A stretch of DNA of 64,000 nt from Opitutia bacterium (GTDB taxonomy: Bacteria > Verrucomicrobiota > Verrucomicrobiia > Opitutales > UBA953): the NCBI GenBank assembly GCA_003569165.1, contig BGOI01000001.1, positions 208,501 to 272,500 of the forward strand. Reading direction: 5' to 3'. Under the pieces are notes generated by a model, which saw only the letters and a list, made by a program, of their open reading frames with translations, ran no database searches and had not been told where the DNA came from. Below are positions 1 to 64,000 of this stretch, piece by piece (within the stretch, counting starts at the first letter, position 1; each line of letters starts with the position of its first letter). The position numbers and the translations under genes are program-made.

Positions 1-889
1 CCGAGAAGACGGCGCCGCCGGTATCGAGGGCGAGGTCGGTCGCGCGGACATCGGCGTCCGCGGCGACACCGAAGGTAATCACCGTACCGCGACGGCGACA
101 GGCTTCGGCGAGCACGCGTCCGGCCGGGTCGTCGATGTTGATGACGCAGACGTCGGGAACGGTGCCGATACGGCCGTCGAAGAGCGCCGTCTTCGCGTCG
201 AGGTATGAGGCTAGGTCGCCGTGATAGTCGACGTGATCGCGGGTCAGGTTGGTGAAAGCGGCGACGCGGAAGTGGAAGCCATGCACGCGGTCCTGATGGA
301 GCGCATGGGAGCTCACCTCGAGGCAGGCGCCCGCGCAACCCGCGTCGACCATTTGGCGGAAGAAGCCGGAGAGGTCAGCCGATTCCGGCGTCGTCTTATA
401 AGAGGGGATCGAACGTCGCCCGAGGTGATAGCGCACCGTTCCCACGAGGCCCCACTGGGAACCATCGGACTGCAACAAGTGGCGAAGGAGCGTCGAAATC
501 GTTGTCTTACCGTTGGTACCCGTCACGCCGACAAGCTGCAGGGCGGCTTCCGGGTGGCCGAAGAAACGGCGGGCGACTTCGGCCAGGGCTCGACGCGGAT
601 CAACGACTTGGGCGGCGGCGACCGCGGGCAGGCCGGCGACGGGTTCGCCCGAGATGATGGCGGCGGCGCCGCGGGCGATGGCATCGTCGAGGAACACGTG
701 CCCATTGGCGCGCAGGCCGGGTAACGCGAAGAACAGCGAGCCGGGGATGATCCGGCGGCTATCGGTGACGAGCGAGGAGATGCGGACGGAGCCATCGCCA
801 GTGCGGCCAAGGACGGGGAGGCCTTGCAGCAGCGAGTTGAAAGTGGGGCGCTCCATGGCGGCGGGCATCATCGCGAGAGGAGGCGTCAT
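1..889 (-). CDS. murE: UDP-MurNAc-tripeptide synthetase (MurE), C-terminus cut by window edge
   Basis: Adds the third amino acid (normally meso-diaminopimelate) to UDP-MurNAc-L-Ala-D-Glu in the cytoplasm. The ORF track misses it because its stop lies outside the window; I translated it from the minus strand. It shows VTDSR near residue 41, the ATP-binding VTGTNGKTT near 122-130, TTPES and LEVSSHAM further on, and FTNLTRDHVDYHG, which together are the MurE rather than MurF or MurC pattern. The ATG overlaps the ftsI stop as ATGA, supporting this start; ATG at codon 12 (MERPTF) is an alternative. It is the last visible gene of the mraZ-rsmH-ftsL-ftsI-murE operon. The amino acid specificity motif lies in the missing part, so Dap versus Lys cannot be read. 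Confidence 0.95.
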   Translation of the reverse strand, partial: MTPPLAMMPAAMERPTFNSLLQGLPVLGRTGDGSVRISSLVTDSRRIIPGSLFFALPGLRANGHVFLDDAIARGAAAIISGEPVAGLPAVAAAQVVDPRRALAEVARRFFGHPEAALQLVGVTGTNGKTTISTLLRHLLQSDGSQWGLVGTVRYHLGRRSIPSYKTTPESADLSGFFRQMVDAGCAGACLEVSSHALHQDRVHGFHFRVAAFTNLTRDHVDYHGDLASYLDAKTALFDGRIGTVPDVCVINIDDPAGRVLAEACRRRGTVITFGVAADADVRATDLALDTGGAVFS

Positions 890-2682
890 CGGCCGAGGTC
901 GGCGACGTGGGCACGCGGCACGGTGGAGACCGGAGGGATGTCGAGCCAGCGGATGCATTTCTCCGCGACGTCGCGGAAGATGGGAGCGGAGACCTTGCCG
1001 CCGTAGCCGACGCCCTCCCCTTGCGGCTCGTCGATGATCACCGTGATCGCGAGCTTCGGGTCGTTGACGGGGAAGAAGCCCGCGAAGGAGGCGACGTGGT
1101 GCGCGGAAGAGTAGCGGCCGTTAACAATCTTCTGCGTCGTGCCGGTCTTGCCCGCGACCTCGTAGCCCGGGATATCGGCGATCGGCGCCGTGCCGCCCTT
1201 GCCGCAGACCGCGCGCAAGAGCGTGGCCATCTGCGCGGCGGTCGCGGCGGAGACGGCACGGCCGCGCGAGCGCGGTCCGTAGTTGAGGACGGTTGCCTTC
1301 GTCTTCGGATCCTCGACGCGGAGGACGAGCTGCGGCTGCATCAGCAGGCCCTCGGCCGCAACGACCGACATCGCAAAGTGCATCTGCATCGCCGTGACGC
1401 TGACCGAATGGCCCATCGGCACGCGCGAGATCGTCAGCCCGTCCCAATCCTTCGGCGTGATGAGCAGGCCCGGAATTTCGGCACCGGTGATCAGGCCCGT
1501 CCGGGCACCGAAGCCGAAGGACTTAATGAGCGCGAAGAACTTATCTTCGCCGAGGCGTTCCGCGTACTGCATCCCGACCTGGACCGTGCCGCGGTTGGAG
1601 GATTCGCGGACGATCTGCCGGATGTCGGCGGCGCCCATGGCGTGCGAGTCGGCCGGCATGGAGACCATGCGGCCGCGGTAGGGGACCGTGGTGGCACCGC
1701 AGTCAAAGACCGAGTTCGGCGTGATGAGGCGTTCCTCGAGCGCACCGGAGACCGAGACAATCTTGAAGACCGAGCCGGGCTCGTAGACGTCGGACACGGC
1801 GCGGTTACGCTGACTATCCATCGGCGCGGCCTTCGGGTCGAAGAAACGGTTGAGATCGTAGGTCGGCCAGTTGGCGAGGCCGAGGATGCGGCCCGTGCGT
1901 GGCTCGCTCACGATGATGATGCCGCCTTTCGGATTATAGCGGGCCGCGGCGGCGGCAAGGGCGTCCTCGCAGGTCTTCTGGATGAGGCTGTTGATCGTCA
2001 GCACGATCGTGCTGCCGTCGACCGGTGCGACCTCGCGGAGGCGATTGCTCGTGATCTCGCGACGGCGGCCGTCGCGTTCAGATTCGATCCAACCCTTCTG
2101 ACCGAGGAGCAGGGGATTCATCACACTCTCAATCCCAGAAGCGGGGATGGCCTCCTTATTCACGTAGCCGAGCACGTGCGCGGCGAGCTGACCCTTCGGG
2201 TAGTTGCGGCGGTACTTCAGTTCCGCGCGGAGCGCCTTGATGCCGAGCGCCTTGATGCGCTTCATCGTGGCCTCATTGACCTCATGGGCGAGAACGGCCC
2301 AGCGGATCGTCTTTTGCTCGCCGGCCTCATTAAGGCGCGTCGTGGTCTCGAAGGCCTCGCGGACCTGGGAAAAAGGCAGATTAAGGATGGTCGCAACTTC
2401 CAGCACGCGCTCCTGCTCGCCTTTAACGAGCGAATCCGGATCCACGCCGATGTCCCAGACGTCCTCGGACACCGCCAGAAGGTTATCCTGTGAGTCGCGG
2501 ATCTCTCCGCGACGGCACGGGATCTCCTGGAGCACTCGGCGAGCCTGCAGCGCTTCCGCGCGCAGACGAGGGGCGTCGACCCAATGCAACCAAACCAGCC
2601 GCGAGATTACGGCCAGGAAGCAGAGGGAAACGGCCCAAGCCAGGAAACGGTAGCGCGTTCGCCTGGCGTGGGGGAGGCTCAT
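886..2682 (-). CDS. ftsI: Septal peptidoglycan transpeptidase FtsI / PBP3-like
   Basis: Class B penicillin-binding protein that cross-links septal peptidoglycan in the periplasm. From the chosen start (MSLPHARRT) it has 598 residues: a membrane segment at about 11-30, a PBP dimerisation region with RRGEIRDSQDNLLA near 58-70, and a transpeptidase domain with SVFK (catalytic Ser near 304), SSN near 361 and KTGT near 512. The ORF track starts 40 codons earlier at a GTG, but the internal ATG at 2682 overlaps the ftsL stop as ATGA, the junction type used throughout this operon. No PASTA domain is seen at the C-terminus, so it is FtsI-like rather than SpoVD-like. Confidence 0.95.
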   Translation of the reverse strand: MSLPHARRTRYRFLAWAVSLCFLAVISRLVWLHWVDAPRLRAEALQARRVLQEIPCRRGEIRDSQDNLLAVSEDVWDIGVDPDSLVKGEQERVLEVATILNLPFSQVREAFETTTRLNEAGEQKTIRWAVLAHEVNEATMKRIKALGIKALRAELKYRRNYPKGQLAAHVLGYVNKEAIPASGIESVMNPLLLGQKGWIESERDGRRREITSNRLREVAPVDGSTIVLTINSLIQKTCEDALAAAAARYNPKGGIIIVSEPRTGRILGLANWPTYDLNRFFDPKAAPMDSQRNRAVSDVYEPGSVFKIVSVSGALEERLITPNSVFDCGATTVPYRGRMVSMPADSHAMGAADIRQIVRESSNRGTVQVGMQYAERLGEDKFFALIKSFGFGARTGLITGAEIPGLLITPKDWDGLTISRVPMGHSVSVTAMQMHFAMSVVAAEGLLMQPQLVLRVEDPKTKATVLNYGPRSRGRAVSAATAAQMATLLRAVCGKGGTAPIADIPGYEVAGKTGTTQKIVNGRYSSAHHVASFAGFFPVNDPKLAITVIIDEPQGEGVGYGGKVSAPIFRDVAEKCIRWLDIPPVSTVPRAHVADLGR

Positions 2683-3059
2683 CGAGAGCGCGGTCCTCCC
2701 TGCCCACCCCAAGAGAGGGAGGCGATTTCGCGGGCCGTCATCCGAGGGCTCGCGGAAAGCATGGGCGGCGGGGATGCGACCGCCGGGAAATAACGTACCC
2801 ACACCACCTGTTCGGGGACCGGAGGCTTCAGCGCATCACCAATGCGCTGCTGGAGCTCGAGGGTATTGAGGAGCTCATCGCGCGTGCGGCGGAGTCTCTC
2901 GAGCTCCTTCTTAGAGAGGGAGATGTCGCGCTCCATGCGCTGGATGCGACTACCGATGGTGTCAGCCTCAACGCGCAAGCGCATGATGTTGATCGTCCCA
3001 AGAGCGAAGGCACCGACGGCGGCGAAAACGAAAACCCAGGTGAAGATACGCGGGCTCAT
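2679..3059 (-). CDS. ftsL: FtsL-like division protein
   Basis: Small bitopic protein of 126 residues expected to act in the FtsL/FtsB/FtsQ divisome subcomplex. It has a short cytoplasmic start, one membrane helix (about residues 5-26, FTWVFVFAAVGAFALG) and a heptad-rich periplasmic coiled coil (about 30-72). Sequence conservation in this family is weak; the call rests on topology and on the position between rsmH and ftsI. It overlaps both neighbours by four bases. The C-terminal tail after about residue 85 is proline- and serine-rich and lacks a recognised domain. Confidence 0.8.
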   Translation of the reverse strand: MSPRIFTWVFVFAAVGAFALGTINIMRLRVEADTIGSRIQRMERDISLSKKELERLRRTRDELLNTLELQQRIGDALKPPVPEQVVWVRYFPAVASPPPMLSASPRMTAREIASLSWGGQGGPRSR

Positions 3060-3973
3060 ACGGCGAGGCGGCGCACGGCGCGGAGGCGAGCCGAGCGGCT
3101 GCGGGGGTTGCGAACCTGTTCGGCGTCCGAGGGCTGGACCGCCTTGCGGGTGAGGAGGTCGGCCTGCTTCACGCGGTCATCCTGATTACGCGCGTCGTCG
3201 CGGTCGACGGGGCGGCCGGCGACCTCGTTCATGTAGCGCTTGACCATCCGGTCCTCAAGGGAGTGGAAGGAGATGACGGCGAGCACGCCACCAGGGGTGA
3301 GCTTGCCGAAGGCGAGCGGAAGGGCGTCGGCCAGGGCGCCGAGCTCATCGTTAACCGCGATGCGGACGCCTTGGAAGGTGCGGGTGGCCGGGTGCGGGCC
3401 GCGCGGCCCCGGAGCGGGGGGCGCGGCTTCCGCGACCAGTTCGGCGAAGGTGGAGGTGCGGGCGAGGCGGCCGGTGCCGCGGGCGGCGATGATGGCATTG
3501 ACCACGCGGAACCAGCGAGGCTCCTCGCCGTAGTCGCGGACCGCGCGTTCGATCTCGGTGCGGTCGCCGCGTTCGAGGAATTCAGCCGCGCTGCGGCCGA
3601 CGCGCGTGTCCATCCGCATGTCGTTCGGCGCGTCGAAGCGGAAAGAGAAACCGCGTTCCGGGACATCCAACTGGTACGAGGACACCCCAATGTCCATCAG
3701 AACACCGTCGAATCGCCCCGGAACGCGGTCAAGGTTACGAAAATTCTCAGAATGGAAACGCAGGTGGCCGGGATGGGCGGCGAGCAGCGCGCCGGAACGT
3801 TCCGCGGCGGCGGGATCGCGATCCATCGCGTCGATGGTGCAGAGCGGCGCGCGCGCGAGAATTGCCGCCGCGTGGCCGCCTCCGCCGAAGGTGCAGTCCA
3901 GGTAAGCACGGCCGTCCTGCGGAGCGAGGAGCGTCAAGCACTCCTCAAGCAAGACTGGAACGTGGCTGGTCAT
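3056..3973 (-). CDS. rsmH: 16S rRNA (cytosine-1402-N4)-methyltransferase RsmH (MraW)
   Basis: Uses SAM to methylate C1402 in the decoding centre of 16S rRNA. The N-terminus HVPVLLEECL and the SAM loop DCTFGGGGHAAAIL are classic, and GVLMDIGVSSYQLD, PDMR-like NDMRMD and ISFHSLEDRMVKRY are also family signatures. The ORF track begins at 4036, but the first residues do not resemble the family; ATG at 3973 (MTSHVPVLLEE) is preferred and gives 305 residues, normal length. The stop overlaps the ftsL start by four bases. It lies 52 bases downstream of mraZ in the dcw operon. Confidence 0.96.
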   Translation of the reverse strand: MTSHVPVLLEECLTLLAPQDGRAYLDCTFGGGGHAAAILARAPLCTIDAMDRDPAAAERSGALLAAHPGHLRFHSENFRNLDRVPGRFDGVLMDIGVSSYQLDVPERGFSFRFDAPNDMRMDTRVGRSAAEFLERGDRTEIERAVRDYGEEPRWFRVVNAIIAARGTGRLARTSTFAELVAEAAPPAPGPRGPHPATRTFQGVRIAVNDELGALADALPLAFGKLTPGGVLAVISFHSLEDRMVKRYMNEVAGRPVDRDDARNQDDRVKQADLLTRKAVQPSDAEQVRNPRSRSARLRAVRRLAV

Positions 3974-4025
3974 TCGGCGGGCTGTGAATAAAGTGTGAGT
4001 AGTGTAAGTAACTCTTGGATACGCC

Positions 4026-4478
4026 TCACAAGCCAAGCTCGCGCAGAGCGCGGAGGATGGTGAGCGCAGACTCGGATTCGCGATCGGCCTTAGGCGGCGT
4101 CGGCGAAGAGAGGTGGAAGGTGGTGAAACCGCCGCGGAAGATCACCTCGTGCTCGAGCTTCGCTTCCTTGACGATGTGGTCGTTGAGCGTGATGCGGCCG
4201 GCCTTGTCACACGCGACCTGAATGCTGTTCGTCGCGAGAAGGCTGAGCGCATCCATCTTCACCGGGTCACTCACCGTGACCTGCTGAGCCGCGTCGCGAA
4301 TGCGTTCAGCCATCGACGGCGGGAACACGACGATCGATCCCAACGCGGGGTGGAACATCGCGAGAAAAGTCGCTTCCGCATCGAAACGCCAGGCCGCCGG
4401 GATGGTGACACGGTTCTTCTCATCCAACTTTCCGTTGTGGATGCCGGTGAAGAGACCGTTGTTGGCGCCAATAGACAT
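4026..4478 (-). CDS. mraZ: Transcriptional regulator / cell division protein MraZ
   Basis: DNA-binding protein of the AbrB-like SpoVT/MraZ fold that usually represses its own dcw operon. The 150-residue product has the duplicated MraZ unit: first copy with GKLDEKNRVTIPAAWR near 16-31, second with CDKAGRITLNDHIVKEA near 95-111. It is the first gene of the minus-strand division operon. Its upstream region holds evenly spaced GTGGG boxes, the known MraZ target type, which makes autoregulation likely. Confidence 0.95.
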   Translation of the reverse strand: MSIGANNGLFTGIHNGKLDEKNRVTIPAAWRFDAEATFLAMFHPALGSIVVFPPSMAERIRDAAQQVTVSDPVKMDALSLLATNSIQVACDKAGRITLNDHIVKEAKLEHEVIFRGGFTTFHLSSPTPPKADRESESALTILRALRELGL

Positions 4479-4493
4479 TGCATATGGGGAGTT

Positions 4494-4530
4494 GCCCCCA
4501 GTTCACCCACTTTTCCCCACACCCCTCCAC
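4494..4530 (-). promoter_or_regulatory. Probable MraZ operator and promoter of the dcw operon
   Basis: On the minus strand just before mraZ the sequence runs GTGGGGAAAA, GTGGGTGAAC, TGGGGGCAAC, that is G-rich TGGG boxes every 10 bases. MraZ is known to bind direct repeats of this type with about one helical turn between them. A TTGACG hexamer lies just upstream (about 4531-4537) and could be a -35 element; no good -10 was seen at the right spacing. Confidence 0.6.
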
Positions 4531-4589
4531 CCGTCAAGATTTTAGCCCCAGATCTGCCCAATTTCTTGTTCACAGCGCGGCCAGGGACA

Positions 4590-4610
4590 TTTAAATGACT
4601 GAATTCAGTC
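4590..4610. promoter_or_regulatory. Motif shared with the region before the giant prepilin-like gene
   Basis: TTTAAATGACT directly followed by an ATTCAGTC half, containing the perfect palindrome GACTGAATTCAGTC. A near copy is at 50868-50888. It sits in an AT-rich patch between divergent mraZ and the lipoprotein gene, so it could be an operator for either. The binding protein is unknown. Confidence 0.4.
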
Positions 4611-4741
4611 CTTATTTTATGTAAGTAACTAAATTACAGCATCTTAAGTGTATAAAAGTACAAAACAGCGATTTCTGGCGCCCCCCTCCCCGCCTCCAGG
4701 CCGCCCCCGGGGATCGGTCCGGTGCCAGGCGCGACCGCCGA

Positions 4742-4764
4742 TTGTAATGGTTTTACCATTACAA
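4742..4764. promoter_or_regulatory. Perfect 9-5-9 palindrome upstream of lipoprotein gene
   Basis: TTGTAATGG, five bases, then CCATTACAA: a perfect inverted repeat in an otherwise GC-rich stretch, about 100 bases before the lipoprotein start. It is followed by A residues rather than T residues on the plus strand, so it is more like an operator than a terminator for upstream plus-strand transcription. Confidence 0.4.
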
Positions 4765-4861
4765 AAAGACGCCTTGGGCGGCGGCGGGGCGAGGGCGAAA
4801 CTGTTTGCCAACGGACCCCGGCTGTGCTTTGACTCCAACCACTCAACCACGACTCTTGCAC

Positions 4862-5278
4862 ATGAAAACCGCTATCGCCCTCCTCGCCGTCCTCGTCCTC
4901 TCCGGATGCTCCACCCAGCTCGGCGTGGACAACTCCCAGAACAACGAGGCCTCCTACTCCAACGTCACCGGCATCCTGACCACCCGCTACACCGCGGACA
5001 CGACCGCCGTCTTCAACGCCGTGAAGCGCACCATCGACGCCATGCCCGGCACGCTTCGCACCGGCGAGACCGACGAAATCGGCGCTAACAAGGAACTGCT
5101 CAGCGTCGTGACCTACGCCCGCACCATCGGTGACCTTGAAATCAAGATCACCATCGAGAAGGCTGAAGACGAAGTCACCAAGGCCGTCTTCACCCAGGTG
5201 AAGGTCAAGTACGGCTTCTTCGGCAACCTGCCGGAGAGCCAGAAGATCGTCTCCAAGATCACTTCTAACCTGCGCTAA
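4862..5278 (+). CDS. DUF3568-like small lipoprotein
   Basis: A 138-residue protein starting [17 protein letters not shown]: a lipoprotein signal peptide with lipobox LSGC and lipidated Cys near 17. The ORF track start 57 bases earlier gives a poor N-terminus, so the internal ATG is chosen. The rest (repeated [20 protein letters not shown], then a charged beta-rich part) resembles the DUF3568 family of short envelope lipoproteins; function unknown. It is monocistronic: an intrinsic terminator follows within 30 bases. Confidence 0.75.
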
Positions 5279-5303
5279 ACGCCGGGGCGGAACCGCCAAA
5301 CGG

Positions 5304-5343
5304 ACGCCGCCCAGCCACCTGGCTAGGCGGCGTTCTTTTTTAA
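5304..5343 (+). terminator. Intrinsic terminator after the lipoprotein gene
   Basis: ACGCCGCC pairs with GGCGGCGT, with a second short CAGCC/GGCT stem inside, followed by TTCTTTTTTT. It ends 12 bases before aroC, so aroC must be read through or have its promoter inside this stretch. Confidence 0.85.
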
Positions 5344-5354
5344 CCACTTTCCCA

Positions 5355-6464
5355 ATGGGCAACATCCACGGACACAGTTTCCGCATCACCACCTTCGGCG
5401 AAAGCCACGGTCCCGCCCTCGGCGTCATCATCGATGGCTGCCCTCCCCGCGTGCCGTTCGACGCCGCCTTCCTGCGTAGCGAGCTCGCCCGTCGCCGCCC
5501 CGGCCAGAGCGCCCTGACCACGCAGCGCAAGGAAGCGGACGTACCGGAAATCCTCTCGGGCGTCTCGCAGGATGGACTCACCCTCGGCTCACCCATCGCT
5601 ATCGTCATCCGCAACGGCGACCAGCGCCCTCAGGCCTACGCCGAGATGAAGGCGGCCTATCGTCCGTCGCACGCCGACTTCACCTACGACGCCAAGTATG
5701 GCATCCGCGCCGTCGAAGGCGGGGGCCGTTCGTCCGCCCGCGAAACCGCTGCGCGCGTCGCTGCCGGCGCCGTCGCCAAAACGGTACTCAAACACGCCTG
5801 CGGCGCCCGCATCATCGCTTGGGTTGAAAGTGTCGGCGACGTGCGCATGCCCGCCGCCGCCAAGGCACCGACGTTGAAGCAGGTGGAGGCCACGCCAACG
5901 CGTTGCCCGCATCCCGCCACCGCCGGCAAAATCGATGCGCTCATCCGCGCAGCTCGCGCCGACGGCGATTCCGTCGGTGGCGTCATCTGCTGCGTCATCG
6001 AGAATCTTCCCGCCGGACTCGGCTCACCGGTCTTTGATCGTTTCGAAGCTGACCTCGCCAAGGCCATGCTCTCGCTGCCTGCAACCAAGGGCTTCGAAAT
6101 TGGCAGCGGCTTCGCCGGCACTGTCCTCCGCGGCAGCGCGCATAACGATGAGTTCATCCGCAAGGGTGGCCGCATCCGCACCGCGACCAACCGTTCCGGC
6201 GGCACGCAGGGCGGCATCACCAACGGCGAAGACGTTGTCTTCCGTATCGCTTTCAAGCCCACCGCCACCGTGCTCAAGCCGCAGAAGACGGTCCGCCCCG
6301 ACGGCAAGGCCACCGAGCTCAGCGCCAAGGGTCGCCACGACCCGTGCGTGCTCCCGCGCGCCGTGCCCATCGTCGAAGCCATGGCCGCCCTAGTGGCCGT
6401 GGATCACTGGATCCGCGACCGCGGACAGAACGCCCCCTTCGGCCGCTGCGGACGTAAGGCATGA
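5355..6464 (+). CDS. aroC: Chorismate synthase
   Basis: Last step of the shikimate pathway: converts EPSP to chorismate using reduced FMN. The N-terminus [18 protein letters not shown], the internal [22 protein letters not shown] (near 114-135) and the late [17 protein letters not shown] (near 275-291) are the three classic AroC signatures. Length 369 is normal. The stop overlaps the next gene by four bases (ATGA), so the two are translated together although no pathway link is evident. Confidence 0.97.
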
Positions 6465-7192
6465 CCCCGATCATCATCATCCTCGGTCCCACTGGCGCCG
6501 GCCGGGCCGACACGGTGCGCGAGCTGGCTGAGAACGCCTGGCCCGAAGGCCGCAAGATCCGCATCCTCCGCGAAGCGCGCGAAGGCGGCATCGCTCCTGA
6601 CCAATGGGAATTCAAAGACGGACAGGCCATCCTGCCTGCACCGGGTGACGAAGACGCCGCCATCCTGGTGACCAACGGCTCCCTTCACATGATTGACCAG
6701 ATGGAAGCGCTCCACCGCACCATCCGGCCAATGATGCCCGATGCCGTATGGCGCGTCGCGCGCATCATCACCGTCGTCGACTGCCCCCTGACGATGAAGC
6801 ACAAAGCCATCGAGGAATGGTACCGCACGTGCGTCCACTTCTCCGACGCGGTCATCATCAATCGCCGCTGGGAAGTCCCCGGTCAGTGGGTCACCAAGTT
6901 CCTCGAGCCGTACGAGAAGGAATTCTACCCCTGCCTTTTCTTCAACCTGACGAAGATTGGCGCGATCGCCAACCCGCCCGCCGTCATCGACGGCGAGCCG
7001 CTGCGCCTGTCACATATCTTCGACGACATCGATGCCGTCGATGAGATGGAATTCGACGAGGATAATCTCCCCGACGAACCGTTCGACCTGGTCCGCCAGG
7101 TGGACAAGTATTTCGCTCGCGACGAACTCGGTCGCCGCAACATCCTCGTCCCCGAGATCGGCGACCTGCTCAAGCAGGAGGGCCGCGGCTGA
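6461..7192 (+). CDS. Degenerate CobW/G3E-like P-loop protein, unknown function
   Basis: 243 residues. The N-terminus [15 protein letters not shown] is P-loop-like, but the Walker A lysine and Ser/Thr (GKS/T) are Arg-Ala. Later RIITVVDC...[11 protein letters not shown] resembles the CobW pattern TVVDA...ADVIVLNKxD, again with the NKxD box lost (NRRW). The C-terminal third is acidic ([21 protein letters not shown]) and has no known domain. I infer a G3E-like fold that may not bind GTP normally. Coupled to aroC by a four-base overlap and 11 bases before the acyltransferase gene. It could also be an unrelated P-loop protein. Confidence 0.55.
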
Positions 7193-7203
7193 AGGCTTTC
7201 CTG

Positions 7204-8076
7204 ATGCGGCCGCTGATCGTCACCTACGCCTGGCTGCTCACCCGCCTTCCCGAAGCGTTCGCCCGTCTCAACGCCGCGCTCCTCGGTCAGGTCCTCTGGC
7301 TCCTCCGCGGCAAGGTCATCCGCCGCAATCTCACCAAGGCGTTCCCTGACAAGGATGCCGCCTGGGTCCTCCGCGTCGGCCGCGTATCATGCCGTCGCAC
7401 GGCCGAGATGGGCCTCTTCTCCATCGCCTCGCCCTTGATGCCGGAAGCCGAAATCCGCGACCGTATCGTCGTGGATGAAAGCATGCTGGGTTCCGAACAC
7501 GGGATGCCGCCTAAGGGCACTGGCGCAGTCCTCTTCGTACCCCACTTCGCCCTGATGGAGATGATGACCGCCGCCCCGCTCCTGAGCCCCGAACTGGCGA
7601 AACGCGAATGGGTCGCCGTCTACCGACCACTCGATCAGCCCGCCGCCGAAAGTTGGGTCAAGGAAGCCCGCGAGCGCTTCGGCATGAAGCTGGCCTCGCG
7701 CCGCGAAGGCTTCGCGCGCGCGATGAAGGCCGTCCGCGAGGGACATGTGGCCGCCATCCTTTTCGATCAGACGACGCAGAGCGGTTCCATCTGGCAATTC
7801 CTCGGTGCACCCTGCGCCGTCACCGAACTACCCGGCATCATCGCGCAGCGCTTCAAGTGCCCGAGCCGTATCTTCTGGGCGGATCGCACGGGCTTCTGGC
7901 GTTGCCGACTGCGCATGGAAGCCCTGCACGCGACGGATTCCATCGGACTGACGATCGAATCGAACGCCTGGCTCGAGCGGAAGCTACGCTCCGGCGATGA
8001 CGCCTGCGCCAACTGGCTCTGGGCACACGACCGGTGGAAGCACGGCCAGCTCCCGTTCAAGAAGCTCGGCGAATAA
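7204..8076 (+). CDS. Lysophospholipid / lipid A acyltransferase family protein (LpxL/HtrB-like)
   Basis: 290-residue member of the lipid A late acyltransferase family, expected at the inner membrane to add a fatty acid to a lipid A precursor. It shows the HX4E catalytic motif HFALME near 116-121, the region VAAILFDQTTQSG typical of HtrB-like enzymes, and the C-terminal WLWAHDRWK. The N-terminus has a hydrophobic segment (VTYAWLLTRLPEAFARLNAALLGQVLWLL). Acyl-chain or substrate specificity cannot be read. It ends three bases from the convergent secreted-protein gene, leaving no room for a terminator. Confidence 0.85.
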   Translation: MRPLIVTYAWLLTRLPEAFARLNAALLGQVLWLLRGKVIRRNLTKAFPDKDAAWVLRVGRVSCRRTAEMGLFSIASPLMPEAEIRDRIVVDESMLGSEHGMPPKGTGAVLFVPHFALMEMMTAAPLLSPELAKREWVAVYRPLDQPAAESWVKEARERFGMKLASRREGFARAMKAVREGHVAAILFDQTTQSGSIWQFLGAPCAVTELPGIIAQRFKCPSRIFWADRTGFWRCRLRMEALHATDSIGLTIESNAWLERKLRSGDDACANWLWAHDRWKHGQLPFKKLGE

Positions 8077-8079
8077 GCC

Positions 8080-8358
8080 TTACTTCTTTGGGGCGACGGC
8101 CGGCGACGCCGAGGCTTCGCCTTCAGCTAGCTTACGGCGCTTCTTCTCCGCTTCCTTAGCGTCGCTCGACTTGCCTTTTTCCTTGTCGATCTCCGGTCCA
8201 TATTTCTCGGCAAGCTTACGGAGGAATTCCATCCGCTGCTCCGTCGTGAGGGCCTGGATACGCGTGCGTTCGGCCTTGGCCTCCGCCGGGCTCAGCGTCT
8301 TGAAGTGGTGCTCGAGCACGCGGGAACCGTAGCCGCCGCGTTCGCGCATGTCCTTCAT
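8080..8358 (-). CDS. C-terminal part of a secreted DUF3106-like protein (split by apparent frameshift)
   Basis: 92 residues, highly charged, helical (MKDMRERGGYGSRVLEHHF; LSPAEAKAERTRIQALTTEQR), ending in a Lys/Ala/Ser-rich tail. It overlaps the stop of the upstream ORF as ATGA. The upstream ORF ends with KYEAATPRSARRS, but one extra C in its CCCC run would give KYEAATPEERKKIMKDM and fuse both into one protein with repeated 'SPEE/SRRE' style helices. The pair is therefore better read as one gene 8080-8624. True coupled translation of two ORFs is the alternative. Confidence 0.6.
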   Translation of the reverse strand: MKDMRERGGYGSRVLEHHFKTLSPAEAKAERTRIQALTTEQRMEFLRKLAEKYGPEIDKEKGKSSDAKEAEKKRRKLAEGEASASPAVAPKK

Positions 8359-8624
8359 GATCTTCTTGCGCTCCTCGGGGTGGCAGCCTCGTACTTGGCC
8401 AGATGGGTCGCGAATTCGCGACGGGACTCGGGCGACATGCGCTCCATCTTCTCGATGGCCGAGCGCATGCGGGTGAGACGCTCGGGCGGAAGCTCGAGAA
8501 TCTTGCGGATGGTCTGGATCTCCTCGGCGGTCGGCTCGGATTCGGGCGGACGGCCGGAAGCCTGCTGGGCAAAAGAACCAGCGGCCGCCAAGAGGAGAAC
8601 CGCGAGAAGGGAAAACTTCTTCAT
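8355..8624 (-). CDS. Secreted DUF3106-like protein, N-terminal part
   Basis: Starts MKKFSLLAVLLLAAAGSFAQQ, a clear signal peptide with cleavage near residue 20. It continues with Glu/Arg-rich helices (LELPPERLTRMRSAIEKMERMSPESRREFATHL) resembling DUF3106, a periplasmic family often seen with ECF sigma systems. The ORF-track start 45 codons upstream runs through the preceding gene and is rejected. Third gene behind the ECF sigma factor; probably its target or a stress-sensing partner by context only. Confidence 0.65.
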   Translation of the reverse strand: MKKFSLLAVLLLAAAGSFAQQASGRPPESEPTAEEIQTIRKILELPPERLTRMRSAIEKMERMSPESRREFATHLAKYEAATPRSARRS

Positions 8625-8628
8625 CGGA

Positions 8629-8991
8629 TTAGGAGCCGGGGGCGTTGAGCACTTCGGCCACGCTGGACTTCTCCACCGCAGGCGAAAGGAGCGAAAGGTC
8701 GGCGGAGGCGCCAAGTAGATCAGCGAACTGAGCGGACTCGTCGTGGGCGAAGAGGGCAAACGTCTGGCGGTTGAGCGCTTCCTCGGAAGGCGCGGACAAG
8801 GTCAGGACGGCGACGAGGCAGGCGGCAGCGGCCGTGGCCACGGAGCTCCAGCGGATCACGACGCGGCGACGACGGTCGGCGCGGACCGCCCCGACGACGC
8901 GTTCGGCGAAGCCGGTGACGGCGACGGAACGGCCACGGCTGAGCGCAGCGGCGAGTTCCTGGTCGAAGGCTTTGTGTTGAGGGTTGTCCAT
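8629..8991 (-). CDS. Putative anti-sigma factor (single-pass membrane protein)
   Basis: 120 residues: a cytoplasmic N-terminal part (about 1-45) with a basic stop-transfer RRRRVVIR, one membrane helix (about 50-68, SVATAAAACLVAVLTLSA), then a short periplasmic part. This topology and its place 49 bases after an ECF sigma gene fit an anti-sigma factor. No zinc-binding HxxxCxxC motif is present, so it is not a ZAS-type anti-sigma. Followed four bases later by the secreted DUF3106-like gene. Confidence 0.55.
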   Translation of the reverse strand: MDNPQHKAFDQELAAALSRGRSVAVTGFAERVVGAVRADRRRRVVIRWSSVATAAAACLVAVLTLSAPSEEALNRQTFALFAHDESAQFADLLGASADLSLLSPAVEKSSVAEVLNAPGS

Positions 8992-9040
8992 GGCTCAGTT
9001 CATAGGGTTAAACACCGCCGGTGGCGGCAAGTTGCAGGGT

Positions 9041-9613
9041 TCATTCGTTTCCATAGAAGTCTTTCAGGAGCTCGCGCAGGCGGCTCCGGGCGCGGTGGAT
9101 CCAGGTCTTCACCGAGGAGACGGGTACGCCCATGATCTCGGCAATCTCCTCGTAGGGTAGCTCCTGCTGGACAACCAGAAGGATGGCGGTGCGTTGCTCG
9201 GGGGGGAGCTGAGCGATGGCCCGCTGAAAAGCTTCGTCGAGTTCGGCCACGCGCCGGGCGGACTGCTGCGACGAATCGCCGGGCTCGGCCGCGAACTCCA
9301 AGGCCGTGGTGGGCTTGCGGCCCCGGCGGCGCCACTCGTTGAGCACGAGGTTGTGGGCGATATGGATGAGGTAGGTGCTCAGCTTGGCCTCTGGACGCCA
9401 GCGGGAAGCGGCGCGGTGGAGACGGATGAAGACCTCCATCGCCAGCTCTTCGGCGGTAGCCTGGGAACCGACCTCGCCGCGCAGATAGCCGACCAGACGG
9501 GCATGGTGGCGATGGACGAGCAGACGGAGCGCATCGTCATCACCAGCTGCGACCAACGCCATCAAGCGCTTGTCGTCCTCGTCGTCGGGGAGCGTGGGCT
9601 CTTCCTGGGACAT
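9041..9613 (-). CDS. ECF RNA polymerase sigma factor (RpoE-like)
   Basis: 190 residues from MSQEEPTLPDDED. Region 2 runs through LVHRHHARLVGYLRGEVGS..AEELAMEVFIRLHRAASRW and region 4 is LPPEQRTAILLVVQQELPYEEIAEIMGVPVSSVKTWIHRARSRLRELL, a typical sigma-70 family ECF organisation with no extra domain. The ORF-track start 59 codons upstream overlaps holB and is unlikely. It lies 32 bases after holB and before a probable membrane anti-sigma and a secreted protein, a usual ECF signalling arrangement. Confidence 0.92.
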   Translation of the reverse strand: MSQEEPTLPDDEDDKRLMALVAAGDDDALRLLVHRHHARLVGYLRGEVGSQATAEELAMEVFIRLHRAASRWRPEAKLSTYLIHIAHNLVLNEWRRRGRKPTTALEFAAEPGDSSQQSARRVAELDEAFQRAIAQLPPEQRTAILLVVQQELPYEEIAEIMGVPVSSVKTWIHRARSRLRELLKDFYGNE

Positions 9614-9645
9614 CTCTTTGATATAACTCCGGGAAAGGGATAAAG

Positions 9646-10581
9646 TTACGCCGCGCGGGGACGCAGAGCAAAGGCGCGCAGGGTACGCAGAAGGAACTGC
9701 TCGAAGGCAGCCACGACCTGGTAGTTGAGCTCCATGCGATGGCGGGCGTCCTCGAGGTAGCCGACCGACAGCGCGACCTGTTCGGCGCAACCGGGATGGG
9801 TCCGGCCGATCAGCCGGAGCTTTTCCTCGACCGAGACGAGCATCCGCGCACGGACGCCGCGGCGGACGGACTCCTCGTAGGCGAGTTCGGCGTCATCCTC
9901 GTCCTCGTCGGTCGGCGGAGGCGGCGGCGCAGCCTTCAAGGCTTCGTCGACGAAGAGTTCGAGCAGCACCTCGAGCCGGGCGCACAGGGCGTAGAGCGGA
10001 ATGAAGACCTCGGAGACGCGCGCCGTCGGCGAAGCCGGACCCTTGACCATGCGGGCGAGCAGTTTCTCCATCTCCCGCAGCCAGTCGGACCAGGAGGGGT
10101 CGGCCAGCACGGGAGCATCGCCGGCGACATGGAAACGCAGGCAGCGGCTCAGGATCGTCGGGAGGACGCGATAATAATTAGCTGTCTGGAGAATGATGAG
10201 CGTACCGGGCGGAGGCTCCTCGAGCGTCTTCAGGAAAGCATTGGCGGAATCGGGCTGAAAACGGTCGGGCTCATTGACAATCACGACGCGGTGCGGCGAC
10301 AGGGAACTCAGACGGAGCGCGGCGACGACCTCGAGCGTGTTATCGATGGTGATGCGGCGCGACTTCTTCGCTGGGCGCAGCACGCGGCAATCCGGATGGC
10401 TTAGCGGGTCGGCCTCGCCGAGATGCAGCGCGGCGAGCTGTTCCGCGGCGCGGGCTAGCACGGTACCGTCGGCGCCGGTGAGCAGGACGGCGTGCGGCAT
10501 GCGACCCTCGGCGCGGGCACGGGCCAGCACCTTGAGGACCGGGAGGTCAGCGAGGTTACCGGAAGCGGCGGGCGATTTCAT
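9646..10581 (-). CDS. holB: DNA polymerase III delta-prime subunit
   Basis: Clamp-loader subunit of replicative polymerase. From MKSPAASGNLADLPVLKVL it has 311 residues. AHAVLL-type start of the AAA fold (GRMPHAVLLTGADG), RRITIDNTLEVVAALRLSS, VVIVNEPDRFQPDSANAFLKTLEEPPPGTLIIL and PTILSRCLRF (sensor 1 / SRC) are diagnostic. The Walker A is degenerate (GADGTVLAR) and no zinc-binding cysteines are seen, as delta-prime does not need ATPase activity. The start lies 26 bases inside tmk, the common tmk-holB arrangement. Confidence 0.92.
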   Translation of the reverse strand: MKSPAASGNLADLPVLKVLARARAEGRMPHAVLLTGADGTVLARAAEQLAALHLGEADPLSHPDCRVLRPAKKSRRITIDNTLEVVAALRLSSLSPHRVVIVNEPDRFQPDSANAFLKTLEEPPPGTLIILQTANYYRVLPTILSRCLRFHVAGDAPVLADPSWSDWLREMEKLLARMVKGPASPTARVSEVFIPLYALCARLEVLLELFVDEALKAAPPPPPTDEDEDDAELAYEESVRRGVRARMLVSVEEKLRLIGRTHPGCAEQVALSVGYLEDARHRMELNYQVVAAFEQFLLRTLRAFALRPRAA

Positions 10582-11185
10582 GCCAGATCTCCTCTTCGAT
10601 AACTTCGGGCGGGCGGGCGGCGTCGACCACGAAGAAACGCGCCGGCTCCTCCTTCGCGAGCGTGTGGTAAAGGTCGCGTACCTTTCGGTGGAAATCAGCG
10701 CCGAGGACCTCGAATCGGTCGGCTTGGCCATGGTCGCGCACCGAGGCACGGCCGAGACCGCGGGAAGAGTCGAGGTCGAGCAGGACGGTCAGGTCCGGGC
10801 GGACGGCCCCGCAGGCGAGGCGATTGGCGGATTCGATGAGCGCGCGGTCGAGGCCCCGGCCGCCCGACTGATAGGCAACCGTGGAGTCGATAAAACGGTC
10901 GCAGAGCACGACCTGGCCGGAAGCGAGGGCCGGCGCGATGACCTCGGCGACGAGCTGAGCGCGGCAGGCCGCGAAGAGGAGGGCCTCAGCGGCCGGCTGG
11001 ATGACCGAGCCAGGGTGTTTGAGGACATCCCGCATCTTCTCGCCAAAGGGCGTACCGCCGGGCTCACGGAGGCTAAGCACCCCCTCACCGGAAGCACGGA
11101 GACGATCCGCCAGACGGGTCAGCTGCGTGGACTTTCCCGCGCCTTCCCCTCCTTCAAATGTGATGAATTTACCGGCGATCGGCAT
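10556..11185 (-). CDS. tmk: Thymidylate kinase
   Basis: Phosphorylates dTMP to dTDP. 209 residues with P-loop FITFEGGEGAGKST near 8-21, LREPGGTPFGE near 40-50 (DRY-like TMP-binding region), VLCDRFIDSTVAYQSGGRGLD near 95-115, and LDSSRGLGRASVRD in the lid. First gene of tmk-holB-sigma-antisigma; the preceding gene on this strand ends with a terminator hairpin. Confidence 0.96.
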   Translation of the reverse strand: MPIAGKFITFEGGEGAGKSTQLTRLADRLRASGEGVLSLREPGGTPFGEKMRDVLKHPGSVIQPAAEALLFAACRAQLVAEVIAPALASGQVVLCDRFIDSTVAYQSGGRGLDRALIESANRLACGAVRPDLTVLLDLDSSRGLGRASVRDHGQADRFEVLGADFHRKVRDLYHTLAKEEPARFFVVDAARPPEVIEEEIWHEIARRFR

Positions 11186-11212
11186 GCGTTCTCAAGATGC
11201 CCGCCGAAAGGC

Positions 11213-12361
11213 TCAAAGCGAGCGGAGAAACCCTCTGCGAATAAAAAGGCCCGGCATCAGCCGGGCCTTTCCAAAGGAAGAGAAGGTCTTAGACGCCGCT
11301 GGGGTGATCTGCTTCTGCTCGACCGTGCGGTCGACGTTATCGGTGATCTTCTTAAGGGTGTCGTCGAGGGACGAGCTTCCACCGGTGGTAGTGGTGGTCG
11401 GTCCGTTAGGAGCACCAGGCTTACCCTTGACGACGGGAACCGGCGCCTGATCGGTGATCACCGTGACGTAGCGCTTGTCCGGGGCAACGCCGGGGCCATT
11501 CGGGAACATCTGCGCGCGGGTCGGCATGGTCTGAGCCATGGCGTTGATGGTCGTGGCGACTTCGACGTTCAACGTGGAGTTCGCACCGAGCAGAGCGGCG
11601 ATCGCCGCCATGTCTTCGGCCGGAATCGGGTAGACCATGATCTGGATCGGATTGGAGAGGACGGCCAGCGTAGCCGCAGAAAGAGCGGGGGGCTTGGGCG
11701 CGCCCGGAGCGGCGGCAGAAGCCTTGGTGAGGATGTCGATGAGGGCGGCGGAGGCGACGGCACTGGAGGCCTGCATGCCGGGCTCGACGGTGACCGGACC
11801 GGCGTTGGAGCTGAAGACGGTGGTCTCGACGGAACCGCGAACGCAATCAACGACGATGCGTCCGATACCATCAGGGCCGACGCGATACTCGACGGTGAAG
11901 ACCGTACCGCGAATGCGGACGAGGCCAGCCGGAGTCTTGACGGTGAAAGTCGAAAGGGCGTTCAGCTTACGGACTTCGCCGATGATCTTGCCACGCGGCA
12001 CTTCGAGTTCGGTAACGGACGGGCTCGGGTCTTTCTCGATTTGGCGGTACGGATCAGTAATGTCGGCGGAAGGAACCTGACGGAAAGTGCGCAGCTGGAG
12101 CAGGGTGTTCGGCGTAAGCACGACGGAAGCTCCGTTGGAGAACACGAGTTCGGCGGTGGAATTGACGCCGGTCTCGACGAGGGAGCCTTCCTGGAAGGTC
12201 GCGCCGTTCGCGAGGGGCTTACGCTGGGCCTTGGCGTCGATGATGGTGACGGTGCCGCTGACTTTACCGACCTGGACCTTGCCGCTCTGGAGGGCCGCGG
12301 AAGAAAGGATAGGGAGGAGCGCAAAGGCAACCATTCCTAGGTGCTTGAAAAAGGAACTCAT
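11213..12361 (-). CDS. FecR-domain secreted protein
   Basis: From MSSFFKHLGMVAFALLPILSSAALQ it has a signal peptide and 382 residues. The central part (about 25-200) is a FecR-type beta domain: GKVSGTVTIIDAKAQRKPLANGATFQEGSLVETGVNSTAELVFSNGASVVLTPNT and later TFTVKTPAGLVRIRGTVFTVEY. Verrucomicrobia carry many periplasmic FecR proteins without an ECF partner; here no sigma gene is adjacent on the same operon. The last about 25 residues are encoded across a perfect terminator hairpin, which is odd. One extra C in the run at 11301-11304 would end the protein at 11289, just before the hairpin, so the annotated C-terminus is probably wrong. Confidence 0.8.
   Translation of the reverse strand: MSSFFKHLGMVAFALLPILSSAALQSGKVQVGKVSGTVTIIDAKAQRKPLANGATFQEGSLVETGVNSTAELVFSNGASVVLTPNTLLQLRTFRQVPSADITDPYRQIEKDPSPSVTELEVPRGKIIGEVRKLNALSTFTVKTPAGLVRIRGTVFTVEYRVGPDGIGRIVVDCVRGSVETTVFSSNAGPVTVEPGMQASSAVASAALIDILTKASAAAPGAPKPPALSAATLAVLSNPIQIMVYPIPAEDMAAIAALLGANSTLNVEVATTINAMAQTMPTRAQMFPNGPGVAPDKRYVTVITDQAPVPVVKGKPGAPNGPTTTTTGGSSSLDDTLKKITDNVDRTVEQKQITPAASKTFSSFGKARLMPGLFIRRGFLRSL
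11241..11270 (-). terminator. Intrinsic terminator of the FecR gene
   Basis: On the minus strand GGCCCGGC-TGAT-GCCGGGCC is followed by TTTTTATTC. It lies inside the annotated 3-prime end of the FecR ORF, 20 bases after the stop that a one-base correction would give, and upstream of tmk. Confidence 0.85.
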
Positions 12362-12422
12362 AGAGACTGTGGGGAAAGGGAAAACTAACCCAGCGAGGAA
12401 CCGAGGCAACCCCTTTAAAACA

Positions 12423-12448
12423 AAAAGACCCCAAAAACGGGGGTCTTT
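12423..12448 (-). terminator. Intrinsic terminator after phosphofructokinase gene
   Basis: AAAGACCCC pairs with GGGGTCTTT over a seven-base loop; on the minus strand it is followed by TTGTTTT. It separates the phosphofructokinase gene from the FecR gene. Confidence 0.85.
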
Positions 12449-12471
12449 GTTCACAACCGGAACGGTCAGAT

Positions 12472-13773
12472 TCAGGCCGTGACGTACTTCTCGAGGCGGC
12501 GCTGGACGGCGATTGCGGAGAGCTGGGCGTACTTCGGAAGTCCCTGATCGTAAGGAAGTTGCATTTCACCCTGAATGAGGGGAAGCGCGTAGCGCACGAA
12601 GTCCGGGTGGATGGACATCTTGTCTTCACCAATCCACTTTTCCGGGAAGACCTTCACGCCGTTGGCGATCTGGTCGAGCGGGGCGAGCATGGTCTGGACA
12701 GCGTAGTTTTCCTTTTCGGAGCGGGTCAGGATCACCATCTTGCCGGACTCGCCTTCGAGGGCGGCCTTGACGGCGGCGCCACCACAGAGTTCGGCTTCAT
12801 CGACGTCGGTCTTCGAAGCGTTGTGCGAAGCGGCGCGTTGGGTGATGCCGAGCTTGGAAGAGCGGGCCTTCACGCCATCGAAGCGGGATTCGACGAGGGT
12901 ACGGAGGTATTCGCCGGCGCCGCCGAGGACGGCGTGACCGAATGCGTCGGTGCTGGAGGTGTCGGCGCCGAGGTAGTTGCCGGTGGCGTCCTGGACGCCC
13001 TCGGAGACCACGACGAAGCAGTGACCGTTGCCCTTGAGGACTTCTTCGACGCGGCGGATGAAGTTGTCGGCATTGAAGGCGACTTCCGGGAGCAGCACGA
13101 TGTGCGGCGCGGTATTGTTGTAGTGGGTATTCTTGACGGACTTGTCTTCGCCCTTGTCGCGGCGCTGCGCGAGGACGGACGAAGCGGCGATCCAGCCGGC
13201 GTTGCGGCCCATGACTTCAAGGATGGAGACGAAGTCGTTCTGGCCCATGGCGGCGTTATCGAGAGCGGTCTCACGGATGGTCACGCCAATGTGCTTGGCG
13301 ACGGAGCCGAAGCCAGGGCAGTGGTCGGTGAGCGGGAGGTCGTTATCGATGGTCTTCGGCACGCCGACGACGCGGAGTTCGTAGCCGCGCTCTTTAGCGA
13401 GGGCGTCGATCTTGGCGGCGGTGTCCTGAGAGTCGTTGCCACCGATGTAGTGGAAGTAGCGGATGTTGTGCGCCTCGAAGACCTGGAGGATGCGGTCGAA
13501 GTCTTCGGTCTTCTTCACCTTGTAGCGGCAGGTGCCGAGGGCGGCGCCGGGCGTGTGACGGAGGGCGCGGAGGGTCTGCTGGGACTCGGCGGCGAGGTCG
13601 ACGAGCTCTTCGTTCAGGATGCCCTGGATACCATTGAGGCCACCATAGATTTCGACGATTTCGTCCTCATGCTTGAGCGCTTCCGAGATCACCCCGGCGA
13701 GGCTAGCGTTGATGACGGGGGTCGGACCGCCGCTCTGCGCGACGAGAAGATTGCCAATGAGAGGAGAAGACAT
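12472..13773 (-). CDS. pfp: Phosphofructokinase, pyrophosphate-dependent type
   Basis: 433-residue PfkA-family enzyme that interconverts fructose 6-phosphate and fructose 1,6-bisphosphate in glycolysis. The N-terminus has the nucleotide/PPi loop VAQSGGPTPVINAS near 10-23. The two diagnostic positions point to PPi: YIGGNDSQDT has Asp where ATP enzymes have Gly (GGDGS), and PKTIDNDL has Lys where ATP enzymes have Gly (PGTIDND). MGRNAGWIAA and the long insert region follow. It lies 93 bases after purB; a terminator follows. PPi use is inferred from these residues and is typically reversible. Confidence 0.9.
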   Translation of the reverse strand: MSSPLIGNLLVAQSGGPTPVINASLAGVISEALKHEDEIVEIYGGLNGIQGILNEELVDLAAESQQTLRALRHTPGAALGTCRYKVKKTEDFDRILQVFEAHNIRYFHYIGGNDSQDTAAKIDALAKERGYELRVVGVPKTIDNDLPLTDHCPGFGSVAKHIGVTIRETALDNAAMGQNDFVSILEVMGRNAGWIAASSVLAQRRDKGEDKSVKNTHYNNTAPHIVLLPEVAFNADNFIRRVEEVLKGNGHCFVVVSEGVQDATGNYLGADTSSTDAFGHAVLGGAGEYLRTLVESRFDGVKARSSKLGITQRAASHNASKTDVDEAELCGGAAVKAALEGESGKMVILTRSEKENYAVQTMLAPLDQIANGVKVFPEKWIGEDKMSIHPDFVRYALPLIQGEMQLPYDQGLPKYAQLSAIAVQRRLEKYVTA

Positions 13774-13866
13774 GGGAGTGAACGAGTTGAAAAGTGGGTT
13801 GTGGGAAGCCCCACCCCCCTTGGCAACACGGAAAACCCTCCCCTGCCCGCACCCCCCAATTAAGGC

Positions 13867-15297
13867 CTACAAAATGCGTCCGGCTTTGACCTGGGCCGAC
13901 TCGGGGACCTTCTGGGTCCACGCCGCAGCCTGCTTCACGAAAGCGTCCACCTGGGCACCGGCGGAACCGGTCAGCTCGCCCGCCTTGGTCACGGCGTCGA
14001 GAAGGACGGACTTCGGGAGGCGGAGGCGGCTGTCGGCCGCGAGGCGTTCAACGAGGTCATTGCGCTCGGTCTTACCCGAACGGAGGTCCTTGGCGACGGC
14101 GACCGCATGCTCCTTGATGGCCTCGTGGGCCTCTTCGCGACCCGCACCAGCCTTGACGGCCTCCATAAGGAAAGTCGTCGTGAGGAGGAACGGGAGGTAG
14201 TGGCGCGACTCGCGCTCGATGACGGGGCGATTGACCTCCATCTGGCCGAGCACGGTGAGGAAGGCCTCGAAGAGACCGTCGATGGCCAGGAAGGCGTCCG
14301 GCAGCAGCACGCGGCGCACGACGGAACAAGAGACGTCGCCTTCGTTCCACTGTTCGCCGGAGAGCGACGCTGCCATCGCGAGGTGACCGCGGAGGATCAC
14401 GTGGAAGCCGTTGATGCGCTCGCAGGTGCGGGCATTCATCTTGTGCGGCATAGCAGACGAGCCGACCTGGCCAGGGAGGAAGCCTTCGCTAGCGAGCTCG
14501 TGGCCAGCCATCAGGCGGAGGGTCTTCGCGAAGGACGACGGACCAGAAGCGGCGGAAAGCAGCGCGGCCACGACTTCCATGTCCATCGAACGCGGGTAGA
14601 CCTGGCCAACGGCGCCGAGGGAGTGCGGGATGCCGAGGTGCGCGAGTACGCGGCCCTCGAGCTGGGAGACCTTGGCGATGTCGCCGGAGAAAAGCGTGAG
14701 CTGGTCGAGCTGCGTGCCGACGGCACCCTTGAGCCCGCGAGCAGCGAAGGCGGCCAGCGCGGCGTCGACCTGCGCGATCCCGCGGAGGCATTCTTCGCCG
14801 AACATCGCCCAGCGCTTGCCGACGGTGGTGGGCTGCGCGGCGACGTTGTGCGTGCGGGCGGCGATGAGGACGTCCCGGTCGAGCTGCGCGCGACGGGCGA
14901 GCGCGGCGAGCGCGGCCACGCCCTTGGCGCGGACGAGCTGAAGTGAGCGGAAGACCTGGAGCTGCTCGACGGATTCGGTGAGATCGCGGCTGGTCAGTCC
15001 CTTGTGGACATGCTGGTGGCCGGCGAGGGCGCAGAACTCGTCGATGCGCGCCTTGACGTCGTGACGGGTCTCTTCCTCGCGCTTACGGATGGATTCAAAG
15101 TCGACCTGGTCCTTGACCTTCTCGTAGGCGGCGAGCGCCGCGGTGGGGATATCGAGGCCGAGGTCGCGCTGGGCCTTCATGACGGCGATCCAATATTCGC
15201 GCTCGAGGACCACGCGGCCACGGGTGGACCAGACGGCCTTCATCGCCGGGGAGGCGTAGCGATCGGCGAGGACATTAGGGACGTTATCGGATTCCAT
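13867..15297 (-). CDS. purB: Adenylosuccinate lyase
   Basis: Cleaves SAICAR and adenylosuccinate in purine synthesis. 476 residues with the fumarase/aspartase superfamily signature GSSAMPHKMNARTCE near 300, HKGLTSRDLTES near 105-116 and RTHNVAAQPTTVGKR near 160-175 (substrate-binding TH). C-terminal lyase domain present. It starts 20 bases after holA, so the two are probably co-transcribed. Confidence 0.95.
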   Translation of the reverse strand: MESDNVPNVLADRYASPAMKAVWSTRGRVVLEREYWIAVMKAQRDLGLDIPTAALAAYEKVKDQVDFESIRKREEETRHDVKARIDEFCALAGHQHVHKGLTSRDLTESVEQLQVFRSLQLVRAKGVAALAALARRAQLDRDVLIAARTHNVAAQPTTVGKRWAMFGEECLRGIAQVDAALAAFAARGLKGAVGTQLDQLTLFSGDIAKVSQLEGRVLAHLGIPHSLGAVGQVYPRSMDMEVVAALLSAASGPSSFAKTLRLMAGHELASEGFLPGQVGSSAMPHKMNARTCERINGFHVILRGHLAMAASLSGEQWNEGDVSCSVVRRVLLPDAFLAIDGLFEAFLTVLGQMEVNRPVIERESRHYLPFLLTTTFLMEAVKAGAGREEAHEAIKEHAVAVAKDLRSGKTERNDLVERLAADSRLRLPKSVLLDAVTKAGELTGSAGAQVDAFVKQAAAWTQKVPESAQVKAGRIL

Positions 15298-15317
15298 CGG
15301 TTTGAAAGGGGTTTATA

Positions 15318-16442
15318 TCACGCGGAACGCTTCACGGCAAGCGCTCGAAGGAACATCGCGCGGACGGAGGACTCGTCCTCGCCACGATTAGAAGCGTCAA
15401 AACAGTCGGCACAGGCGAGCTGGAGGTCGACAAGTTCGGCGAGGGTGTAGCGGGCCGCGGCCGGCGCGACCTTGTTGCTCACGTACCAAGCGTTCTGCGA
15501 GAAGAGATTGGCGGAAGACTTCGCGGCGGACCCGAAAGTCGGGCCATGGCGGCCGCTGGCGGCCTCGAACTGCCCCTTAGGCAGACCCGCATCGCTGACG
15601 CGGAAATCGCCAGAGTCGGCGAGGCAGCGGATCTGGATGAGGAGTCGCAGGCGGTTCTGCAGGACGATGAGGAGCGGACGGCTGGAATCCTCGTTGAAGA
15701 AATATCGGTCGAGCGACTCCATCCCCCACTTCAAGTCGCGGGCGGCAAGCGCCTCAATGGGCTCGAAGAATTCACCTTCACCGAAGGTGGGGACAATCAG
15801 ATGGACGTCGGCTTCCTTGATAGTGCCGCCGGCGCCGACGTACGTCGCCAGCTTCTCGACTTCGCCGAGCACGAGGCGCGTCGACTGCCCGACGCGTCCG
15901 ACGAGAACCTCAGGTACGCCGCGTTCGAACTTCACGCCGAGGGTCTTGAAACGCTCGACCGCCAGTGCGACCTGCGCGTCGGCCTGCGCATCGCCCTTAT
16001 CGAACGGGCTCTTGGACGGTGAAGCATGCAAAATGAAATCGGTCGCCTCTGACTTGAGGTTAGCCAGGTCCTTGCGACGTCCGTCGTAAGGCGTGGCGGA
16101 GATGATGATCGAGACGGCGGGATCGGACTCCACGACGACCTTCAGCATGTTCGCGAGGCTCTCCTTCACTTCCTCCGACTTGGCTTGGACGGAATCGGAG
16201 ACGAGGTTGAGGTTGCGCAGCCAGATGACGCGCTTACTGCCGAACATCGAGAGGGTCTTCACCGATTCGGTGAACTGCACCTCGAGCACCCGGGCGTCGT
16301 CGACGCGGATGATCTGGCCCGTGATGACCTCGGCCTCGGCATCCGCGCCAGCGGCCTTCTTGGCCTTCTCGAAACAGGCGCGCCCGTCCTGATCGACGAG
16401 GAATTCGTCCTTACCTGCGATGATGGCGAGATAACCGGGCAC
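15318..16442 (-). CDS. holA: DNA polymerase III delta subunit
   Basis: Clamp-loader delta subunit that opens the beta clamp. 374 residues from a GTG start (PGYLAIIAGKDEFLVDQ); a good AGGAGG-like site (GGGAGGAAG) lies about nine bases upstream, whereas the ORF-track start 15 codons earlier does not resemble the family. Middle and C-terminal parts (KRVIWLRNLNLVSDS; VAPAAARYTLAELVDLQLACADCFDASNRG) fit the HolA collar domain. Family sequence conservation is low; the call is by overall pattern. Confidence 0.82.
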   Translation of the reverse strand: MPGYLAIIAGKDEFLVDQDGRACFEKAKKAAGADAEAEVITGQIIRVDDARVLEVQFTESVKTLSMFGSKRVIWLRNLNLVSDSVQAKSEEVKESLANMLKVVVESDPAVSIIISATPYDGRRKDLANLKSEATDFILHASPSKSPFDKGDAQADAQVALAVERFKTLGVKFERGVPEVLVGRVGQSTRLVLGEVEKLATYVGAGGTIKEADVHLIVPTFGEGEFFEPIEALAARDLKWGMESLDRYFFNEDSSRPLLIVLQNRLRLLIQIRCLADSGDFRVSDAGLPKGQFEAASGRHGPTFGSAAKSSANLFSQNAWYVSNKVAPAAARYTLAELVDLQLACADCFDASNRGEDESSVRAMFLRALAVKRSA

Positions 16443-16487
16443 GCGCCTAATCTTCCTCCCTGCCCCCTCGTGGCAATCCTTTGTCAT

Positions 16488-16796
16488 TCGCAGGCCCGGA
16501 GACAGGCCTACAAGGTGTCTGCGGTTAGCGGTAAGCGGATAGCGGTAAGGCTGAACACACGGGCCTCTGGTCTCGGCGTCCAGGTTCCAGATACGGGCTA
16601 GCAGGCACGGATACGGACCCGGAATAGGGAATCAAACCGCCATCCGTCATCTGTCATCGATGCAACCATCTACCCCAGCCCTAACCCCTATTTCAATTCA
16701 GTCCTCCATTCAGACCTCAACGCAGACCTCAACTCAGTCCTCCAAATACAAACCATCCGCCAACCGCCAACACCCTCGGCGGCCGGCAGGCCGCCG
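16488..16796. repeat. Gene-free stretch with degenerate micro-repeats
   Basis: Two low-complexity blocks: GCGGTTAGCGG-like words (about 16520-16545) and CAGTCCTC / CAGACCTC words (about 16697-16745). Both recur in other gaps of this window (for example 19594-19625 and 19849-19907). No ORF with a plausible protein or RNA gene was found. Confidence 0.6.
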
Positions 16797-18077
16797 TCAG
16801 GCGCCGTGGATGAGGTCTTCGACGCGGTACTTGTTCAGCTGACGGCGCATGAAGTCCAAGGCGGTGTTCACGGCGCGCAGCTTGACCTGACGGCGGTCGC
16901 CCGGGAGGACGACGCGACGAGACCAAACACCGGCGGGGGAGGCATAGCCAATATAGACGGTGCCGACCGGGTCGGCATCGGTACCACCGCCGGGTCCGGC
17001 GTAGCCGGTCACGGAGATGGCGTAGTCGGAGCCGAATTTCTCAATGGCGCAGGTGGCCATGGCAGCCGCGCATTCGGCCGAGACGGCACCGTGCTGGGCG
17101 ATCAGGCACTCGGGGATGCCGAGCAGGTTGACCTTGGCGTCGTTGGCGTAACAAACCGCCGAACCAGCGAAGACCTTGGAGGCGCCGGGTACGTCGGTGA
17201 AAGAATTGGCAAGCAGGCCGCCGGTGCAGGACTCGGCGAGGGCCACGGTGCGCTCCATGCTACGCAGCTGCTCGACGACGAGCGAAGCGAGGCAGGCGTG
17301 GCCGGTGCAGACGAAGTCATGGCCGACGGCGTCTCGCACTTGGCGGGCGACGTGGCAAAGGTCGTCGGCGGTGAAGCCACTACCAGCGGAAGAGATGCGG
17401 GCATCAACGACGCCGGTGTGCGTGCCGAAGGAAAGCACCATCCCCGGCTTGAGGAACGGGCGGACAATCGCTTCGAGTGGCACGGCGCCAATCCCGAAGG
17501 TACGGACCTGCACGTAGGCTTCGCCCTGACAAGCGCAACCGACATCACGGAGACGCGGGATGACTTCCTCTTCGAACATCGGACGGAGTTCGAGCGTCGG
17601 ACCAGGCAACATCACGAGGGCCTTGCCATCGCGATGATAGAAGACGCCGGGGGCGGTGCCGCGCGGATTGGGCAAGGCCTCGGCACCGGCTGGGACGAAG
17701 CACTGACTGAGATCCGCTTCGGAAAGTTTGCGACCGATCAGCTTGAAGCGCTCGCGCAGCGCGGCCTCGGCGGACGGCACATGCTCAAGCTTCAGCCCGA
17801 GCGCGGAGGCGATGGCGGCGCGCGTGTAGTCGTCGGAGGTCGGACCGATGCCGCCGGTGGTGACGATCAGATCGTAGGCACCCCAGGCTTCGCCGACCTC
17901 ACGGGCAATCTCCTTGGCATTATCGCGGACGACGATCGACCGGGTGATGGGCAATCCGCGGCGGGCGAGGTGCTCGCCCAGCCAGAGGAGGTGGCCGTTC
18001 TCGCGGATACCGTCCAACAGCTCGTCGCCCACGTTAATGACGAGGACCTGACGAGGGCGGCTGTTGCAGGAAAGCAT
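16797..18077 (-). CDS. cinA: CinA family protein, nicotinamide-nucleotide amidohydrolase
   Basis: 426 residues with both CinA domains. The N-terminal MoaB/Mog-like domain (about 10-175) has INVGDELLDG and DLIVTTGGIGPTSDDYTR. The C-terminal domain (about 260-415) has LAESCTGGLLANSFTDVPGASKVFAGS and VTGYAGPGGG, which in PncC removes the amide from NMN and salvages NAD precursors. It is divergent from uvrC with 46 bases between starts. Confidence 0.93.
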   Translation of the reverse strand: MLSCNSRPRQVLVINVGDELLDGIRENGHLLWLGEHLARRGLPITRSIVVRDNAKEIAREVGEAWGAYDLIVTTGGIGPTSDDYTRAAIASALGLKLEHVPSAEAALRERFKLIGRKLSEADLSQCFVPAGAEALPNPRGTAPGVFYHRDGKALVMLPGPTLELRPMFEEEVIPRLRDVGCACQGEAYVQVRTFGIGAVPLEAIVRPFLKPGMVLSFGTHTGVVDARISSAGSGFTADDLCHVARQVRDAVGHDFVCTGHACLASLVVEQLRSMERTVALAESCTGGLLANSFTDVPGASKVFAGSAVCYANDAKVNLLGIPECLIAQHGAVSAECAAAMATCAIEKFGSDYAISVTGYAGPGGGTDADPVGTVYIGYASPAGVWSRRVVLPGDRRQVKLRAVNTALDFMRRQLNKYRVEDLIHGA

Positions 18078-18123
18078 TTGCGGAAACGGGGTGCCTGAGC
18101 AGGGTTAACGAACCAGGCCCAAA

Positions 18124-19593
18124 ATGCAAACCGACCGGGAAGAACTTTCGCCCAAGGCCAAGGCCCGGCGTGCCCCCCATACCCCAGGCGTCTACCTGAT
18201 GAAGGACGCCGCGGGGCTGGTGGTCTATGTCGGCAAGGCCAAGGACCTGAAGAAGCGCCTGGCCTCCTATTTCGTACCCCGCCAGCGGATGACCCCCAAG
18301 GTGGCCGCGATGATGGACACGGTGGCCGACATGGAGTGGCACGAGGTCCGGTCCGAGACCGAGGCCCTCCTTTTAGAAGGGAAGCTGATCAAACGCTGGC
18401 GTCCCCGCTGGAATATCCTCTTCCGCGACGACAAGCAGTTCCCTCAGGTCCGGGTCGACCTCGCCGACGCCCTCCCGAAGTTCCGCATCGTCCGCGCCCG
18501 TACCACCGATGCCTGCCGCTATTTCGGTCCCTTCCCGCACCAGCAGGCCGTCCGCCGCACGCTCAACGAGATGCGCAAGAAGTTCGGCATCCTCCTCGCC
18601 GACAGCACACCGACCGCGCTGCCCGACGGCACGTGGAAACTTTACGACGACGCCCGCTCCGAGATCCAGAAGCACGCCAACGTGGTGACGGCCGAGGAAT
18701 ACGCCGCCCGCGTGACCGAGGCCTGCGCCTTCCTCGAAGGCAAGGTCGAGAGCTGGGGCGAACAGGTCGAAGCCGACATGCGCAAGGCCGCCGCCGACCG
18801 TGACTACGAAAAAGCCGCGAGCCTGCGCGACCTGCTCGATGCACTGAAGCGCACGACGGAGAAATCCCGCCGCTTCCTTCGCGAGAACCCCCTGCCCCGC
18901 CGCGACGAAGCAGGCGCCCTGACCTCACTCGCCGCCGCGCTCGGCCTCGAACGCCCGCCCGCCACGGCGGAGTGCTTCGACATCTCGCACATCTCGGGCA
19001 CGCTCGCGGTCGCTTCGATGGTGCGCTTCGTCGACGGCCAAGCCGACAAATCCGGCTACCGGCGCTTCAAGATCAAGTCCTTCGAAGGCAATGACGACTT
19101 CCGCTCCATGCAGGAAGTGGTCGGCCGCCGCTACACCCGCCTGCACGAAGAACACCGAGCCTTCCCCGAACTGGTCATCATCGACGGCGGCCTCGGCCAG
19201 GTCGGGGCCGCGCTCGCGGCGTTCAAGGAACACGACCTCGCCCCGCCCCCACTCATCGGCCTCGCCAAGCGCGAAGAAACGATTGTCTTCCCCGATGGCC
19301 GCGAACTGAAACTGCCGCGGCATGATGTCGGGCTCGCGCTGCTCATGCGTATCCGCGACGAAGCCCACCGCTTCGCCAACGACTTCAACGCCGAACTCCG
19401 CAGCCGCAAACTGCGCGAGTCGCTGCTCGACGAGATGCCAGGGCTGGGGCCCAAGCGCAAAGACGCCCTGCTCGCACACTTCGGGAGCATCCAGAAACTG
19501 CGCAAGGCCACCGTCGAAGAGATCGCCGAAGTCGCCGGCCTCAGCGACAAACTCGCCGGCGAAGTGAAAGCGTATCTGGAAGCGAGAGGGTGA
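18124..19593 (+). CDS. uvrC: Excinuclease ABC subunit C, short form without the Fe-S cysteines
   Basis: Nuclease that makes the dual incisions in nucleotide excision repair. 489 residues: GIY-YIG domain at about 18-95 (TPGVYLMKDAAGLVVYVGKAKDLKKRL), UVR motif near 205-240 (EADMRKAAADRDYEKAASLRDLLDAL), RNase H-like nuclease near 285-410 (ECFDISHISGT; LVIIDGGLGQV), and C-terminal HhH (LLDEMPGLGPKRKDALLAHFGS). It is about 120 residues shorter than E. coli UvrC, and the stretch after YFGPFP that carries the four 4Fe-4S cysteines there has no Cys. The PGTPGVY-like N-terminus supports the start. Confidence 0.93.
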   Translation: MQTDREELSPKAKARRAPHTPGVYLMKDAAGLVVYVGKAKDLKKRLASYFVPRQRMTPKVAAMMDTVADMEWHEVRSETEALLLEGKLIKRWRPRWNILFRDDKQFPQVRVDLADALPKFRIVRARTTDACRYFGPFPHQQAVRRTLNEMRKKFGILLADSTPTALPDGTWKLYDDARSEIQKHANVVTAEEYAARVTEACAFLEGKVESWGEQVEADMRKAAADRDYEKAASLRDLLDALKRTTEKSRRFLRENPLPRRDEAGALTSLAAALGLERPPATAECFDISHISGTLAVASMVRFVDGQADKSGYRRFKIKSFEGNDDFRSMQEVVGRRYTRLHEEHRAFPELVIIDGGLGQVGAALAAFKEHDLAPPPLIGLAKREETIVFPDGRELKLPRHDVGLALLMRIRDEAHRFANDFNAELRSRKLRESLLDEMPGLGPKRKDALLAHFGSIQKLRKATVEEIAEVAGLSDKLAGEVKAYLEARG

Positions 19594-19905
19594 GAATCTG
19601 CGGTAAGCGGTTGGCGGTTAGCGGATAGAAAAGACAAAGGGGCGCGGCGGCTATATTGTCCCCAGCCAATCATCCGGTCTCCGGTTTCCCTTTGAGTTGT
19701 GAATCTCTGCCTTGGGTAGGGGCGCCACTGCGTGGCGTCCGTTTGTAGAGGCGCGCGCGTTGAGCCGGGCAAGATCACCGGCCATTCCAAAATCCGTCCG
19801 CCCACGGACGTGATGGCAATCACGTCCCTACCCATTGCCCCTCCTCTATTCAGCCCTCCACTCAGTCCTCAACGCAGCACTCCATTCAGTGCTCCACTCA
19901 GCCCT
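19594..19905. repeat. REP-type palindromes and other intergenic repeats
   Basis: After uvrC: GCGGTTAGCGG words (about 19600-19628), a CCAATCATCCGGTCTCCGG element (about 19668-19690), a GTAGGG REP with stem GGCGCCAC/GTGGCGTCC (19716-19741), an inverted REP with stem GGACGTGAT/ATCACGTCC ending CCTACC (19806-19832), then CAGTCCTC words (19849-19907). Each element has relatives elsewhere in the window. Confidence 0.75.
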
Positions 19906-20994
19906 CTACCTCCTAACCGCCATCTCGCGCTCCACCAGATCCGCCACGCGATCGGCCCCACCGGCATCGCCGAGTCCGTCGACGGAGGCTTTCCACTTCT
20001 TCCAAACGGCCCAGTCGCCACTGAAGGCTTCGGCGATGATCGTGCGCGCAGAGTCCGGAGTGAGTCCGTAGGCGCCGGCACCATGCTCGGCGATGAGACG
20101 GCCGTTGCCGGCTTCCTGGCCGGGAATGACCTGGGTGATGATCATCGGCACGCCCGCCGCGACGCACTCGTGCGTGGTCGCGCCACCAGCCTTGCTGACG
20201 ACGAGGTGGCTTGAAAGCATCAGTGACGGAATACGGTCGGTCCAGCCGAGCACTTCGGCGCGGCCGTCGACGGCACGTTCGACGGCTTCCTTGAAAGACG
20301 CATCCTTGCCCACGGTGATGGTGAGCTCGAGTCCGAGCGTCGAAAGGGCCGTGGCGAGCTCGACGGCGTCGCGCTTGCCGGGATTCAGCATCAGGAGCAC
20401 GCGCGGACGTTCGCCGACCTTGGCCGAAGAACGCGGGGCGAGGCGCGACGAGACCGGGAAGCCGTAAGGCAGGACCTTCGCAGCGGGCACGCCCTGACGG
20501 ATCATGACGTCGGCCGTAGCTTGGTTCGGGGTGACGTACCAATCGGAGTGAGCGCGGTGCCAGGCGCGATTCACCGAAATGGAATCCGTGACGACGGTGA
20601 TCAGGCGCGGGCGGGCGGGATCGTCGCGATGCCAGCGGCGGGCCATCATGTAGTTATAGAGCGGATAGGCCGAAACCACGACGGGCGGGCGGGTCGCGTC
20701 GAGCATCTCGTTCAGGGTCTTCTCAACCGGACGGACGAACGGGAGCGAGGCGCGGACGAGCGGCAGGCAATCGAGCGCGGTGTACATGCAACCCCAGAGG
20801 CGCGGATACTTATTGGCGACGCCGATATAGCTGTCGCGCTGGCTCTTGGCCTTCTCGGCACCATAGGCCTCGAGAAAGAGGTCGTGCAGTTCTCCGTTCA
20901 GTCCCGGCTTGCGGCCGAGGGCCTCGATGATGGAACGCGCGGCGGCGTTATGCCCTTCTCCGAAGCCGGCCGTAAGGACTGGGATGACGCTCAT
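19906..20994 (-). CDS. Diacylglycerol glycosyltransferase-like protein (MGDG synthase / UgtP family)
   Basis: 362-residue GT28-type enzyme expected at the membrane to transfer a sugar to a lipid acceptor. The N-terminal domain has TAGFGEGHNAAARSIIEAL (the MGDG-synthase GxGHxxAA motif) and HDLFLEAYG; the C-terminal half has LGWTDRIPSLMLSSHLVVSKAGGATTHECVAAGVPMIITQVIPGQE, the nucleotide-sugar site. No membrane helix, as usual for monotopic members. It starts within the stop of the metallophosphoesterase gene (TGATG), so both act together, plausibly in envelope lipid synthesis. Donor and acceptor are unknown. Confidence 0.85.
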   Translation of the reverse strand: MSVIPVLTAGFGEGHNAAARSIIEALGRKPGLNGELHDLFLEAYGAEKAKSQRDSYIGVANKYPRLWGCMYTALDCLPLVRASLPFVRPVEKTLNEMLDATRPPVVVSAYPLYNYMMARRWHRDDPARPRLITVVTDSISVNRAWHRAHSDWYVTPNQATADVMIRQGVPAAKVLPYGFPVSSRLAPRSSAKVGERPRVLLMLNPGKRDAVELATALSTLGLELTITVGKDASFKEAVERAVDGRAEVLGWTDRIPSLMLSSHLVVSKAGGATTHECVAAGVPMIITQVIPGQEAGNGRLIAEHGAGAYGLTPDSARTIIAEAFSGDWAVWKKWKASVDGLGDAGGADRVADLVEREMAVRR

Positions 20995-21863
20995 CAGGCG
21001 ACGAACGAGATCGTGGAATTAGCTTCGGTGGCGGCAGGGGCCGCTCCGCCCTTGGCGGCCTCAAAGGCGGCGCGACGTTCGGCAATGCGCTGGAGGAGTT
21101 CCTGACGCTCAACGACCCGCAGGCGACCGTCGTCCTCTTCCACAATTGCGGTCAGCGACTCGACCCAGTCGCCGGAATTGATGTAGCGGACATTGCCGAT
21201 CATGCGGTCCTCGGCCTTGTGAATGTGGCCGCACATCACGCCTTCGCAGCCGCGTCGAGCGGCCAGCGTCTGGAGGTGCTCTTCGAAGCTCGAGATGTAG
21301 CTGACCGCAGTCTTGACCTTGGCCTTAATGGCCTGGGAGAGGGAGAAGTACTCCTTGCCGCGCCAGGCACGCCACTTGTTATAGACGCGGTTCAGATCGA
21401 GGAGAATTTGGTAGCTGATGTCGCCGATGACGGCGAGCCAGCGTAGATTCACCGAAACGGTGTCGAACGCATCGCCGTGGATGCAGAGATACTTGCGGCC
21501 GTCCTGCGCCACGTGGATGTGCTCTTCGGCGAGCTCGATACGGTCGAGCACGAGGGGAATCAGGCGGCGGATGAAGTCGTCGTGGTTACCGCGCAGATAA
21601 ATCACTTTGGTACCATCCTTCTCCGCCATCTTCATGATGCGACGGATCACGGCCGTGTGGGCCGGCGACCAGTGGTTCTTACGCTGAAGAGACCAGAGGT
21701 CGATGATGTCGCCGTTCAGGATGAGCTTGTCGCAGCGGATGCCGCGCAACACGTCGAGTAGCTCGCGGGCTTGGGCGTCCTTGGTGCCCAGATGCAGGTC
21801 GGACAGAATCAACGTCCGGAAATGGATCTTATGTTGCCCAGGGACCTTAGTGGTTTCTTCCAT
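20994..21863 (-). CDS. LpxH-like metallophosphoesterase (UDP-2,3-diacylglucosamine diphosphatase family)
   Basis: 289 residues from MEETTKVPGQ. Calcineurin-like metal motifs in order: SDLHLG (near 22-27), NGDIIDLW (near 52-59), RGNHDD (near 91-96), CIHGDAF (near 127), and CGHIHKAE (near 215). The SGDWVES near the end also fits the LpxH/YbbF-like subgroup rather than general phosphodiesterases. True LpxH proteins are about 240 residues; the C-terminal extra 40 residues are Ala-rich and may be non-catalytic. An alternative start seven codons... upstream (MLLSCP) exists. Overlaps the glycosyltransferase gene by one base. Confidence 0.8.
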   Translation of the reverse strand: MEETTKVPGQHKIHFRTLILSDLHLGTKDAQARELLDVLRGIRCDKLILNGDIIDLWSLQRKNHWSPAHTAVIRRIMKMAEKDGTKVIYLRGNHDDFIRRLIPLVLDRIELAEEHIHVAQDGRKYLCIHGDAFDTVSVNLRWLAVIGDISYQILLDLNRVYNKWRAWRGKEYFSLSQAIKAKVKTAVSYISSFEEHLQTLAARRGCEGVMCGHIHKAEDRMIGNVRYINSGDWVESLTAIVEEDDGRLRVVERQELLQRIAERRAAFEAAKGGAAPAATEANSTISFVA

Positions 21864-21948
21864 GGGACAAGAAAGTAACATCCATTTATGGCAATCCTGC
21901 GTCGAAACCGCCTTATTGCGGAAACGTGAGGGAATTCTGCCGCTTAAC

Positions 21949-23601
21949 CTAGCGGGATCCGAGGTCGACGCCGACCTGCTTAGCCCACGCTATCCATGCG
22001 TCCGCCAGCTCCTTGAGCTTGGCGGGGTGCGTGGCGGCGAGGTCGTGCTGCTCGGACGGATCCTTCGAGAGGTCGAAGAGCTGCCACGTGACGGGCGTGT
22101 TCTGACGCTTGCCCCAGACGATCTTCCACTGGCCGAGACGATAGCCGCGCGCGCCTTCATGGGCGGTCGGGATGCCGCGTTCGGGCACCGCTTCGCCGCG
22201 CAGGTCGGGCAAGAGCGAACGACCCGAAGCCGGCCGGATGGGCTTCCCTGCGCGCTCCCGCGGATAGGTCGCCCCGGTGGCCGCGGCGACGGTCGGCAAT
22301 AGGTCCATGACATGCGCCGGCGAACGGATCCACGCCGTCGAGGGCTTCAACCCCGCCGGCCAGGAAACGATCAGCGGCACGCTGATGCCGCCCTCGTGGC
22401 AGAAGTGCTTATACATCGCGAGGGGCGTATTGCCGAGATTGGCCCACGCGGAGCCATAGGAAGAGTGCGTGCCGGCCTGGCCCATGCCCGCCAAGGCGTC
22501 GCCGACATGGAGGTCGGTGCGACCAGCTCGCGAAGCGCCGTCGAAACCAAACGGGCCCCACTCATAACAGGCGCCGTTGTCGGAAGTGAACACGACGAGG
22601 GTGTTTGCGAGTTCGCCGTTCCGCTCAAGGTCAGCGAGGACCCGCCCGACGCCTTGGTCGACGTGCTCGACCATCGCGGCGAAGGTGGCCATGCGACGCG
22701 CCAAGTCCTCGCGCCGATCCGCCGGGAGGCTGTCCCACGCAGGGTTCGGCTTACCCGAGAACCCGTTGGCGATGGCGTTGTTCGCCTCGACAGGCACCAG
22801 CGAGAGCGGCGGCAGCACGGCGTCCGCAGCGATGAGCCCCAGCGCCTGCATGCGCGCGAAGCGTTCAGCGCGCAGGACATCCCAGCCACGACGATACGTA
22901 GCCATGTGCCGATCGATCGACTCCTTAGGCGCCTGCACGGGGAAGTGCGGAGAAGAATGCGCGAGGTAAAGGAACCACGGCTTGTCCTTCTGCGTCCGCG
23001 CCTGCCGCAGGAACTCGAGGGCGTAATCGGTAAAGACGTCGGTGACGTAGAACTTGCCGGGCGCATAGGACAGCTCGGCGGGCGTGCTGGCGGGCAGACG
23101 GACGTAGTCGGCCGGATTCCACTGGTCGTTGGAATGGGCCTGCAGGTTCTTGTAGCCGTAATAAGCGTCGAAGCCGCGCTGGATTGGTCCGGGCGAACCC
23201 ATGTGCCACTTGCCGACCATCCACGTGCTGTAGCCGGTCTGCTTCAGGAGTTCGGGGATGGTGATGTTGTCGTCGAGCAGATGACCCGTGTAAGCGGGGC
23301 CGCGCTTCGGCGCCGGCTTGGCGGAGACGAAGTCACCGATGCCGGCCTCATGCGGATGGAGGCCGGTGATGAGCGAGGCGCGCGTGGGGCAGCAGCGCGC
23401 GGATGTGTACGTCTTCTCGAAGCGCGCTCCCGACTTCGCGAGGCGGTCGAGGTTCGGCGTGGGGATTTCGCCGCCGAAGCAGCCGAGGTCGGAATAGCCG
23501 AGGTCGTCAGCCAGGATGACGAGCACGTTAGGACGACATGTCTCGGCGGCCGCGAGTAAGGCGGCACCGACCAACAAGACCGCGGACGCCCAGGCCTTCA
23601 T
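21949..23601 (-). CDS. Secreted type I sulfatase
   Basis: 550-residue arylsulfatase-family enzyme with signal peptide MKAWASAVLLVGAALLAAAET. The metal-binding DDLGYSDLGCFGG follows at about 31-44, and the formylglycine site is C70-C-P-T-R74 with the following ASLITG, the canonical CxPxR for Cys conversion by a formylglycine-generating enzyme. KWHMG near 152 and TSDNGACYEWGPFG near 340 complete the active site. Last of three overlapping genes with an alginate-lyase-like enzyme and a second sulfatase. Substrate is not readable; a sulfated uronate-containing polysaccharide is plausible. Confidence 0.93.
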   Translation of the reverse strand: MKAWASAVLLVGAALLAAAETCRPNVLVILADDLGYSDLGCFGGEIPTPNLDRLAKSGARFEKTYTSARCCPTRASLITGLHPHEAGIGDFVSAKPAPKRGPAYTGHLLDDNITIPELLKQTGYSTWMVGKWHMGSPGPIQRGFDAYYGYKNLQAHSNDQWNPADYVRLPASTPAELSYAPGKFYVTDVFTDYALEFLRQARTQKDKPWFLYLAHSSPHFPVQAPKESIDRHMATYRRGWDVLRAERFARMQALGLIAADAVLPPLSLVPVEANNAIANGFSGKPNPAWDSLPADRREDLARRMATFAAMVEHVDQGVGRVLADLERNGELANTLVVFTSDNGACYEWGPFGFDGASRAGRTDLHVGDALAGMGQAGTHSSYGSAWANLGNTPLAMYKHFCHEGGISVPLIVSWPAGLKPSTAWIRSPAHVMDLLPTVAAATGATYPRERAGKPIRPASGRSLLPDLRGEAVPERGIPTAHEGARGYRLGQWKIVWGKRQNTPVTWQLFDLSKDPSEQHDLAATHPAKLKELADAWIAWAKQVGVDLGSR

Positions 23602-24791
23602 CGCGGCGCGAGGAGCTGCAGGCGCTTGCTGCGGTGGTCGGAATATTCCTTCAGGAGCGATTCGTAGCGGGCGTCACCGGTGGCGAGCGCCGCCGCCCGC
23701 AGGACCGGGAGTACATCGTCGTCGTTGCTCTCGTGAATCTGCTGCATCGTCCAGGGCTTGGGATTCTTGCCGAGATACGGGACAAGGAAATCAAGGGCGA
23801 CAACGAGGGAACGGCCGTCGGCGGAGCGATACTTCCAAAGATCGACGCCGGCATGCTCGCCAAGGCCGGCGAGGACGGACAACGCGCGGAGATTGAAGCA
23901 GGAATAGCTGAACGAGGCCGTGCGGACCAGTTCCAGAGGCTGCTTTCCGTCCGGCTGGATCTGCACGCCGATGCGGCCGTGGCCGGCGGCGACGCAGATT
24001 TCCTTAGCCTTGTCCTTACGGCCGAGCACCAAAGCCCATTTGACCGCCTGCACGTCATACCACGTGCCGTGATTATTCTTCGCGGCGCGTTCGTCTTGGC
24101 CGTTCTTGCTACCGAGGAGCCACTCGAAATAGACCTCGCCCCAGGCGAGCAACGCCTGCTGGTCCGCGGCGGACCAATGCCTGGAACCCACGAGCAGGAT
24201 CGCGGCGTCAGCAGCGTCGGCCAAGGCACGTGCCTCGATGAGGCCAGTGCCGCGTCCATCGTTCACGCCGGGAATCGCCTGGGCGAAACGGAAGTGCGGC
24301 GTCATCTTCGTAGCCGGATCGAGGAACCAGGTGCGTAGTACCTTGGCCGCATGCTCGGCGTATTTCTCGTCGCGGGTGAAATAATAACCCAGCGCCAAGG
24401 TCTCGACGGTCGTGCCGACCAGACGCGCGCGCAGGGTGTCGTTGGCGGCCTCGGCGCGGGACTCTGGGTTTACCTTACCGTCTTTGCGCACATACGGGAG
24501 CCCGTCCTTCGTCGCCGGATTAGGCCAGAAGTAAGGGGCGATGCTCATGTAGTCGTGCTTGTCGCCACTCGGCGGGACTTTCGTCTTCTGCATCACCGAA
24601 GGGGGCGTCACGGCCAGGGCCTTATCGGCGTCAGCGATGAGCTTCTTCAAAGCCTTGCCGGCGGCTTCGTCGGTGGTGACCGCGAGCTTCGCCTTTTCCA
24701 GGGCACCTGGGCGGGCTCCGAAGAACGGGCGACTCGGCTCGGCCGCGAAGAGCGCGGACGTGACGAACAGGAGGGAGAGACGCCAGATCAT
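23598..24791 (-). CDS. Secreted alginate-lyase-family protein (PF05426-like)
   Basis: 397 residues with signal peptide MIWRLSLLFVTSALFAAEPS. It has the alpha/alpha-toroid family signatures KHDYMSIAPYFWPNP and GLPYVRKDGKVNPE (near 79-107), PGVNDGRGTGLIEARAL, NNHGTWYDVQAVKWA (near 240-254, catalytic Asn-His region) and SFSYSCFNLRAL (near 301-312, with the expected Tyr). These belong to PL5/PL38-type polysaccharide lyases acting on uronic-acid polymers. Overlaps both sulfatases by four bases. Exact polymer unknown: alginate is not sulfated, so glucuronate-containing sulfated glycans are more in keeping with the neighbours. Confidence 0.85.
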   Translation of the reverse strand: MIWRLSLLFVTSALFAAEPSRPFFGARPGALEKAKLAVTTDEAAGKALKKLIADADKALAVTPPSVMQKTKVPPSGDKHDYMSIAPYFWPNPATKDGLPYVRKDGKVNPESRAEAANDTLRARLVGTTVETLALGYYFTRDEKYAEHAAKVLRTWFLDPATKMTPHFRFAQAIPGVNDGRGTGLIEARALADAADAAILLVGSRHWSAADQQALLAWGEVYFEWLLGSKNGQDERAAKNNHGTWYDVQAVKWALVLGRKDKAKEICVAAGHGRIGVQIQPDGKQPLELVRTASFSYSCFNLRALSVLAGLGEHAGVDLWKYRSADGRSLVVALDFLVPYLGKNPKPWTMQQIHESNDDDVLPVLRAAALATGDARYESLLKEYSDHRSKRLQLLAPR

Positions 24792-26689
24792 GGGGTCGTG
24801 ACGCTGAGACCGAGGACGACTCCCTGCAAGACGATGAGCTTGCCGTAGAGCCCCACGGCCTTGGCGGTGTCGTGGCCCACACAGAAATCCTCGGCGGGCT
24901 GACGCGGCAGCGCACCCTTGGCCTTGCCCGACACGGCGTCCTGACCGGCGACGACGAGCTTCATCGCGCCGTCGGCGGCGAGGCTGGCGGTCACGGCGAA
25001 GGATCCTTTGACCTCGGCGGGCGAGACGATCTCGACGACTTCATCCGCACCATGGCGGACGGCGAACGCGACGCGTCCCCCTTTGAGGTAGAGCGCATGA
25101 CCGATGAGGCCGCCTTGCGCGACAATCACAGCGTCACGCTGCGCGGTCTCGACGGTGACGGAAACAGTGAAGGCGCGCTGGCCGACCTGTGGAGCGGAAG
25201 CAGAAGCGATCGTGTCGCCGGACTTCGCCTGCGCGAGTGCGACGGGCTTCGCCGCCGCCTTCTTCGCGGCAGGCTTCTTGGCATCGTCCTTCTTCACGTC
25301 GTTCGGCACGTAATCGATGGTCGGATAAAGCGTCTTCGCGCCCTTCACCTCGCCGGCAGGGCGACGCGCAGTCGGCTCTTTACCGCCGATTTCGGCGGCG
25401 ATCTTATCGGCGAGCGCCTTCAACTTCGCGACGACCTCGGGATGCTGCGCGGCGACGTCGGTCTGCTCGCCGATCTCGGCATCGAGGTCATAAAGACGCA
25501 GGCCAGCGGTCACTTTAGGACCGTTTTTGTTATTCATGCCCTCCGACTGCGGCGCGAGGGCGAGCTTCCAGCGGCCCTGACGGACCGCCTGTAGATTGTA
25601 TCCGGCAAAGTAGTAATGGGCTTCGCGCGCCGACTCCTTGGACTGACCCAGGAGGATCGACGTGATATCGCGGCCATCGATCACCGGCGTCGCGGGCACG
25701 GTGCCGCCGGCAAGCGAGACGAAAGTCGGGAGAAGGTCGATCGTCGCGGCGACGGCGTCGTTGACCGAACCCGCCGGCACGTGGCCCGGCCACCAGGCGA
25801 GGGTCGGCACGCGCACACCGCCTTCCCAAGTCGAACCCTTGCCGCCGCGGAGCGGACCGGCGCTGCCGCCGTCGGTGCCCTTGGTCAGCCACGGGCCGTT
25901 GTCGGAAGTGAAGATCACCAGCGTATCCTTATCGAGGCCTTGCGAGCGCAGCGCGTCGAGCACCTGACCGACGCTCCAATCGACTTCCTCGACCCAATCG
26001 CCGAAGCGGCCGTTCTGGGATTTACCGGCGAACGCGGCGCCAGGGTAGATCGGCGTGTGGACGGCGTTGTGGGCGTAGTAGAGGTAGAAGGGCTTGTCCT
26101 TGTTACGTCCGATGAAGTCGACGGCCTCCTTGGTGTAGAGCTCGACCATGCGGCGCTGACCCTCTCCGTCCATCAGCTCGGCGATCTTCTCATCCCGGAG
26201 GAGGGGGACGACCGGGACCTTGGTGTCGGCACTCTTCTTGAGCATATCATTGGAGTACGGGATGCCCAGGTAGTGGTCGAAACCCTGCCGGGTGGGCAGG
26301 AATTCAGGCTGGTCGCCCAGGTGCCACTTGCCAACCATCTGGGTAGCATAGCCTTTTTCCTTAAGTCTTTCTGCTACAGTTACTTCAGCAGGATTTAACC
26401 CTACGGATTGACCCGGGAAATAGACCCCCGGGACCGAGACTCGGGCGCCGTAGCAGCCGGTCATCATCTGGGCGCGGGAAACCGAGCAGACCGGGGTGGC
26501 GTAGAAGCTGGTCAGCTTCATGCCCTCCTTGGCCATCCGGTCGAGGTGGGGGGTACGCTGCTTGGTGGCCCCAAAGGGTCCGATGTCCCCGTAGCCCATG
26601 TCATCGATGAAGATCACCACCACGTTGGGCGGGCGGGCGGAGGCTGCGGCCGAAAGCACGGCAGCCAGCAGAAGGAAAAGCGTCTTCAT
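24788..26689 (-). CDS. Secreted sulfatase with C-terminal LamG-like module
   Basis: 633 residues from MKTLFLLLAAVLSAAASA (signal peptide); the ORF-track start 84 codons earlier crosses the nuoB promoter and is rejected. Sulfatase domain about 20-450: DDMGYGDIGPFG, the active-site loop C68-S-V-S-R72 with AQMMTG, GKWHLG and TSDNGPW. The third motif position is Val where Pro, Ala or Ser is usual. Then a linker rich in Lys/Ala (DDAKKPAAKKAAAKPVA, near 490) leads to a beta-rich C-terminal module resembling LamG/concanavalin folds, perhaps carbohydrate binding. A roughly 22-codon patch near 26346-26410 uses AT-rich codons unlike the rest. First gene of the three-gene operon. Confidence 0.9.
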   Translation of the reverse strand: MKTLFLLLAAVLSAAASARPPNVVVIFIDDMGYGDIGPFGATKQRTPHLDRMAKEGMKLTSFYATPVCSVSRAQMMTGCYGARVSVPGVYFPGQSVGLNPAEVTVAERLKEKGYATQMVGKWHLGDQPEFLPTRQGFDHYLGIPYSNDMLKKSADTKVPVVPLLRDEKIAELMDGEGQRRMVELYTKEAVDFIGRNKDKPFYLYYAHNAVHTPIYPGAAFAGKSQNGRFGDWVEEVDWSVGQVLDALRSQGLDKDTLVIFTSDNGPWLTKGTDGGSAGPLRGGKGSTWEGGVRVPTLAWWPGHVPAGSVNDAVAATIDLLPTFVSLAGGTVPATPVIDGRDITSILLGQSKESAREAHYYFAGYNLQAVRQGRWKLALAPQSEGMNNKNGPKVTAGLRLYDLDAEIGEQTDVAAQHPEVVAKLKALADKIAAEIGGKEPTARRPAGEVKGAKTLYPTIDYVPNDVKKDDAKKPAAKKAAAKPVALAQAKSGDTIASASAPQVGQRAFTVSVTVETAQRDAVIVAQGGLIGHALYLKGGRVAFAVRHGADEVVEIVSPAEVKGSFAVTASLAADGAMKLVVAGQDAVSGKAKGALPRQPAEDFCVGHDTAKAVGLYGKLIVLQGVVLGLSVTTP

Positions 26690-26807
26690 GGGGTACTCCA
26701 GTAGAACAAACCCATCTGGGTTTAGTTGCAAGGTTCCGTCCGGACCCGCGCTGAGGCACCCGACCCCGATTAGAAGCGATAAAAACGGCCTTTTTGCCCC
26801 TTCCCGC

Positions 26808-26835
26808 TTGCTCCCATGGGGGGCTGTCCTAACTT
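26808..26835 (+). promoter_or_regulatory. Probable nuoB promoter
   Basis: TTGCTC, 16 bases, TAACTT, ending 14 bases before the nuoB ATG; the implied leader would be very short. The same layout (TTGCGG, 16 bases, TAACTT) with the shared word CCTAACTTGCGG occurs before nuoG. Confidence 0.5.
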
Positions 26836-26848
26836 GCGGCCAACGACC

Positions 26849-27382
26849 ATGGTCAAATCCGATTTCGGTTATAACAGCAAGGTGGAGGGCGAGGTCATCG
26901 TGACCCGCGCCGATGCCGTCGTGAACTGGGTGCGCAGCCACTCGGTCTGGCCGATGCCGATGGGCCTCGCCTGTTGCGCCATCGAGCTCATGGCCGCCGG
27001 CGGCTCCCGCTTCGACATCTCCCGCTTCGGCATGGAGGTCATGCGCTTCTCTCCCCGCCAGGCCGACTGCATGATCGTCGCCGGCACGGTCACCTACAAG
27101 ATGGCCGAAGTCGTCCGCCGCATCTACGACCAGATGGCCGAACCGAAGTGGGTCGTCGCCATGGGTGCCTGCGCCTCCACCGGCGGCATGTACCGCTCCT
27201 ACGCCACGTTGCAGGGCGTCGATAATATCGTCCCGGTGGATATCTATATTTCCGGCTGCCCGCCCCGCCCTGAGGCCCTCCTCGATGGCATGATGCTGCT
27301 CCAGGAAAAGATCCGTAACGAAGGCGGCTCGCTGCGTCGCACCTTCCGCGGTCGCACGGTCGAAACGAAGATCGTCAGCTAA
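26849..27382 (+). CDS. nuoB: NADH-quinone oxidoreductase subunit B
   Basis: Peripheral complex I subunit carrying cluster N2, the last Fe-S before quinone. 177 residues from [12 protein letters not shown]2 ligands are visible: [11 protein letters not shown] (adjacent Cys pair), MGACASTGG and [11 protein letters not shown]. The ORF-track start 11 codons upstream is inside the promoter region. First gene of the first nuo unit; no nuoA precedes it. Confidence 0.96.
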
Positions 27383-27449
27383 GCACGGACATGGACGCCG
27401 CTGCGCTCACCTCCGTTTCCCTGCCACGCAGGACCTCGCCGGCAAGGAC

Positions 27450-27977
27450 ATGCCGACCTTCCGCGTCGCGGGTACCGACCTCCTCGCCGTCGTCAGCGCG
27501 CTGCGCGACGAACAGGGTTTCGACCTGCTCGCCGACCTCTGCGGCCTCGAGCTGCAAGGCCGCCCGGTCCGCTTCGGCGTCGTGATTCATCTCCTCAGCA
27601 CGACGCATAAGGAATACGTGCGCCTGCATGTCGACGCCGTCGATGACCGCGTCCCGAGCGTCTCTTCGCTGCATCCCGGCGCCAACTGGCACGAGCGCGA
27701 AGCGTTCGATATGTTTGGCATCGTCTTCGAAGGCCACCCGGACCCTCGCCGCATCCTGATGTGGGATTCGTATCCGTATCACCCGCTCCGCAAGGACTTC
27801 CCGCTCGCCGGTATCGAAGTCCCCTTCCCCGCCGCCGACGTCGCGGAAGTCACCGGCCAGAAGGTCGAGCCCGCCCCGATGATGGGCGGTCCGTTCGTCT
27901 CGCACGGCGGCAAGCTTTCCGAAGGCGAACCCTCCGCGCTCGACCAGTCCTGGACCGAGGAAAAACCCAAAGCCTGA
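27450..27977 (+). CDS. nuoC: NADH-quinone oxidoreductase subunit C (start probably lost to a frameshift)
   Basis: Connects the hydrophilic modules of complex I. The C-terminal signature HPGANWHEREAFDMFGIVFEGHPDPRRILM is diagnostic. As read, the ORF begins at MPTFRVAGTDL, leaving a 67-base gap after nuoB and a shortened N-terminus. An ATG at 27391, eight bases after nuoB, opens MDAAALTSVSLP; adding one C at about 27423 joins it as ...TQDLAGKDMPTF in frame. I think the true gene starts at 27391. Six bases separate its stop from nuoD. Confidence 0.9.
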   Translation: MPTFRVAGTDLLAVVSALRDEQGFDLLADLCGLELQGRPVRFGVVIHLLSTTHKEYVRLHVDAVDDRVPSVSSLHPGANWHEREAFDMFGIVFEGHPDPRRILMWDSYPYHPLRKDFPLAGIEVPFPAADVAEVTGQKVEPAPMMGGPFVSHGGKLSEGEPSALDQSWTEEKPKA

Positions 27978-27983
27978 TTCAAC

Positions 27984-29210
27984 GTGAAGATCACCAAGGA
28001 AATCTCCATCGGCGACGTCGCCGCCCGTTCGGAAGAACTGCGCGGAGAGAACATGACCCTCAACATGGGTCCGTCCCACCCGGCCACGCACGGCGTGCTC
28101 CGCCTGAGCCTCGAGCTCGACGGCGACAAGGTCGTGAAGTGCGACCCGGTCATCGGCTACCTGCACCGCGGCGACGAGAAGATCGCCGAGAACATGACGT
28201 ATAACCAGTTCGTCCCATATACGGACCGCCTGGACTACCTCGCCCCTCTCGCCAACAACGTCGCCTACGCCATCGCCGTCGAGAAGCTCGCCGGCCTCAA
28301 GCTGCCGCCCCGCTGCGAAGCGATCCGCGTGCTCACCTGCGAGATGGCCCGCCTCTCGTCGCACCTCCTCGGCATCGGCGTCTACGCGATGGATACCGGA
28401 GCCTGGACGGTGTTCATGTACACCTTCAACGAGCGTGAGAAGCTCTACACGCTCTTCGAAGAGCTCACCGGCGCCCGCTTCACCACGAGCTACACCCGCA
28501 TCGGCGGCGTGACGCGCGACATCCCCGACGGCTGGCTCGCCAAGGTCTCGGCCTTCTGCGACGGCGTCGAGCGCACCATCGACGAGGTCGACAAGCTCCT
28601 GACCCGCAACGGCATCTTCCTCGAGCGCACCGAAGGCATCGCGACCATCTCGAAAGAGATGGCGCTCGCCTACGGCCTCACCGGTCCGAACCTCCGTGCT
28701 TCTGGCGTGCCGTTCGACCTCCGCAAGGACAAGCCCTACTCGGGCTACGAGCAGTATGACTTCGACGTCCCCGTCGGCGCCAAGGGCGACTGCTTCGACC
28801 GCTACCTCGTCCGCATGGAAGAGCTCCGCCAGTCCGTGCGCATCATCCGCCAGGTCGTGAAGACGATGCCGGGCGGCGCCTGGTACGCCGAAGACGCGAA
28901 GAAGATCTTCCTTCCGCCCAAGGCGAAGGTGATGACGAAGATGGAAGAGCTCATCCAAAACTTCATGCTGGTCACCGAAGGCCCGCAGATCCCGGCCGGC
29001 GAAGTCTACTTCGAAGCCGAGAACCCGAAGGGCGCGCTCGGCTTCTACGTCGTCTCCAACGGCGGCGGTGTCCCTTACCGTCTCCGCATCCGCGGACCGA
29101 GCTTCGTCTCGCTCTCGATCCTTCCCGCCATCGTCCCCGGCAACTTCCTCACCGACGTCGCTTCCATCCTCGGTTCGCTCGACTTCGTCATGGGCGAATG
29201 CGACCGCTAA
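27984..29210 (+). CDS. nuoD: NADH-quinone oxidoreductase subunit D
   Basis: Forms the quinone-binding pocket with NuoB. 408 residues with NMGPSHPATHGVLRL near 28-42, GYLHRGDEKIAE near 62-73, MTYNQFVPYTDRLDY near 75-88 and the C-terminal LDFVMGECDR, the canonical ending for this subunit. The start codon appears to be GTG (GTGAAGATCACC). Tight spacing with nuoC and nuoE indicates one transcript. Confidence 0.96.
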   Translation: MKITKEISIGDVAARSEELRGENMTLNMGPSHPATHGVLRLSLELDGDKVVKCDPVIGYLHRGDEKIAENMTYNQFVPYTDRLDYLAPLANNVAYAIAVEKLAGLKLPPRCEAIRVLTCEMARLSSHLLGIGVYAMDTGAWTVFMYTFNEREKLYTLFEELTGARFTTSYTRIGGVTRDIPDGWLAKVSAFCDGVERTIDEVDKLLTRNGIFLERTEGIATISKEMALAYGLTGPNLRASGVPFDLRKDKPYSGYEQYDFDVPVGAKGDCFDRYLVRMEELRQSVRIIRQVVKTMPGGAWYAEDAKKIFLPPKAKVMTKMEELIQNFMLVTEGPQIPAGEVYFEAENPKGALGFYVVSNGGGVPYRLRIRGPSFVSLSILPAIVPGNFLTDVASILGSLDFVMGECDR

Positions 29211-29215
29211 ACCCC

Positions 29216-29782
29216 ATGCACGAATCTCCTTCTACCACCGCCCCCGCCCGCGCGCTCAAGCCTGAGACGCTCGCCAAGGCTCCCGCCATCATCGCGCAGT
29301 ATCCGCAGAAGCGCAGCGCGACGATGCCCCTCCTGCACCTCGTGCAGGAAGACCGCGGCCATATCACCCAGGACGACATGCACTGGGTCGCCGAGCTCGT
29401 CGGCGTGACTCCGATGCAGGTGCTCGAAGTGGTGACGTTCTACCCGATGTTCCGCCAGTCGCCGATCGGCCGCCGCCACGTGCGCGTCTGCCGCACGCTG
29501 TCCTGCGCCCTCCGCGGTTCCTACGCGCTGATGGAGAACCTCGAGAAGTCCCTCAACTGCAAGCGCGGCGAGACCTCGCCCGACGGCGACTTCACCCTGG
29601 AGTTCGTCGAATGCATCGCCGACTGCGGCTGCGGCCCGGTCGTCCACGTCGACGCCTCGATGCACGAGAACGTGAAGCCCGAGGACGCCGCCCAGTTCAC
29701 CGCCCACCTCAAGGCCACGCTCAAGGATCCGTCCTACGGCCAGAACCCTCCCGTCCCCGGCACGCCCGAGTGGAACGGCTAA
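29216..29782 (+). CDS. nuoE: NADH-quinone oxidoreductase subunit E
   Basis: Thioredoxin-like 2Fe-2S subunit (cluster N1a) of the NADH module. 188 residues from MHESPSTTAPARAL. Ligands appear as CRTLSC (C-x4-C) and CIADCGC (C-x3-C), and HLVQEDRGHITQDDM and VVTFYPMFRQSPIG are typical. The ORF-track start six codons earlier overlaps nuoD; the ATG five bases after the nuoD stop is preferred. Confidence 0.94.
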   Translation: MHESPSTTAPARALKPETLAKAPAIIAQYPQKRSATMPLLHLVQEDRGHITQDDMHWVAELVGVTPMQVLEVVTFYPMFRQSPIGRRHVRVCRTLSCALRGSYALMENLEKSLNCKRGETSPDGDFTLEFVECIADCGCGPVVHVDASMHENVKPEDAAQFTAHLKATLKDPSYGQNPPVPGTPEWNG

Positions 29783-29801
29783 CCTCCCAACCTTAAGCGA
29801 C

Positions 29802-31151
29802 ATGCCCGCCGTCGAACGCCCTCTCATCTACGCCAACCTCCGCAAGCCGGGGTACACGGTCGACATCGACTGCTACCTGCGCAACGGCGGTTACGAAGCC
29901 CTCAAGAAAGCCGTCGCCCTCAAGCCCGAGGAAGTCTGCAAGGAAGTCGAAGTCTCCGGCCTGCGCGGCCGCGGCGGCGCCGGCTTCCCGACCGGTATGA
30001 AGTGGAAGTTCCTCGACCGTAAGTCGGGTAAGCCCATCTACCTCGTCGTCAACGCCGACGAGTCTGAACCCGGCACCTACAAGGACCGCCAGATCATCTA
30101 CCAGGACCCGCACCAGATGCTGGAAGGTATCGCGATCACCGCGTGGGCCATCCAAGCCAAGCAGGCCTTCATCTACATCCGCGGCGAGTTCATCCATGGC
30201 GCCAAGATCCTCGAGCGCGCCATCGCCGAAGCGAAGGCCAAGGGCTTCCTCGGTCAGAACATCCTCGGCTCGGGCTACTCCTGCGAAGTCGTCATCCACC
30301 GTGGCGGCGGCTGCTACGTCTGCGGCGAAGAGACCGGCCTGATCGAATCCCTCGAAGGCAAGCGTGGCTACCCGCGTATCAAGCCCCCGTATTTCCCCGC
30401 AGTCCTCGGACTCTACAACTGCCCGACCATCGTCAACAACGCGGAGACGATGGCGCAGGTGAAGCACGTGATTGCCTTTGGCGGCGCGGAGTTCGCCAAG
30501 ATTGGCATCCCCGGCGACAGCGGTACGCATATCTGGTGCGTCAGCGGCTTGGTGAAGCGCCCCGGCCTCTACGAGATTGAAGCCGGCAAGGCCACTTTCG
30601 GTGAACTGCTCCACGACCTCTGCGGCGGTCCGCTCGACGGGCGCAAGATTAAGGCGATCATCCCCGGCGGCTCCTCCACCAAGATCCTCAAGATCGGCGA
30701 ACGCTTCAAGGGCAAGCTCGCCAACGGCACCGAGTTCGACTGGGCGGTGGAAGACATCCCCCTCGACTCTAACAGCATCGCCGCTTGCGGCACGGGCCTC
30801 GGCACCGGCGGCACCATCGTCATCGACGACTCCGTCGAGATGATCCAGGCGCTCTCCAACCTCAACGCCTTCTACGCCCACGAGACCTGCGGCCAGTGCA
30901 CGCCCTGCCGCGAAGGATCCCTCTGGCTCTCCCGCGTCACGAAGCGCATCACGACCGGCGGCGGCCTCGAGACCGACGTCCCGTTGCTGCTCGACATCGC
31001 GAACCAGGTGGCCGGCCGCACGATCTGCGCCCACGGCGAAGCCGTCGCGTGGCCCGTGCAGTCCGCCGTCCCGAAGTTCAAGGACGAGTACCTCGAGTCC
31101 ATCCGCAAGCGCCAGAAGGGCGAAGCGGTACCCACGCTGAAGCTGATCTGA
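29802..31151 (+). CDS. nuoF: NADH-quinone oxidoreductase subunit F
   Basis: NADH- and FMN-binding subunit with cluster N3, the entry point for electrons. 449 residues: LRGRGGAGFPTGMKW near 55-69 (NADH/FMN), NADESEPGTYKDR, GSGYSCEVVIHRGGGCYVCGEETGLIESLEGKRG, and the 4Fe-4S ligand run CGQCTPCREG near 365 with a later TICAHG. Last gene of the first nuo unit; a REP pair follows instead of nuoG. Confidence 0.96.
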   Translation: MPAVERPLIYANLRKPGYTVDIDCYLRNGGYEALKKAVALKPEEVCKEVEVSGLRGRGGAGFPTGMKWKFLDRKSGKPIYLVVNADESEPGTYKDRQIIYQDPHQMLEGIAITAWAIQAKQAFIYIRGEFIHGAKILERAIAEAKAKGFLGQNILGSGYSCEVVIHRGGGCYVCGEETGLIESLEGKRGYPRIKPPYFPAVLGLYNCPTIVNNAETMAQVKHVIAFGGAEFAKIGIPGDSGTHIWCVSGLVKRPGLYEIEAGKATFGELLHDLCGGPLDGRKIKAIIPGGSSTKILKIGERFKGKLANGTEFDWAVEDIPLDSNSIAACGTGLGTGGTIVIDDSVEMIQALSNLNAFYAHETCGQCTPCREGSLWLSRVTKRITTGGGLETDVPLLLDIANQVAGRTICAHGEAVAWPVQSAVPKFKDEYLESIRKRQKGEAVPTLKLI

Positions 31152-31161
31152 TTAGGCTAAG

Positions 31162-31232
31162 GTAGGGATGCGATGACATCGCATCCGCTGAATCGATAGG
31201 GCGAACGGAGGCGATGTCATCGCCTCCCTACC
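31162..31232. repeat. Inverted pair of GTAGGG REP elements (BIME-like)
   Basis: GTAGG then stem GATGCG-ATGACAT-CGCATC (31162-31186), and facing it stem GGAGGCGATG-T-CATCGCCTCC ending CCTACC (31207-31232). The facing pair after nuoF could fold as one cruciform and may end or stabilise the nuoBCDEF transcript. Confidence 0.75.
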
Positions 31233-31283
31233 CTAGGCATCTCGACTCTTTACAACCACATCCCTGTTTCCTAACAAATAGCC

Positions 31284-31598
31284 ATGGAATTCAAAAACGT
31301 CACCGCCATCGCCAAAGCCAACATCTACTTCGATGGCAAGGTCGTCTCCCACTCGATCCTCACCGCCGATGGTGCCAAGAAGACCGTCGGGCTGATCTAC
31401 GCCGGCACCTACCACTTCGGTACCGACAAGGCCGAGATTATGGAAATCACCGATGGCTCGTGCGTCGTGGTCCAGGACGGTTCCAAGGAAGAGAAGACCT
31501 ACGGCGCGGGCACCCACTTCACCGTGGCCCCGAAGTCCGGCTTCACGATCACCGTGAGCTCGGGCATCTGCCAGTATATCTGCAGCTTCATCGGGTAA
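31284..31598 (+). CDS. ppnP: Pyrimidine/purine nucleoside phosphorylase (PpnP, DUF1255 family)
   Basis: 104-residue cupin-like protein; PpnP in E. coli splits several nucleosides with phosphate. The pattern FKNVTAIAKANIYFDGKVVSHSI, GVIYPGTY-like GLIYAGTYHFGTDKAEIMEI and FTVAPKSGFTITVSSG matches this small family over its entire length. It sits alone between repeat regions inside the split nuo locus, with no evident functional link. Confidence 0.88.
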   Translation: MEFKNVTAIAKANIYFDGKVVSHSILTADGAKKTVGLIYAGTYHFGTDKAEIMEITDGSCVVVQDGSKEEKTYGAGTHFTVAPKSGFTITVSSGICQYICSFIG

Positions 31599-31657
31599 TC
31601 TGACCCGTCGGAGCGGCCGGGGCTTGCCAACGGGCAAGCCTCCCCGAACCTGTGGGC

Positions 31658-32869
31658 ATGTCCGAGCCGACCAGCATGCTGCCCAACATCCCCGCGCCCA
31701 TCGCGCGCGAGAAGCCATGGGTGCAGCTCAAGACGTTCACCTCCAAGCCCGCGATCTTCCGTTCGATGGTCGGCGAGGTGTCGCCCGACGCCCGCCAGGG
31801 CGACGTGGTGGCCGCCTACGATAAGCAGGGTTCCTTCATCGGCTACGGCTTCTGGAACGCCGGCGCCCCCATCGCCCTCCGCATCCTCAAGGCCACCCCG
31901 GGCAAGCCCGATGACGTGTGGTTCGAACAGGCCATCCGCCGTGCCGCCGCCCTCCGCAAGGATGTCCTTAAGCTCGACGAAAACACCGACGCTTACCGTG
32001 TGGTCAATGCCGACGCCGACTTCCTCTCCGGCCTGATCGTCGACCGCCTCGGCGATGTGCTCTCCATCGAGGTCTCCTCCTATGCGGTCATGCGCCGCCT
32101 CCCCCGCTGGATCCCCATCCTGCACGACGCCGTGGGCACCAAGCGCGAGATCGTCCAGGTCGACCCGCATGTCGCCCGCATCGAAGGCATCATGCCGACC
32201 GATGTCCCGAAGTCGTCCGTGCGCTTCGTGAAGATCAAGGAGTTCGGCATGATTCAGGAGGTCGACTTCGCCGAAGGCCACAAGACCGGCTTCTTCTGCG
32301 ACCAGCGCGATAATCGACGTCGCTTCGGCGCCCTCGCCAAGGGCCTCAAGGTCCTCGATCTCTGCTGCTACTCCGGCGGTTTCTCCATCGCGGCCAAGCT
32401 CGCCGGCGCCACCGAAGTCACCGGCGTCGACCTGGATGAAAAAGTCATCGAGATGGCCAAGCGGAACATGAACCTGAACAACGTCCGCATCGACTTCGTG
32501 CATGCGGACGCCTTCACATGGATCCGCCAGATGCAGAAGAACGGCAAGACCTGGGACCTTGTCCTCTGCGACCCGCCCAAGTTCGTCGACAGCCGCGACG
32601 AGGAATTCGAAGCCGAAGGCCTTAAGAAGTATAACGACCTCAACGTCCTCGCCATGCAGCTCGTCGCCCCCGGCGGCCTCTTCGTGACCTGTTCGTGCTC
32701 CGGCCTGGTGTCCCCTGAGGCCTTCGAGGACCTCGTCAGCAAGGCCGCGCACCGCTACCAGAAGCGCCTCCAGATCTTCGATCGCACCGGCCCCGGCGGC
32801 GATCACCCCAACGCCTCCAACCACCCCGAGGGACGGTACCTCAAGGTGCTTTGGAGTAGGATTGCGTGA
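31658..32869 (+). CDS. Class I rRNA large-subunit methyltransferase (RlmI-like)
   Basis: SAM-dependent m5C methyltransferase, RlmI/YccW type, acting on 23S rRNA. 403 residues from MSEPTSML; a GTG two codons earlier is possible. N-terminal PUA-like part (VQLKTFTSKPAIFRSMVGEVSPDARQGDVVAAYD), then EFGMIQEVDFAEGHKTGFFCDQRDNR, SAM motif VLDLCCYSGGFSIAA near 240, VLCDPPKF near 307 and the catalytic-type TCSCSG near 347. Close relatives methylate C1962, but substrate cannot be fixed by sequence alone. Confidence 0.88.
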   Translation: MSEPTSMLPNIPAPIAREKPWVQLKTFTSKPAIFRSMVGEVSPDARQGDVVAAYDKQGSFIGYGFWNAGAPIALRILKATPGKPDDVWFEQAIRRAAALRKDVLKLDENTDAYRVVNADADFLSGLIVDRLGDVLSIEVSSYAVMRRLPRWIPILHDAVGTKREIVQVDPHVARIEGIMPTDVPKSSVRFVKIKEFGMIQEVDFAEGHKTGFFCDQRDNRRRFGALAKGLKVLDLCCYSGGFSIAAKLAGATEVTGVDLDEKVIEMAKRNMNLNNVRIDFVHADAFTWIRQMQKNGKTWDLVLCDPPKFVDSRDEEFEAEGLKKYNDLNVLAMQLVAPGGLFVTCSCSGLVSPEAFEDLVSKAAHRYQKRLQIFDRTGPGGDHPNASNHPEGRYLKVLWSRIA

Positions 32870-32870
32870 G

Positions 32871-33250
32871 GTAGGGATGCGATGACATCGCATCCGCCTG
32901 TCTCTTGGTAGGGACAGCACCACGTGCTGTCCTATCTGCATCACGTTCGCCGCAGGGCGAACGCAGGTAGGGGCACGATTCATCGTGCCCTCTTCCATCG
33001 GAGGGCGCGGCGTAGCCACGCCCCTACCCTCGGCCGCCCTGCGGCGGCCAGGCAGGGATGCGATGACATCGCATCCGCTCCTATGTCGTGACGCGGTCCC
33101 GACCCTACTCAAAGCAACACACCCGCATCCTATCCGGTTTCCGGTCTCCCTTTGGGATTCGCCACTCCCCCGTGCCCCCTTGTCACCATGCCCACGTGCC
33201 CCCTCGCGGCTCCGCCGCGCTAGGCAGGGTCGGGACCGCGTCACGACCTA
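32871..33250. repeat. Dense cluster of at least seven REP-type palindromes
   Basis: In order: GATGCG stem (32871-32895), ACAGCAC stem (32908-32932), CGTTCGCC/GGGCGAACG hairpin (32944-32963), GGGCACGA/TCGTGCCC (32967-32991), a CGTGG-type CCTACC-ending element (33003-33028), CGGCCGCC hairpin (33031-33051), GATGCG stem again (33053-33076), GTCGTGAC..GGTCCCGAC element (33086-33109) and its inverse (33224-33250). A CCGGTTTCCGGTCTCC word lies near 33130-33150. No gene found. Confidence 0.75.
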
Positions 33251-33292
33251 GCGGCAACTTGGGGAGCGGCGCGCTCGGAGAGCAAACCCCGC

Positions 33293-34048
33293 CTATAGGT
33301 GCCACTCGGGCGGAGGTCCAAATTCACCCGATGAATCTGTCAATCGCGGCGGAAACTGAGCTTTCTCCAGCTGGGCCCAGGTGACGCCGCCCCGGTAATA
33401 CGAAGCCACCTCCTTGAGCGCGATGCTTCCCCTGCATCGACGCCGACTAGGACCCGACAAACGCTGCGGGTTAATCACACCCACTGGCTTGCCGATATTC
33501 CGGGTCACCATGCGAATGGGCGTAACCAGATCTGAATCACCAGAGATAACCAAGGCCACGTCGAATGATTCGCCAAAAGCATCATAAAGCAGATGTGAGG
33601 CTAGGTTAACATCTGAGCCCTTCTCCTCTGCCCTCACAATTTCAACCATGTCCGGCGGCGGATTCGCGGACTTGGCCCAAGTCTTCCTCACGCGGAAGTG
33701 ACCTTCGATGATTTGGGCCACAGATATGGTCATCAAAGCCCTCCAGTAATTGGCCTGACGCTTAGCCTTCCCGTCTAAGTCTTTAGCTTCAGCAATCTTT
33801 GCGGTAAAATACTTGCAGCCGACGATCTCGAAAGCCGGGAACAACTGACTAGATAAAGCGACAGGGTTCAGCCATCGCAACGGCGTCGCCTTCAACGCTC
33901 CGTAGTATAAATTAAAACCATCCACATAAACGATAGCCTTACGCCGTCTGTGATTAAAACAAAAGGGGGCGGCACCTTCCGGAGCCGCCCCACGACCAGC
34001 CGAGTAATCGGCATGGAGGGATGTGAAGATAGGTTCGGGCATGAGCAT
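33293..34048 (-). CDS. NYN-domain protein (PIN-like, LabA/DUF88 family)
   Basis: 251 residues. The NYN fold shows the three acidic positions: YVDGFNLYYG (near 42-51), EEKGSDVNLASHLL (near 138-151) and VISGDSDLVTPIRM (near 165-178), typical of predicted metal-dependent ribonucleases. GC content and codon choice are clearly lower than in neighbours (codons such as TTT AAT TTA TAC), suggesting acquisition from elsewhere. The first 35 residues are unusual: a strong terminator-like hairpin falls in that part, so the real start or a regulated leader is uncertain. It is opposite in direction to nuo and splits nuoBCDEF from nuoGHI. Confidence 0.8.
   Translation of the reverse strand: MLMPEPIFTSLHADYSAGRGAAPEGAAPFCFNHRRRKAIVYVDGFNLYYGALKATPLRWLNPVALSSQLFPAFEIVGCKYFTAKIAEAKDLDGKAKRQANYWRALMTISVAQIIEGHFRVRKTWAKSANPPPDMVEIVRAEEKGSDVNLASHLLYDAFGESFDVALVISGDSDLVTPIRMVTRNIGKPVGVINPQRLSGPSRRRCRGSIALKEVASYYRGGVTWAQLEKAQFPPRLTDSSGEFGPPPEWHL
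33964..33991 (-). terminator. Terminator-like hairpin in the 5-prime part of the NYN gene
   Basis: On the minus strand GGGGCGGC, ten bases, GCCGCCCC, then CTTTTGTTTT. A small GCCGA-TTAC-TCGGC hairpin precedes it. Position fits an attenuator or the end of a short upstream RNA; it is also within the long ORF reading. Confidence 0.6.
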
Positions 34049-34200
34049 TACAGTTTCAAGATTTTTGTGACGCTTGAGCCAGCCAATGGAAACAAGACAC
34101 CCGTGGGTAGTTTATCCTGACAAGATGTGCCTAGGTTATATCGCGTCTTCCCCTGCTTCGTCGTAACGCAGAGCTATACATTCAAGGCCCCAAATGAAAA

Positions 34201-34254
34201 CGGAGCGCTTTCGCGCTCCGTTGGGAGATATCTCGGCCGAGCGAGTCGGCCTAC
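34201..34254 (-). terminator. Series of hairpins upstream of the NYN gene
   Basis: CGGAGCGC-TTTC-GCGCTCCG (34201-34220) is followed on the minus strand by TTTTCATTT, terminator-like. Next to it are AGATATCT and GGCCGA-GCGAG-TCGGCC (about 34234-34250), the latter preceded on the minus strand by GTAG as in REP elements. No minus-strand gene upstream was found to be terminated here. Confidence 0.5.
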
Positions 34255-34335
34255 ACACCTGAAGGAGATGAAATTAACCGCGTGCCGTGATGCAAACTGA
34301 AAAACACCCCAGTACGCAGCCCCAAGCTGTATCCA

Positions 34336-34603
34336 GGTAGGGGCGCGACTGCGTCGCGTCCGTTCGCAGAGAAACGTGCCCTGAGCCGGGCGGAGACAGC
34401 CTGATTCCCACGATCTGTCCGCCCACGGACGCCACGCAGTGGCGCCCCTACCCGTGACAGGTGTCTGCGGTTAGCGGTTGGGCGCGGCAGAGAGACAGCG
34501 GATGCGATGTCATCGCATCCCAACCCGATACAGAGTTCTAGGTAGGGCGGGTTCTCCGAACCCGCCGCCGAACGGACGGCTCGGAGAGCCGTCCCTACCT
34601 AAA
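34336..34603. repeat. REP palindromes before nuoG
   Basis: GTAGGG with GGCGCGAC/GTCGCGTCC stem (34336-34362), inverted GGACGCCAC/GTGGCGCCCC ending CTACC (34423-34452), GATGCG stem (34498-34521), GGCGGGTTC/GAACCCGCC (34542-34567) and facing GGACGGCTC/GAGCCGTCC ending CTACC (34571-34600). Between them is a GCGGTTAGCGG word (34465-34475). CTCTGG / CTCGGG words follow at about 34619-34650. The rest of the gap 34049-34742 shows no gene. Confidence 0.75.
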
Positions 34604-34694
34604 AGGTATCCCTCCGGTACTCTGGTCCTCTGGCCCTCGGGTCCTCGGGTGCCACCCCTACCCCTAATAGGAGCCCCTTTTCCCGCCTTTCCCC

Positions 34695-34722
34695 TTGCGG
34701 CAGGAGGGGGGTCACCTAACTT
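34695..34722 (+). promoter_or_regulatory. Probable nuoG promoter
   Basis: TTGCGG, 16 bases, TAACTT, ending 20 bases before the nuoG ATG, with the word CCTAACTTGCGG also present before nuoB. Supports a separate, co-controlled transcript for nuoGHI. Confidence 0.5.
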
Positions 34723-34742
34723 GCGGTCATCTTTCCAGACCC

Positions 34743-36401
34743 ATGGTCACGGACAACAAACCTTCTTTGGTCACCATCAACGTCGATGGCGTCGAACATC
34801 AAGTCCCGGCCGGGGCCAACCTGGTCGATGCCTTGGGCAAAATCGGGAAGGAAGTCCCCCACTATTGCTACCACCCGAAGCTCCCGGTCGCCGGCAATTG
34901 CCGCATGTGCTTGGTCGAGCTCGGCTCGCCGATGCGCGACCGCGCGACCAACGAGCTGGTGATGGAAAACGGCCTGCCGAAGATCGGTTGGCAGCCTAAG
35001 CCGGCCATCGCCTGCGCCACCAACGTCTCTGCCGGCCTGCACGTCCGTCTCGAATCGCCCGGCGTCAAGGCCTGCCGCGAAGGCGTGACGGAGATGCTCC
35101 TCCTCAACCACCCGCTCGACTGCCCGATCTGCGACCAGGCCGGCGAGTGCAAGCTCCAGGAGTTCTCCGCCGAATACGGCCGCGGCTATTCGCGCTACGT
35201 CGACGAGAAGAACGCCAAGCCGAAGAAGACCCGCCTCGGGCCGCGCGTCACGCTCGATGACGAACGCTGCATCCTCTGTTCGCGCTGCGTGCGCTTCTCC
35301 AGCGAGATCGCCAAGGACCCCGTCCTGGGCTTCGTCAACCGTGGTTCCTACAACACGCTGACCTGCTTCCCGGGCCGCGAACTGGACAACAACTACTCGC
35401 TCAACACGGTCGACATCTGCCCCGTCGGCGCGCTCACGAGCACGGACTTCCGCTTCAAGATGCGCGTCTGGTTCCTGAAGCAGACCCCGAGCATCGACAC
35501 GGAATCCTCCGCCGGCGCGAACACGACCGTCTGGTCCCGCGAAGGCAAGATCTACCGCATCACGCCGCGCCAGAACGACGCCGTGAACGACACGTGGATG
35601 GCCGACTCCGGCCGCGAACTCTTCAAGTCCGTTGACGCCCCGAACCGCGTGACGCATGCCACGGTGAAGAACGAGAAGGCGACGCTCGAAGCCGCCCTCG
35701 CCGCCGCCGACGTGGCCCTCTCCGCCGGCGCGCTCGCGATCGTCGGCTCGTCGCACATGTCCGTCGAAGAGCAGCGCCTGCTCGCGCGTCTGGCCAAGTC
35801 CAAGAACGCCTCCGTCTACATCCCGGCCCACGTGGGCAAGGGCGACGGCCTCCTGGTCTCCGAAGACCGCACCCCGAATTTCCGCGGCGCTCTCGTCACG
35901 GGTCTCACCGACCGCGCGCCCGTCGCCGACCTGAAGGCCCTCGCGGCCGACATCGACGCTGGCAAAGTGAAGTCCGTCCTCATCGTGCGCGAAGACGCCG
36001 CGATGCTCGGCCTGCCCGCCTCGACGCTCGCCAAGGTCCGCAGCGTCGTCCTCGCCACGCATCACAACGTCACTACCGCGGCCGCCGAAGTCGTGCTGCC
36101 CGCGCTGACGGTCTTCGAGCGTAGCGGCTCGTTCATCAACTGCCAGTTCCGCCTGCAGTCCTTCGCTCAGGCCGTCCCCGGCCCGACTGGCGTGCTGCCG
36201 GACGCGCTCGTACTCGCCCGCCTCGCCGGTGCCGACGCCGCCGCGGTCTGGTCCGAACTCTCCGCGAACATCCCGATGCTCGCCGGCCTCGACGGCCGCC
36301 TGCTCCCCGCTGAGGGCGTGCAGCTCGACGGGGCCGCGTTCGCTGCCCATAAATTCCCTGAAGGCAAGCTGCTGAAGTTCGCCCCGGTCGCCACCGCCTA
36401 A
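34743..36401 (+). CDS. nuoG: NADH-quinone oxidoreductase subunit G, short form
   Basis: Fe-S subunit of the NADH module. 552 residues from MVTDNKPSLVT. N-terminal 2Fe-2S (CYHPKLPVAGNCRMC), then the His-Cys 4Fe-4S region (LLLNHPLDCPICDQAGECKLQ), then CILCSRC and DICPVGALTS. The remaining about 320 residues form a reduced molybdopterin-oxidoreductase-like domain; the family reaches 700-900 residues in many bacteria, so this is a compact version, as seen in several lineages. Uses its own promoter; 13 bases before nuoH. Confidence 0.94.
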   Translation: MVTDNKPSLVTINVDGVEHQVPAGANLVDALGKIGKEVPHYCYHPKLPVAGNCRMCLVELGSPMRDRATNELVMENGLPKIGWQPKPAIACATNVSAGLHVRLESPGVKACREGVTEMLLLNHPLDCPICDQAGECKLQEFSAEYGRGYSRYVDEKNAKPKKTRLGPRVTLDDERCILCSRCVRFSSEIAKDPVLGFVNRGSYNTLTCFPGRELDNNYSLNTVDICPVGALTSTDFRFKMRVWFLKQTPSIDTESSAGANTTVWSREGKIYRITPRQNDAVNDTWMADSGRELFKSVDAPNRVTHATVKNEKATLEAALAAADVALSAGALAIVGSSHMSVEEQRLLARLAKSKNASVYIPAHVGKGDGLLVSEDRTPNFRGALVTGLTDRAPVADLKALAADIDAGKVKSVLIVREDAAMLGLPASTLAKVRSVVLATHHNVTTAAAEVVLPALTVFERSGSFINCQFRLQSFAQAVPGPTGVLPDALVLARLAGADAAAVWSELSANIPMLAGLDGRLLPAEGVQLDGAAFAAHKFPEGKLLKFAPVATA

Positions 36402-36414
36402 GCCGACGCCGACC

Positions 36415-37524
36415 ATGGAAAAACTCCTTCACGATCTCGTCCTCTCGCCGGAATGGTATTTCACCGCGGCCCGCGGCCTGACGCTGATCCTGATCGTGAT
36501 GACATTGGCCGGTTACAGCGTGCTGCTCGAGCGCAAGGCTTCCGCTTGGATCCAAGGCCGCATCGGCCCGAACCGCACCATGCACCCGCTCATCGGCTGG
36601 ATCCCGTTCGTCGGGACCTTCCTGGCGAAGGGCGGTTTCATCCAGCCCGCCGCCGACGGCGGTAAGTTCCTCTTCAAGGAAGACGCTCTCCCGGGCCACG
36701 TGCGCAAGTTCTACTACGTCCTCGCGCCGATCATCGCCCTCGCGCCCGCGCTCGCAGTTCTCGTAATGCTGCCGTTCGGTGAGTTCCTCTACGAAGGTAA
36801 GCGCTACGCCATCTCGCTCACGCAGGGCGCCGACGTTGGCGTGCTGTTCATGTTCGCGGTCAGCTCCCTCGGTGTTTACGGCATCGCCCTCGCCGGCTGG
36901 TCCGCCAACTCGAAGTTCCCTTTCCTCGGCGCGGTCCGCGGCGCCGCCCAGCTGATCTCGTACGAACTCGCGATGGGCCTCTCGGTGCTCACCGTCTTCC
37001 TCGCGACCTCCGCCCCGGGCCAGGACCACGGCCTCAGCCTCGTCGCGATGGTCAACGCCCAGAGCGGCGCTTGGAACATCCTCACCCAACCCATCGCCGC
37101 GCTGGTCTTCCTGATCTGCGTGTTCGCCGAGACGAACCGCCATCCGTTCGACATGCCAGAATCCGAGACCGACCTCGTCGGCGGCTTCCACACCGAATAC
37201 GGCGCCTTCAAGTTCGGCATCTTCTTCGTGGCCGAGTACAGCCACATGATCATCGGCTCGACGTTGTTCATCCTGATGTTCCTCGGCGGCTGGCACGTGC
37301 TGCCGTGGATGCCGACGGTCGGTGAAGGCTGGGTCGGCTCGCTCATCGGCGTCGCCACGTTCTTCCTCAAGCTCTGCTTCTTCCTGTTCTTCTTCGTCTG
37401 GGTGCGCTGGACCCTTCCGCGCTTCCGGTATGACCAGGTGATGCGTATCGGCTGGCGCGTGCTCCTGCCCATCGCTGTCCTCAACCTTCTCGCGTACTTC
37501 GCATGGTACGCCCTCCGCGGATAA
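36415..37524 (+). CDS. nuoH: NADH-quinone oxidoreductase subunit H
   Basis: Membrane subunit forming the quinone entry with NuoB/NuoD. 369 residues with about eight membrane helices. YSVLLERKASAWIQGRIGPNRT near 28-49, AAQLISYELAMGLSVL near 178-193 and FAETNRHPFDMPESETDLVGGFHTEYG near 236-262 are the conserved loops. Normal length. Confidence 0.95.
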   Translation: MEKLLHDLVLSPEWYFTAARGLTLILIVMTLAGYSVLLERKASAWIQGRIGPNRTMHPLIGWIPFVGTFLAKGGFIQPAADGGKFLFKEDALPGHVRKFYYVLAPIIALAPALAVLVMLPFGEFLYEGKRYAISLTQGADVGVLFMFAVSSLGVYGIALAGWSANSKFPFLGAVRGAAQLISYELAMGLSVLTVFLATSAPGQDHGLSLVAMVNAQSGAWNILTQPIAALVFLICVFAETNRHPFDMPESETDLVGGFHTEYGAFKFGIFFVAEYSHMIIGSTLFILMFLGGWHVLPWMPTVGEGWVGSLIGVATFFLKLCFFLFFFVWVRWTLPRFRYDQVMRIGWRVLLPIAVLNLLAYFAWYALRG

Positions 37525-37532
37525 CCCACACC

Positions 37533-38078
<546 letters not shown>

Positions 38079-38098
38079 GCGGAGGTTCAAGTGATCAA

Positions 38099-38352
38099 GG
38101 TAGGGACAGCACCACGTGCTGTCCTTTTTTGTGGAAACCATTCTCGGGTGGCGGGTGGCAGCCCCGGGTGGCAGGTGGCGGGACGGGGATAGGTAGGGGC
38201 GCGACTGCGTCGCGTCCGTGGGCGAACGGAGGTCCGAATGGTCGGCGACCTGGCCCGACTCGACGCACGTGCCTCTGCGAACGGACGCCACGCAGTGGCG
38301 CCCCTACCCACTACAGATACAACGAGGGCAGCACGCGGTGCTGCCCCTACCA
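38099..38352. repeat. REP palindromes after nuoI; first acts as a likely terminator
   Basis: GTAGGGACAGCAC-CAC-GTGCTGTCC then TTTTTT (38099-38130), 21 bases after the nuoI stop. Then a GGGTGGCAGGTGGC element (about 38143-38185), GTAGGG with GGCGCGAC stem (38193-38218), inverted GGACGCCAC stem (38279-38309), and inverted GGCAGCAC/GTGCTGCC ending CTACC (38325-38352). No gene in 38079-38394. Confidence 0.75.
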
Positions 38353-38394
38353 ACATTACCTATCCCTGCCCCTACCCCAATCCCTCCGCGGCGA

Positions 38395-39474
38395 TTACTT
38401 CGCCGCGGGATAATCCGTATATCCCTTCGCGCCGGAGGCGTAGAAGGTGGCTTCGTCGGGGGTGTTGAGCGCGAGGTTCTCCCGCAGGCGACGCGGGAGA
38501 TCGGGATTGGCGAGGAACGGCACGCCATAAGCGACGGCGTCCGCCCAGCCCTCGGCGATGGCCTGCTCGGCCTGCGCGCGATCGAAGCCGCCGGCGGTGA
38601 TGAGCACGCCTTTGAAATCCTTACGCAGCTCCTTGGGACCGACGCCGTCCTTGGCGCCGTGCGCGATATCCTGGGCGGTAACGCGCGTGACGTGGGCGTA
38701 GGCGAGTTCGAGCTTGGAGAGTTCGCGGAGAAGGTAACCGAAGGTCTCGGTCGGATTGGCGTCCGACATGTCATTGAACACGCCGCCAGGCGAGAGGCGG
38801 ATGCCCACGCGATCGGAGCCCCAGATGGAGATGACGGCATTAGCGACCTCGATCGTCAGGCGGGCGCGCGCGGCGAGGGAATTGCCGTAGCCGTCGGTGC
38901 GGGTGTTGGTTCCGCTGCGGAGGAACTGGTCGAGCAGGTAGCCGTTGGCGTTGTGAATCTCGACGCCGTCGAAGCCGGCTTCCTTGGCGAGGCGGGCGCC
39001 CTTGACGTATTCGGCGACGATGCCGGGGATCTCTTCGATGTGCAGGGCACGGGGGACGACGTAGTCGGCCATCTCCTTGCCGGTCCAGAGCTGGCCCTTC
39101 GGCTTGATGGCAGACGGGGCAACGGGGAGTTCGCCGTTCGGCTGGTAGTCGGGGTGCGAAATGCGGCCGACGTGCCAGAGCTGCAGGAAGATGCGGCCGC
39201 CCTTGGCGTGCACGGCGGAGGTGACCTTCTTCCAGCCCGCGACCTGCTCGTCGGTGTAGATGCCCGGGGTATTCGGGTAGCCATGGCCGCGGGGCGAGAC
39301 CGTGGTGGCCTCGGCGATGATCAGGCCGGCGCTGGCGCGCTGGGCGTAATATTCGGCCATCAGGTCCGTCGGGACGTTGGCGCCTTCGGCGCGGCAACGG
39401 GTAAGCGGAGCCATCAGGACGCGGTTCGGCAGCGTGAGGGCACCTACTTTGAAAGGAGAAAAGAGGGAGGACAT
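38395..39474 (-). CDS. NADH:flavin oxidoreductase, Old Yellow Enzyme family
   Basis: FMN enzyme reducing activated C=C bonds or nitro compounds (NemA/xenobiotic-reductase type). 359 residues from MSSLFSPFKVGALTLPNRVLMAPLTRCRA; the ORF-track N-terminus 94 codons longer crosses repeats and is rejected. Markers: QLWHVGRISHPDYQPNG near 100-116 (His pair region HVGR), VEIHNANGYLLDQFL near 180-194 (active-site HxANGYL), and DRVGIRLSPGG. Monocistronic, convergent with nuoI. Physiological substrate unknown. Confidence 0.93.
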   Translation of the reverse strand: MSSLFSPFKVGALTLPNRVLMAPLTRCRAEGANVPTDLMAEYYAQRASAGLIIAEATTVSPRGHGYPNTPGIYTDEQVAGWKKVTSAVHAKGGRIFLQLWHVGRISHPDYQPNGELPVAPSAIKPKGQLWTGKEMADYVVPRALHIEEIPGIVAEYVKGARLAKEAGFDGVEIHNANGYLLDQFLRSGTNTRTDGYGNSLAARARLTIEVANAVISIWGSDRVGIRLSPGGVFNDMSDANPTETFGYLLRELSKLELAYAHVTRVTAQDIAHGAKDGVGPKELRKDFKGVLITAGGFDRAQAEQAIAEGWADAVAYGVPFLANPDLPRRLRENLALNTPDEATFYASGAKGYTDYPAAK

Positions 39475-40048
39475 TTGAGTGAAGAGAAGGGAGAGGGGGT
39501 AGGGATAGGGGTGGGGGTGGGAAAGGCAAGGAGGTGAAGAAGGTGGTGGCGGTTGGCGGATTGCGGTTAGCGGATAGGGAGAGGCAGAGGTTTCGAGGAC
39601 CTGAGGGCAGGAGGACTCGAGGACTCGAGAATTCAATGGAGGGCTGAGTTGATGACGGATGACAGAATACCCGAACCTGCACCTGAACCTGAAAACCCGT
39701 ACCAAGTACCTGACGGCCGAGACCTGAGACCTGAAAGTGTTTCTGACCCCAGCCAATCATCCGGTCTCCGGTTTCCCCTTGAGCGGGCAACATCCCGCCA
39801 CCTGCCACCCAGGGCTGCCACCCGCCACCTGAAATGAATTCCACCTAGGTCGTGACGCGGTCCCGACCCTACCCACGCAATGCATACCTGCCGATCGACT
39901 TCACAAAGGTTCAATTAGGTTCATCGCCCAACCGCTACCCGCTAACCGCCCACCGCTATCACCCCGAAGCCTCCGGCTTCGCCCCATTAATCTTCCCTCT
40001 CTAGCCGTAGACCCCTAAAAGTGCCTTACGCCTCCCGCGTCGTCTGTC
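39475..40048. repeat. Gene-free region with several repeat families
   Basis: From the OYE start: GGGATAGGGGTGGGGG low complexity, GCGGTTAGCGG words (39548-39575), GAGGACTCGAGG words (about 39594-39630), GAACCTGCACCTGAACC words (about 39673-39740), CCAATCATCCGGTCTCCGG element (about 39752-39780), CCGCCACCTGCCACCC element (about 39793-39835), GTCGTGAC..GGTCCCGAC element ending CTACC (39848-39875), further CGCTAACCGCC words (39930-39958) and a GAAGCC-TCC-GGCTTC hairpin near 39964. Promoter of the following pyrophosphatase gene must lie at its right end; none was clear. Confidence 0.65.
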
Positions 40049-41752
40049 ATGTCCGTCCCTCCTCCCCTTCCCTTGGCCCGTACCACCCAACCTACCTATA
40101 TCATCGGCCACAAGAATCCCGATGCCGACGCGATCTGCTCCGCCCTCGCCTACGCTGCCTTCAAGGAAGCTTCCGGTCAGTCCGGCTTCAAGCCCGCCCG
40201 TTGCGGTAACTCTAACGCGCGCATCGACGCGATTCTGCATCGTTTCGGCGCTACGCTCCCGGAATTCGTCGGCGACGTCATCCCGCGCATCGAAGACATC
40301 ATGCACCGAGACCCTTTTAAGGTCAGCGTCGATGACACGTGCGCCCGCGCGCTTGAGCTCCTCGACCTGCATGACGTCCGTGCCCTGCCGGTCGTCGGCA
40401 CCGACGGCCGTCTCGAAGGCTACGTCTCCATCTTCAGCCTCGGCGACTACTTCATCCCGAAGCCCAAGCGCGCCACGGCGATGCGCAAGGTCACCAGTTC
40501 GATCAACGCGATCATCCGCTCCATCGGCGGCGTCGAAGTGGTCTCCTACGATGCCACGTCCGTCGACGAACTGTATGTCCGCGTCGCGGCCATGGAACTC
40601 GAATCCTTTGGCAAGTCGGCGACCGTCGAAGGCATTCCGAACAACAAGAGCGTCATCGTCGTCGGCGATCGTTCCGACGTGCACCTACGCGCCATCGAGA
40701 TGGGCGTACGCATCATCATCGTCACCGGCGGCCACCGCATGAAAGCCGACGTCCTCGAGCGCGCCAAGGCCGCCAAGGTCTCCGTCGCCTATGCCGACAC
40801 CGACAGCGCCACGACCGCCTGGGCCGTCCGCGCTTCAACCCTCGTCGGCGGACTCGTGCAGCGCGACGCCTTCACCTTCAAGCCGCAGGAAAAACTCTCC
40901 GTGGCCCGCCGCCGCATCGTCCAGAACCCGGCCCTCATCTGTAATGTGGTCGACGAGGATGGCCACCTGCTCGGCGTCTTCACCAAGACCGACATCATCA
41001 ACCCGCCGCGCGCCAAGCTCGTGCTCGTCGACCACAACGAGCTCTCGCAGGCTGTCGATGGCGCCGCGGAAGTCGAGATCACCGAGGTCGTTGACCACCA
41101 CCGCCTCGGCAACGCGCCGACGCATCAGCCCATCCTCTTCATCAACCGACCGCTCGGCTCCACCTGCTCGATCGTCGCGGACATGTTCCGCACCGCCGAC
41201 CTGAAGCCCACGCCGCAGATCGCCGGCCTGATGATGTGCGGCATCATCTCGGACACCCTACTCCTGCAGAGCCCGACCACCACGCCGCTCGACGCCGACC
41301 TGCTCCAGTGGCTCTCCCGCCTGGCCGACGCCGATGCGCGCTCGCTCGCTGACATGATCTTCAACGCTGGCTCGGTCTTATCGACCCTCAGCCCCGCCGC
41401 CGCCGTCCGTGCCGACTGCAAGCTCTACACCGAAGGCGAACGTCGCTTCTCCGTCTCACAGGTCGAAGAACTCGGCTTCACCAACTTCTGGAAATGCGAA
41501 GACGCGCTCCTCGAGGCCCTCGAGCAATACCGCATGGAGAACGGCCTGAGCTTCTCCTGCCTACTCGTGACCGACATCGACACCCAGAGCTCGCTCTTCC
41601 TGATCCGCGGCGACGCCGAAGTCGTCCAGGCCATCACGTACCCGCAGAAGCGGCCGCCGGACATCTTCGACCTGCCTGGTATCGTGAGCCGCAAGAAGCA
41701 GCTCATGCCCTACCTGGGTAGTCTCCTCGGCAGCACGAACGAAAGCGCATGA
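40049..41752 (+). CDS. Family II (DHH) inorganic pyrophosphatase with CBS and DRTGG domains
   Basis: Hydrolyses PPi; CBS-containing members are nucleotide-regulated. 567 residues: DHH metal site GHKNPDADAICSALAYA near 19-35, CBS1 near 84-140 (IMHRDPFKVSVDDTCARALELL), DRTGG-like region about 150-250, CBS2 near 265-320 (VQRDAFTFKPQEKLSVARR; LLGVFTKTDI), then KLVLVDHNE and EVVDHHRLGN, and C-terminal DHHA2 with CGIISDTLLL and a late SRKKQLMP. This is the CBS-PPase layout of clostridia. ATGA overlap with rnr. Metal is probably Mn or Co from family knowledge. Confidence 0.9.
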   Translation: MSVPPPLPLARTTQPTYIIGHKNPDADAICSALAYAAFKEASGQSGFKPARCGNSNARIDAILHRFGATLPEFVGDVIPRIEDIMHRDPFKVSVDDTCARALELLDLHDVRALPVVGTDGRLEGYVSIFSLGDYFIPKPKRATAMRKVTSSINAIIRSIGGVEVVSYDATSVDELYVRVAAMELESFGKSATVEGIPNNKSVIVVGDRSDVHLRAIEMGVRIIIVTGGHRMKADVLERAKAAKVSVAYADTDSATTAWAVRASTLVGGLVQRDAFTFKPQEKLSVARRRIVQNPALICNVVDEDGHLLGVFTKTDIINPPRAKLVLVDHNELSQAVDGAAEVEITEVVDHHRLGNAPTHQPILFINRPLGSTCSIVADMFRTADLKPTPQIAGLMMCGIISDTLLLQSPTTTPLDADLLQWLSRLADADARSLADMIFNAGSVLSTLSPAAAVRADCKLYTEGERRFSVSQVEELGFTNFWKCEDALLEALEQYRMENGLSFSCLLVTDIDTQSSLFLIRGDAEVVQAITYPQKRPPDIFDLPGIVSRKKQLMPYLGSLLGSTNESA

Positions 41753-44085
41753 GCGCCGAAGAAGTCCTGCTGAAGTTCCTCGGTAAGCCCGGCTACAAGC
41801 CGATGCGTCTCGAGGCCATCGTCCAAGCCCTCGGTGGCGATAAGGAAGACCTCCGTCGCCTGAGCAAGACGATCCCGCGCCTCATCAAGGCGGGTGCCGT
41901 CGTGACCGTCAAAGGCCACCTGCTCGCCCTGCCCTCCGCCGGTTTCTCCCCCGTCGGCGCCGGCGCTCCGGCGCGCAAGCAAGCATCCGATCTGCTCGAA
42001 GGCACCATCCTCTTCCGCCCGAGTGGCTCCGCCCGCGTGGTCTTCGACGCCGTCCCTGGCTCGCCGCCTCGCGAACAGTTGCACATCGACGCTGACGATA
42101 CGCACGTCGCGCTCCACGGCGATCGCGTGCTCATCAAGCTCAACGCCAATCGCCGTGATCGTAACGGCGACGACTGGGGCACGGGCACGGTGGTCAGCAT
42201 CGTCAAGCGCGCCCTCACCCAGCTCACCGGCACGATCGGCAACAACCGCCTGCAGTGGTTCGTCGTCCCCGACGATCCCCGCATCTCGCGCGAAATCATC
42301 GTGCGCGACCCTGCCCGCGCCGGCCTCACGCCCGCCCCGAAGTCTGGCGACAAAGTCGTCGTCCGCCTCGACGTCTGGGAACGGCGTAACCTCAACCCCA
42401 CCGGCACGGTCACCGAAGTCCTCGGCGTCACGCACACGCCGATGGCCGAGTACCTCGCCATCCTGCGCCGCTACGGCCTCCGCCCGGAATTCCCGCCCGA
42501 AGTCGCCGCCGCGGCCAACTCTTTCGGCAAGACGGTGCAGAAGGCAGATTGCGTCGGCCGCGAAGACTTCCGCCAGATTCCGACGATTACCATCGACCCA
42601 GATGACGCCAAGGACTTCGACGACGCCCTTTCGGTCGAACGCACGGCCAACGGCAACGTCCGTGTCGGCATCCACATCGCCGACGTGTCCTCCTATGTGA
42701 AGACCGGCTCGCCCCTCGACGTCGAGGCGCGCGAACGCGGCAACTCCACCTACCTCGTCGGCACGGTCATCCCGATGCTCCCGCACGCGCTCTCGAGCGG
42801 ACTGTGCTCGCTCGTCGAAGCCGAAGACCGCCTGGTGAAGACCGTCATCTGCGAGTTCACTCCGGACGCCCGCCTGGTGAAAACCGAGTTCGCGAACTCC
42901 GTCATCCGCAGCGTCAAGCGCCTCACCTACAAGCAGGCCTACGGCTTCCTGCAGCATCTCACCAAGGACGAGATCCGCGCCCTGCCCGCGCCTCCGCCGC
43001 ACCAAACCGGCTCGCCCGGACGCCCGCTCGCTGAGCTGACCGACGCCGAACTGGATCTGATCCAGGGCATGATTGATGACCTCTGGAGCATCGGCAAGAT
43101 CCTCCGCGCCGAACGCTTCCGCGCCGGGTCGCTCGACCTGGAGATGAAGGAGATCAAGATCTACTGCGACAAGGACGGCTGGGCCGACCGTACCGAGGTC
43201 GTGCAGCACGACGAATCCCACCAGCTCATCGAGGAGTTCATGCTCCTCGCCAATGAGAGCGTCGCGACCGCCCTCGACAAGGTCTCCATCCCTCACGTCA
43301 ACCGCGTGCACGACGACCCCGACCCCGAGAAGCTCGCCGCCCTCCGCGAAGAACTCGCCGGTAATGGCTTCCAGGTCGGCGACCTCACGCACCGTTCCGA
43401 GATGGTCAAGTTGCTCGCCAGCCTCAAGGACCGCGAAGACGGTTACACCATCCGCATCCAGCTCCTGCGCTCACTCAAGCAGGCCTGCTATCGCCCGTCG
43501 CCGGATGGCCACTTCGGACTGGCGAAGCTGCACTACTCGCACTTCACGTCGCCAATCCGGCGTTACTCCGACTTGCTCGAGCACCGCATCTTCGACGCCT
43601 ATATCCAGAAGCACGGCGTGCGTTCCGCCTCCAAGGAACCGCTGCGTTCACCGGGTATCGGCGAACTGACGCGTTCGTGCGAACACATCTCGATTACCGA
43701 GCGTAACAGCTCCGAAGCCGAACGCGATTCGGTGAAGATCAAGCTCCTCGAGCTCTTCGAACGCGAGGCCGCCCGACCCGACAAGCGCCCGTTCGAGGCC
43801 ACGATCACCGACGTGAAGCCCCACGGCCTCATGGTCGAGCTCAACGCCTCGCAGGCTTACGGCCTTGTACACATGTCGACGCTCACCGACGACTACTACC
43901 GCCTGAACGACCGGGGCAATATGCTCGTCGGTAGCCGCACTGGACGGAAGTTCATGCCCGGCGGCGTCATCCAGGTGACCGTCGACCGCGTGGATCGCTT
44001 CAAGCGCCAGGTCGATTTCCGGCTCTACGACGGACGCTTGGCCCAGAAGCCGCGCGGACCGGAACGGAGGAAAGGACAACGCTGA
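41749..44085 (+). CDS. rnr: Ribonuclease R (RNB family exoribonuclease)
   Basis: Processive 3-prime to 5-prime exoribonuclease that degrades structured RNA. 778 residues: N-terminal winged-helix (VLLKFLGKPGYKPMRLEAIVQAL), cold-shock domains, RNB catalytic centre TIDPDDAKDFDDALSVE near 280-296 (metal-binding Asp cluster), HYSHFTSPIRRYSDLLEHR near 590-608, and C-terminal S1 domain (ATITDVKPHGLMVELNASQAYGLVHMSTL). Coupled to the pyrophosphatase gene by four bases. Only a short basic tail (RGPERRKGQR) follows S1. A REP hairpin with T-run follows. Confidence 0.96.
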   Translation: MSAEEVLLKFLGKPGYKPMRLEAIVQALGGDKEDLRRLSKTIPRLIKAGAVVTVKGHLLALPSAGFSPVGAGAPARKQASDLLEGTILFRPSGSARVVFDAVPGSPPREQLHIDADDTHVALHGDRVLIKLNANRRDRNGDDWGTGTVVSIVKRALTQLTGTIGNNRLQWFVVPDDPRISREIIVRDPARAGLTPAPKSGDKVVVRLDVWERRNLNPTGTVTEVLGVTHTPMAEYLAILRRYGLRPEFPPEVAAAANSFGKTVQKADCVGREDFRQIPTITIDPDDAKDFDDALSVERTANGNVRVGIHIADVSSYVKTGSPLDVEARERGNSTYLVGTVIPMLPHALSSGLCSLVEAEDRLVKTVICEFTPDARLVKTEFANSVIRSVKRLTYKQAYGFLQHLTKDEIRALPAPPPHQTGSPGRPLAELTDAELDLIQGMIDDLWSIGKILRAERFRAGSLDLEMKEIKIYCDKDGWADRTEVVQHDESHQLIEEFMLLANESVATALDKVSIPHVNRVHDDPDPEKLAALREELAGNGFQVGDLTHRSEMVKLLASLKDREDGYTIRIQLLRSLKQACYRPSPDGHFGLAKLHYSHFTSPIRRYSDLLEHRIFDAYIQKHGVRSASKEPLRSPGIGELTRSCEHISITERNSSEAERDSVKIKLLELFEREAARPDKRPFEATITDVKPHGLMVELNASQAYGLVHMSTLTDDYYRLNDRGNMLVGSRTGRKFMPGGVIQVTVDRVDRFKRQVDFRLYDGRLAQKPRGPERRKGQR

Positions 44086-44092
44086 CGCATGG

Positions 44093-44400
44093 AGGACTCG
44101 AGGACCAGAGGCCCCGAGGACAGGAGTAATTTGAGGGTGGGACAGCACCACGTGCTGTCCTTTTTTGGGGGCATCATTCTCGGGTGGCAGGTGGCAGCCC
44201 CGGGTGGCAGGTGGCGGGATGCACCGGGGTAGGGGCGCGACTGCGTCGCGTCCGTGGGCGGACGGAGGTTGGAATATCGAAAAAGTCCGCCCGGTGAGTC
44301 GCACGTTCCTATGCGAACGGCGGCCATGGCAATGGCCGCCCTACCCGAGGCAGGCTAGGACAGCACGTGGTGCTGTCCCTACCTAAATACACCTCCGGCC
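44093..44400. repeat. REP and other repeats between rnr and the glycosyltransferase gene
   Basis: GAGGACTCGAGGACCAGAGG words (44093-44125), the ACAGCAC hairpin (44137-44160), GGGTGGCAGGTGGC element (about 44174-44220), GTAGGG with GGCGCGAC stem (44228-44252), inverted GGCGGCCATGG-CAATGGCCGCC ending CTACC (44321-44345), inverted ACAGCAC stem (44355-44382), then GGCCCTCCTGTCCTC words near 44395. No gene found. Confidence 0.75.
44140..44166 (+). terminator. REP-type hairpin with T-run after rnr
   Basis: GGACAGCAC-CAC-GTGCTGTCC followed by TTTTTT, 55 bases after the rnr stop; same stem as after nuoI. Confidence 0.7.
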
Positions 44401-44409
44401 CTCCTGTCC

Positions 44410-45135
44410 TCAGGCCCTCGAAATAAGCCTCCCCCAAGCTCTCGCGTAATCGCCAGCGGCTTTGCCGAGGCGGATGCGGCCGGCGTCATCGTCGGTCCAC
44501 TTGACGGAAATCTCGACGAGCCTGGCGCCCGTGCGCGCGAGGCGCACGAAGGCTTCGGCGCCGAAAGAGAAACCGCGCGCGTCGGCAGGTATCTGCAACG
44601 CCGCAAAAGTAGAACGACGGACGAGCTTCAGCCCGCAGCCGGGATCGGTCATGCGCGCCCCAGGCAGCATCCGCCAGAAACACGAAAGCGTCGCGGAGAT
44701 GAACGAACGTTTCCACGTACGACCGATGACCTGCGAATCGCGATGCCAGCGCGAGCCCGCGACCAGGTCGGCCTTGCCTTCGGAGATCAGGCGATAACCT
44801 CGCACGAGCGCTTCGGGATCCGTCGCCATGTCGGTATCGCAGTAAGCCAGGACGTCGTAACCTTCTGGGGCGGACTCCCAGGCTGAGAAAATTGCGACAC
44901 CCTTGTCGCCATGGTCGCAAGCGCGATGGTAGACGACGCGATAAGGAATCTTAGCGGCGGACTCGATGGCCACGGCCCGCGTCCAATCAGTAGAGCCGTT
45001 GTCCGAGACCACGATGAGCACGTCCGGGCACTGGTGGGCCTGCAGGCTTTCGGCCAGCCGAGCTAGGCCAGGACCGAGGCGGCGCTCCTCATTGCGCACA
45101 GGAATGACGATCAAGAGGGGCATCCGGGAGCCCAT
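44410..45135 (-). CDS. Family 2 glycosyltransferase (dolichyl-phosphate-mannose-synthase-like)
   Basis: 241-residue cytoplasmic GT2 enzyme of the DPM1/DPG-synthase-like type. IVIPVRNEERRL near 9-20, VVSDNGSTD near 44-52, AYCDTDMATDP near 98-108 (DxD) and the acceptor-region GSRWHRDSQVIGRTWKR. No membrane segment at the C-terminus, so it lacks the GtrB anchor. ATG at codon 5 is a possible alternative start. Divergent from the Fur-box gene. Donor and acceptor are unknown. Confidence 0.85.
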   Translation of the reverse strand: MGSRMPLLIVIPVRNEERRLGPGLARLAESLQAHQCPDVLIVVSDNGSTDWTRAVAIESAAKIPYRVVYHRACDHGDKGVAIFSAWESAPEGYDVLAYCDTDMATDPEALVRGYRLISEGKADLVAGSRWHRDSQVIGRTWKRSFISATLSCFWRMLPGARMTDPGCGLKLVRRSTFAALQIPADARGFSFGAEAFVRLARTGARLVEISVKWTDDDAGRIRLGKAAGDYARAWGRLISRA

Positions 45136-45181
45136 AAAATCTCTGATTTCCCGAATGATTACAACCTAAGTCTCAACAAGA

Positions 45182-45227
45182 TGAGACTGATTCTCAATTA
45201 TTATTTGACATATGAGAGTGAGTCTCA
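45182..45227 (+). promoter_or_regulatory. Promoter with two Fur-type boxes
   Basis: TGAGACTGATTCTCA (45182-45196) and TGAGAGTGAGTCTCA (45213-45227): two 7-1-7 inverted repeats with centres 31 bases apart, three helical turns. A consensus -35 TTGACA lies at 45205-45210, with CATTAT/ATTATC as a possible -10 right after box 2, so box 2 fills the spacer. Such TGAGAnTnATTCTCA repeats match Fur boxes of many Gram-negatives. AGTCTCA-N6-TGAGACT upstream (45168-45188) adds a half-site. Confidence 0.7.
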
Positions 45228-45250
45228 TTATCAAGAGGGTCTTCAACCCT

Positions 45251-46060
45251 ATGAAAGCCCTCCTCACCACACTCACGCTCGCTTCGGCTGCCACGGCCAT
45301 CGGTTGCGACAACCCCTTCGGCTACTCCTACCTCACGGAAACTCTCAAGCCCGGGAAAATCGAAATCGTCCAGTGGGTGACCGGCCGCCTCGGCCGCAAC
45401 CTCGGCAGTGGCTATGATGCGCGCTACCGCGGCTTCGACCTAAAGACGGAAGTCGAATGGGGCATTTCGGAAAACGAGCAGCTCTCCGTCTACGTCAACT
45501 CCCGCTACTTCGAACAGACTTCGCGCGACGGCCTGCTCTTCGATGGCTTCCAGATCGCGTATAAGAAGATGCTCTCGAATCCGGACACTCAGGATTGGGG
45601 CGTGGCGTTCTACATCGAGCCAGGCTATTCGCAGGTGAGCTCGAAGAACGGCGCGCACCGCGACCAGCTCAAGCTCGAGACCAAGCTTCTCCTCCAACAT
45701 AATTTCGGCACGAGCGACGCATGGATCTACGCCGCCAATATCATCGGCGAACTCGAGCACGAGACCGCCACGCACGCCGACACGGTGAAGTTCAAGCTTA
45801 CCCAGGGCCTAGCCTGCGCCGTCGGAGCTAACTGGTATCTCGGGGCTGAGGCGATCGTCGAAGCCGAATGGGCCGAACTCAACGACCATCAATACACCGC
45901 CGTACTGGCTGGACCGTGCGTGCGCTACCAGAGCGGCGGCTTCTTCTCGACGTTCACCGTCTTGGCTCAAGTGACCGCCACCCCAGCGAACAAAGGCGAC
46001 CTTAACGTCACCAAGAAATCGCCTTACGAAACGCGCCTCCGCGTCGGCTACGAGTTCTGA
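45251..46060 (+). CDS. Outer-membrane beta-barrel-like protein, probably iron-regulated (DUF6662-like)
   Basis: 269 residues from MKALLTTLTLASAATAIGC, a signal peptide; an AGAGGG site lies 11 bases before this ATG, so the ORF-track start 13 codons earlier, inside the operator, is rejected. The mature part begins DNPFGYSYLTETLKPGKIEIVQWVTGRLGR and is built of alternating beta strands ending in RVGYEF, a C-terminal Phe typical of outer-membrane barrels. It resembles the DUF6662 family from memory. The Fur-type operator suggests a role under metal limitation or metal stress, but transport substrate is not readable. Confidence 0.75.
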   Translation: MKALLTTLTLASAATAIGCDNPFGYSYLTETLKPGKIEIVQWVTGRLGRNLGSGYDARYRGFDLKTEVEWGISENEQLSVYVNSRYFEQTSRDGLLFDGFQIAYKKMLSNPDTQDWGVAFYIEPGYSQVSSKNGAHRDQLKLETKLLLQHNFGTSDAWIYAANIIGELEHETATHADTVKFKLTQGLACAVGANWYLGAEAIVEAEWAELNDHQYTAVLAGPCVRYQSGGFFSTFTVLAQVTATPANKGDLNVTKKSPYETRLRVGYEF

Positions 46061-46084
46061 GGAACGCCTAACGTCGGTCGTTCA

Positions 46085-46505
46085 ATGGGTAAGGACAGCA
46101 CCACATGCTGTCCTATTTTGTTGGGTTCGCATATAGGTAGGGCCGAGCATCCCTGCTCGGCCGCGGCCGGCCAAGGATGGCCAGCCCTACCCGAGGCAGA
46201 GATACTCAACTCAAGAGGAGACCGGGAACCGGATGATTGGCTGGGGCCGGAGGTAGGGACGTGATTGCCATCACGTCCGTGGGCGGACGGAGGTTGGAAT
46301 ATCGAAACAGTCTGCCCGGCGATACGGACGTGCCGCGGCGAACGGCGGCCATGGCAATGGCCGCCCTACCCATAACAGGTAACAGCGGTTGGGCACTCAA
46401 AGCGAGACTGTAAACCCGAGTTAATGCTGCGGGAAAATGTCCCCAGCAAACCATCCGGTCTCCGGTTTCCCTTGTCTCTTACAAACCGCCAACCGCTAAC
46501 CGCCA
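46085..46505. repeat. REP and other repeats between the barrel gene and dxs
   Basis: GGACAGCAC-CAC-ATGCTGTCC then TATTTTG (46093-46120), 32 bases after the gene and terminator-like. Then GTAGGG with CCGAGCAT-CCCT-GCTCGG stem (46137-46162) facing GGATGGCCAGCCCTACC (to 46190), CCGGATGATTGGCTGGGG element (about 46228-46248), GTAGGGACGTGAT-TGCC-ATCACGTCC (46253-46278), inverted GGCGGCCATGG stem ending CTACC (46344-46372), CCATCCGGTCTCCGG element (46448-46470), and CGCTAACCGCC words (46490-46505). No gene in 46061-46519. Confidence 0.75.
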
Positions 46506-46519
46506 CCACCTATCAAAGC

Positions 46520-48403
46520 CTATTTCAGCCCCGCCTTCACCGTCGCCAGCATCTGGTCGGGCGAGAGGCCGTTGGCCGCGCGGAGGGTCTTCACGTCGCT
46601 CGCATGGCCGACGAATCGATCGGGCCAGCCGAGGCGGACCATCGGCGTGCGCACGCCGTGTTCGGCGAGCACCTCGAGCGCGCCCGTGCCGAAACCGCCG
46701 GTGACGGCGCCGTCTTCGAGCGTGACGATGAGCTTGGCCGACTTGGCCTGCTCGACGAGTAAGGTAGCGTCAATGGGCTTGGCGAAACGCGCGTTAACGA
46801 CGCCGACGGAAAGACCGGTCTCGGCAGCGAGCTTATCAGCAAGCGCCTGGGCTTCGGGTACCAGCGTGCCAAGCGCCCATAACTGGACGTCGACACCGGC
46901 GCGGAGGACTTCGGCTTTGCCGAGCGGGATGAGCGCCGGCTGCGCTTTGATCGCCTTGCCGGCGGCGGCGCCGCGTGGGTAGCGGATGAACATCGGCGCG
47001 CCGGACTTAAGGGCGGTGTGGAGCATGTCCGAGAACTCGTCCTCGTCCTTCGGCTGCATCAGCGTGACGTTCGGGACGCAGCGCAGGTAGGCGATGTCGA
47101 AGAGACCGTGGTGCGTCGGGCCATCGCTCGGCGAGACGCCGGCGCGATCCATACAGAAGGTGACCGGCAAGCGCTGCAGGCAAACGTCATGGATGACCAT
47201 GTCGTAGGCGCGCTGCATGAAGGTGGAGTAGATCGCGCAGACCGGGCGGAGATCGCGGGCCGCGATGCCGGCGGCGAAGAGCGCGGCGTGCTCCTCGGCG
47301 ATGCCGACGTCATGATACTGCCCGGGGAGTTCCTTCTTCAGCTGGTTGAGGCCCGTGCCCGAAGGCATCGCGGCGGTGATACCGACCACGCGAGAGTCGG
47401 CCTTGGCTTCGCGCACGAGCAGCGCGCCAAAGACATCCTGCCACGCCTTGGGCGCGCCAGGGGCGCCGGAAGCGAGCGAGTCGCCCGTCTCCGGATCGAA
47501 GGCGCCCGTGCCGTGGAATTTTTCCGGGTTCTTCAGCGCGGCGCCGAGGCCGCGGCCCTTCTCCGTGCGGACGTGCAGGAGGATCGGACCAGTGGAGTCC
47601 TTACAGAAATTGAGGTAACGCTCGAGCGCACCGAGGTCATGCCCGTCAATCGGTCCGACGTAGCGCACGCCGTACTGCTCGAAGAGGGAGGAGCTGTGCG
47701 TATACCAGTTCTTCACGTGGCGCTTGAAGCTGCGGCCGAAGTCCAAGACCTTCGTACCGAAACGCGTCTTGCCGAGCAGTCGCTTCAAGCCCTGCTGCGA
47801 ATTATTATAGGGGCGCGTGACGATCAGGCGGCTCAGGATATCAGCGACCGCGCCGACGTTGCGGTCGATGGACCACTCATTGTCGTTGAGTACGATGACC
47901 AGGCGCTTGGTCGATTTCGCGGCGTTATTGAGCGCCTCCATCGTGACACCGCAGGTGAGGGCCGCGTCGCCGATGAGGGCGACGACGTGCGAATCCTCAC
48001 CGAGGCGATCACGCGCGTTGGCGAGGCCGACGGCGGCGGAGAGCGCCGTGCCAGCATGGCCGGCGCCGAAGACGTCGTGCAGGCTCTCCTCGCGGTTGAG
48101 GAAGCCGCTCAGGCCACCCGTCGTGCGGATACCGTCGAAGTCGGTGCCATTACGACCGGTGAGGAGCTTGTGCACGTAGCCCTGGTGGGCCACGTCGAAG
48201 ACGAACTTGTCCTGCGGCGTACCGAAGACGCGGTGCAGTGCGATCGAGAGCTCGACCACGCCGAGATTGGGACCGATGTGACCGCCGTTCTTGGCGGTGA
48301 CGGCGACGAGACGTTCGCGGATCTCCTGGGCGAGCAACGGGAGTTGCTCGGGAGCGAGGGCCTTGACGTCTGCCGGCCCGCGGATGGACGCGAGGAGCGA
48401 CAT
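46520..48403 (-). CDS. dxs: 1-deoxy-D-xylulose-5-phosphate synthase
   Basis: First enzyme of the MEP isoprenoid pathway; condenses pyruvate and glyceraldehyde 3-phosphate using thiamine diphosphate. 627 residues: GHIGPNLGVVELSIALHRVF near 42-61, HQGYVHKLLTGR, GHAGTALSAAVGLA near 114-127, and DNEWSIDRNVGAVADIL. The TPP motif is GDAALTCG rather than the common GDGAxTxG, a variant I believe occurs in some lineages. Transketolase pyrimidine domain has DRAGVSPSDGPTHHGLFDIAYLR. Overlaps xseB by one base (TGATG), a common pairing. Confidence 0.93.
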   Translation of the reverse strand: MSLLASIRGPADVKALAPEQLPLLAQEIRERLVAVTAKNGGHIGPNLGVVELSIALHRVFGTPQDKFVFDVAHQGYVHKLLTGRNGTDFDGIRTTGGLSGFLNREESLHDVFGAGHAGTALSAAVGLANARDRLGEDSHVVALIGDAALTCGVTMEALNNAAKSTKRLVIVLNDNEWSIDRNVGAVADILSRLIVTRPYNNSQQGLKRLLGKTRFGTKVLDFGRSFKRHVKNWYTHSSSLFEQYGVRYVGPIDGHDLGALERYLNFCKDSTGPILLHVRTEKGRGLGAALKNPEKFHGTGAFDPETGDSLASGAPGAPKAWQDVFGALLVREAKADSRVVGITAAMPSGTGLNQLKKELPGQYHDVGIAEEHAALFAAGIAARDLRPVCAIYSTFMQRAYDMVIHDVCLQRLPVTFCMDRAGVSPSDGPTHHGLFDIAYLRCVPNVTLMQPKDEDEFSDMLHTALKSGAPMFIRYPRGAAAGKAIKAQPALIPLGKAEVLRAGVDVQLWALGTLVPEAQALADKLAAETGLSVGVVNARFAKPIDATLLVEQAKSAKLIVTLEDGAVTGGFGTGALEVLAEHGVRTPMVRLGWPDRFVGHASDVKTLRAANGLSPDQMLATVKAGLK

Positions 48404-48636
48404 CAGCCCTGCGAATCTTCGCCGCGCTTACCCAGCTGCTCGATGCGGAGTTCCGCGGCCTCGAGCGACTTCTGGCAGGACTTCAGCAGGCGCATGCCTT
48501 CCTCATATTTCGCCACGAGCTCGTCGAGCGAGACGTCGCCGGACTCGAGGGATTCGACGAGCTGCTCGAGCTTCTTCAGTTCGGCCTCGAAGCCTTCCTT
48601 GCCGGAGGCCGAGGCGGGTTTCTTGTCCGCGCACAT
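48403..48636 (-). CDS. xseB: Exodeoxyribonuclease VII small subunit
   Basis: 77 residues from MCADKKPASASG. The helical pattern FEAELKKLEQLVESLESGDVSLDELVAKYEEGMRLLKSCQKSLEAAELRIEQL is the XseB signature (LE..V..LE.G...L......G). The large subunit xseA is not in the window. The ORF-track start 25 codons earlier lacks similarity. Coupled to dxs. Confidence 0.9.
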   Translation of the reverse strand: MCADKKPASASGKEGFEAELKKLEQLVESLESGDVSLDELVAKYEEGMRLLKSCQKSLEAAELRIEQLGKRGEDSQG

Positions 48637-48744
48637 GGACCTACTGTCAGCGGAGCCCCCTCCCCTCTCAAGCGGATTGTGCAGATTCAGGCCAGAAGAC
48701 GCGCCCGGCACCCGCGACTGGGCGGGGGCGACAGGAAATGCCGC

Positions 48745-49827
48745 TCACAGAACCTGCGTGAGGCTCTTTACCGTCTTCGCATCGAGGCGCCGGACAAGCG
48801 CGACGGAAAGGTCGACGCACGCCTGGAGGTCCGCGAGGTCGATGACGGCATTGTGCGTATGGATATAGCGCGCGGGGACGCCGAGCACGATGACCGGCAC
48901 GCCCAATTCGTGCGCTTGGAAGGACCGCGCATCGGTACCGCCCGTGCGACGGACCGCGAGTTGGCAAGGGATGCCCTTCTCCGCCGCGACCGCGAGGGTC
49001 AGGTCGACGAGGCGCGGATTCATGATCGCCGTCGGATCGTAGGCGCGCACCTGCACGCCACCGCCGAGGGCGCCCTGGGCTTCGCCATGCGGAGCGAGGC
49101 CGGGCAGATCGTCAGCCGGCGGGCCTTCAAGGACGATGACGACGTCGGGCTTCGCGAGACGCGCGGCGACGACCGCTCCGCGGCAGCCGACTTCTTCCTG
49201 CACCGTCGCGACCGCGAGCAGATTGCACGGGGTCGCGGAGGCGTCGAGCTCATGCGTCGCGAGCGTGAGCGCGGCCATACCGACGCGATTATCGAAAGCT
49301 TTCGCCGAATAAAGACCCGGCTCCGCGAGGGCCGTGAAGGGGCCTTCGGGCACCACGGGGTCGCCCGGGCGGATGCCGAGACGCGCGACGGATTCTGCCG
49401 AGCGCGCGCCGATATCGACGAGCACCTTATCGGCGGAGGCGGCCTGGGCGCCGCCTTGGTGAGGCGGGAGCGCGGCGACGATGCCGATGAATTCCTTCTG
49501 CGCCGAGCGCGACCAGATGCGGAGACGTTGGGCAGCGAGGACGCCGTCCGGCCAGCCGCCGACCGGAGTCAGGCGAAGAAAGCCGTCGGACGTGACCGCC
49601 TGAACGAGAAAACCAATCTCATCCATGTGGGCCGTGAGCACCACGCGGGGGCCCTGCTTCTCTTTAGAGGGCGAGGCGAGCACGCCACCGAGGCCATCGG
49701 CCTGCAGCGTGCGGCCGCGGAGTTCGCGGACGAAGATCGCGCGGACCGCGTCCTCGTGGCCGGACGTACCGTGGGCTTGCGTGTAATCCTCCAGCAGGCG
49801 GAGGGCTTCGGAGGATCGCTTGGACAT
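48745..49827 (-). CDS. M42-family metallopeptidase (glutamyl aminopeptidase/endoglucanase-like)
   Basis: 360 residues with the co-catalytic zinc motifs of M42/M28-like peptidases: TAHMDEIGFLV near 66-76, KAFDNRVGMAAL near 174-185, VQEEVGCRGA near 208-217 and RRTGGTDARSFQ near 290-300, with PARYIHTHNAVID near the end. Cytosolic tetrahedral aminopeptidases of this family trim peptides. It follows exbD by six bases. Members were once annotated as cellulases; that reading is not supported here. Confidence 0.88.
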   Translation of the reverse strand: MSKRSSEALRLLEDYTQAHGTSGHEDAVRAIFVRELRGRTLQADGLGGVLASPSKEKQGPRVVLTAHMDEIGFLVQAVTSDGFLRLTPVGGWPDGVLAAQRLRIWSRSAQKEFIGIVAALPPHQGGAQAASADKVLVDIGARSAESVARLGIRPGDPVVPEGPFTALAEPGLYSAKAFDNRVGMAALTLATHELDASATPCNLLAVATVQEEVGCRGAVVAARLAKPDVVIVLEGPPADDLPGLAPHGEAQGALGGGVQVRAYDPTAIMNPRLVDLTLAVAAEKGIPCQLAVRRTGGTDARSFQAHELGVPVIVLGVPARYIHTHNAVIDLADLQACVDLSVALVRRLDAKTVKSLTQVL

Positions 49828-49833
49828 GGAAAA

Positions 49834-50235
49834 TTAGCGCGGCTGACGGGTCTGTAGGCGCGGCTTCAGTCCTGCCTTAGCGACCGCATCGAGTGCGCCG
49901 ACCGCGGCGCCGGTGAGCGAACGCTCGTCGGCAACGATCACGACCTCCGTACGCGGCGACTTCAGCGCGTGGTCGACGAGGGCCTTGGCAAGCGCGGCGG
50001 AAGCGATCTCCTTACCTTCGAGATAGAGTTTCCCGTCGCGGTCGACGCCGACGACGAGCGTCGTGGCCGGCGTGCCTTCAGAGCCGGCGGAAGCCGTCGG
50101 CGGGATGATTGCCATCGTGCTGGATTGGTCGAGCCGACTACTGATGAGCAGGAAGAATACCAGCACCACCATCACGTCGATGAGCGGCACCACGTTGATG
50201 TCGGCGCGACGGCGGCGGGCGACGACGAGGCTCAT
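49834..50235 (-). CDS. exbD: ExbD/TolR-type biopolymer transport protein
   Basis: 133 residues: basic start, RRADINVVPLIDVMVVLVFFLLISS near 9-33 with the conserved membrane Asp (near 19), then a short periplasmic domain (VGVDRDGKLYLEGKEI; VVIVADERSLTGAAVGALDAVAKAGL). With ExbB it uses the proton gradient to power an outer-membrane partner. Overlaps exbB as ATGA. No TonB is adjacent, so Tol- or Ton-type use is open. Confidence 0.9.
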   Translation of the reverse strand: MSLVVARRRRADINVVPLIDVMVVLVFFLLISSRLDQSSTMAIIPPTASAGSEGTPATTLVVGVDRDGKLYLEGKEIASAALAKALVDHALKSPRTEVVIVADERSLTGAAVGALDAVAKAGLKPRLQTRQPR

Positions 50236-50783
50236 CGACGGCGGGCTTCCAGCGCTTCGACGAGCACGTCGAGGCGGGAAGAAAGAATCTCAAGGCGACG
50301 GCCGAGCCAGTTCGCGGCGATGAGCGCGGGAATCGCGATGCAGAGGCCGATCATCGTCGTGCTCAGCGCGAGGCCCACGCCGCGGGTGAGCGTCTGGGAA
50401 TCAGGCAGGCCTTGTTCGGGGAAAAGCGTCGCGAGGCCGGTGACGGTACCGAGCAGGCCGAGGAGCGGCGCGGCGGCGACGATGCTGTCGAGGAGGTGCA
50501 GGCCGCGATGGAGACGGATCAGTTCGTTGCGCGTCCACGCCTTGAGCACTTCGCCGGAGGTGCCATCCTTCCAGCGTTGCACCAGACGGCCCGCGACGGA
50601 CTCGCCGTCGGCTGGGCCGACTTGGTCGAGGTTACCGTTCAAGACCGACTTGAGAACGGAGTCTGGGGCCACGCACGAAACCCGGAGAGCCAGGGTGCGT
50701 TCCACGATGAGGAAGACCGCGAGCAGGGAGCAGAGCGCGAGCGGCCAGATGAAAATGCCGGCACCTTGGAGTAGGGTTTGCAC
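50232..50783 (-). CDS. exbB: MotA/TolQ/ExbB-type proton channel protein
   Basis: 183 residues from a GTG start (QTLLQGAGIFIWPLALCSLLAVFLIVERTLAL); the ORF-track TTG eight codons upstream is less likely. Three membrane helices are visible, the second and third around AAAPLLGLLGTVTGLATLF and GLALSTTMIGLCIAIPALIAANWL, the canonical ExbB/TolQ motifs. First gene of exbB-exbD-M42-(xseB-dxs). Confidence 0.9.
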   Translation of the reverse strand: MQTLLQGAGIFIWPLALCSLLAVFLIVERTLALRVSCVAPDSVLKSVLNGNLDQVGPADGESVAGRLVQRWKDGTSGEVLKAWTRNELIRLHRGLHLLDSIVAAAPLLGLLGTVTGLATLFPEQGLPDSQTLTRGVGLALSTTMIGLCIAIPALIAANWLGRRLEILSSRLDVLVEALEARRR

Positions 50784-50825
50784 CCCATGAGCGTCCCCAA
50801 ACCCCAAAGGGTCGCAAGCCCGCTC

Positions 50826-50888
50826 TTTAAATGCCAGTTTTATGAGTTTAAATGCGATTTAAATGATTTTAAATGACTTTATTCAGTC
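50826..50888 (+). promoter_or_regulatory. Four TTTAAATG repeats and the shared ATTCAGTC motif
   Basis: TTTAAATG occurs at 50826, 50847, 50858 and 50868. The last copy continues into GACTTTATTCAGTC, closely like 4590-4610. The array lies in the divergent gap between exbB and the giant prepilin-like gene (50784-50964), suggesting operators. Confidence 0.45.
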
Positions 50889-50964
50889 TTTTGGAACAAA
50901 TGCGAATAACCAATCCTTTGACTTTCCCCTAGGGTGGTTTACCGTGATTTTACCCCAATCTACT

Positions 50965-53637
50965 ATGAGACTTAAACGCTCAGGTTTCTCCCTCGTTCTG
51001 TCGCTTACCATCATGGCAGCCATGGTGATGATGGTGATCGTCCTCGCTTCCTTCCTGCAGGTCGAGAGCCGCTTAGCCCAGAGCCACGCCGGCTACCTGA
51101 GGGCGCGCTTCAACGCCTTGGCTTCCGCTCGTATCGCCATCGGCCAGCTGCAGCAGCTCGCCGGCCCTGACCAACGCGTGACCATGCGTGCGGACATGTA
51201 CGCCGACAATGATAAAGCCGTCGGCGACAATGACGCCGCCACTATCGACCCGATCCGCGACCTCCCGAATCGCGCCAACAATAACGCTCCGAAAAGTGGT
51301 AAAATTTCACACCAGAAGCGCTACCTCACCGGCGTGTGGGCGACTGGCGGTGCGGACGCCACGCGCGTCCGCGACTGGGATGTCACCAATCCCGCCGACT
51401 CGCGTCTCTTCCTGGGCTGGTTGGCCTCACCGTTCGACGTCAATGCCTCCCCCGAACTCTCCGGCACGCTGCCGAACTACGTCCCGAATCGGAGCTATTT
51501 TGAGTCGAATGATGACGCCACGTCGCGCACCAGTCTCCGCCGCGTGGAGGTGGCGACGAAAGCCCAGGAAGCCCAAGCCTACATCGACGATCTTGCCAAC
51601 CCGATCAGTACCGTTCCTTCGGAAATCGTGCCGCTCGTCTCCTACGGTTCGGTCAACCTGCCCGCCGGACTGACCGCACTGCAGCGCAATTACATGGGCG
51701 CGGTCGACGCGCGCCCGCAGCCGCTGCCCGGCCCCGCCTTCAGCGACACCAAGTCGCTGGGCGCCAACGGGCGCTACGCGTTCTGGATCGGCGACGAAGG
51801 CGTGAAGGCTAAGGTCAACCTGCCGGACTACTACGCCTCGACCAGTGGCGGCTCGTGGCTCTCCACCGAAAATTGGGACAAGGGCTTCGCCGGCTCCGCC
51901 AATCAGCGCAACTCCATCGGCGTCATCGGAGGCTCCGGCGAAACAATCAAAGAGGGCGTGAATTCAAAGGGCCAACTGCCGGCCGGCTTCAATTTTGATG
52001 TCTGGCGGGCGAAGGACCTCACCGACGCGGCCGGTAATCCGCAAGCCTACCAGCTCTCCAAGGCTGTCGGCATCTCGGGCCTTTCCGCCTGGGCCGCCAA
52101 GCAGGGAGGCGTCTCGGCCGGCAATGCGATGAACGACGCCGCCAAACTCCTCTGGCACGACATCACCACTTATTCTTACTCGACGCTGACCGACACCTAC
52201 AACGGCGGCGTGAAGATCGACCTCTCGACTGCCTTCGAACTGCCCTATGCGATGTACCGCGGCATCGAACTCTATCCCGGGCAAAAAGAAACGGCGATCC
52301 AGTTCCCGGCGCCAAGCTCGAGCGTCATCAAGCTGAGGGAAAGCAAGCAGTCTCTCTTCCACGGTTCGCCTAACGCCGCCGTTACCACGGCCGGACTCGG
52401 CGCCGCCGGCTTCGCGGTGGACCTCGATTACAACCGCCCGAACCTCGTCGACAAGCTCGGCTCTGACAATCAATTGCTGCTCGCTTCGCCCCGGGCCTCC
52501 GAATGGGCGCCGCGCTCCCTGAGGAACCTGCTGGGCTCATCCTACACCGACCTGAAGACCCGCAACGGAGGGGAAACTCCCGAACGCCTCGGCTTCGTCT
52601 ACGAGGCGCCGCTGCGCTCGGCTTTTTACGGACACAACAACGACGGGGTGCGGATTGCGGCCAACACCGAGCTTAGCCCCAACGCGACCCAGACCACTTG
52701 GAGGACCGACAGCGGACGGCCTGCCCTTCAAGAACGTCGCAATGTCCTGCCTTGGGCAGAGCTTCCTGCCACCCACCCAGAAAACCTCACCGGGCGCATC
52801 ATCCGCGGCCCGACTTGGGATCTCTACCGCAATTATTACCGGATGTACAAACGCGAGATCGAGCAAGCTGGCCAGTCCTCGGGCGCGCTCCGTGGCCAAG
52901 AGGCCGCCGCGGACGACGCCGTGGTCGCCCGCGGGGTCGAACCGTTGACCTTTGCCTCAGGCAACCGCAACTCCCCGATGCAGCGAGGGCGCAACGCATC
53001 GGGCGCAGGGAACGCGCCTTACGAAAAAGCCCCCACGCCAAACGGGTTTTACGCCGCCGGCGGCAGCCCGCCCGCCAACCGTTATTTTTACCGCAACAAT
53101 TTCACCGCCCCGACCGCCTCGCCGAGTTTCCAAGGCGAGCAGCGCCTACGCTACCCCGAGATCCTTCGGCATGCCTTCAACAATCAAGCCGGCGGGGGGG
53201 GCACCTCCACCGCGGGGGACATCATCACCAACTTCGATCGCATGGGCTTGGCCAACCCAGCCCGGACGGTCGACGATGCTTATTTCGAACTCGCCGACGG
53301 CAAGAAAAGCGTCGAACTGACCACGCGCACCTGGCCCACCTCGATGAGTTTGATGCCGTCGATTGTCCGCTTCTCGATGGTGTTTTCCGGTGTGTTTTCA
53401 GGCCAGACCTCGGGCGACCCGCATGGCACCATCGGCCTAACCATCGACCCCGTCGTCATGGTGCACAATCCCTACGATGTCGCGATTGAGTTCGAGGGCA
53501 TCGCGATGGTGACCAACGGAGACTCGCTGCCCTACATCGTCGATGTTCAGCTCAGGGACTGGGTTTTTAATAGCACGGAATTACAATACTTCGACCCAGA
53601 GCGCCCGAGCAATCCCCATACGGACAAGAGCCCCTGA
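50965..53637 (+). CDS. Giant prepilin-like protein (Verru_Chthon cassette A-like), first part
   Basis: From MRLKRSGFSLVLSLTIMAAMVMMVIVLASFLQVESRLAQS: a type IV pilin-like leader (short basic tail, G-FSL cleavage pattern, then a 20-residue hydrophobic helix) without the usual Glu at +5. The rest (890 residues in this ORF) is Asn-, Ser- and Asp-rich with YWIGDEGVKA-like FWIGDEGVKAKVNLPDYY, resembling the Verru_Chthon cassette protein A family. It stops at TGA 53635-53637 right after a CCCC run; one more C continues into the next ORF. I read both as one gene of about 1,995 codons. Function is unknown; surface or secretion assembly is plausible. Confidence 0.7.
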   Translation: MRLKRSGFSLVLSLTIMAAMVMMVIVLASFLQVESRLAQSHAGYLRARFNALASARIAIGQLQQLAGPDQRVTMRADMYADNDKAVGDNDAATIDPIRDLPNRANNNAPKSGKISHQKRYLTGVWATGGADATRVRDWDVTNPADSRLFLGWLASPFDVNASPELSGTLPNYVPNRSYFESNDDATSRTSLRRVEVATKAQEAQAYIDDLANPISTVPSEIVPLVSYGSVNLPAGLTALQRNYMGAVDARPQPLPGPAFSDTKSLGANGRYAFWIGDEGVKAKVNLPDYYASTSGGSWLSTENWDKGFAGSANQRNSIGVIGGSGETIKEGVNSKGQLPAGFNFDVWRAKDLTDAAGNPQAYQLSKAVGISGLSAWAAKQGGVSAGNAMNDAAKLLWHDITTYSYSTLTDTYNGGVKIDLSTAFELPYAMYRGIELYPGQKETAIQFPAPSSSVIKLRESKQSLFHGSPNAAVTTAGLGAAGFAVDLDYNRPNLVDKLGSDNQLLLASPRASEWAPRSLRNLLGSSYTDLKTRNGGETPERLGFVYEAPLRSAFYGHNNDGVRIAANTELSPNATQTTWRTDSGRPALQERRNVLPWAELPATHPENLTGRIIRGPTWDLYRNYYRMYKREIEQAGQSSGALRGQEAAADDAVVARGVEPLTFASGNRNSPMQRGRNASGAGNAPYEKAPTPNGFYAAGGSPPANRYFYRNNFTAPTASPSFQGEQRLRYPEILRHAFNNQAGGGGTSTAGDIITNFDRMGLANPARTVDDAYFELADGKKSVELTTRTWPTSMSLMPSIVRFSMVFSGVFSGQTSGDPHGTIGLTIDPVVMVHNPYDVAIEFEGIAMVTNGDSLPYIVDVQLRDWVFNSTELQYFDPERPSNPHTDKSP

Positions 53638-56600
53638 TGCCCGCCGCCACTGGTCCTTGGCTTGGCTACCAAGTGAGTCGCACCCTGACCATCGGCGAGA
53701 TCGCCTTAGGCGACGGGGCTTACGAGAACCGTTCGTTCTCCTTCCGACTGGTGAACCCGGGGAAAAAATTCCGCCTCGCGCCGGGCGAGGTCAAGACCAT
53801 CAGCACGAAATATATGGGCGGAGACTACCAGTCCAACCGTGCAGACAACACCACCATCACGACGACCGATTTCGGCTACGACCTCGGCGCCACCGCGGTC
53901 TACAAGATGACCCCGTTCTATAACGTCCGCCATCGCCGTGGGAGCGATATCAGTTCGCAGATGGAGGAAAAGCCGGCCGACGCCGTCGACGCGCGCCTCT
54001 GGACATGGGGCTTCATGCCCGCCAGAAGGGTGGACGGCAAACCGTACGCGGTGGCGGCACCAGCCGGCGTCGGGGCGATTCCCAAGGTCGGTTTCATCGG
54101 AAATTATTGTTACAACCCCGGGGACGGGGCGGCCAACCCCGCGAATTTCCACAGCGCCTTGGATATCTGGAGAGACGTCAAAAACTCCCGGGCGCTCAGG
54201 GATGCCCTACCCGGCTGGGACGGCACGGCGCGCAGTCTGAAACTCACCCTCGATGTCCCCCCTCCGCCCAACATCGGGGGGAAAACCTTGCAGTTCACCG
54301 TGCGCAACTCCGGTTGGGTGAATTACGATAACCGCGTGGTCGGCGAGGAAGGTGTGCCAAACACCGCGACCTACGTTTTTCCCCGCTTGCGCAATGGGAC
54401 GACCGCTGTCGGTGGTCACCAGAAATGGAATTTCTACCTGCTGAACAACAAGAGCATCGACGGGCAGAACCTGAGCCCCGATCGCCGTTGGTTCGGCTCG
54501 GCGAAAACGCCGAATCCGACCTATAACCCGAGCACCCGGCAGGTCACAAACTACGTCTACGAAGGCGCGGGCACGGCGCCCGGGCAGCACCTGGTCGACG
54601 AGCCCCTGCTGCTTAACTTCCAAGCCATGACTTCCGGCTGGCCGATGTACGGCAACGACAATGGCCACTGGCACAATATCATCCAGTATAACGAGGACTG
54701 GATGAACAGCATCGCCGGGCTGAGCGCCCGGCTTCCCGACTATCGTATCGCGACCGGGAGAAACCTCGGGGACTATCAAGGTGCGAATCGTTGGCGAGGC
54801 GACATCGACGTGAATGGCATCCAATTGTCCTTCGGGCCCGAGAATGGCGACCCGGAACTCGGCCGACCCAACATCATCAGCGGCCGGTCTGGCACCTTGA
54901 ATTCGCGTATTTTCGGGGATATCAGGAAGGACCTGGGCGACACCAAGCAGCCTTTCTTCCTCACGGACTTCGTCCTCCGTTCCGCCGAGATGACCGGAAA
55001 AACCCAGTCCATCTGGTATCCCGCGTCGCGGAGCGACGGGGCCTTCAAGTTCAACCCAGCTCTTACGACAAAGATAGAGACCCCGGTGGAAATCCTGCAC
55101 GCGCCGATGTCGCCCTTCTTCCTCAGCGTGCGCGCGCAGCAAGCCCACCTCTACGGCTACGACGGCAAGGCGCACACGCCCATCGGCTGGGTGCTCTCGC
55201 AACGCAAGATCGACTCCGAGCCCGAGATCGCCCTCTCGAGCAGCAACGAGAACGCCTACTGGGGCTCCAGCATCGACCCGGCGACCACCCAGCGCTCGGA
55301 CACCATCCTCTTCCCAGTACCCCGCCGCCCCTTGCTTTCCCTCGCGCAGCTAGGCTCCGCCGGTTTCGCGCAGGTTAACACCGATGCCGACCTCACGGTC
55401 GGCTCCTCGTTCGCCCATCCCGGCATCGAGGATCTGACCAAGATCACCGACTGGCCTGGCCCCAAGGAGGAGTCCGGCGCCGACAAGGCCATCCCCGAAC
55501 ACGGCTACGTCGCCGTCCACCAAGGGACGCGCGTCATCCGCAACGTCGCCAACGTGCGCACCGACCACGCGTTCGCCGCCAACCTGGCACTGTGGGACGC
55601 CTACTACTTCAGCGGGCTGAACCTCCAGGCCAACTCCTACTCGCTCACCGGAGGCAAGAACGCTTTCCCGGCTGGGCCTGACCTGCCGACCGACACGAAC
55701 GTCGCGACCGATCAGGCCGCGACGCTGAGAAAATCGTCCGGCAATCTGAGTTCCTTCGACCCCTCGTCCTTCCGCGACATCAAGGCCGCGCTCGAGGCCG
55801 GCTATAACCCCCTCGCCAACAAGCGGGTCGCCTTCCAGCCGGACAACAAGCCCGCGGTCGCCAACGGGGCCTTCCCGCGCTTCGACGAGTTTCCCCACCC
55901 GACTTACCTCGCGCGGAATGCGCTCTACGACGGCGGCTTCAACGTCAACTCGACCTCCAAGCAGGCCTGGAAAGCCGTGCTCGCAGGCATGCGCGGCCAG
56001 ACCCTGCCGGACGGCACGCTGGCCAGCGGCACCGTGCTGACGCGGTTTGCGCGCTCCTTCAAGCCAGCCACCGGCGCGAGCGGGGTCTGGAACAACTTCC
56101 GCGAGTTGACGGATGATGAGATCGACAAGTTGGCGGCCGAGGTGGTCAAGGAGGTCCGCGACCGCGGTCCCTTCATGTCCTTGGCCGACTTCGTGAATCG
56201 CCGGCTCCTGAGCACGGACCACGGTCTCAAAGGGGCGCTCCAGGCGGCCATCGATAAATCGGGCATCAACAAGGCCGCCATCGATAATAGCAGCGAGAGC
56301 CTGGCCAGCGGTATTTTCCCCGCACCTGACGCCCCCGGGACGGTCACCGACCCCCTAGGGAACAGCAACCGGTCGACGCGTAACTTCACGACCCTCAATG
56401 GGGATGAAGAAGGGACCTTCGGGGTCTATGGTGTCCTCAACAAAAAAGTCACCAACTTCGATAAAGCCGAGCGTTTCCCCAAAATCGCCTCGATGAGCGA
56501 GACGAATGATAAGAAAAAGGTGGTCGCTGGTCTCGGGGCACCGCAAATCGTGTCGCAGATGGATGTCCTCAACACCGTCGGGCCGAACCTGACGGCGCGC

Positions 56601-56951
56601 TCCGACACCTTCACCGTCCGGGCCTACGGAGAAGCTCTCGACAACGCCGGCAACACTATCGGCCGCGCGTGGGTCGAAGTCGTCGTCCAACGCACCACCC
56701 AGTTCATGCTACCCTCGGCGCGCGGGGCCCCCTACGAGGAACTCAACCGGCGCAAGTCCAACTACCGCGTGAACGGCGCCTTTACCCTCGAATACAACAA
56801 CGTGCCCGTCGTCGACATGTATGAGAGCAGTTTCAACCGGCTGCCAAACAATGCTACGGATGCCGAAAAGGAGAACTGGAATATCAATCGCCTCCTCGGT
56901 CGTCGCTTCAAGGCGACTTCCATCCGCTGGCTCAACGCCAACGAAATCTGA
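53637..56951 (+). CDS. Giant prepilin-like protein, second part (split by apparent frameshift)
   Basis: 1,104 residues starting at an ATG that overlaps the upstream stop as TGATG. It has no signal peptide of its own, which is hard to explain for a partner of a pilin-like protein but expected if it is the continuation. The sequence continues the same style (DGAYENRSFSFRLVNPGKKF; QLSFGPENGDPELGRPNIISGRSGTLNSR; ELTDDEIDKLAAEVVKEVRDRGPFMSLADFVNRRL). The late SLADFVNRRL region resembles the C-terminal part of the Verru_Chthon A family. No enzymatic motif was recognised. Confidence 0.65.
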   Translation: MPAATGPWLGYQVSRTLTIGEIALGDGAYENRSFSFRLVNPGKKFRLAPGEVKTISTKYMGGDYQSNRADNTTITTTDFGYDLGATAVYKMTPFYNVRHRRGSDISSQMEEKPADAVDARLWTWGFMPARRVDGKPYAVAAPAGVGAIPKVGFIGNYCYNPGDGAANPANFHSALDIWRDVKNSRALRDALPGWDGTARSLKLTLDVPPPPNIGGKTLQFTVRNSGWVNYDNRVVGEEGVPNTATYVFPRLRNGTTAVGGHQKWNFYLLNNKSIDGQNLSPDRRWFGSAKTPNPTYNPSTRQVTNYVYEGAGTAPGQHLVDEPLLLNFQAMTSGWPMYGNDNGHWHNIIQYNEDWMNSIAGLSARLPDYRIATGRNLGDYQGANRWRGDIDVNGIQLSFGPENGDPELGRPNIISGRSGTLNSRIFGDIRKDLGDTKQPFFLTDFVLRSAEMTGKTQSIWYPASRSDGAFKFNPALTTKIETPVEILHAPMSPFFLSVRAQQAHLYGYDGKAHTPIGWVLSQRKIDSEPEIALSSSNENAYWGSSIDPATTQRSDTILFPVPRRPLLSLAQLGSAGFAQVNTDADLTVGSSFAHPGIEDLTKITDWPGPKEESGADKAIPEHGYVAVHQGTRVIRNVANVRTDHAFAANLALWDAYYFSGLNLQANSYSLTGGKNAFPAGPDLPTDTNVATDQAATLRKSSGNLSSFDPSSFRDIKAALEAGYNPLANKRVAFQPDNKPAVANGAFPRFDEFPHPTYLARNALYDGGFNVNSTSKQAWKAVLAGMRGQTLPDGTLASGTVLTRFARSFKPATGASGVWNNFRELTDDEIDKLAAEVVKEVRDRGPFMSLADFVNRRLLSTDHGLKGALQAAIDKSGINKAAIDNSSESLASGIFPAPDAPGTVTDPLGNSNRSTRNFTTLNGDEEGTFGVYGVLNKKVTNFDKAERFPKIASMSETNDKKKVVAGLGAPQIVSQMDVLNTVGPNLTARSDTFTVRAYGEALDNAGNTIGRAWVEVVVQRTTQFMLPSARGAPYEELNRRKSNYRVNGAFTLEYNNVPVVDMYESSFNRLPNNATDAEKENWNINRLLGRRFKATSIRWLNANEI

Positions 56952-56955
56952 TCCT

Positions 56956-57858
56956 ATGATCTCCCGTGCCTTCCTGGCGGCGATACTCCTCGCCGCATTC
57001 TCCCTCGCACCCGTCCTCGGCGCCGATCCGGGGACCAAGCCCGTGACCAAGAAAGCCGGCGGCGCACGCTCCGCGCCTTCCGAGCGGACTTGCGCCCTCA
57101 CGATCACCTGGTGGACGGCTCCGACCCTCGCCGAGGGCGAGAGCCTCGAGCTCGGAGTCCAGACCGACCATGGCGTCACCCTAATCGGCCCTGGGACGAT
57201 GAACATGAGCGGTACGATTCTCTATGAAGGTCCGGCGCAAGTGGCCATTGTGCGACGCAGCCTAGCCCCCAACCCGAACGGTAAACCCGGAGCCGCGCCG
57301 GTCGAAGCTTGGTTACCCTTCGCAACCTTCGCCGTCGGCGAGAATGACCAGGAGGCCTTGGCGCTGCTTTTCGCCGTCGAGGGTACCAACAAGGTCATGG
57401 CCCGGACGTTCAACATCAACGTGGACACGTTTCCGTTCGGCGGGTTTGAGGTCCTCAATCTCAGCAAGTCACGCCTGCTTTGCAGCATGGCCGGCAAGGT
57501 CTTTTACGCCGAGCCGACGAAACGGGCGCGTAGCCCGGTCGTCATACAGCGGCGCGAAGTGGTGAATTTTTACATGGGCATCACGGATGCCAATGGAGCC
57601 CAGAAAATCATCTACCGGGCTCCTTTGATCCTCAACGAGAAGCTCCGTCGGCTCTATTTCGTGCAGGAAAGTCCCGTCGAGTCATCCAAAGGATTTGTCT
57701 CCCACACGCTGATCCAGCACGTCATGGGCCACGAGACGGTCGCCAGCCTCAAGGCCAAGGCCGCGGGAGACCTGCCAGAGGGGGCGAAAAAAACCGGCGA
57801 CGACAAGCCGAAGCCGGCCGAGCCGAAGAGCGAAGTCGTGAAGACGGTCGGCGCTTGA
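56956..57858 (+). CDS. Secreted protein of unknown function next to the prepilin-like gene
   Basis: 300 residues from MISRAFLAAILLAAFSLAPVLGADPG, a signal peptide; ATG lies four bases after the previous stop, so the ORF-track start is rejected. Not recognised beyond its context. It is beta-rich (TCALTITWWTAPTLAEGESLELGVQT; NVDTFPFGGFEVLNLSKSRLLCSMAGKVFYAEP) and ends in a Lys/Pro/Glu tail. Likely acts with the prepilin-like protein in the envelope, by operon position only. Confidence 0.7.
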   Translation: MISRAFLAAILLAAFSLAPVLGADPGTKPVTKKAGGARSAPSERTCALTITWWTAPTLAEGESLELGVQTDHGVTLIGPGTMNMSGTILYEGPAQVAIVRRSLAPNPNGKPGAAPVEAWLPFATFAVGENDQEALALLFAVEGTNKVMARTFNINVDTFPFGGFEVLNLSKSRLLCSMAGKVFYAEPTKRARSPVVIQRREVVNFYMGITDANGAQKIIYRAPLILNEKLRRLYFVQESPVESSKGFVSHTLIQHVMGHETVASLKAKAAGDLPEGAKKTGDDKPKPAEPKSEVVKTVGA

Positions 57859-57862
57859 TAAC

Positions 57863-58582
57863 TCAGAGGCCGGCGGCGGCCTCTTGATCGGCGAGCCAGG
57901 TGACCCGGGACACGTGCGCACGCAGCACCTGCCCCGGGTGCAGCTGGGGCGCGAATTCTCCGCAGGCAATCTCGCGTAAGGCCGGGGCCTTGGCGGCGCC
58001 GCCGACGAGCACGACGATGGCAGCGCACTGCGCGAGGCCCGTTTCGGTGATGGTCAGGCGCCAGCCGCGGCCCGGCCACTCCGTGGCGGTGAAGCGAGGG
58101 CCGGTCTGCTGACCGATCAGCGGGCATTGCGGCCAGAGCGAAGCGATATGACTGTCGTCGCCGAGCCCGAGGACACACAGGTCGAAAGCCTTGGCGGGCG
58201 AACGCTGGGCCCAGCCGGCCTCATAGGCGGCCGCGGCTTGGACCGGGGCGAGCTCGACGGGCCAAGGGAAGCGACGGGCGGCGGGGACGCCGAGCGCATC
58301 CAGCATACCGCGGACAGCGTGGCCGAAATTCGAATCGTCGGAGGACAGCGGGACGCAACGCTCGTCGCTCACGTGCCAGTCGATCCGGGCGATGGCTTCG
58401 GCCGTGAGGGCGCCGGTGCGGACGGCCCAGGCATAGAACGCCTTGGGCGTGGAACCGCCGCTGAGGCCGACGGAGGCGGGGCCACGGGCGGCGAGGTCGT
58501 TGATGCGGCGGGCGAGCTCAGCGAAGGAGTCTTCGCGGGACAGCACGCGGACCTTGCCGGCGGAAGTGGCGATGTCGGACAT
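57863..58582 (-). CDS. pgl: 6-phosphogluconolactonase (SOL/DevB type)
   Basis: Hydrolyses 6-phosphogluconolactone in the oxidative pentose phosphate pathway. 239 residues from MSDIATSAGKVRVL: GPASVGLSGGSTPKAFYAWA near 33-52, DWHVSDERCVPLSSDDSNFGHA near 70-91 and VLGLGDDSHIASLWP near 132-146 are family signatures (the usual G-x-D-G-H-T-ASLFP loop, here GLGDDSHIASLWP). ORF-track start 56 codons earlier falls in repeats. Convergent with the secreted-protein gene, four bases apart. Confidence 0.9.
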   Translation of the reverse strand: MSDIATSAGKVRVLSREDSFAELARRINDLAARGPASVGLSGGSTPKAFYAWAVRTGALTAEAIARIDWHVSDERCVPLSSDDSNFGHAVRGMLDALGVPAARRFPWPVELAPVQAAAAYEAGWAQRSPAKAFDLCVLGLGDDSHIASLWPQCPLIGQQTGPRFTATEWPGRGWRLTITETGLAQCAAIVVLVGGAAKAPALREIACGEFAPQLHPGQVLRAHVSRVTWLADQEAAAGL

Positions 58583-58668
58583 GGGCACGAGAATAGAGGG
58601 CCGGAGGAAAAGAGGACAGGAGGAAAAATCGGGGGAGCTGCTGGCATGGTGAACAGCTGCGAAGCAGA

Positions 58669-58941
58669 AGGTAGGGACAGCACCACGCGCTGTCCTTTTG
58701 TGTTTCCTGATTAGGTAGGGCCGAGCATCCCTGCTCGGCCGTGGCGCCAAGGATGGCCAGCCCTACCTAAGACACCAAAGGGCGCTCAATGAAACCGGAG
58801 ACTGGTTGATTGGCTGCGGCCTTGAGGGTGGGGCGCGACGGCGTCGCGTCCGTTGACCAAAGTCACTGAGAATAGCCAAGCCGGTCTACCTCGCACGACA
58901 TGAGGCGAACGGACGCGACGCCGTCGCGACCCTACCCAAAC
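58669..58941. repeat. REP palindromes between pgl and nrdA
   Basis: GTAGGGACAGCAC-CAC-GCGCTGTCC (58671-58697), GTAGGG with CCGAGCAT-CCCT-GCTCGG (58713-58738) facing GGATGGCCAGCCCTACC (to 58768), a GAAACCGGAGACTGGTTGATTGGCTG element (58790-58816), GGGGCGCGAC-GGC-GTCGCGTCC (58829-58854), and inverted GGACGCGAC-GCC-GTCGCGACC ending CTACC (58914-58938). GGCCCTCCGG words follow near 58978-59010. No gene in 58583-59017. Confidence 0.75.
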
Positions 58942-58967
58942 AAGAAGGGCGTCCTGGCGGACGCCCT
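58940..58967 (-). terminator. Terminator of nrdA
   Basis: AGGGCGTCC-TGGC-GGACGCCCT; on the minus strand it is followed by TCTTGTTTG. It lies 50 bases after the nrdA stop. Confidence 0.75.
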
Positions 58968-59017
58968 CATTTCTCCGGCCCTCCGGTCATCGGGCCCTCT
59001 GGCCCTCCACTCGTGTC

Positions 59018-62203
<3,186 letters not shown>

Positions 62204-62378
62204 ATTGAAGAGAGTGGTGAGGAAAAGGGAGGGAGGCGGAAAGGAAGAGACGAAGGTCGAAGTGCGTCGGCGGTGGCCGGCGCATGGTTTTTGGTGAAAG
62301 GAAAGTGGTTAAGTAAGAACAGGAAACGTGCCAAGTCAGGCGCTGCGGGGGTAACGCCTGAATTTGACCAGAGGACGA

Positions 62379-63470
62379 TTAAAGCTCGTCGTCGCTGACG
62401 GTACCGAGTGCACCCTGCTTTTGGTATTCGGTGACGCGGCCTTCGAAGAAGTTCTGCTCCTTCTTGAGGTCCATCATCTCGGACAGCCAGGGGAAAGGGT
62501 TGGTCGTCTCGGCGACGAGCGGCTCGAGGCCACAGTTGCGGAGGCGACGGTCGGCGATGAAATCGATGTACAGCTCGAACTCCTTGGAGGAGAGGCCGAG
62601 GCCGTTGACCGGCAGGCAGTCGCGGATGAACTCCTTCTCGAGCGTGACGGCGGTGGCCATGAGCTGGCGGAGTTCTTCCTTAAAGGCAGGCGTCCAGACA
62701 TCGGGGTTCTCCTTCACCAGCTCGGCGAGCAGGTTGCGGAAGAGGTCGATGTGGTTGGACTCGTCGCGCAGCGTGTAGCGGAACATCTGGCCGATGCCCG
62801 GGAACTTGTTTTGGCGGGCGAGGGAGAGCACCATGCCGAAGAGGCCGTAGAACTGGGTGCCTTCCATGCACTGACCGAAGAGGAAGATATTGTGGGCGAG
62901 GGCCTGCTTGTCTTCGAGCTTGGTGAGGTCGAGCTTGCGGCGCAGCGCGCGGGAATTGTTGACGACGAAGGCAGCCTTGTTGGCGATCGTCGGGATGTCC
63001 TCGAACATCGCCTCGCACTCGTGCGGGTTGATGCCGAGCGAGGAGATCATGTAGACGAGCGAGTCGGCGTGGATGTTCTCCTCGTGTGCGTGACGGCCCA
63101 GGACGAGTTTGAGCTCGGGGGCGGTGACGACTTCGCGGACAACGTGGATGATGTTATCACCGACGATGCCTTCGGCGGCGGAGAAATAACCGATAGCCAT
63201 CTTGACGATCCAACGGTCGATCTCGCTGATTTGGCCGGTCTGATCGCGCCACTGTTCGCAGTCCTTCTGCATCGGGATATCCTCGGGCTCCCAATGGTTG
63301 TTCTTCATCGTCTTGTAGAGATCGTAGGCCCACTGGTACTTCAGCGGGAGGATGTTGAAGAACATGGTCTCGCGACCGTTGATGACGCGCTTGTTCGCGA
63401 AGGCTTCCTCGGCTTTGGTCTTATCGAGGACGAAGGTTTTTTGACCTACTTTGATGGTGATGGTTTCCAT
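62379..63470 (-). CDS. nrdB: Class I ribonucleotide reductase beta subunit, probable class Ic
   Basis: Radical- or cofactor-carrying subunit. 363 residues. Metal ligands appear as E100 (FSAAEGIVGDN), E131-xx-H134 (EENIHADS), E203 (CMEGTQ) and E237-xx-H240 (RDESNH). The radical Tyr normally four residues after the first His (E. coli Y122) is Leu138. The first ligand is Glu, not Asp. Both traits define the class Ic R2c group that uses Mn/Fe instead of a Tyr radical (Chlamydia has Phe there). This is inference from residues; metal content is not shown. Two NrdR-type boxes lie upstream. Confidence 0.93.
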   Translation of the reverse strand: METITIKVGQKTFVLDKTKAEEAFANKRVINGRETMFFNILPLKYQWAYDLYKTMKNNHWEPEDIPMQKDCEQWRDQTGQISEIDRWIVKMAIGYFSAAEGIVGDNIIHVVREVVTAPELKLVLGRHAHEENIHADSLVYMISSLGINPHECEAMFEDIPTIANKAAFVVNNSRALRRKLDLTKLEDKQALAHNIFLFGQCMEGTQFYGLFGMVLSLARQNKFPGIGQMFRYTLRDESNHIDLFRNLLAELVKENPDVWTPAFKEELRQLMATAVTLEKEFIRDCLPVNGLGLSSKEFELYIDFIADRRLRNCGLEPLVAETTNPFPWLSEMMDLKKEQNFFEGRVTEYQKQGALGTVSDDEL

Positions 63471-63544
63471 GGATGGAGAGTGGGGTAAAGGGTTTAGTTA
63501 GAGGCCGGAAAGGCCGCTAGGTGATTGGTATGTCCGGAAGTAAA

Positions 63545-63592
63545 TTACTAGATGTAGGGGCTGCAAATTTATTTCACCACTAGATGTAGTGT
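63545..63592 (-). promoter_or_regulatory. Tandem NrdR-type boxes upstream of nrdB
   Basis: ACTAGATGTAG occurs twice, starting at 63547 and 63579, 32 bases apart (three turns). Box 2 is the inverted repeat CACTA-GATG-TAGTG; on the minus strand it reads CACTACATCTAGTG. Position, pairing and spacing match NrdR regulation of ribonucleotide reductase genes. No nrdR gene is in the window. Confidence 0.65.
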
Positions 63593-63817
63593 TTTTACGC
63601 AAGGTCCTGACATTTCGCTACTTAGGTAAAAAACTTTATTCACAATTGGGGTTTTTAACGAAAATTTGAGAAGGAGGCACAGTTAGGGTGAATCCCCCAA
63701 CAAAATCGGGGGCGGGACGAGTCGGCAAACGTCAGTTGTTGGTGTTGCTCACGGTGTTCACCAGGCCGGCGGAGGGCGGAGATTGCGGAGGGCGGTCCCC
63801 TGCCCCACTTTCAGCGC

Positions 63818-64000
63818 ATGAACAAGGGCCCCACCGCTGAATCACCGAGCGATCCACGCAGCCCCAGCTTCTTCGCCGCCAGCTGGACGCCGGAAGCGCT
63901 CGCGCAACGCGGATGGCGTGGAGGCCTGAAGGCTACCTGGCGCGTGCTCGCCACGACTTGGTACGGAGTCTTTGACAATCGACTGCCACAACAGTCCGCC
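63818..64000 (+). CDS. Probable YihY/BrkB-family membrane protein, N-terminus only
   Basis: Open to the right edge; 61 codons visible, MNKGPTAESPSDPRSPSFFAASWTPEALAQRGWRGGLKATWRVLATTWYGVFDNRLPQQSA. The pattern LKATWRVL...W..VFDNRLPQQSA resembles the start of YihY/UPF0761 proteins, which continue with AALSYYTLF, but the diagnostic part is cut off. A basic, Ser/Pro-rich start precedes it. Upstream, 63650-63817 holds no other recognised feature. Confidence 0.45.
   Translation, partial: MNKGPTAESPSDPRSPSFFAASWTPEALAQRGWRGGLKATWRVLATTWYGVFDNRLPQQSA

What the first reader, a model, noticed from the sequence alone, without database searches (positions are those of the whole stretch)
31162..31232. 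GTAGGG REP elements with many different stems, in inverted pairs
At least ten distinct palindromic stems (for example GATGCG, ACAGCAC, GGCGCGAC, CCGAGCAT, GGACGTGAT, GGCGGCCATGG, GGCACGA, GTCGTGAC) all carry a 5-prime GTAGGG or a 3-prime CCTACC. This is the GTAG-plus-palindrome layout of REP elements moved by RAYT (TnpA-REP) transposases. The constant GTAGGG with many stems suggests several sub-families, or one enzyme tolerant of the stem. The 31162-31232 pair is the cleanest; clusters lie at 19716, 32871, 34336, 38099, 44137, 46137 and 58671.
Basis: partly seen in the sequence, partly recalled or inferred. Interest (0 to 1): 0.6.

Follow-up and report, generated by a model that had tools for sequence, protein, structure and literature searches.

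The report
REP hairpins with class-specific RAYT transposases
The window, from a small freshwater Opitutales bacterium, is dotted with short DNA hairpins of at least nine families, nearly all of which also flank a gene for a RAYT transposase in this genome or in close relatives; REP/RAYT repeats are a known kind of bacterial repeat, here resolved unusually clearly.

Summary
The window has 27 hairpins with an intact GTAG head and GG...CC stem (scan: 35 hits, 5.3 expected from randomised sequence), mostly in outward-facing inverted pairs between genes. The 31162-31231 pair is exact; its stem occurs 20 times in the draft genome (reversed control 0).

The would-refute conditions are not met: the draft holds four RAYT genes, each flanked by REPs of its own class; three of those classes are in the window. 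Several sub-families, each with its own enzyme, is the right option: across 56 RAYTs of the family, stem class follows RAYT clade (15 label changes, minimum 13, shuffled mean 42).

The 31162 class matches a RAYT found in two sister species. The syntenic site of that gene lies inside this window (38086-38407), but holds only REPs here, so the class is an orphan in this draft. RAYT genes of a class mostly keep one site across species while REPs turn over. Two hybrid elements join ends of two sister classes, so stem specificity may not be absolute.

Opitutus terrae, also a verrucomicrobium, is already reported rich in GTAG REPs. This is a known kind of repeat, cleanly resolved.

The parts
31162..31186 (+). 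REP class D, GTAG-GGATGCGATGACATCGCATCC (left end of a REPIN)
   Evidence: 20 genome copies; same hairpin flanks the RAYTs of G014 and G062
31207..31231 (-). REP class D variant, GTAG-GGAGGCGATGACATCGCCTCC (right end; preceded by GCGAAC as in the G014 RAYT-flanking unit)
19716..19740 (+). REP class E end of a hybrid E/F element with ~65 bp spacer
19806..19831 (-). REP class F end of the same hybrid element
32871..32895 (+). REP class D, single
32908..32932 (+). REP class A (GGACAGCACCACGTGCTGTCC-TA)
   Evidence: cognate RAYT at G000:C3:76288-76665
32967..32990 (+). REP class H left end (GGGCACGATTCATCGTGCCC)
   Evidence: related heterodimer flanks the G054:C129 RAYT
33003..33027 (-). REP class H right end (GGGCGTGGCTACGCCGCGCCC)
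34337..34361 (+). REP class E, left end of a 115 bp element
   Evidence: cognate RAYT G055:C7 with the same ends and spacer edges
34427..34451 (-). REP class E, right end
34542..34566 (+). REP class G left end (GGCGGGTTCTCCGAACCCGCC)
   Evidence: cognate RAYTs G032:C236, G054:C235
34574..34598 (-). REP class G right end (GGACGGCTCTCCGAGCCGTCC)
38086..38407 (.). Site orthologous to the class D RAYT locus of G014/G062; here RAYT-free, filled by A, E-E and B REPs
38100..38124 (+). REP class A followed by T6 (terminator-like), 22 bp after the stop of the 37503-38078 gene
38193..38217 (+). REP class E end of a 115 bp element
38283..38307 (-). REP class E end of the same element
38326..38350 (-). 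REP class B (GGGCAGCACCGCGTGCTGCCC)
   Evidence: cognate RAYT at G000:C3:71723-72091
39848..39872 (-). Imperfect GTAG hairpin, class not matched to any RAYT
44137..44161 (+). REP class A with degenerate head (GTGGG), followed by T6
44229..44253 (+). REP class E end of a hybrid E/F element
44319..44344 (-). REP class F end of the same hybrid element
44358..44382 (-). REP class A
46137..46162 (+). REP class C left end (GGCCGAGCATCCCTGCTCGGCC)
   Evidence: cognate RAYT at G000:C1:465330-465704
46165..46190 (-). REP class C right end (GGCTGGCCATCCTTGGCCGGCC)
   Evidence: class C pairs span 54 bp in 16 of 20 sampled
46253..46278 (+). REP class F end (GGACGTGATTGCCATCACGTCC)
   Evidence: same hairpins flank the G064:C58 RAYT
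46344..46369 (-). REP class F end (GGCGGCCATTGCCATGGCCGCC)
58671..58695 (+). REP class A variant followed by TTTT
58715..58740 (+). REP class C left end
58911..58935 (-). REP class I (GGTCGCGACGGCGTCGCGTCC); related hairpins flank the G045:C64 RAYT

Best explanation
These are REP/REPIN elements of at least nine classes (A-I), each made and spread by its own REP-associated tyrosine transposase (RAYT). Shown here: the GTAG head, the family-specific stem, loop and tail, outward-facing inverted pairs, recurrence across the genome, RAYT genes flanked by REPs of the matching class, and stem classes that are clades on the RAYT tree. Inferred from established IS200/IS605 and TnpA-REP biochemistry: the HUH/tyrosine enzyme recognises the folded REP as single-stranded DNA, cuts next to GTAG, and copies or moves the REP pair in trans. 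Shown: within a class the RAYT gene mostly stays at one genomic site across species while the REPs come and go at other sites. In this draft, classes A, B, C and J have their own RAYT. D, E, F, G, H, I and K do not, so their copies are probably left over from RAYTs now lost, or their RAYTs lie in the unassembled part.
For: Four own-genome RAYTs (NF047646 bits 80.1, 77.3, 69.6, 68.2), each with GTAG REPs of its class on both sides. 54 of 56 RAYT loci have GTAG hairpins within about 250 bp on at least one side and 43 on both, against 9.7% and 0.5% for random places in the own genome and 0 of 5 for the ~300-aa Y1 relatives. Stem class on RAYT tree: 15 changes, minimum 13, shuffled mean 42, none of 200 shuffles as low. 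Conserved PDHxH, K, WQ, FDHR and Y..NP in the RAYT alignment. Copies D 20, A 44, reversed control 0. REP turnover at two orthologous intergenic sites across species. Same-site RAYT orthologues for most classes. Class-specific pair spacing: C 54 bp, E 114-122, F 117-123.
Against: No movement was observed directly. Three of four own RAYTs score below the NCBIfam cut-off of 80 bits, though HUH, tyrosine and flanks are intact. Several classes, including the one of the named pair, have no RAYT in this draft (86.6% complete). Hybrid E/F elements show that class borders are not absolute. Stem classes were assigned by me from the flanks, and 10 of 56 loci fell outside named classes.
Confidence: 0.93

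Rival explanations
1. One stem-tolerant RAYT moves all the GTAGGG hairpins, and only the GTAGGG head matters.
For: The head is the same in all classes; two E/F hybrid elements in the window share one spacer, so sister enzymes or one enzyme may accept both ends.
Against: Stem class is clade-specific on the RAYT tree; four RAYTs in one genome each carry only their own class at both ends; of 41 head-to-head pairs, most join hairpins of one class.
Confidence: 0.04
2. The hairpins are intrinsic transcription terminators or other RNA elements kept by selection, not mobile repeats.
For: Most lie just after genes or between convergent genes; four of 25 class A copies in 857 kb are followed by TTTT or more.
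Against: No copy of any other class has a T run; orthologous sites are empty or filled with other classes in sister species; identical hairpins flank RAYT genes; no Rfam match.
Confidence: 0.05
3. Non-autonomous elements (MITEs) of some other transposase family.
For: Inverted ends with a spacer, especially the 115-117 bp E and F elements.
Against: The same ends and spacer edges bracket RAYT genes (G055:C7, G064:C58), and the ends are hairpins with a GTAG head rather than simple terminal repeats.
Confidence: 0.02

Closest known systems
GTAG REP families of Opitutus terrae (Di Nocera et al. 2013, PMC3733652)
   Same: Verrucomicrobia; several GTAG families in one genome; head-to-head pairs, some with 1-2 bp spacing; the paper states that species with several GTAG families also have repeat-specific REPtrons
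   Different: Stem sequences could not be compared here (the paper's figure is not held); here RAYT-stem matching is shown across about 50 RAYT loci of related genomes
Stenotrophomonas SMAG/REP classes with cognate RAYTs (Nunvar 2010, PMC2817692; 2013, PMC3686654)
   Same: GT(A/G)G head, GC-rich palindrome with 2-4 nt centre, several classes per genome, RAYT flanked by inverted REPs, REPs that outlast lost RAYTs, 'orthoswitch' between related classes
   Different: Tens of copies for the two classes counted here; different phylum; hybrid E/F elements with a shared long spacer
REPINs of Pseudomonas fluorescens SBW25 (Bertels and Rainey 2011, PMC3116915)
   Same: Inverted REP doublets as the unit, class-specific spacing, specific RAYT per class
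   Different: Many single class A and B REPs here, and RAYTs A and B are bracketed by single REPs rather than doublets

Membership tests
REP elements (GTAG superfamily) | GTAG/GTRG head directly followed by a GC-rich palindrome | tested here: met
   27 in the window; 142 GG-type hairpins in 857 kb
REP elements (GTAG superfamily) | Repeated many times across the genome | tested here: met
   D 20 and A 44 copies, reversed control 0
REP elements (GTAG superfamily) | Extragenic location | tested here: met
   All window clusters lie between genes, most with Pfam-supported neighbours; not tested genome-wide
REPIN (inverted REP doublet) | Two REPs in inverted orientation, GTAG outward, with class-specific spacing | tested here: met
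   41 HH against 4 TT; C 54 bp, E 114-122, F 117-123; many A and B copies are single
RAYT (TnpA-REP) | IS200/IS605-like Y1 transposase with HUH and catalytic tyrosine | tested here: met
   PDHxH and Y..NP conserved in 55-56 of 56 proteins; NF047646 hits, one of four own RAYTs over the curated cut-off
RAYT (TnpA-REP) | Gene flanked by inverted REPs of its own class | tested here: met
   all four own RAYTs; 43 of 56 loci on both sides, 11 on one side
RAYT (TnpA-REP) | RAYT and REP co-evolve | tested here: met
RAYT/REP pair for the named 31162 class | Cognate RAYT present in the same genome | tested here: not met
   No class D RAYT in the 86.6% complete draft; the syntenic site holds REPs only; present in G014 and G062
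RAYT (TnpA-REP) | Cleavage of single-stranded REP at GTAG and REP mobilisation | not testable with these tools
   needs biochemistry

The most novel reading that the evidence does not exclude
In this genus the RAYTs change stem specificity step by step and the intermediate stages can be seen: sister classes A/B/J differ by one compensated base pair and the loop, and classes E and F share a spacer and form hybrid elements, so a RAYT of one class can act on, or recombine with, an element carrying one foreign end while specificity shifts.
Probability: 0.35. Interest if true: 0.5.

Novelty: new member of a known kind. Interest (0 to 1): 0.3.

Why it matters
It gives a natural series of about a dozen RAYT-hairpin pairs in one genus, with orthologous sites that are filled, empty or swapped. 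That is a good set for working out which stem and loop positions a RAYT reads, and how REP classes outlive their enzymes. It does not reveal a new kind of system.

Tried and rejected
The Pfam Y1_Tnp model found only one own RAYT; NF047646 found four. Terminator reading rejected for all classes but a minority of A copies. Rfam: no match. Class D RAYT loss against late gain at the 38086-38407 site could not be decided: sister species with an empty site show no RAYT remnant. Class F RAYT flanks of G064 match separate places of contig C14 and others in the own genome, so no syntenic site was found. The 300-aa Y1 proteins of the family are not REP-associated. The RAYT tree is rooted at the midpoint, and a few long branches are unreliable. 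A formal covariation count on the stems was not made, because the hairpins had been selected for pairing.

Full report
What is there. The window belongs to a freshwater Opitutales (Verrucomicrobiota) draft genome of 2.03 Mb, 37 contigs, 86.6% complete. The scan finds 35 GTAG-plus-hairpin sites against a mean of 5.3 in 30 dinucleotide-level randomisations. Twenty-seven are GTAG followed by a GG...CC hairpin of 20-22 nt; these carry the signal. The named pair, 31162-31186 (+) and 31207-31231 (-), is two near-identical hairpins in inverted orientation, GTAG outward, 20 bp apart, and it folds far better than shuffles.

How many kinds. By stem, loop, tail and spacing the window holds about nine classes (letters are mine): A ACAGCAC-CAC, B GCAGCAC-CGC, C GAGCATCCC with ACCATCC/GCCATCC, D GATGCGATGAC, E GCGCGAC and GCGCCAC around TGC, F ACGTGAT and CGGCCAT around TTGCC, G TCTCCGA, H GGCGTGGC with CACGATTCATCG, I CGACGGCG; 39872 remains unmatched. 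Tails after the stem are class-specific: TAG/TAA most often after A, TAG after B and J, GCG after C, TCC after H, GTT/GTG after E and F. In 857 kb of the genome, pairs are 41 head-to-head, 27 tandem, 4 tail-to-tail, and spacing is class-specific: C 54 bp, E 114-122 bp, F 117-123 bp.

Recurrence. Genome-wide and with up to one mismatch, the class D hairpin occurs 20 times and class A 44 times in the own draft; the reversed pattern gives 0. D is in 34 and A in 42 of 55 genomes of the genus.

Transposases. The RAYT model NF047646 finds four genes in the draft. Flanks: C1:465330-465704 has class C REPs on both sides; C3:76288-76665 has one class A REP on each side, inverted; C3:71723-72091 the same with class B; C32:11596-11970 has an identical class J pair on each side. 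Across 56 RAYT loci of the family, 43 have GTAG hairpins on both sides and 11 on one, against 0.5% (both) and 9.7% (any) for random places in the own genome, and none at five ~300-aa Y1 relatives.

One class, one enzyme lineage. On a maximum-likelihood tree of the 56 RAYTs, classes A, B, C, D, F, H1, J, K and L each sit on one side of one branch with high support; all labels together need 15 changes, minimum 13, shuffled mean 42, none of 200 shuffles as low. Sister RAYT classes have sister stems: A, B and J share the CAGCAC inner stem and differ at the third pair (A-T, G-C, T-A) and in the loop (CAC, CGC, TGC). This speaks for several enzymes and against one tolerant enzyme.

What moves and what stays. 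For classes A, B, C, D, K and L the RAYT gene lies between the same neighbour genes in different species, with exceptions G049 in A and the own J gene. The REPs, in contrast, turn over. The intergenic site of the named pair lacks GTAG REPs in G014, G064 and G052 and carries other classes in G036. At the site 38086-38407, sister species show nothing (G029, G010, G050, G035), A plus an F pair (G044), a C pair plus an E end (G045), A plus H2 plus B (G040, G032), A plus an E pair plus B (this genome), or the class D RAYT unit (G014, G062). So the gene belonging to the named REP class sits, in two relatives, at a place that lies within this very window and is RAYT-free here. Whether it was lost here or gained there is undecided. 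The G062 copy reads HLR where HxH is expected.

Hybrids. Elements 19716-19831 and 44229-44344 each carry one E and one F hairpin around the same spacer that pure E and F elements have. RAYTs of E and F are sisters at about 59% identity. Either one enzyme accepts both ends, or ends are exchanged by recombination.

Mechanism. Shown: anatomy, copy number, class matching, site turnover. Inferred from published work on TnpA-REP (cited through PMC3733652, PMC2817692, PMC3116915): the RAYT recognises the hairpin in single-stranded DNA, cuts next to GTAG, and mobilises the pair in trans. A side effect, inferred: some class A copies followed by T4-T6, one of them 22 bp behind a stop codon, probably act as terminators.

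Comparison. Di Nocera et al. (PMC3733652) report Opitutus terrae, also a verrucomicrobium, as highly enriched in several GTAG families, and that species with several families also have repeat-specific REPtrons. Nunvar et al. (PMC3686654) describe REP classes that persist after RAYT loss and 'orthoswitch' between related classes. PMC8049555 states that RAYTs are single-copy, vertically inherited genes. All main features here fit those descriptions, so the finding is a new member of a known kind.

Noticed in passing
window 38086-38407: Orthologous site of the class D RAYT of G014 and G062; in about a dozen sister species it is empty or holds different REP class combinations, a turnover hotspot.
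   Followed up: yes
window 19716-19831 and 44229-44344: Hybrid elements with one class E and one class F end around the shared spacer.
   Followed up: partly
window 38100-38124, 44137-44161, 58671-58695; L196 3735-3759; L125 2465-2490: Class A REPs followed by T4-T6, terminator-like; the T6 copy at 38100 is shared at the same site by G044, G045, G040 and G062.
   Followed up: partly
L150 (G062:C18): The class D RAYT of G062 has HLR in place of the second histidine of HxH, a likely decaying copy.
   Followed up: no
G018, G026, G038, G039, G041, G057, G067, G076, G078: These small genomes (0.9-1.5 Mb) of the genus have no class A or D REPs; at the NuoF-downstream site two relatives (L247, L250) have intergenic gaps of only 5-7 bp.
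   Followed up: no
G031 and G033 (same family): Many copies (18-32 and 8-13 hits) of a longer Y1 transposase, about 290-460 aa; perhaps a recent expansion of another IS200-like family.
   Followed up: no
L225, L226, L227 intergenic region after the NuoF gene: In relatives the NuoF gene ends with a hairpin of the plan GGACCGCA...TGCGGTCC plus T run without GTAG, similar to class A REPs; in this genome the class D pair stands there.
   Followed up: no
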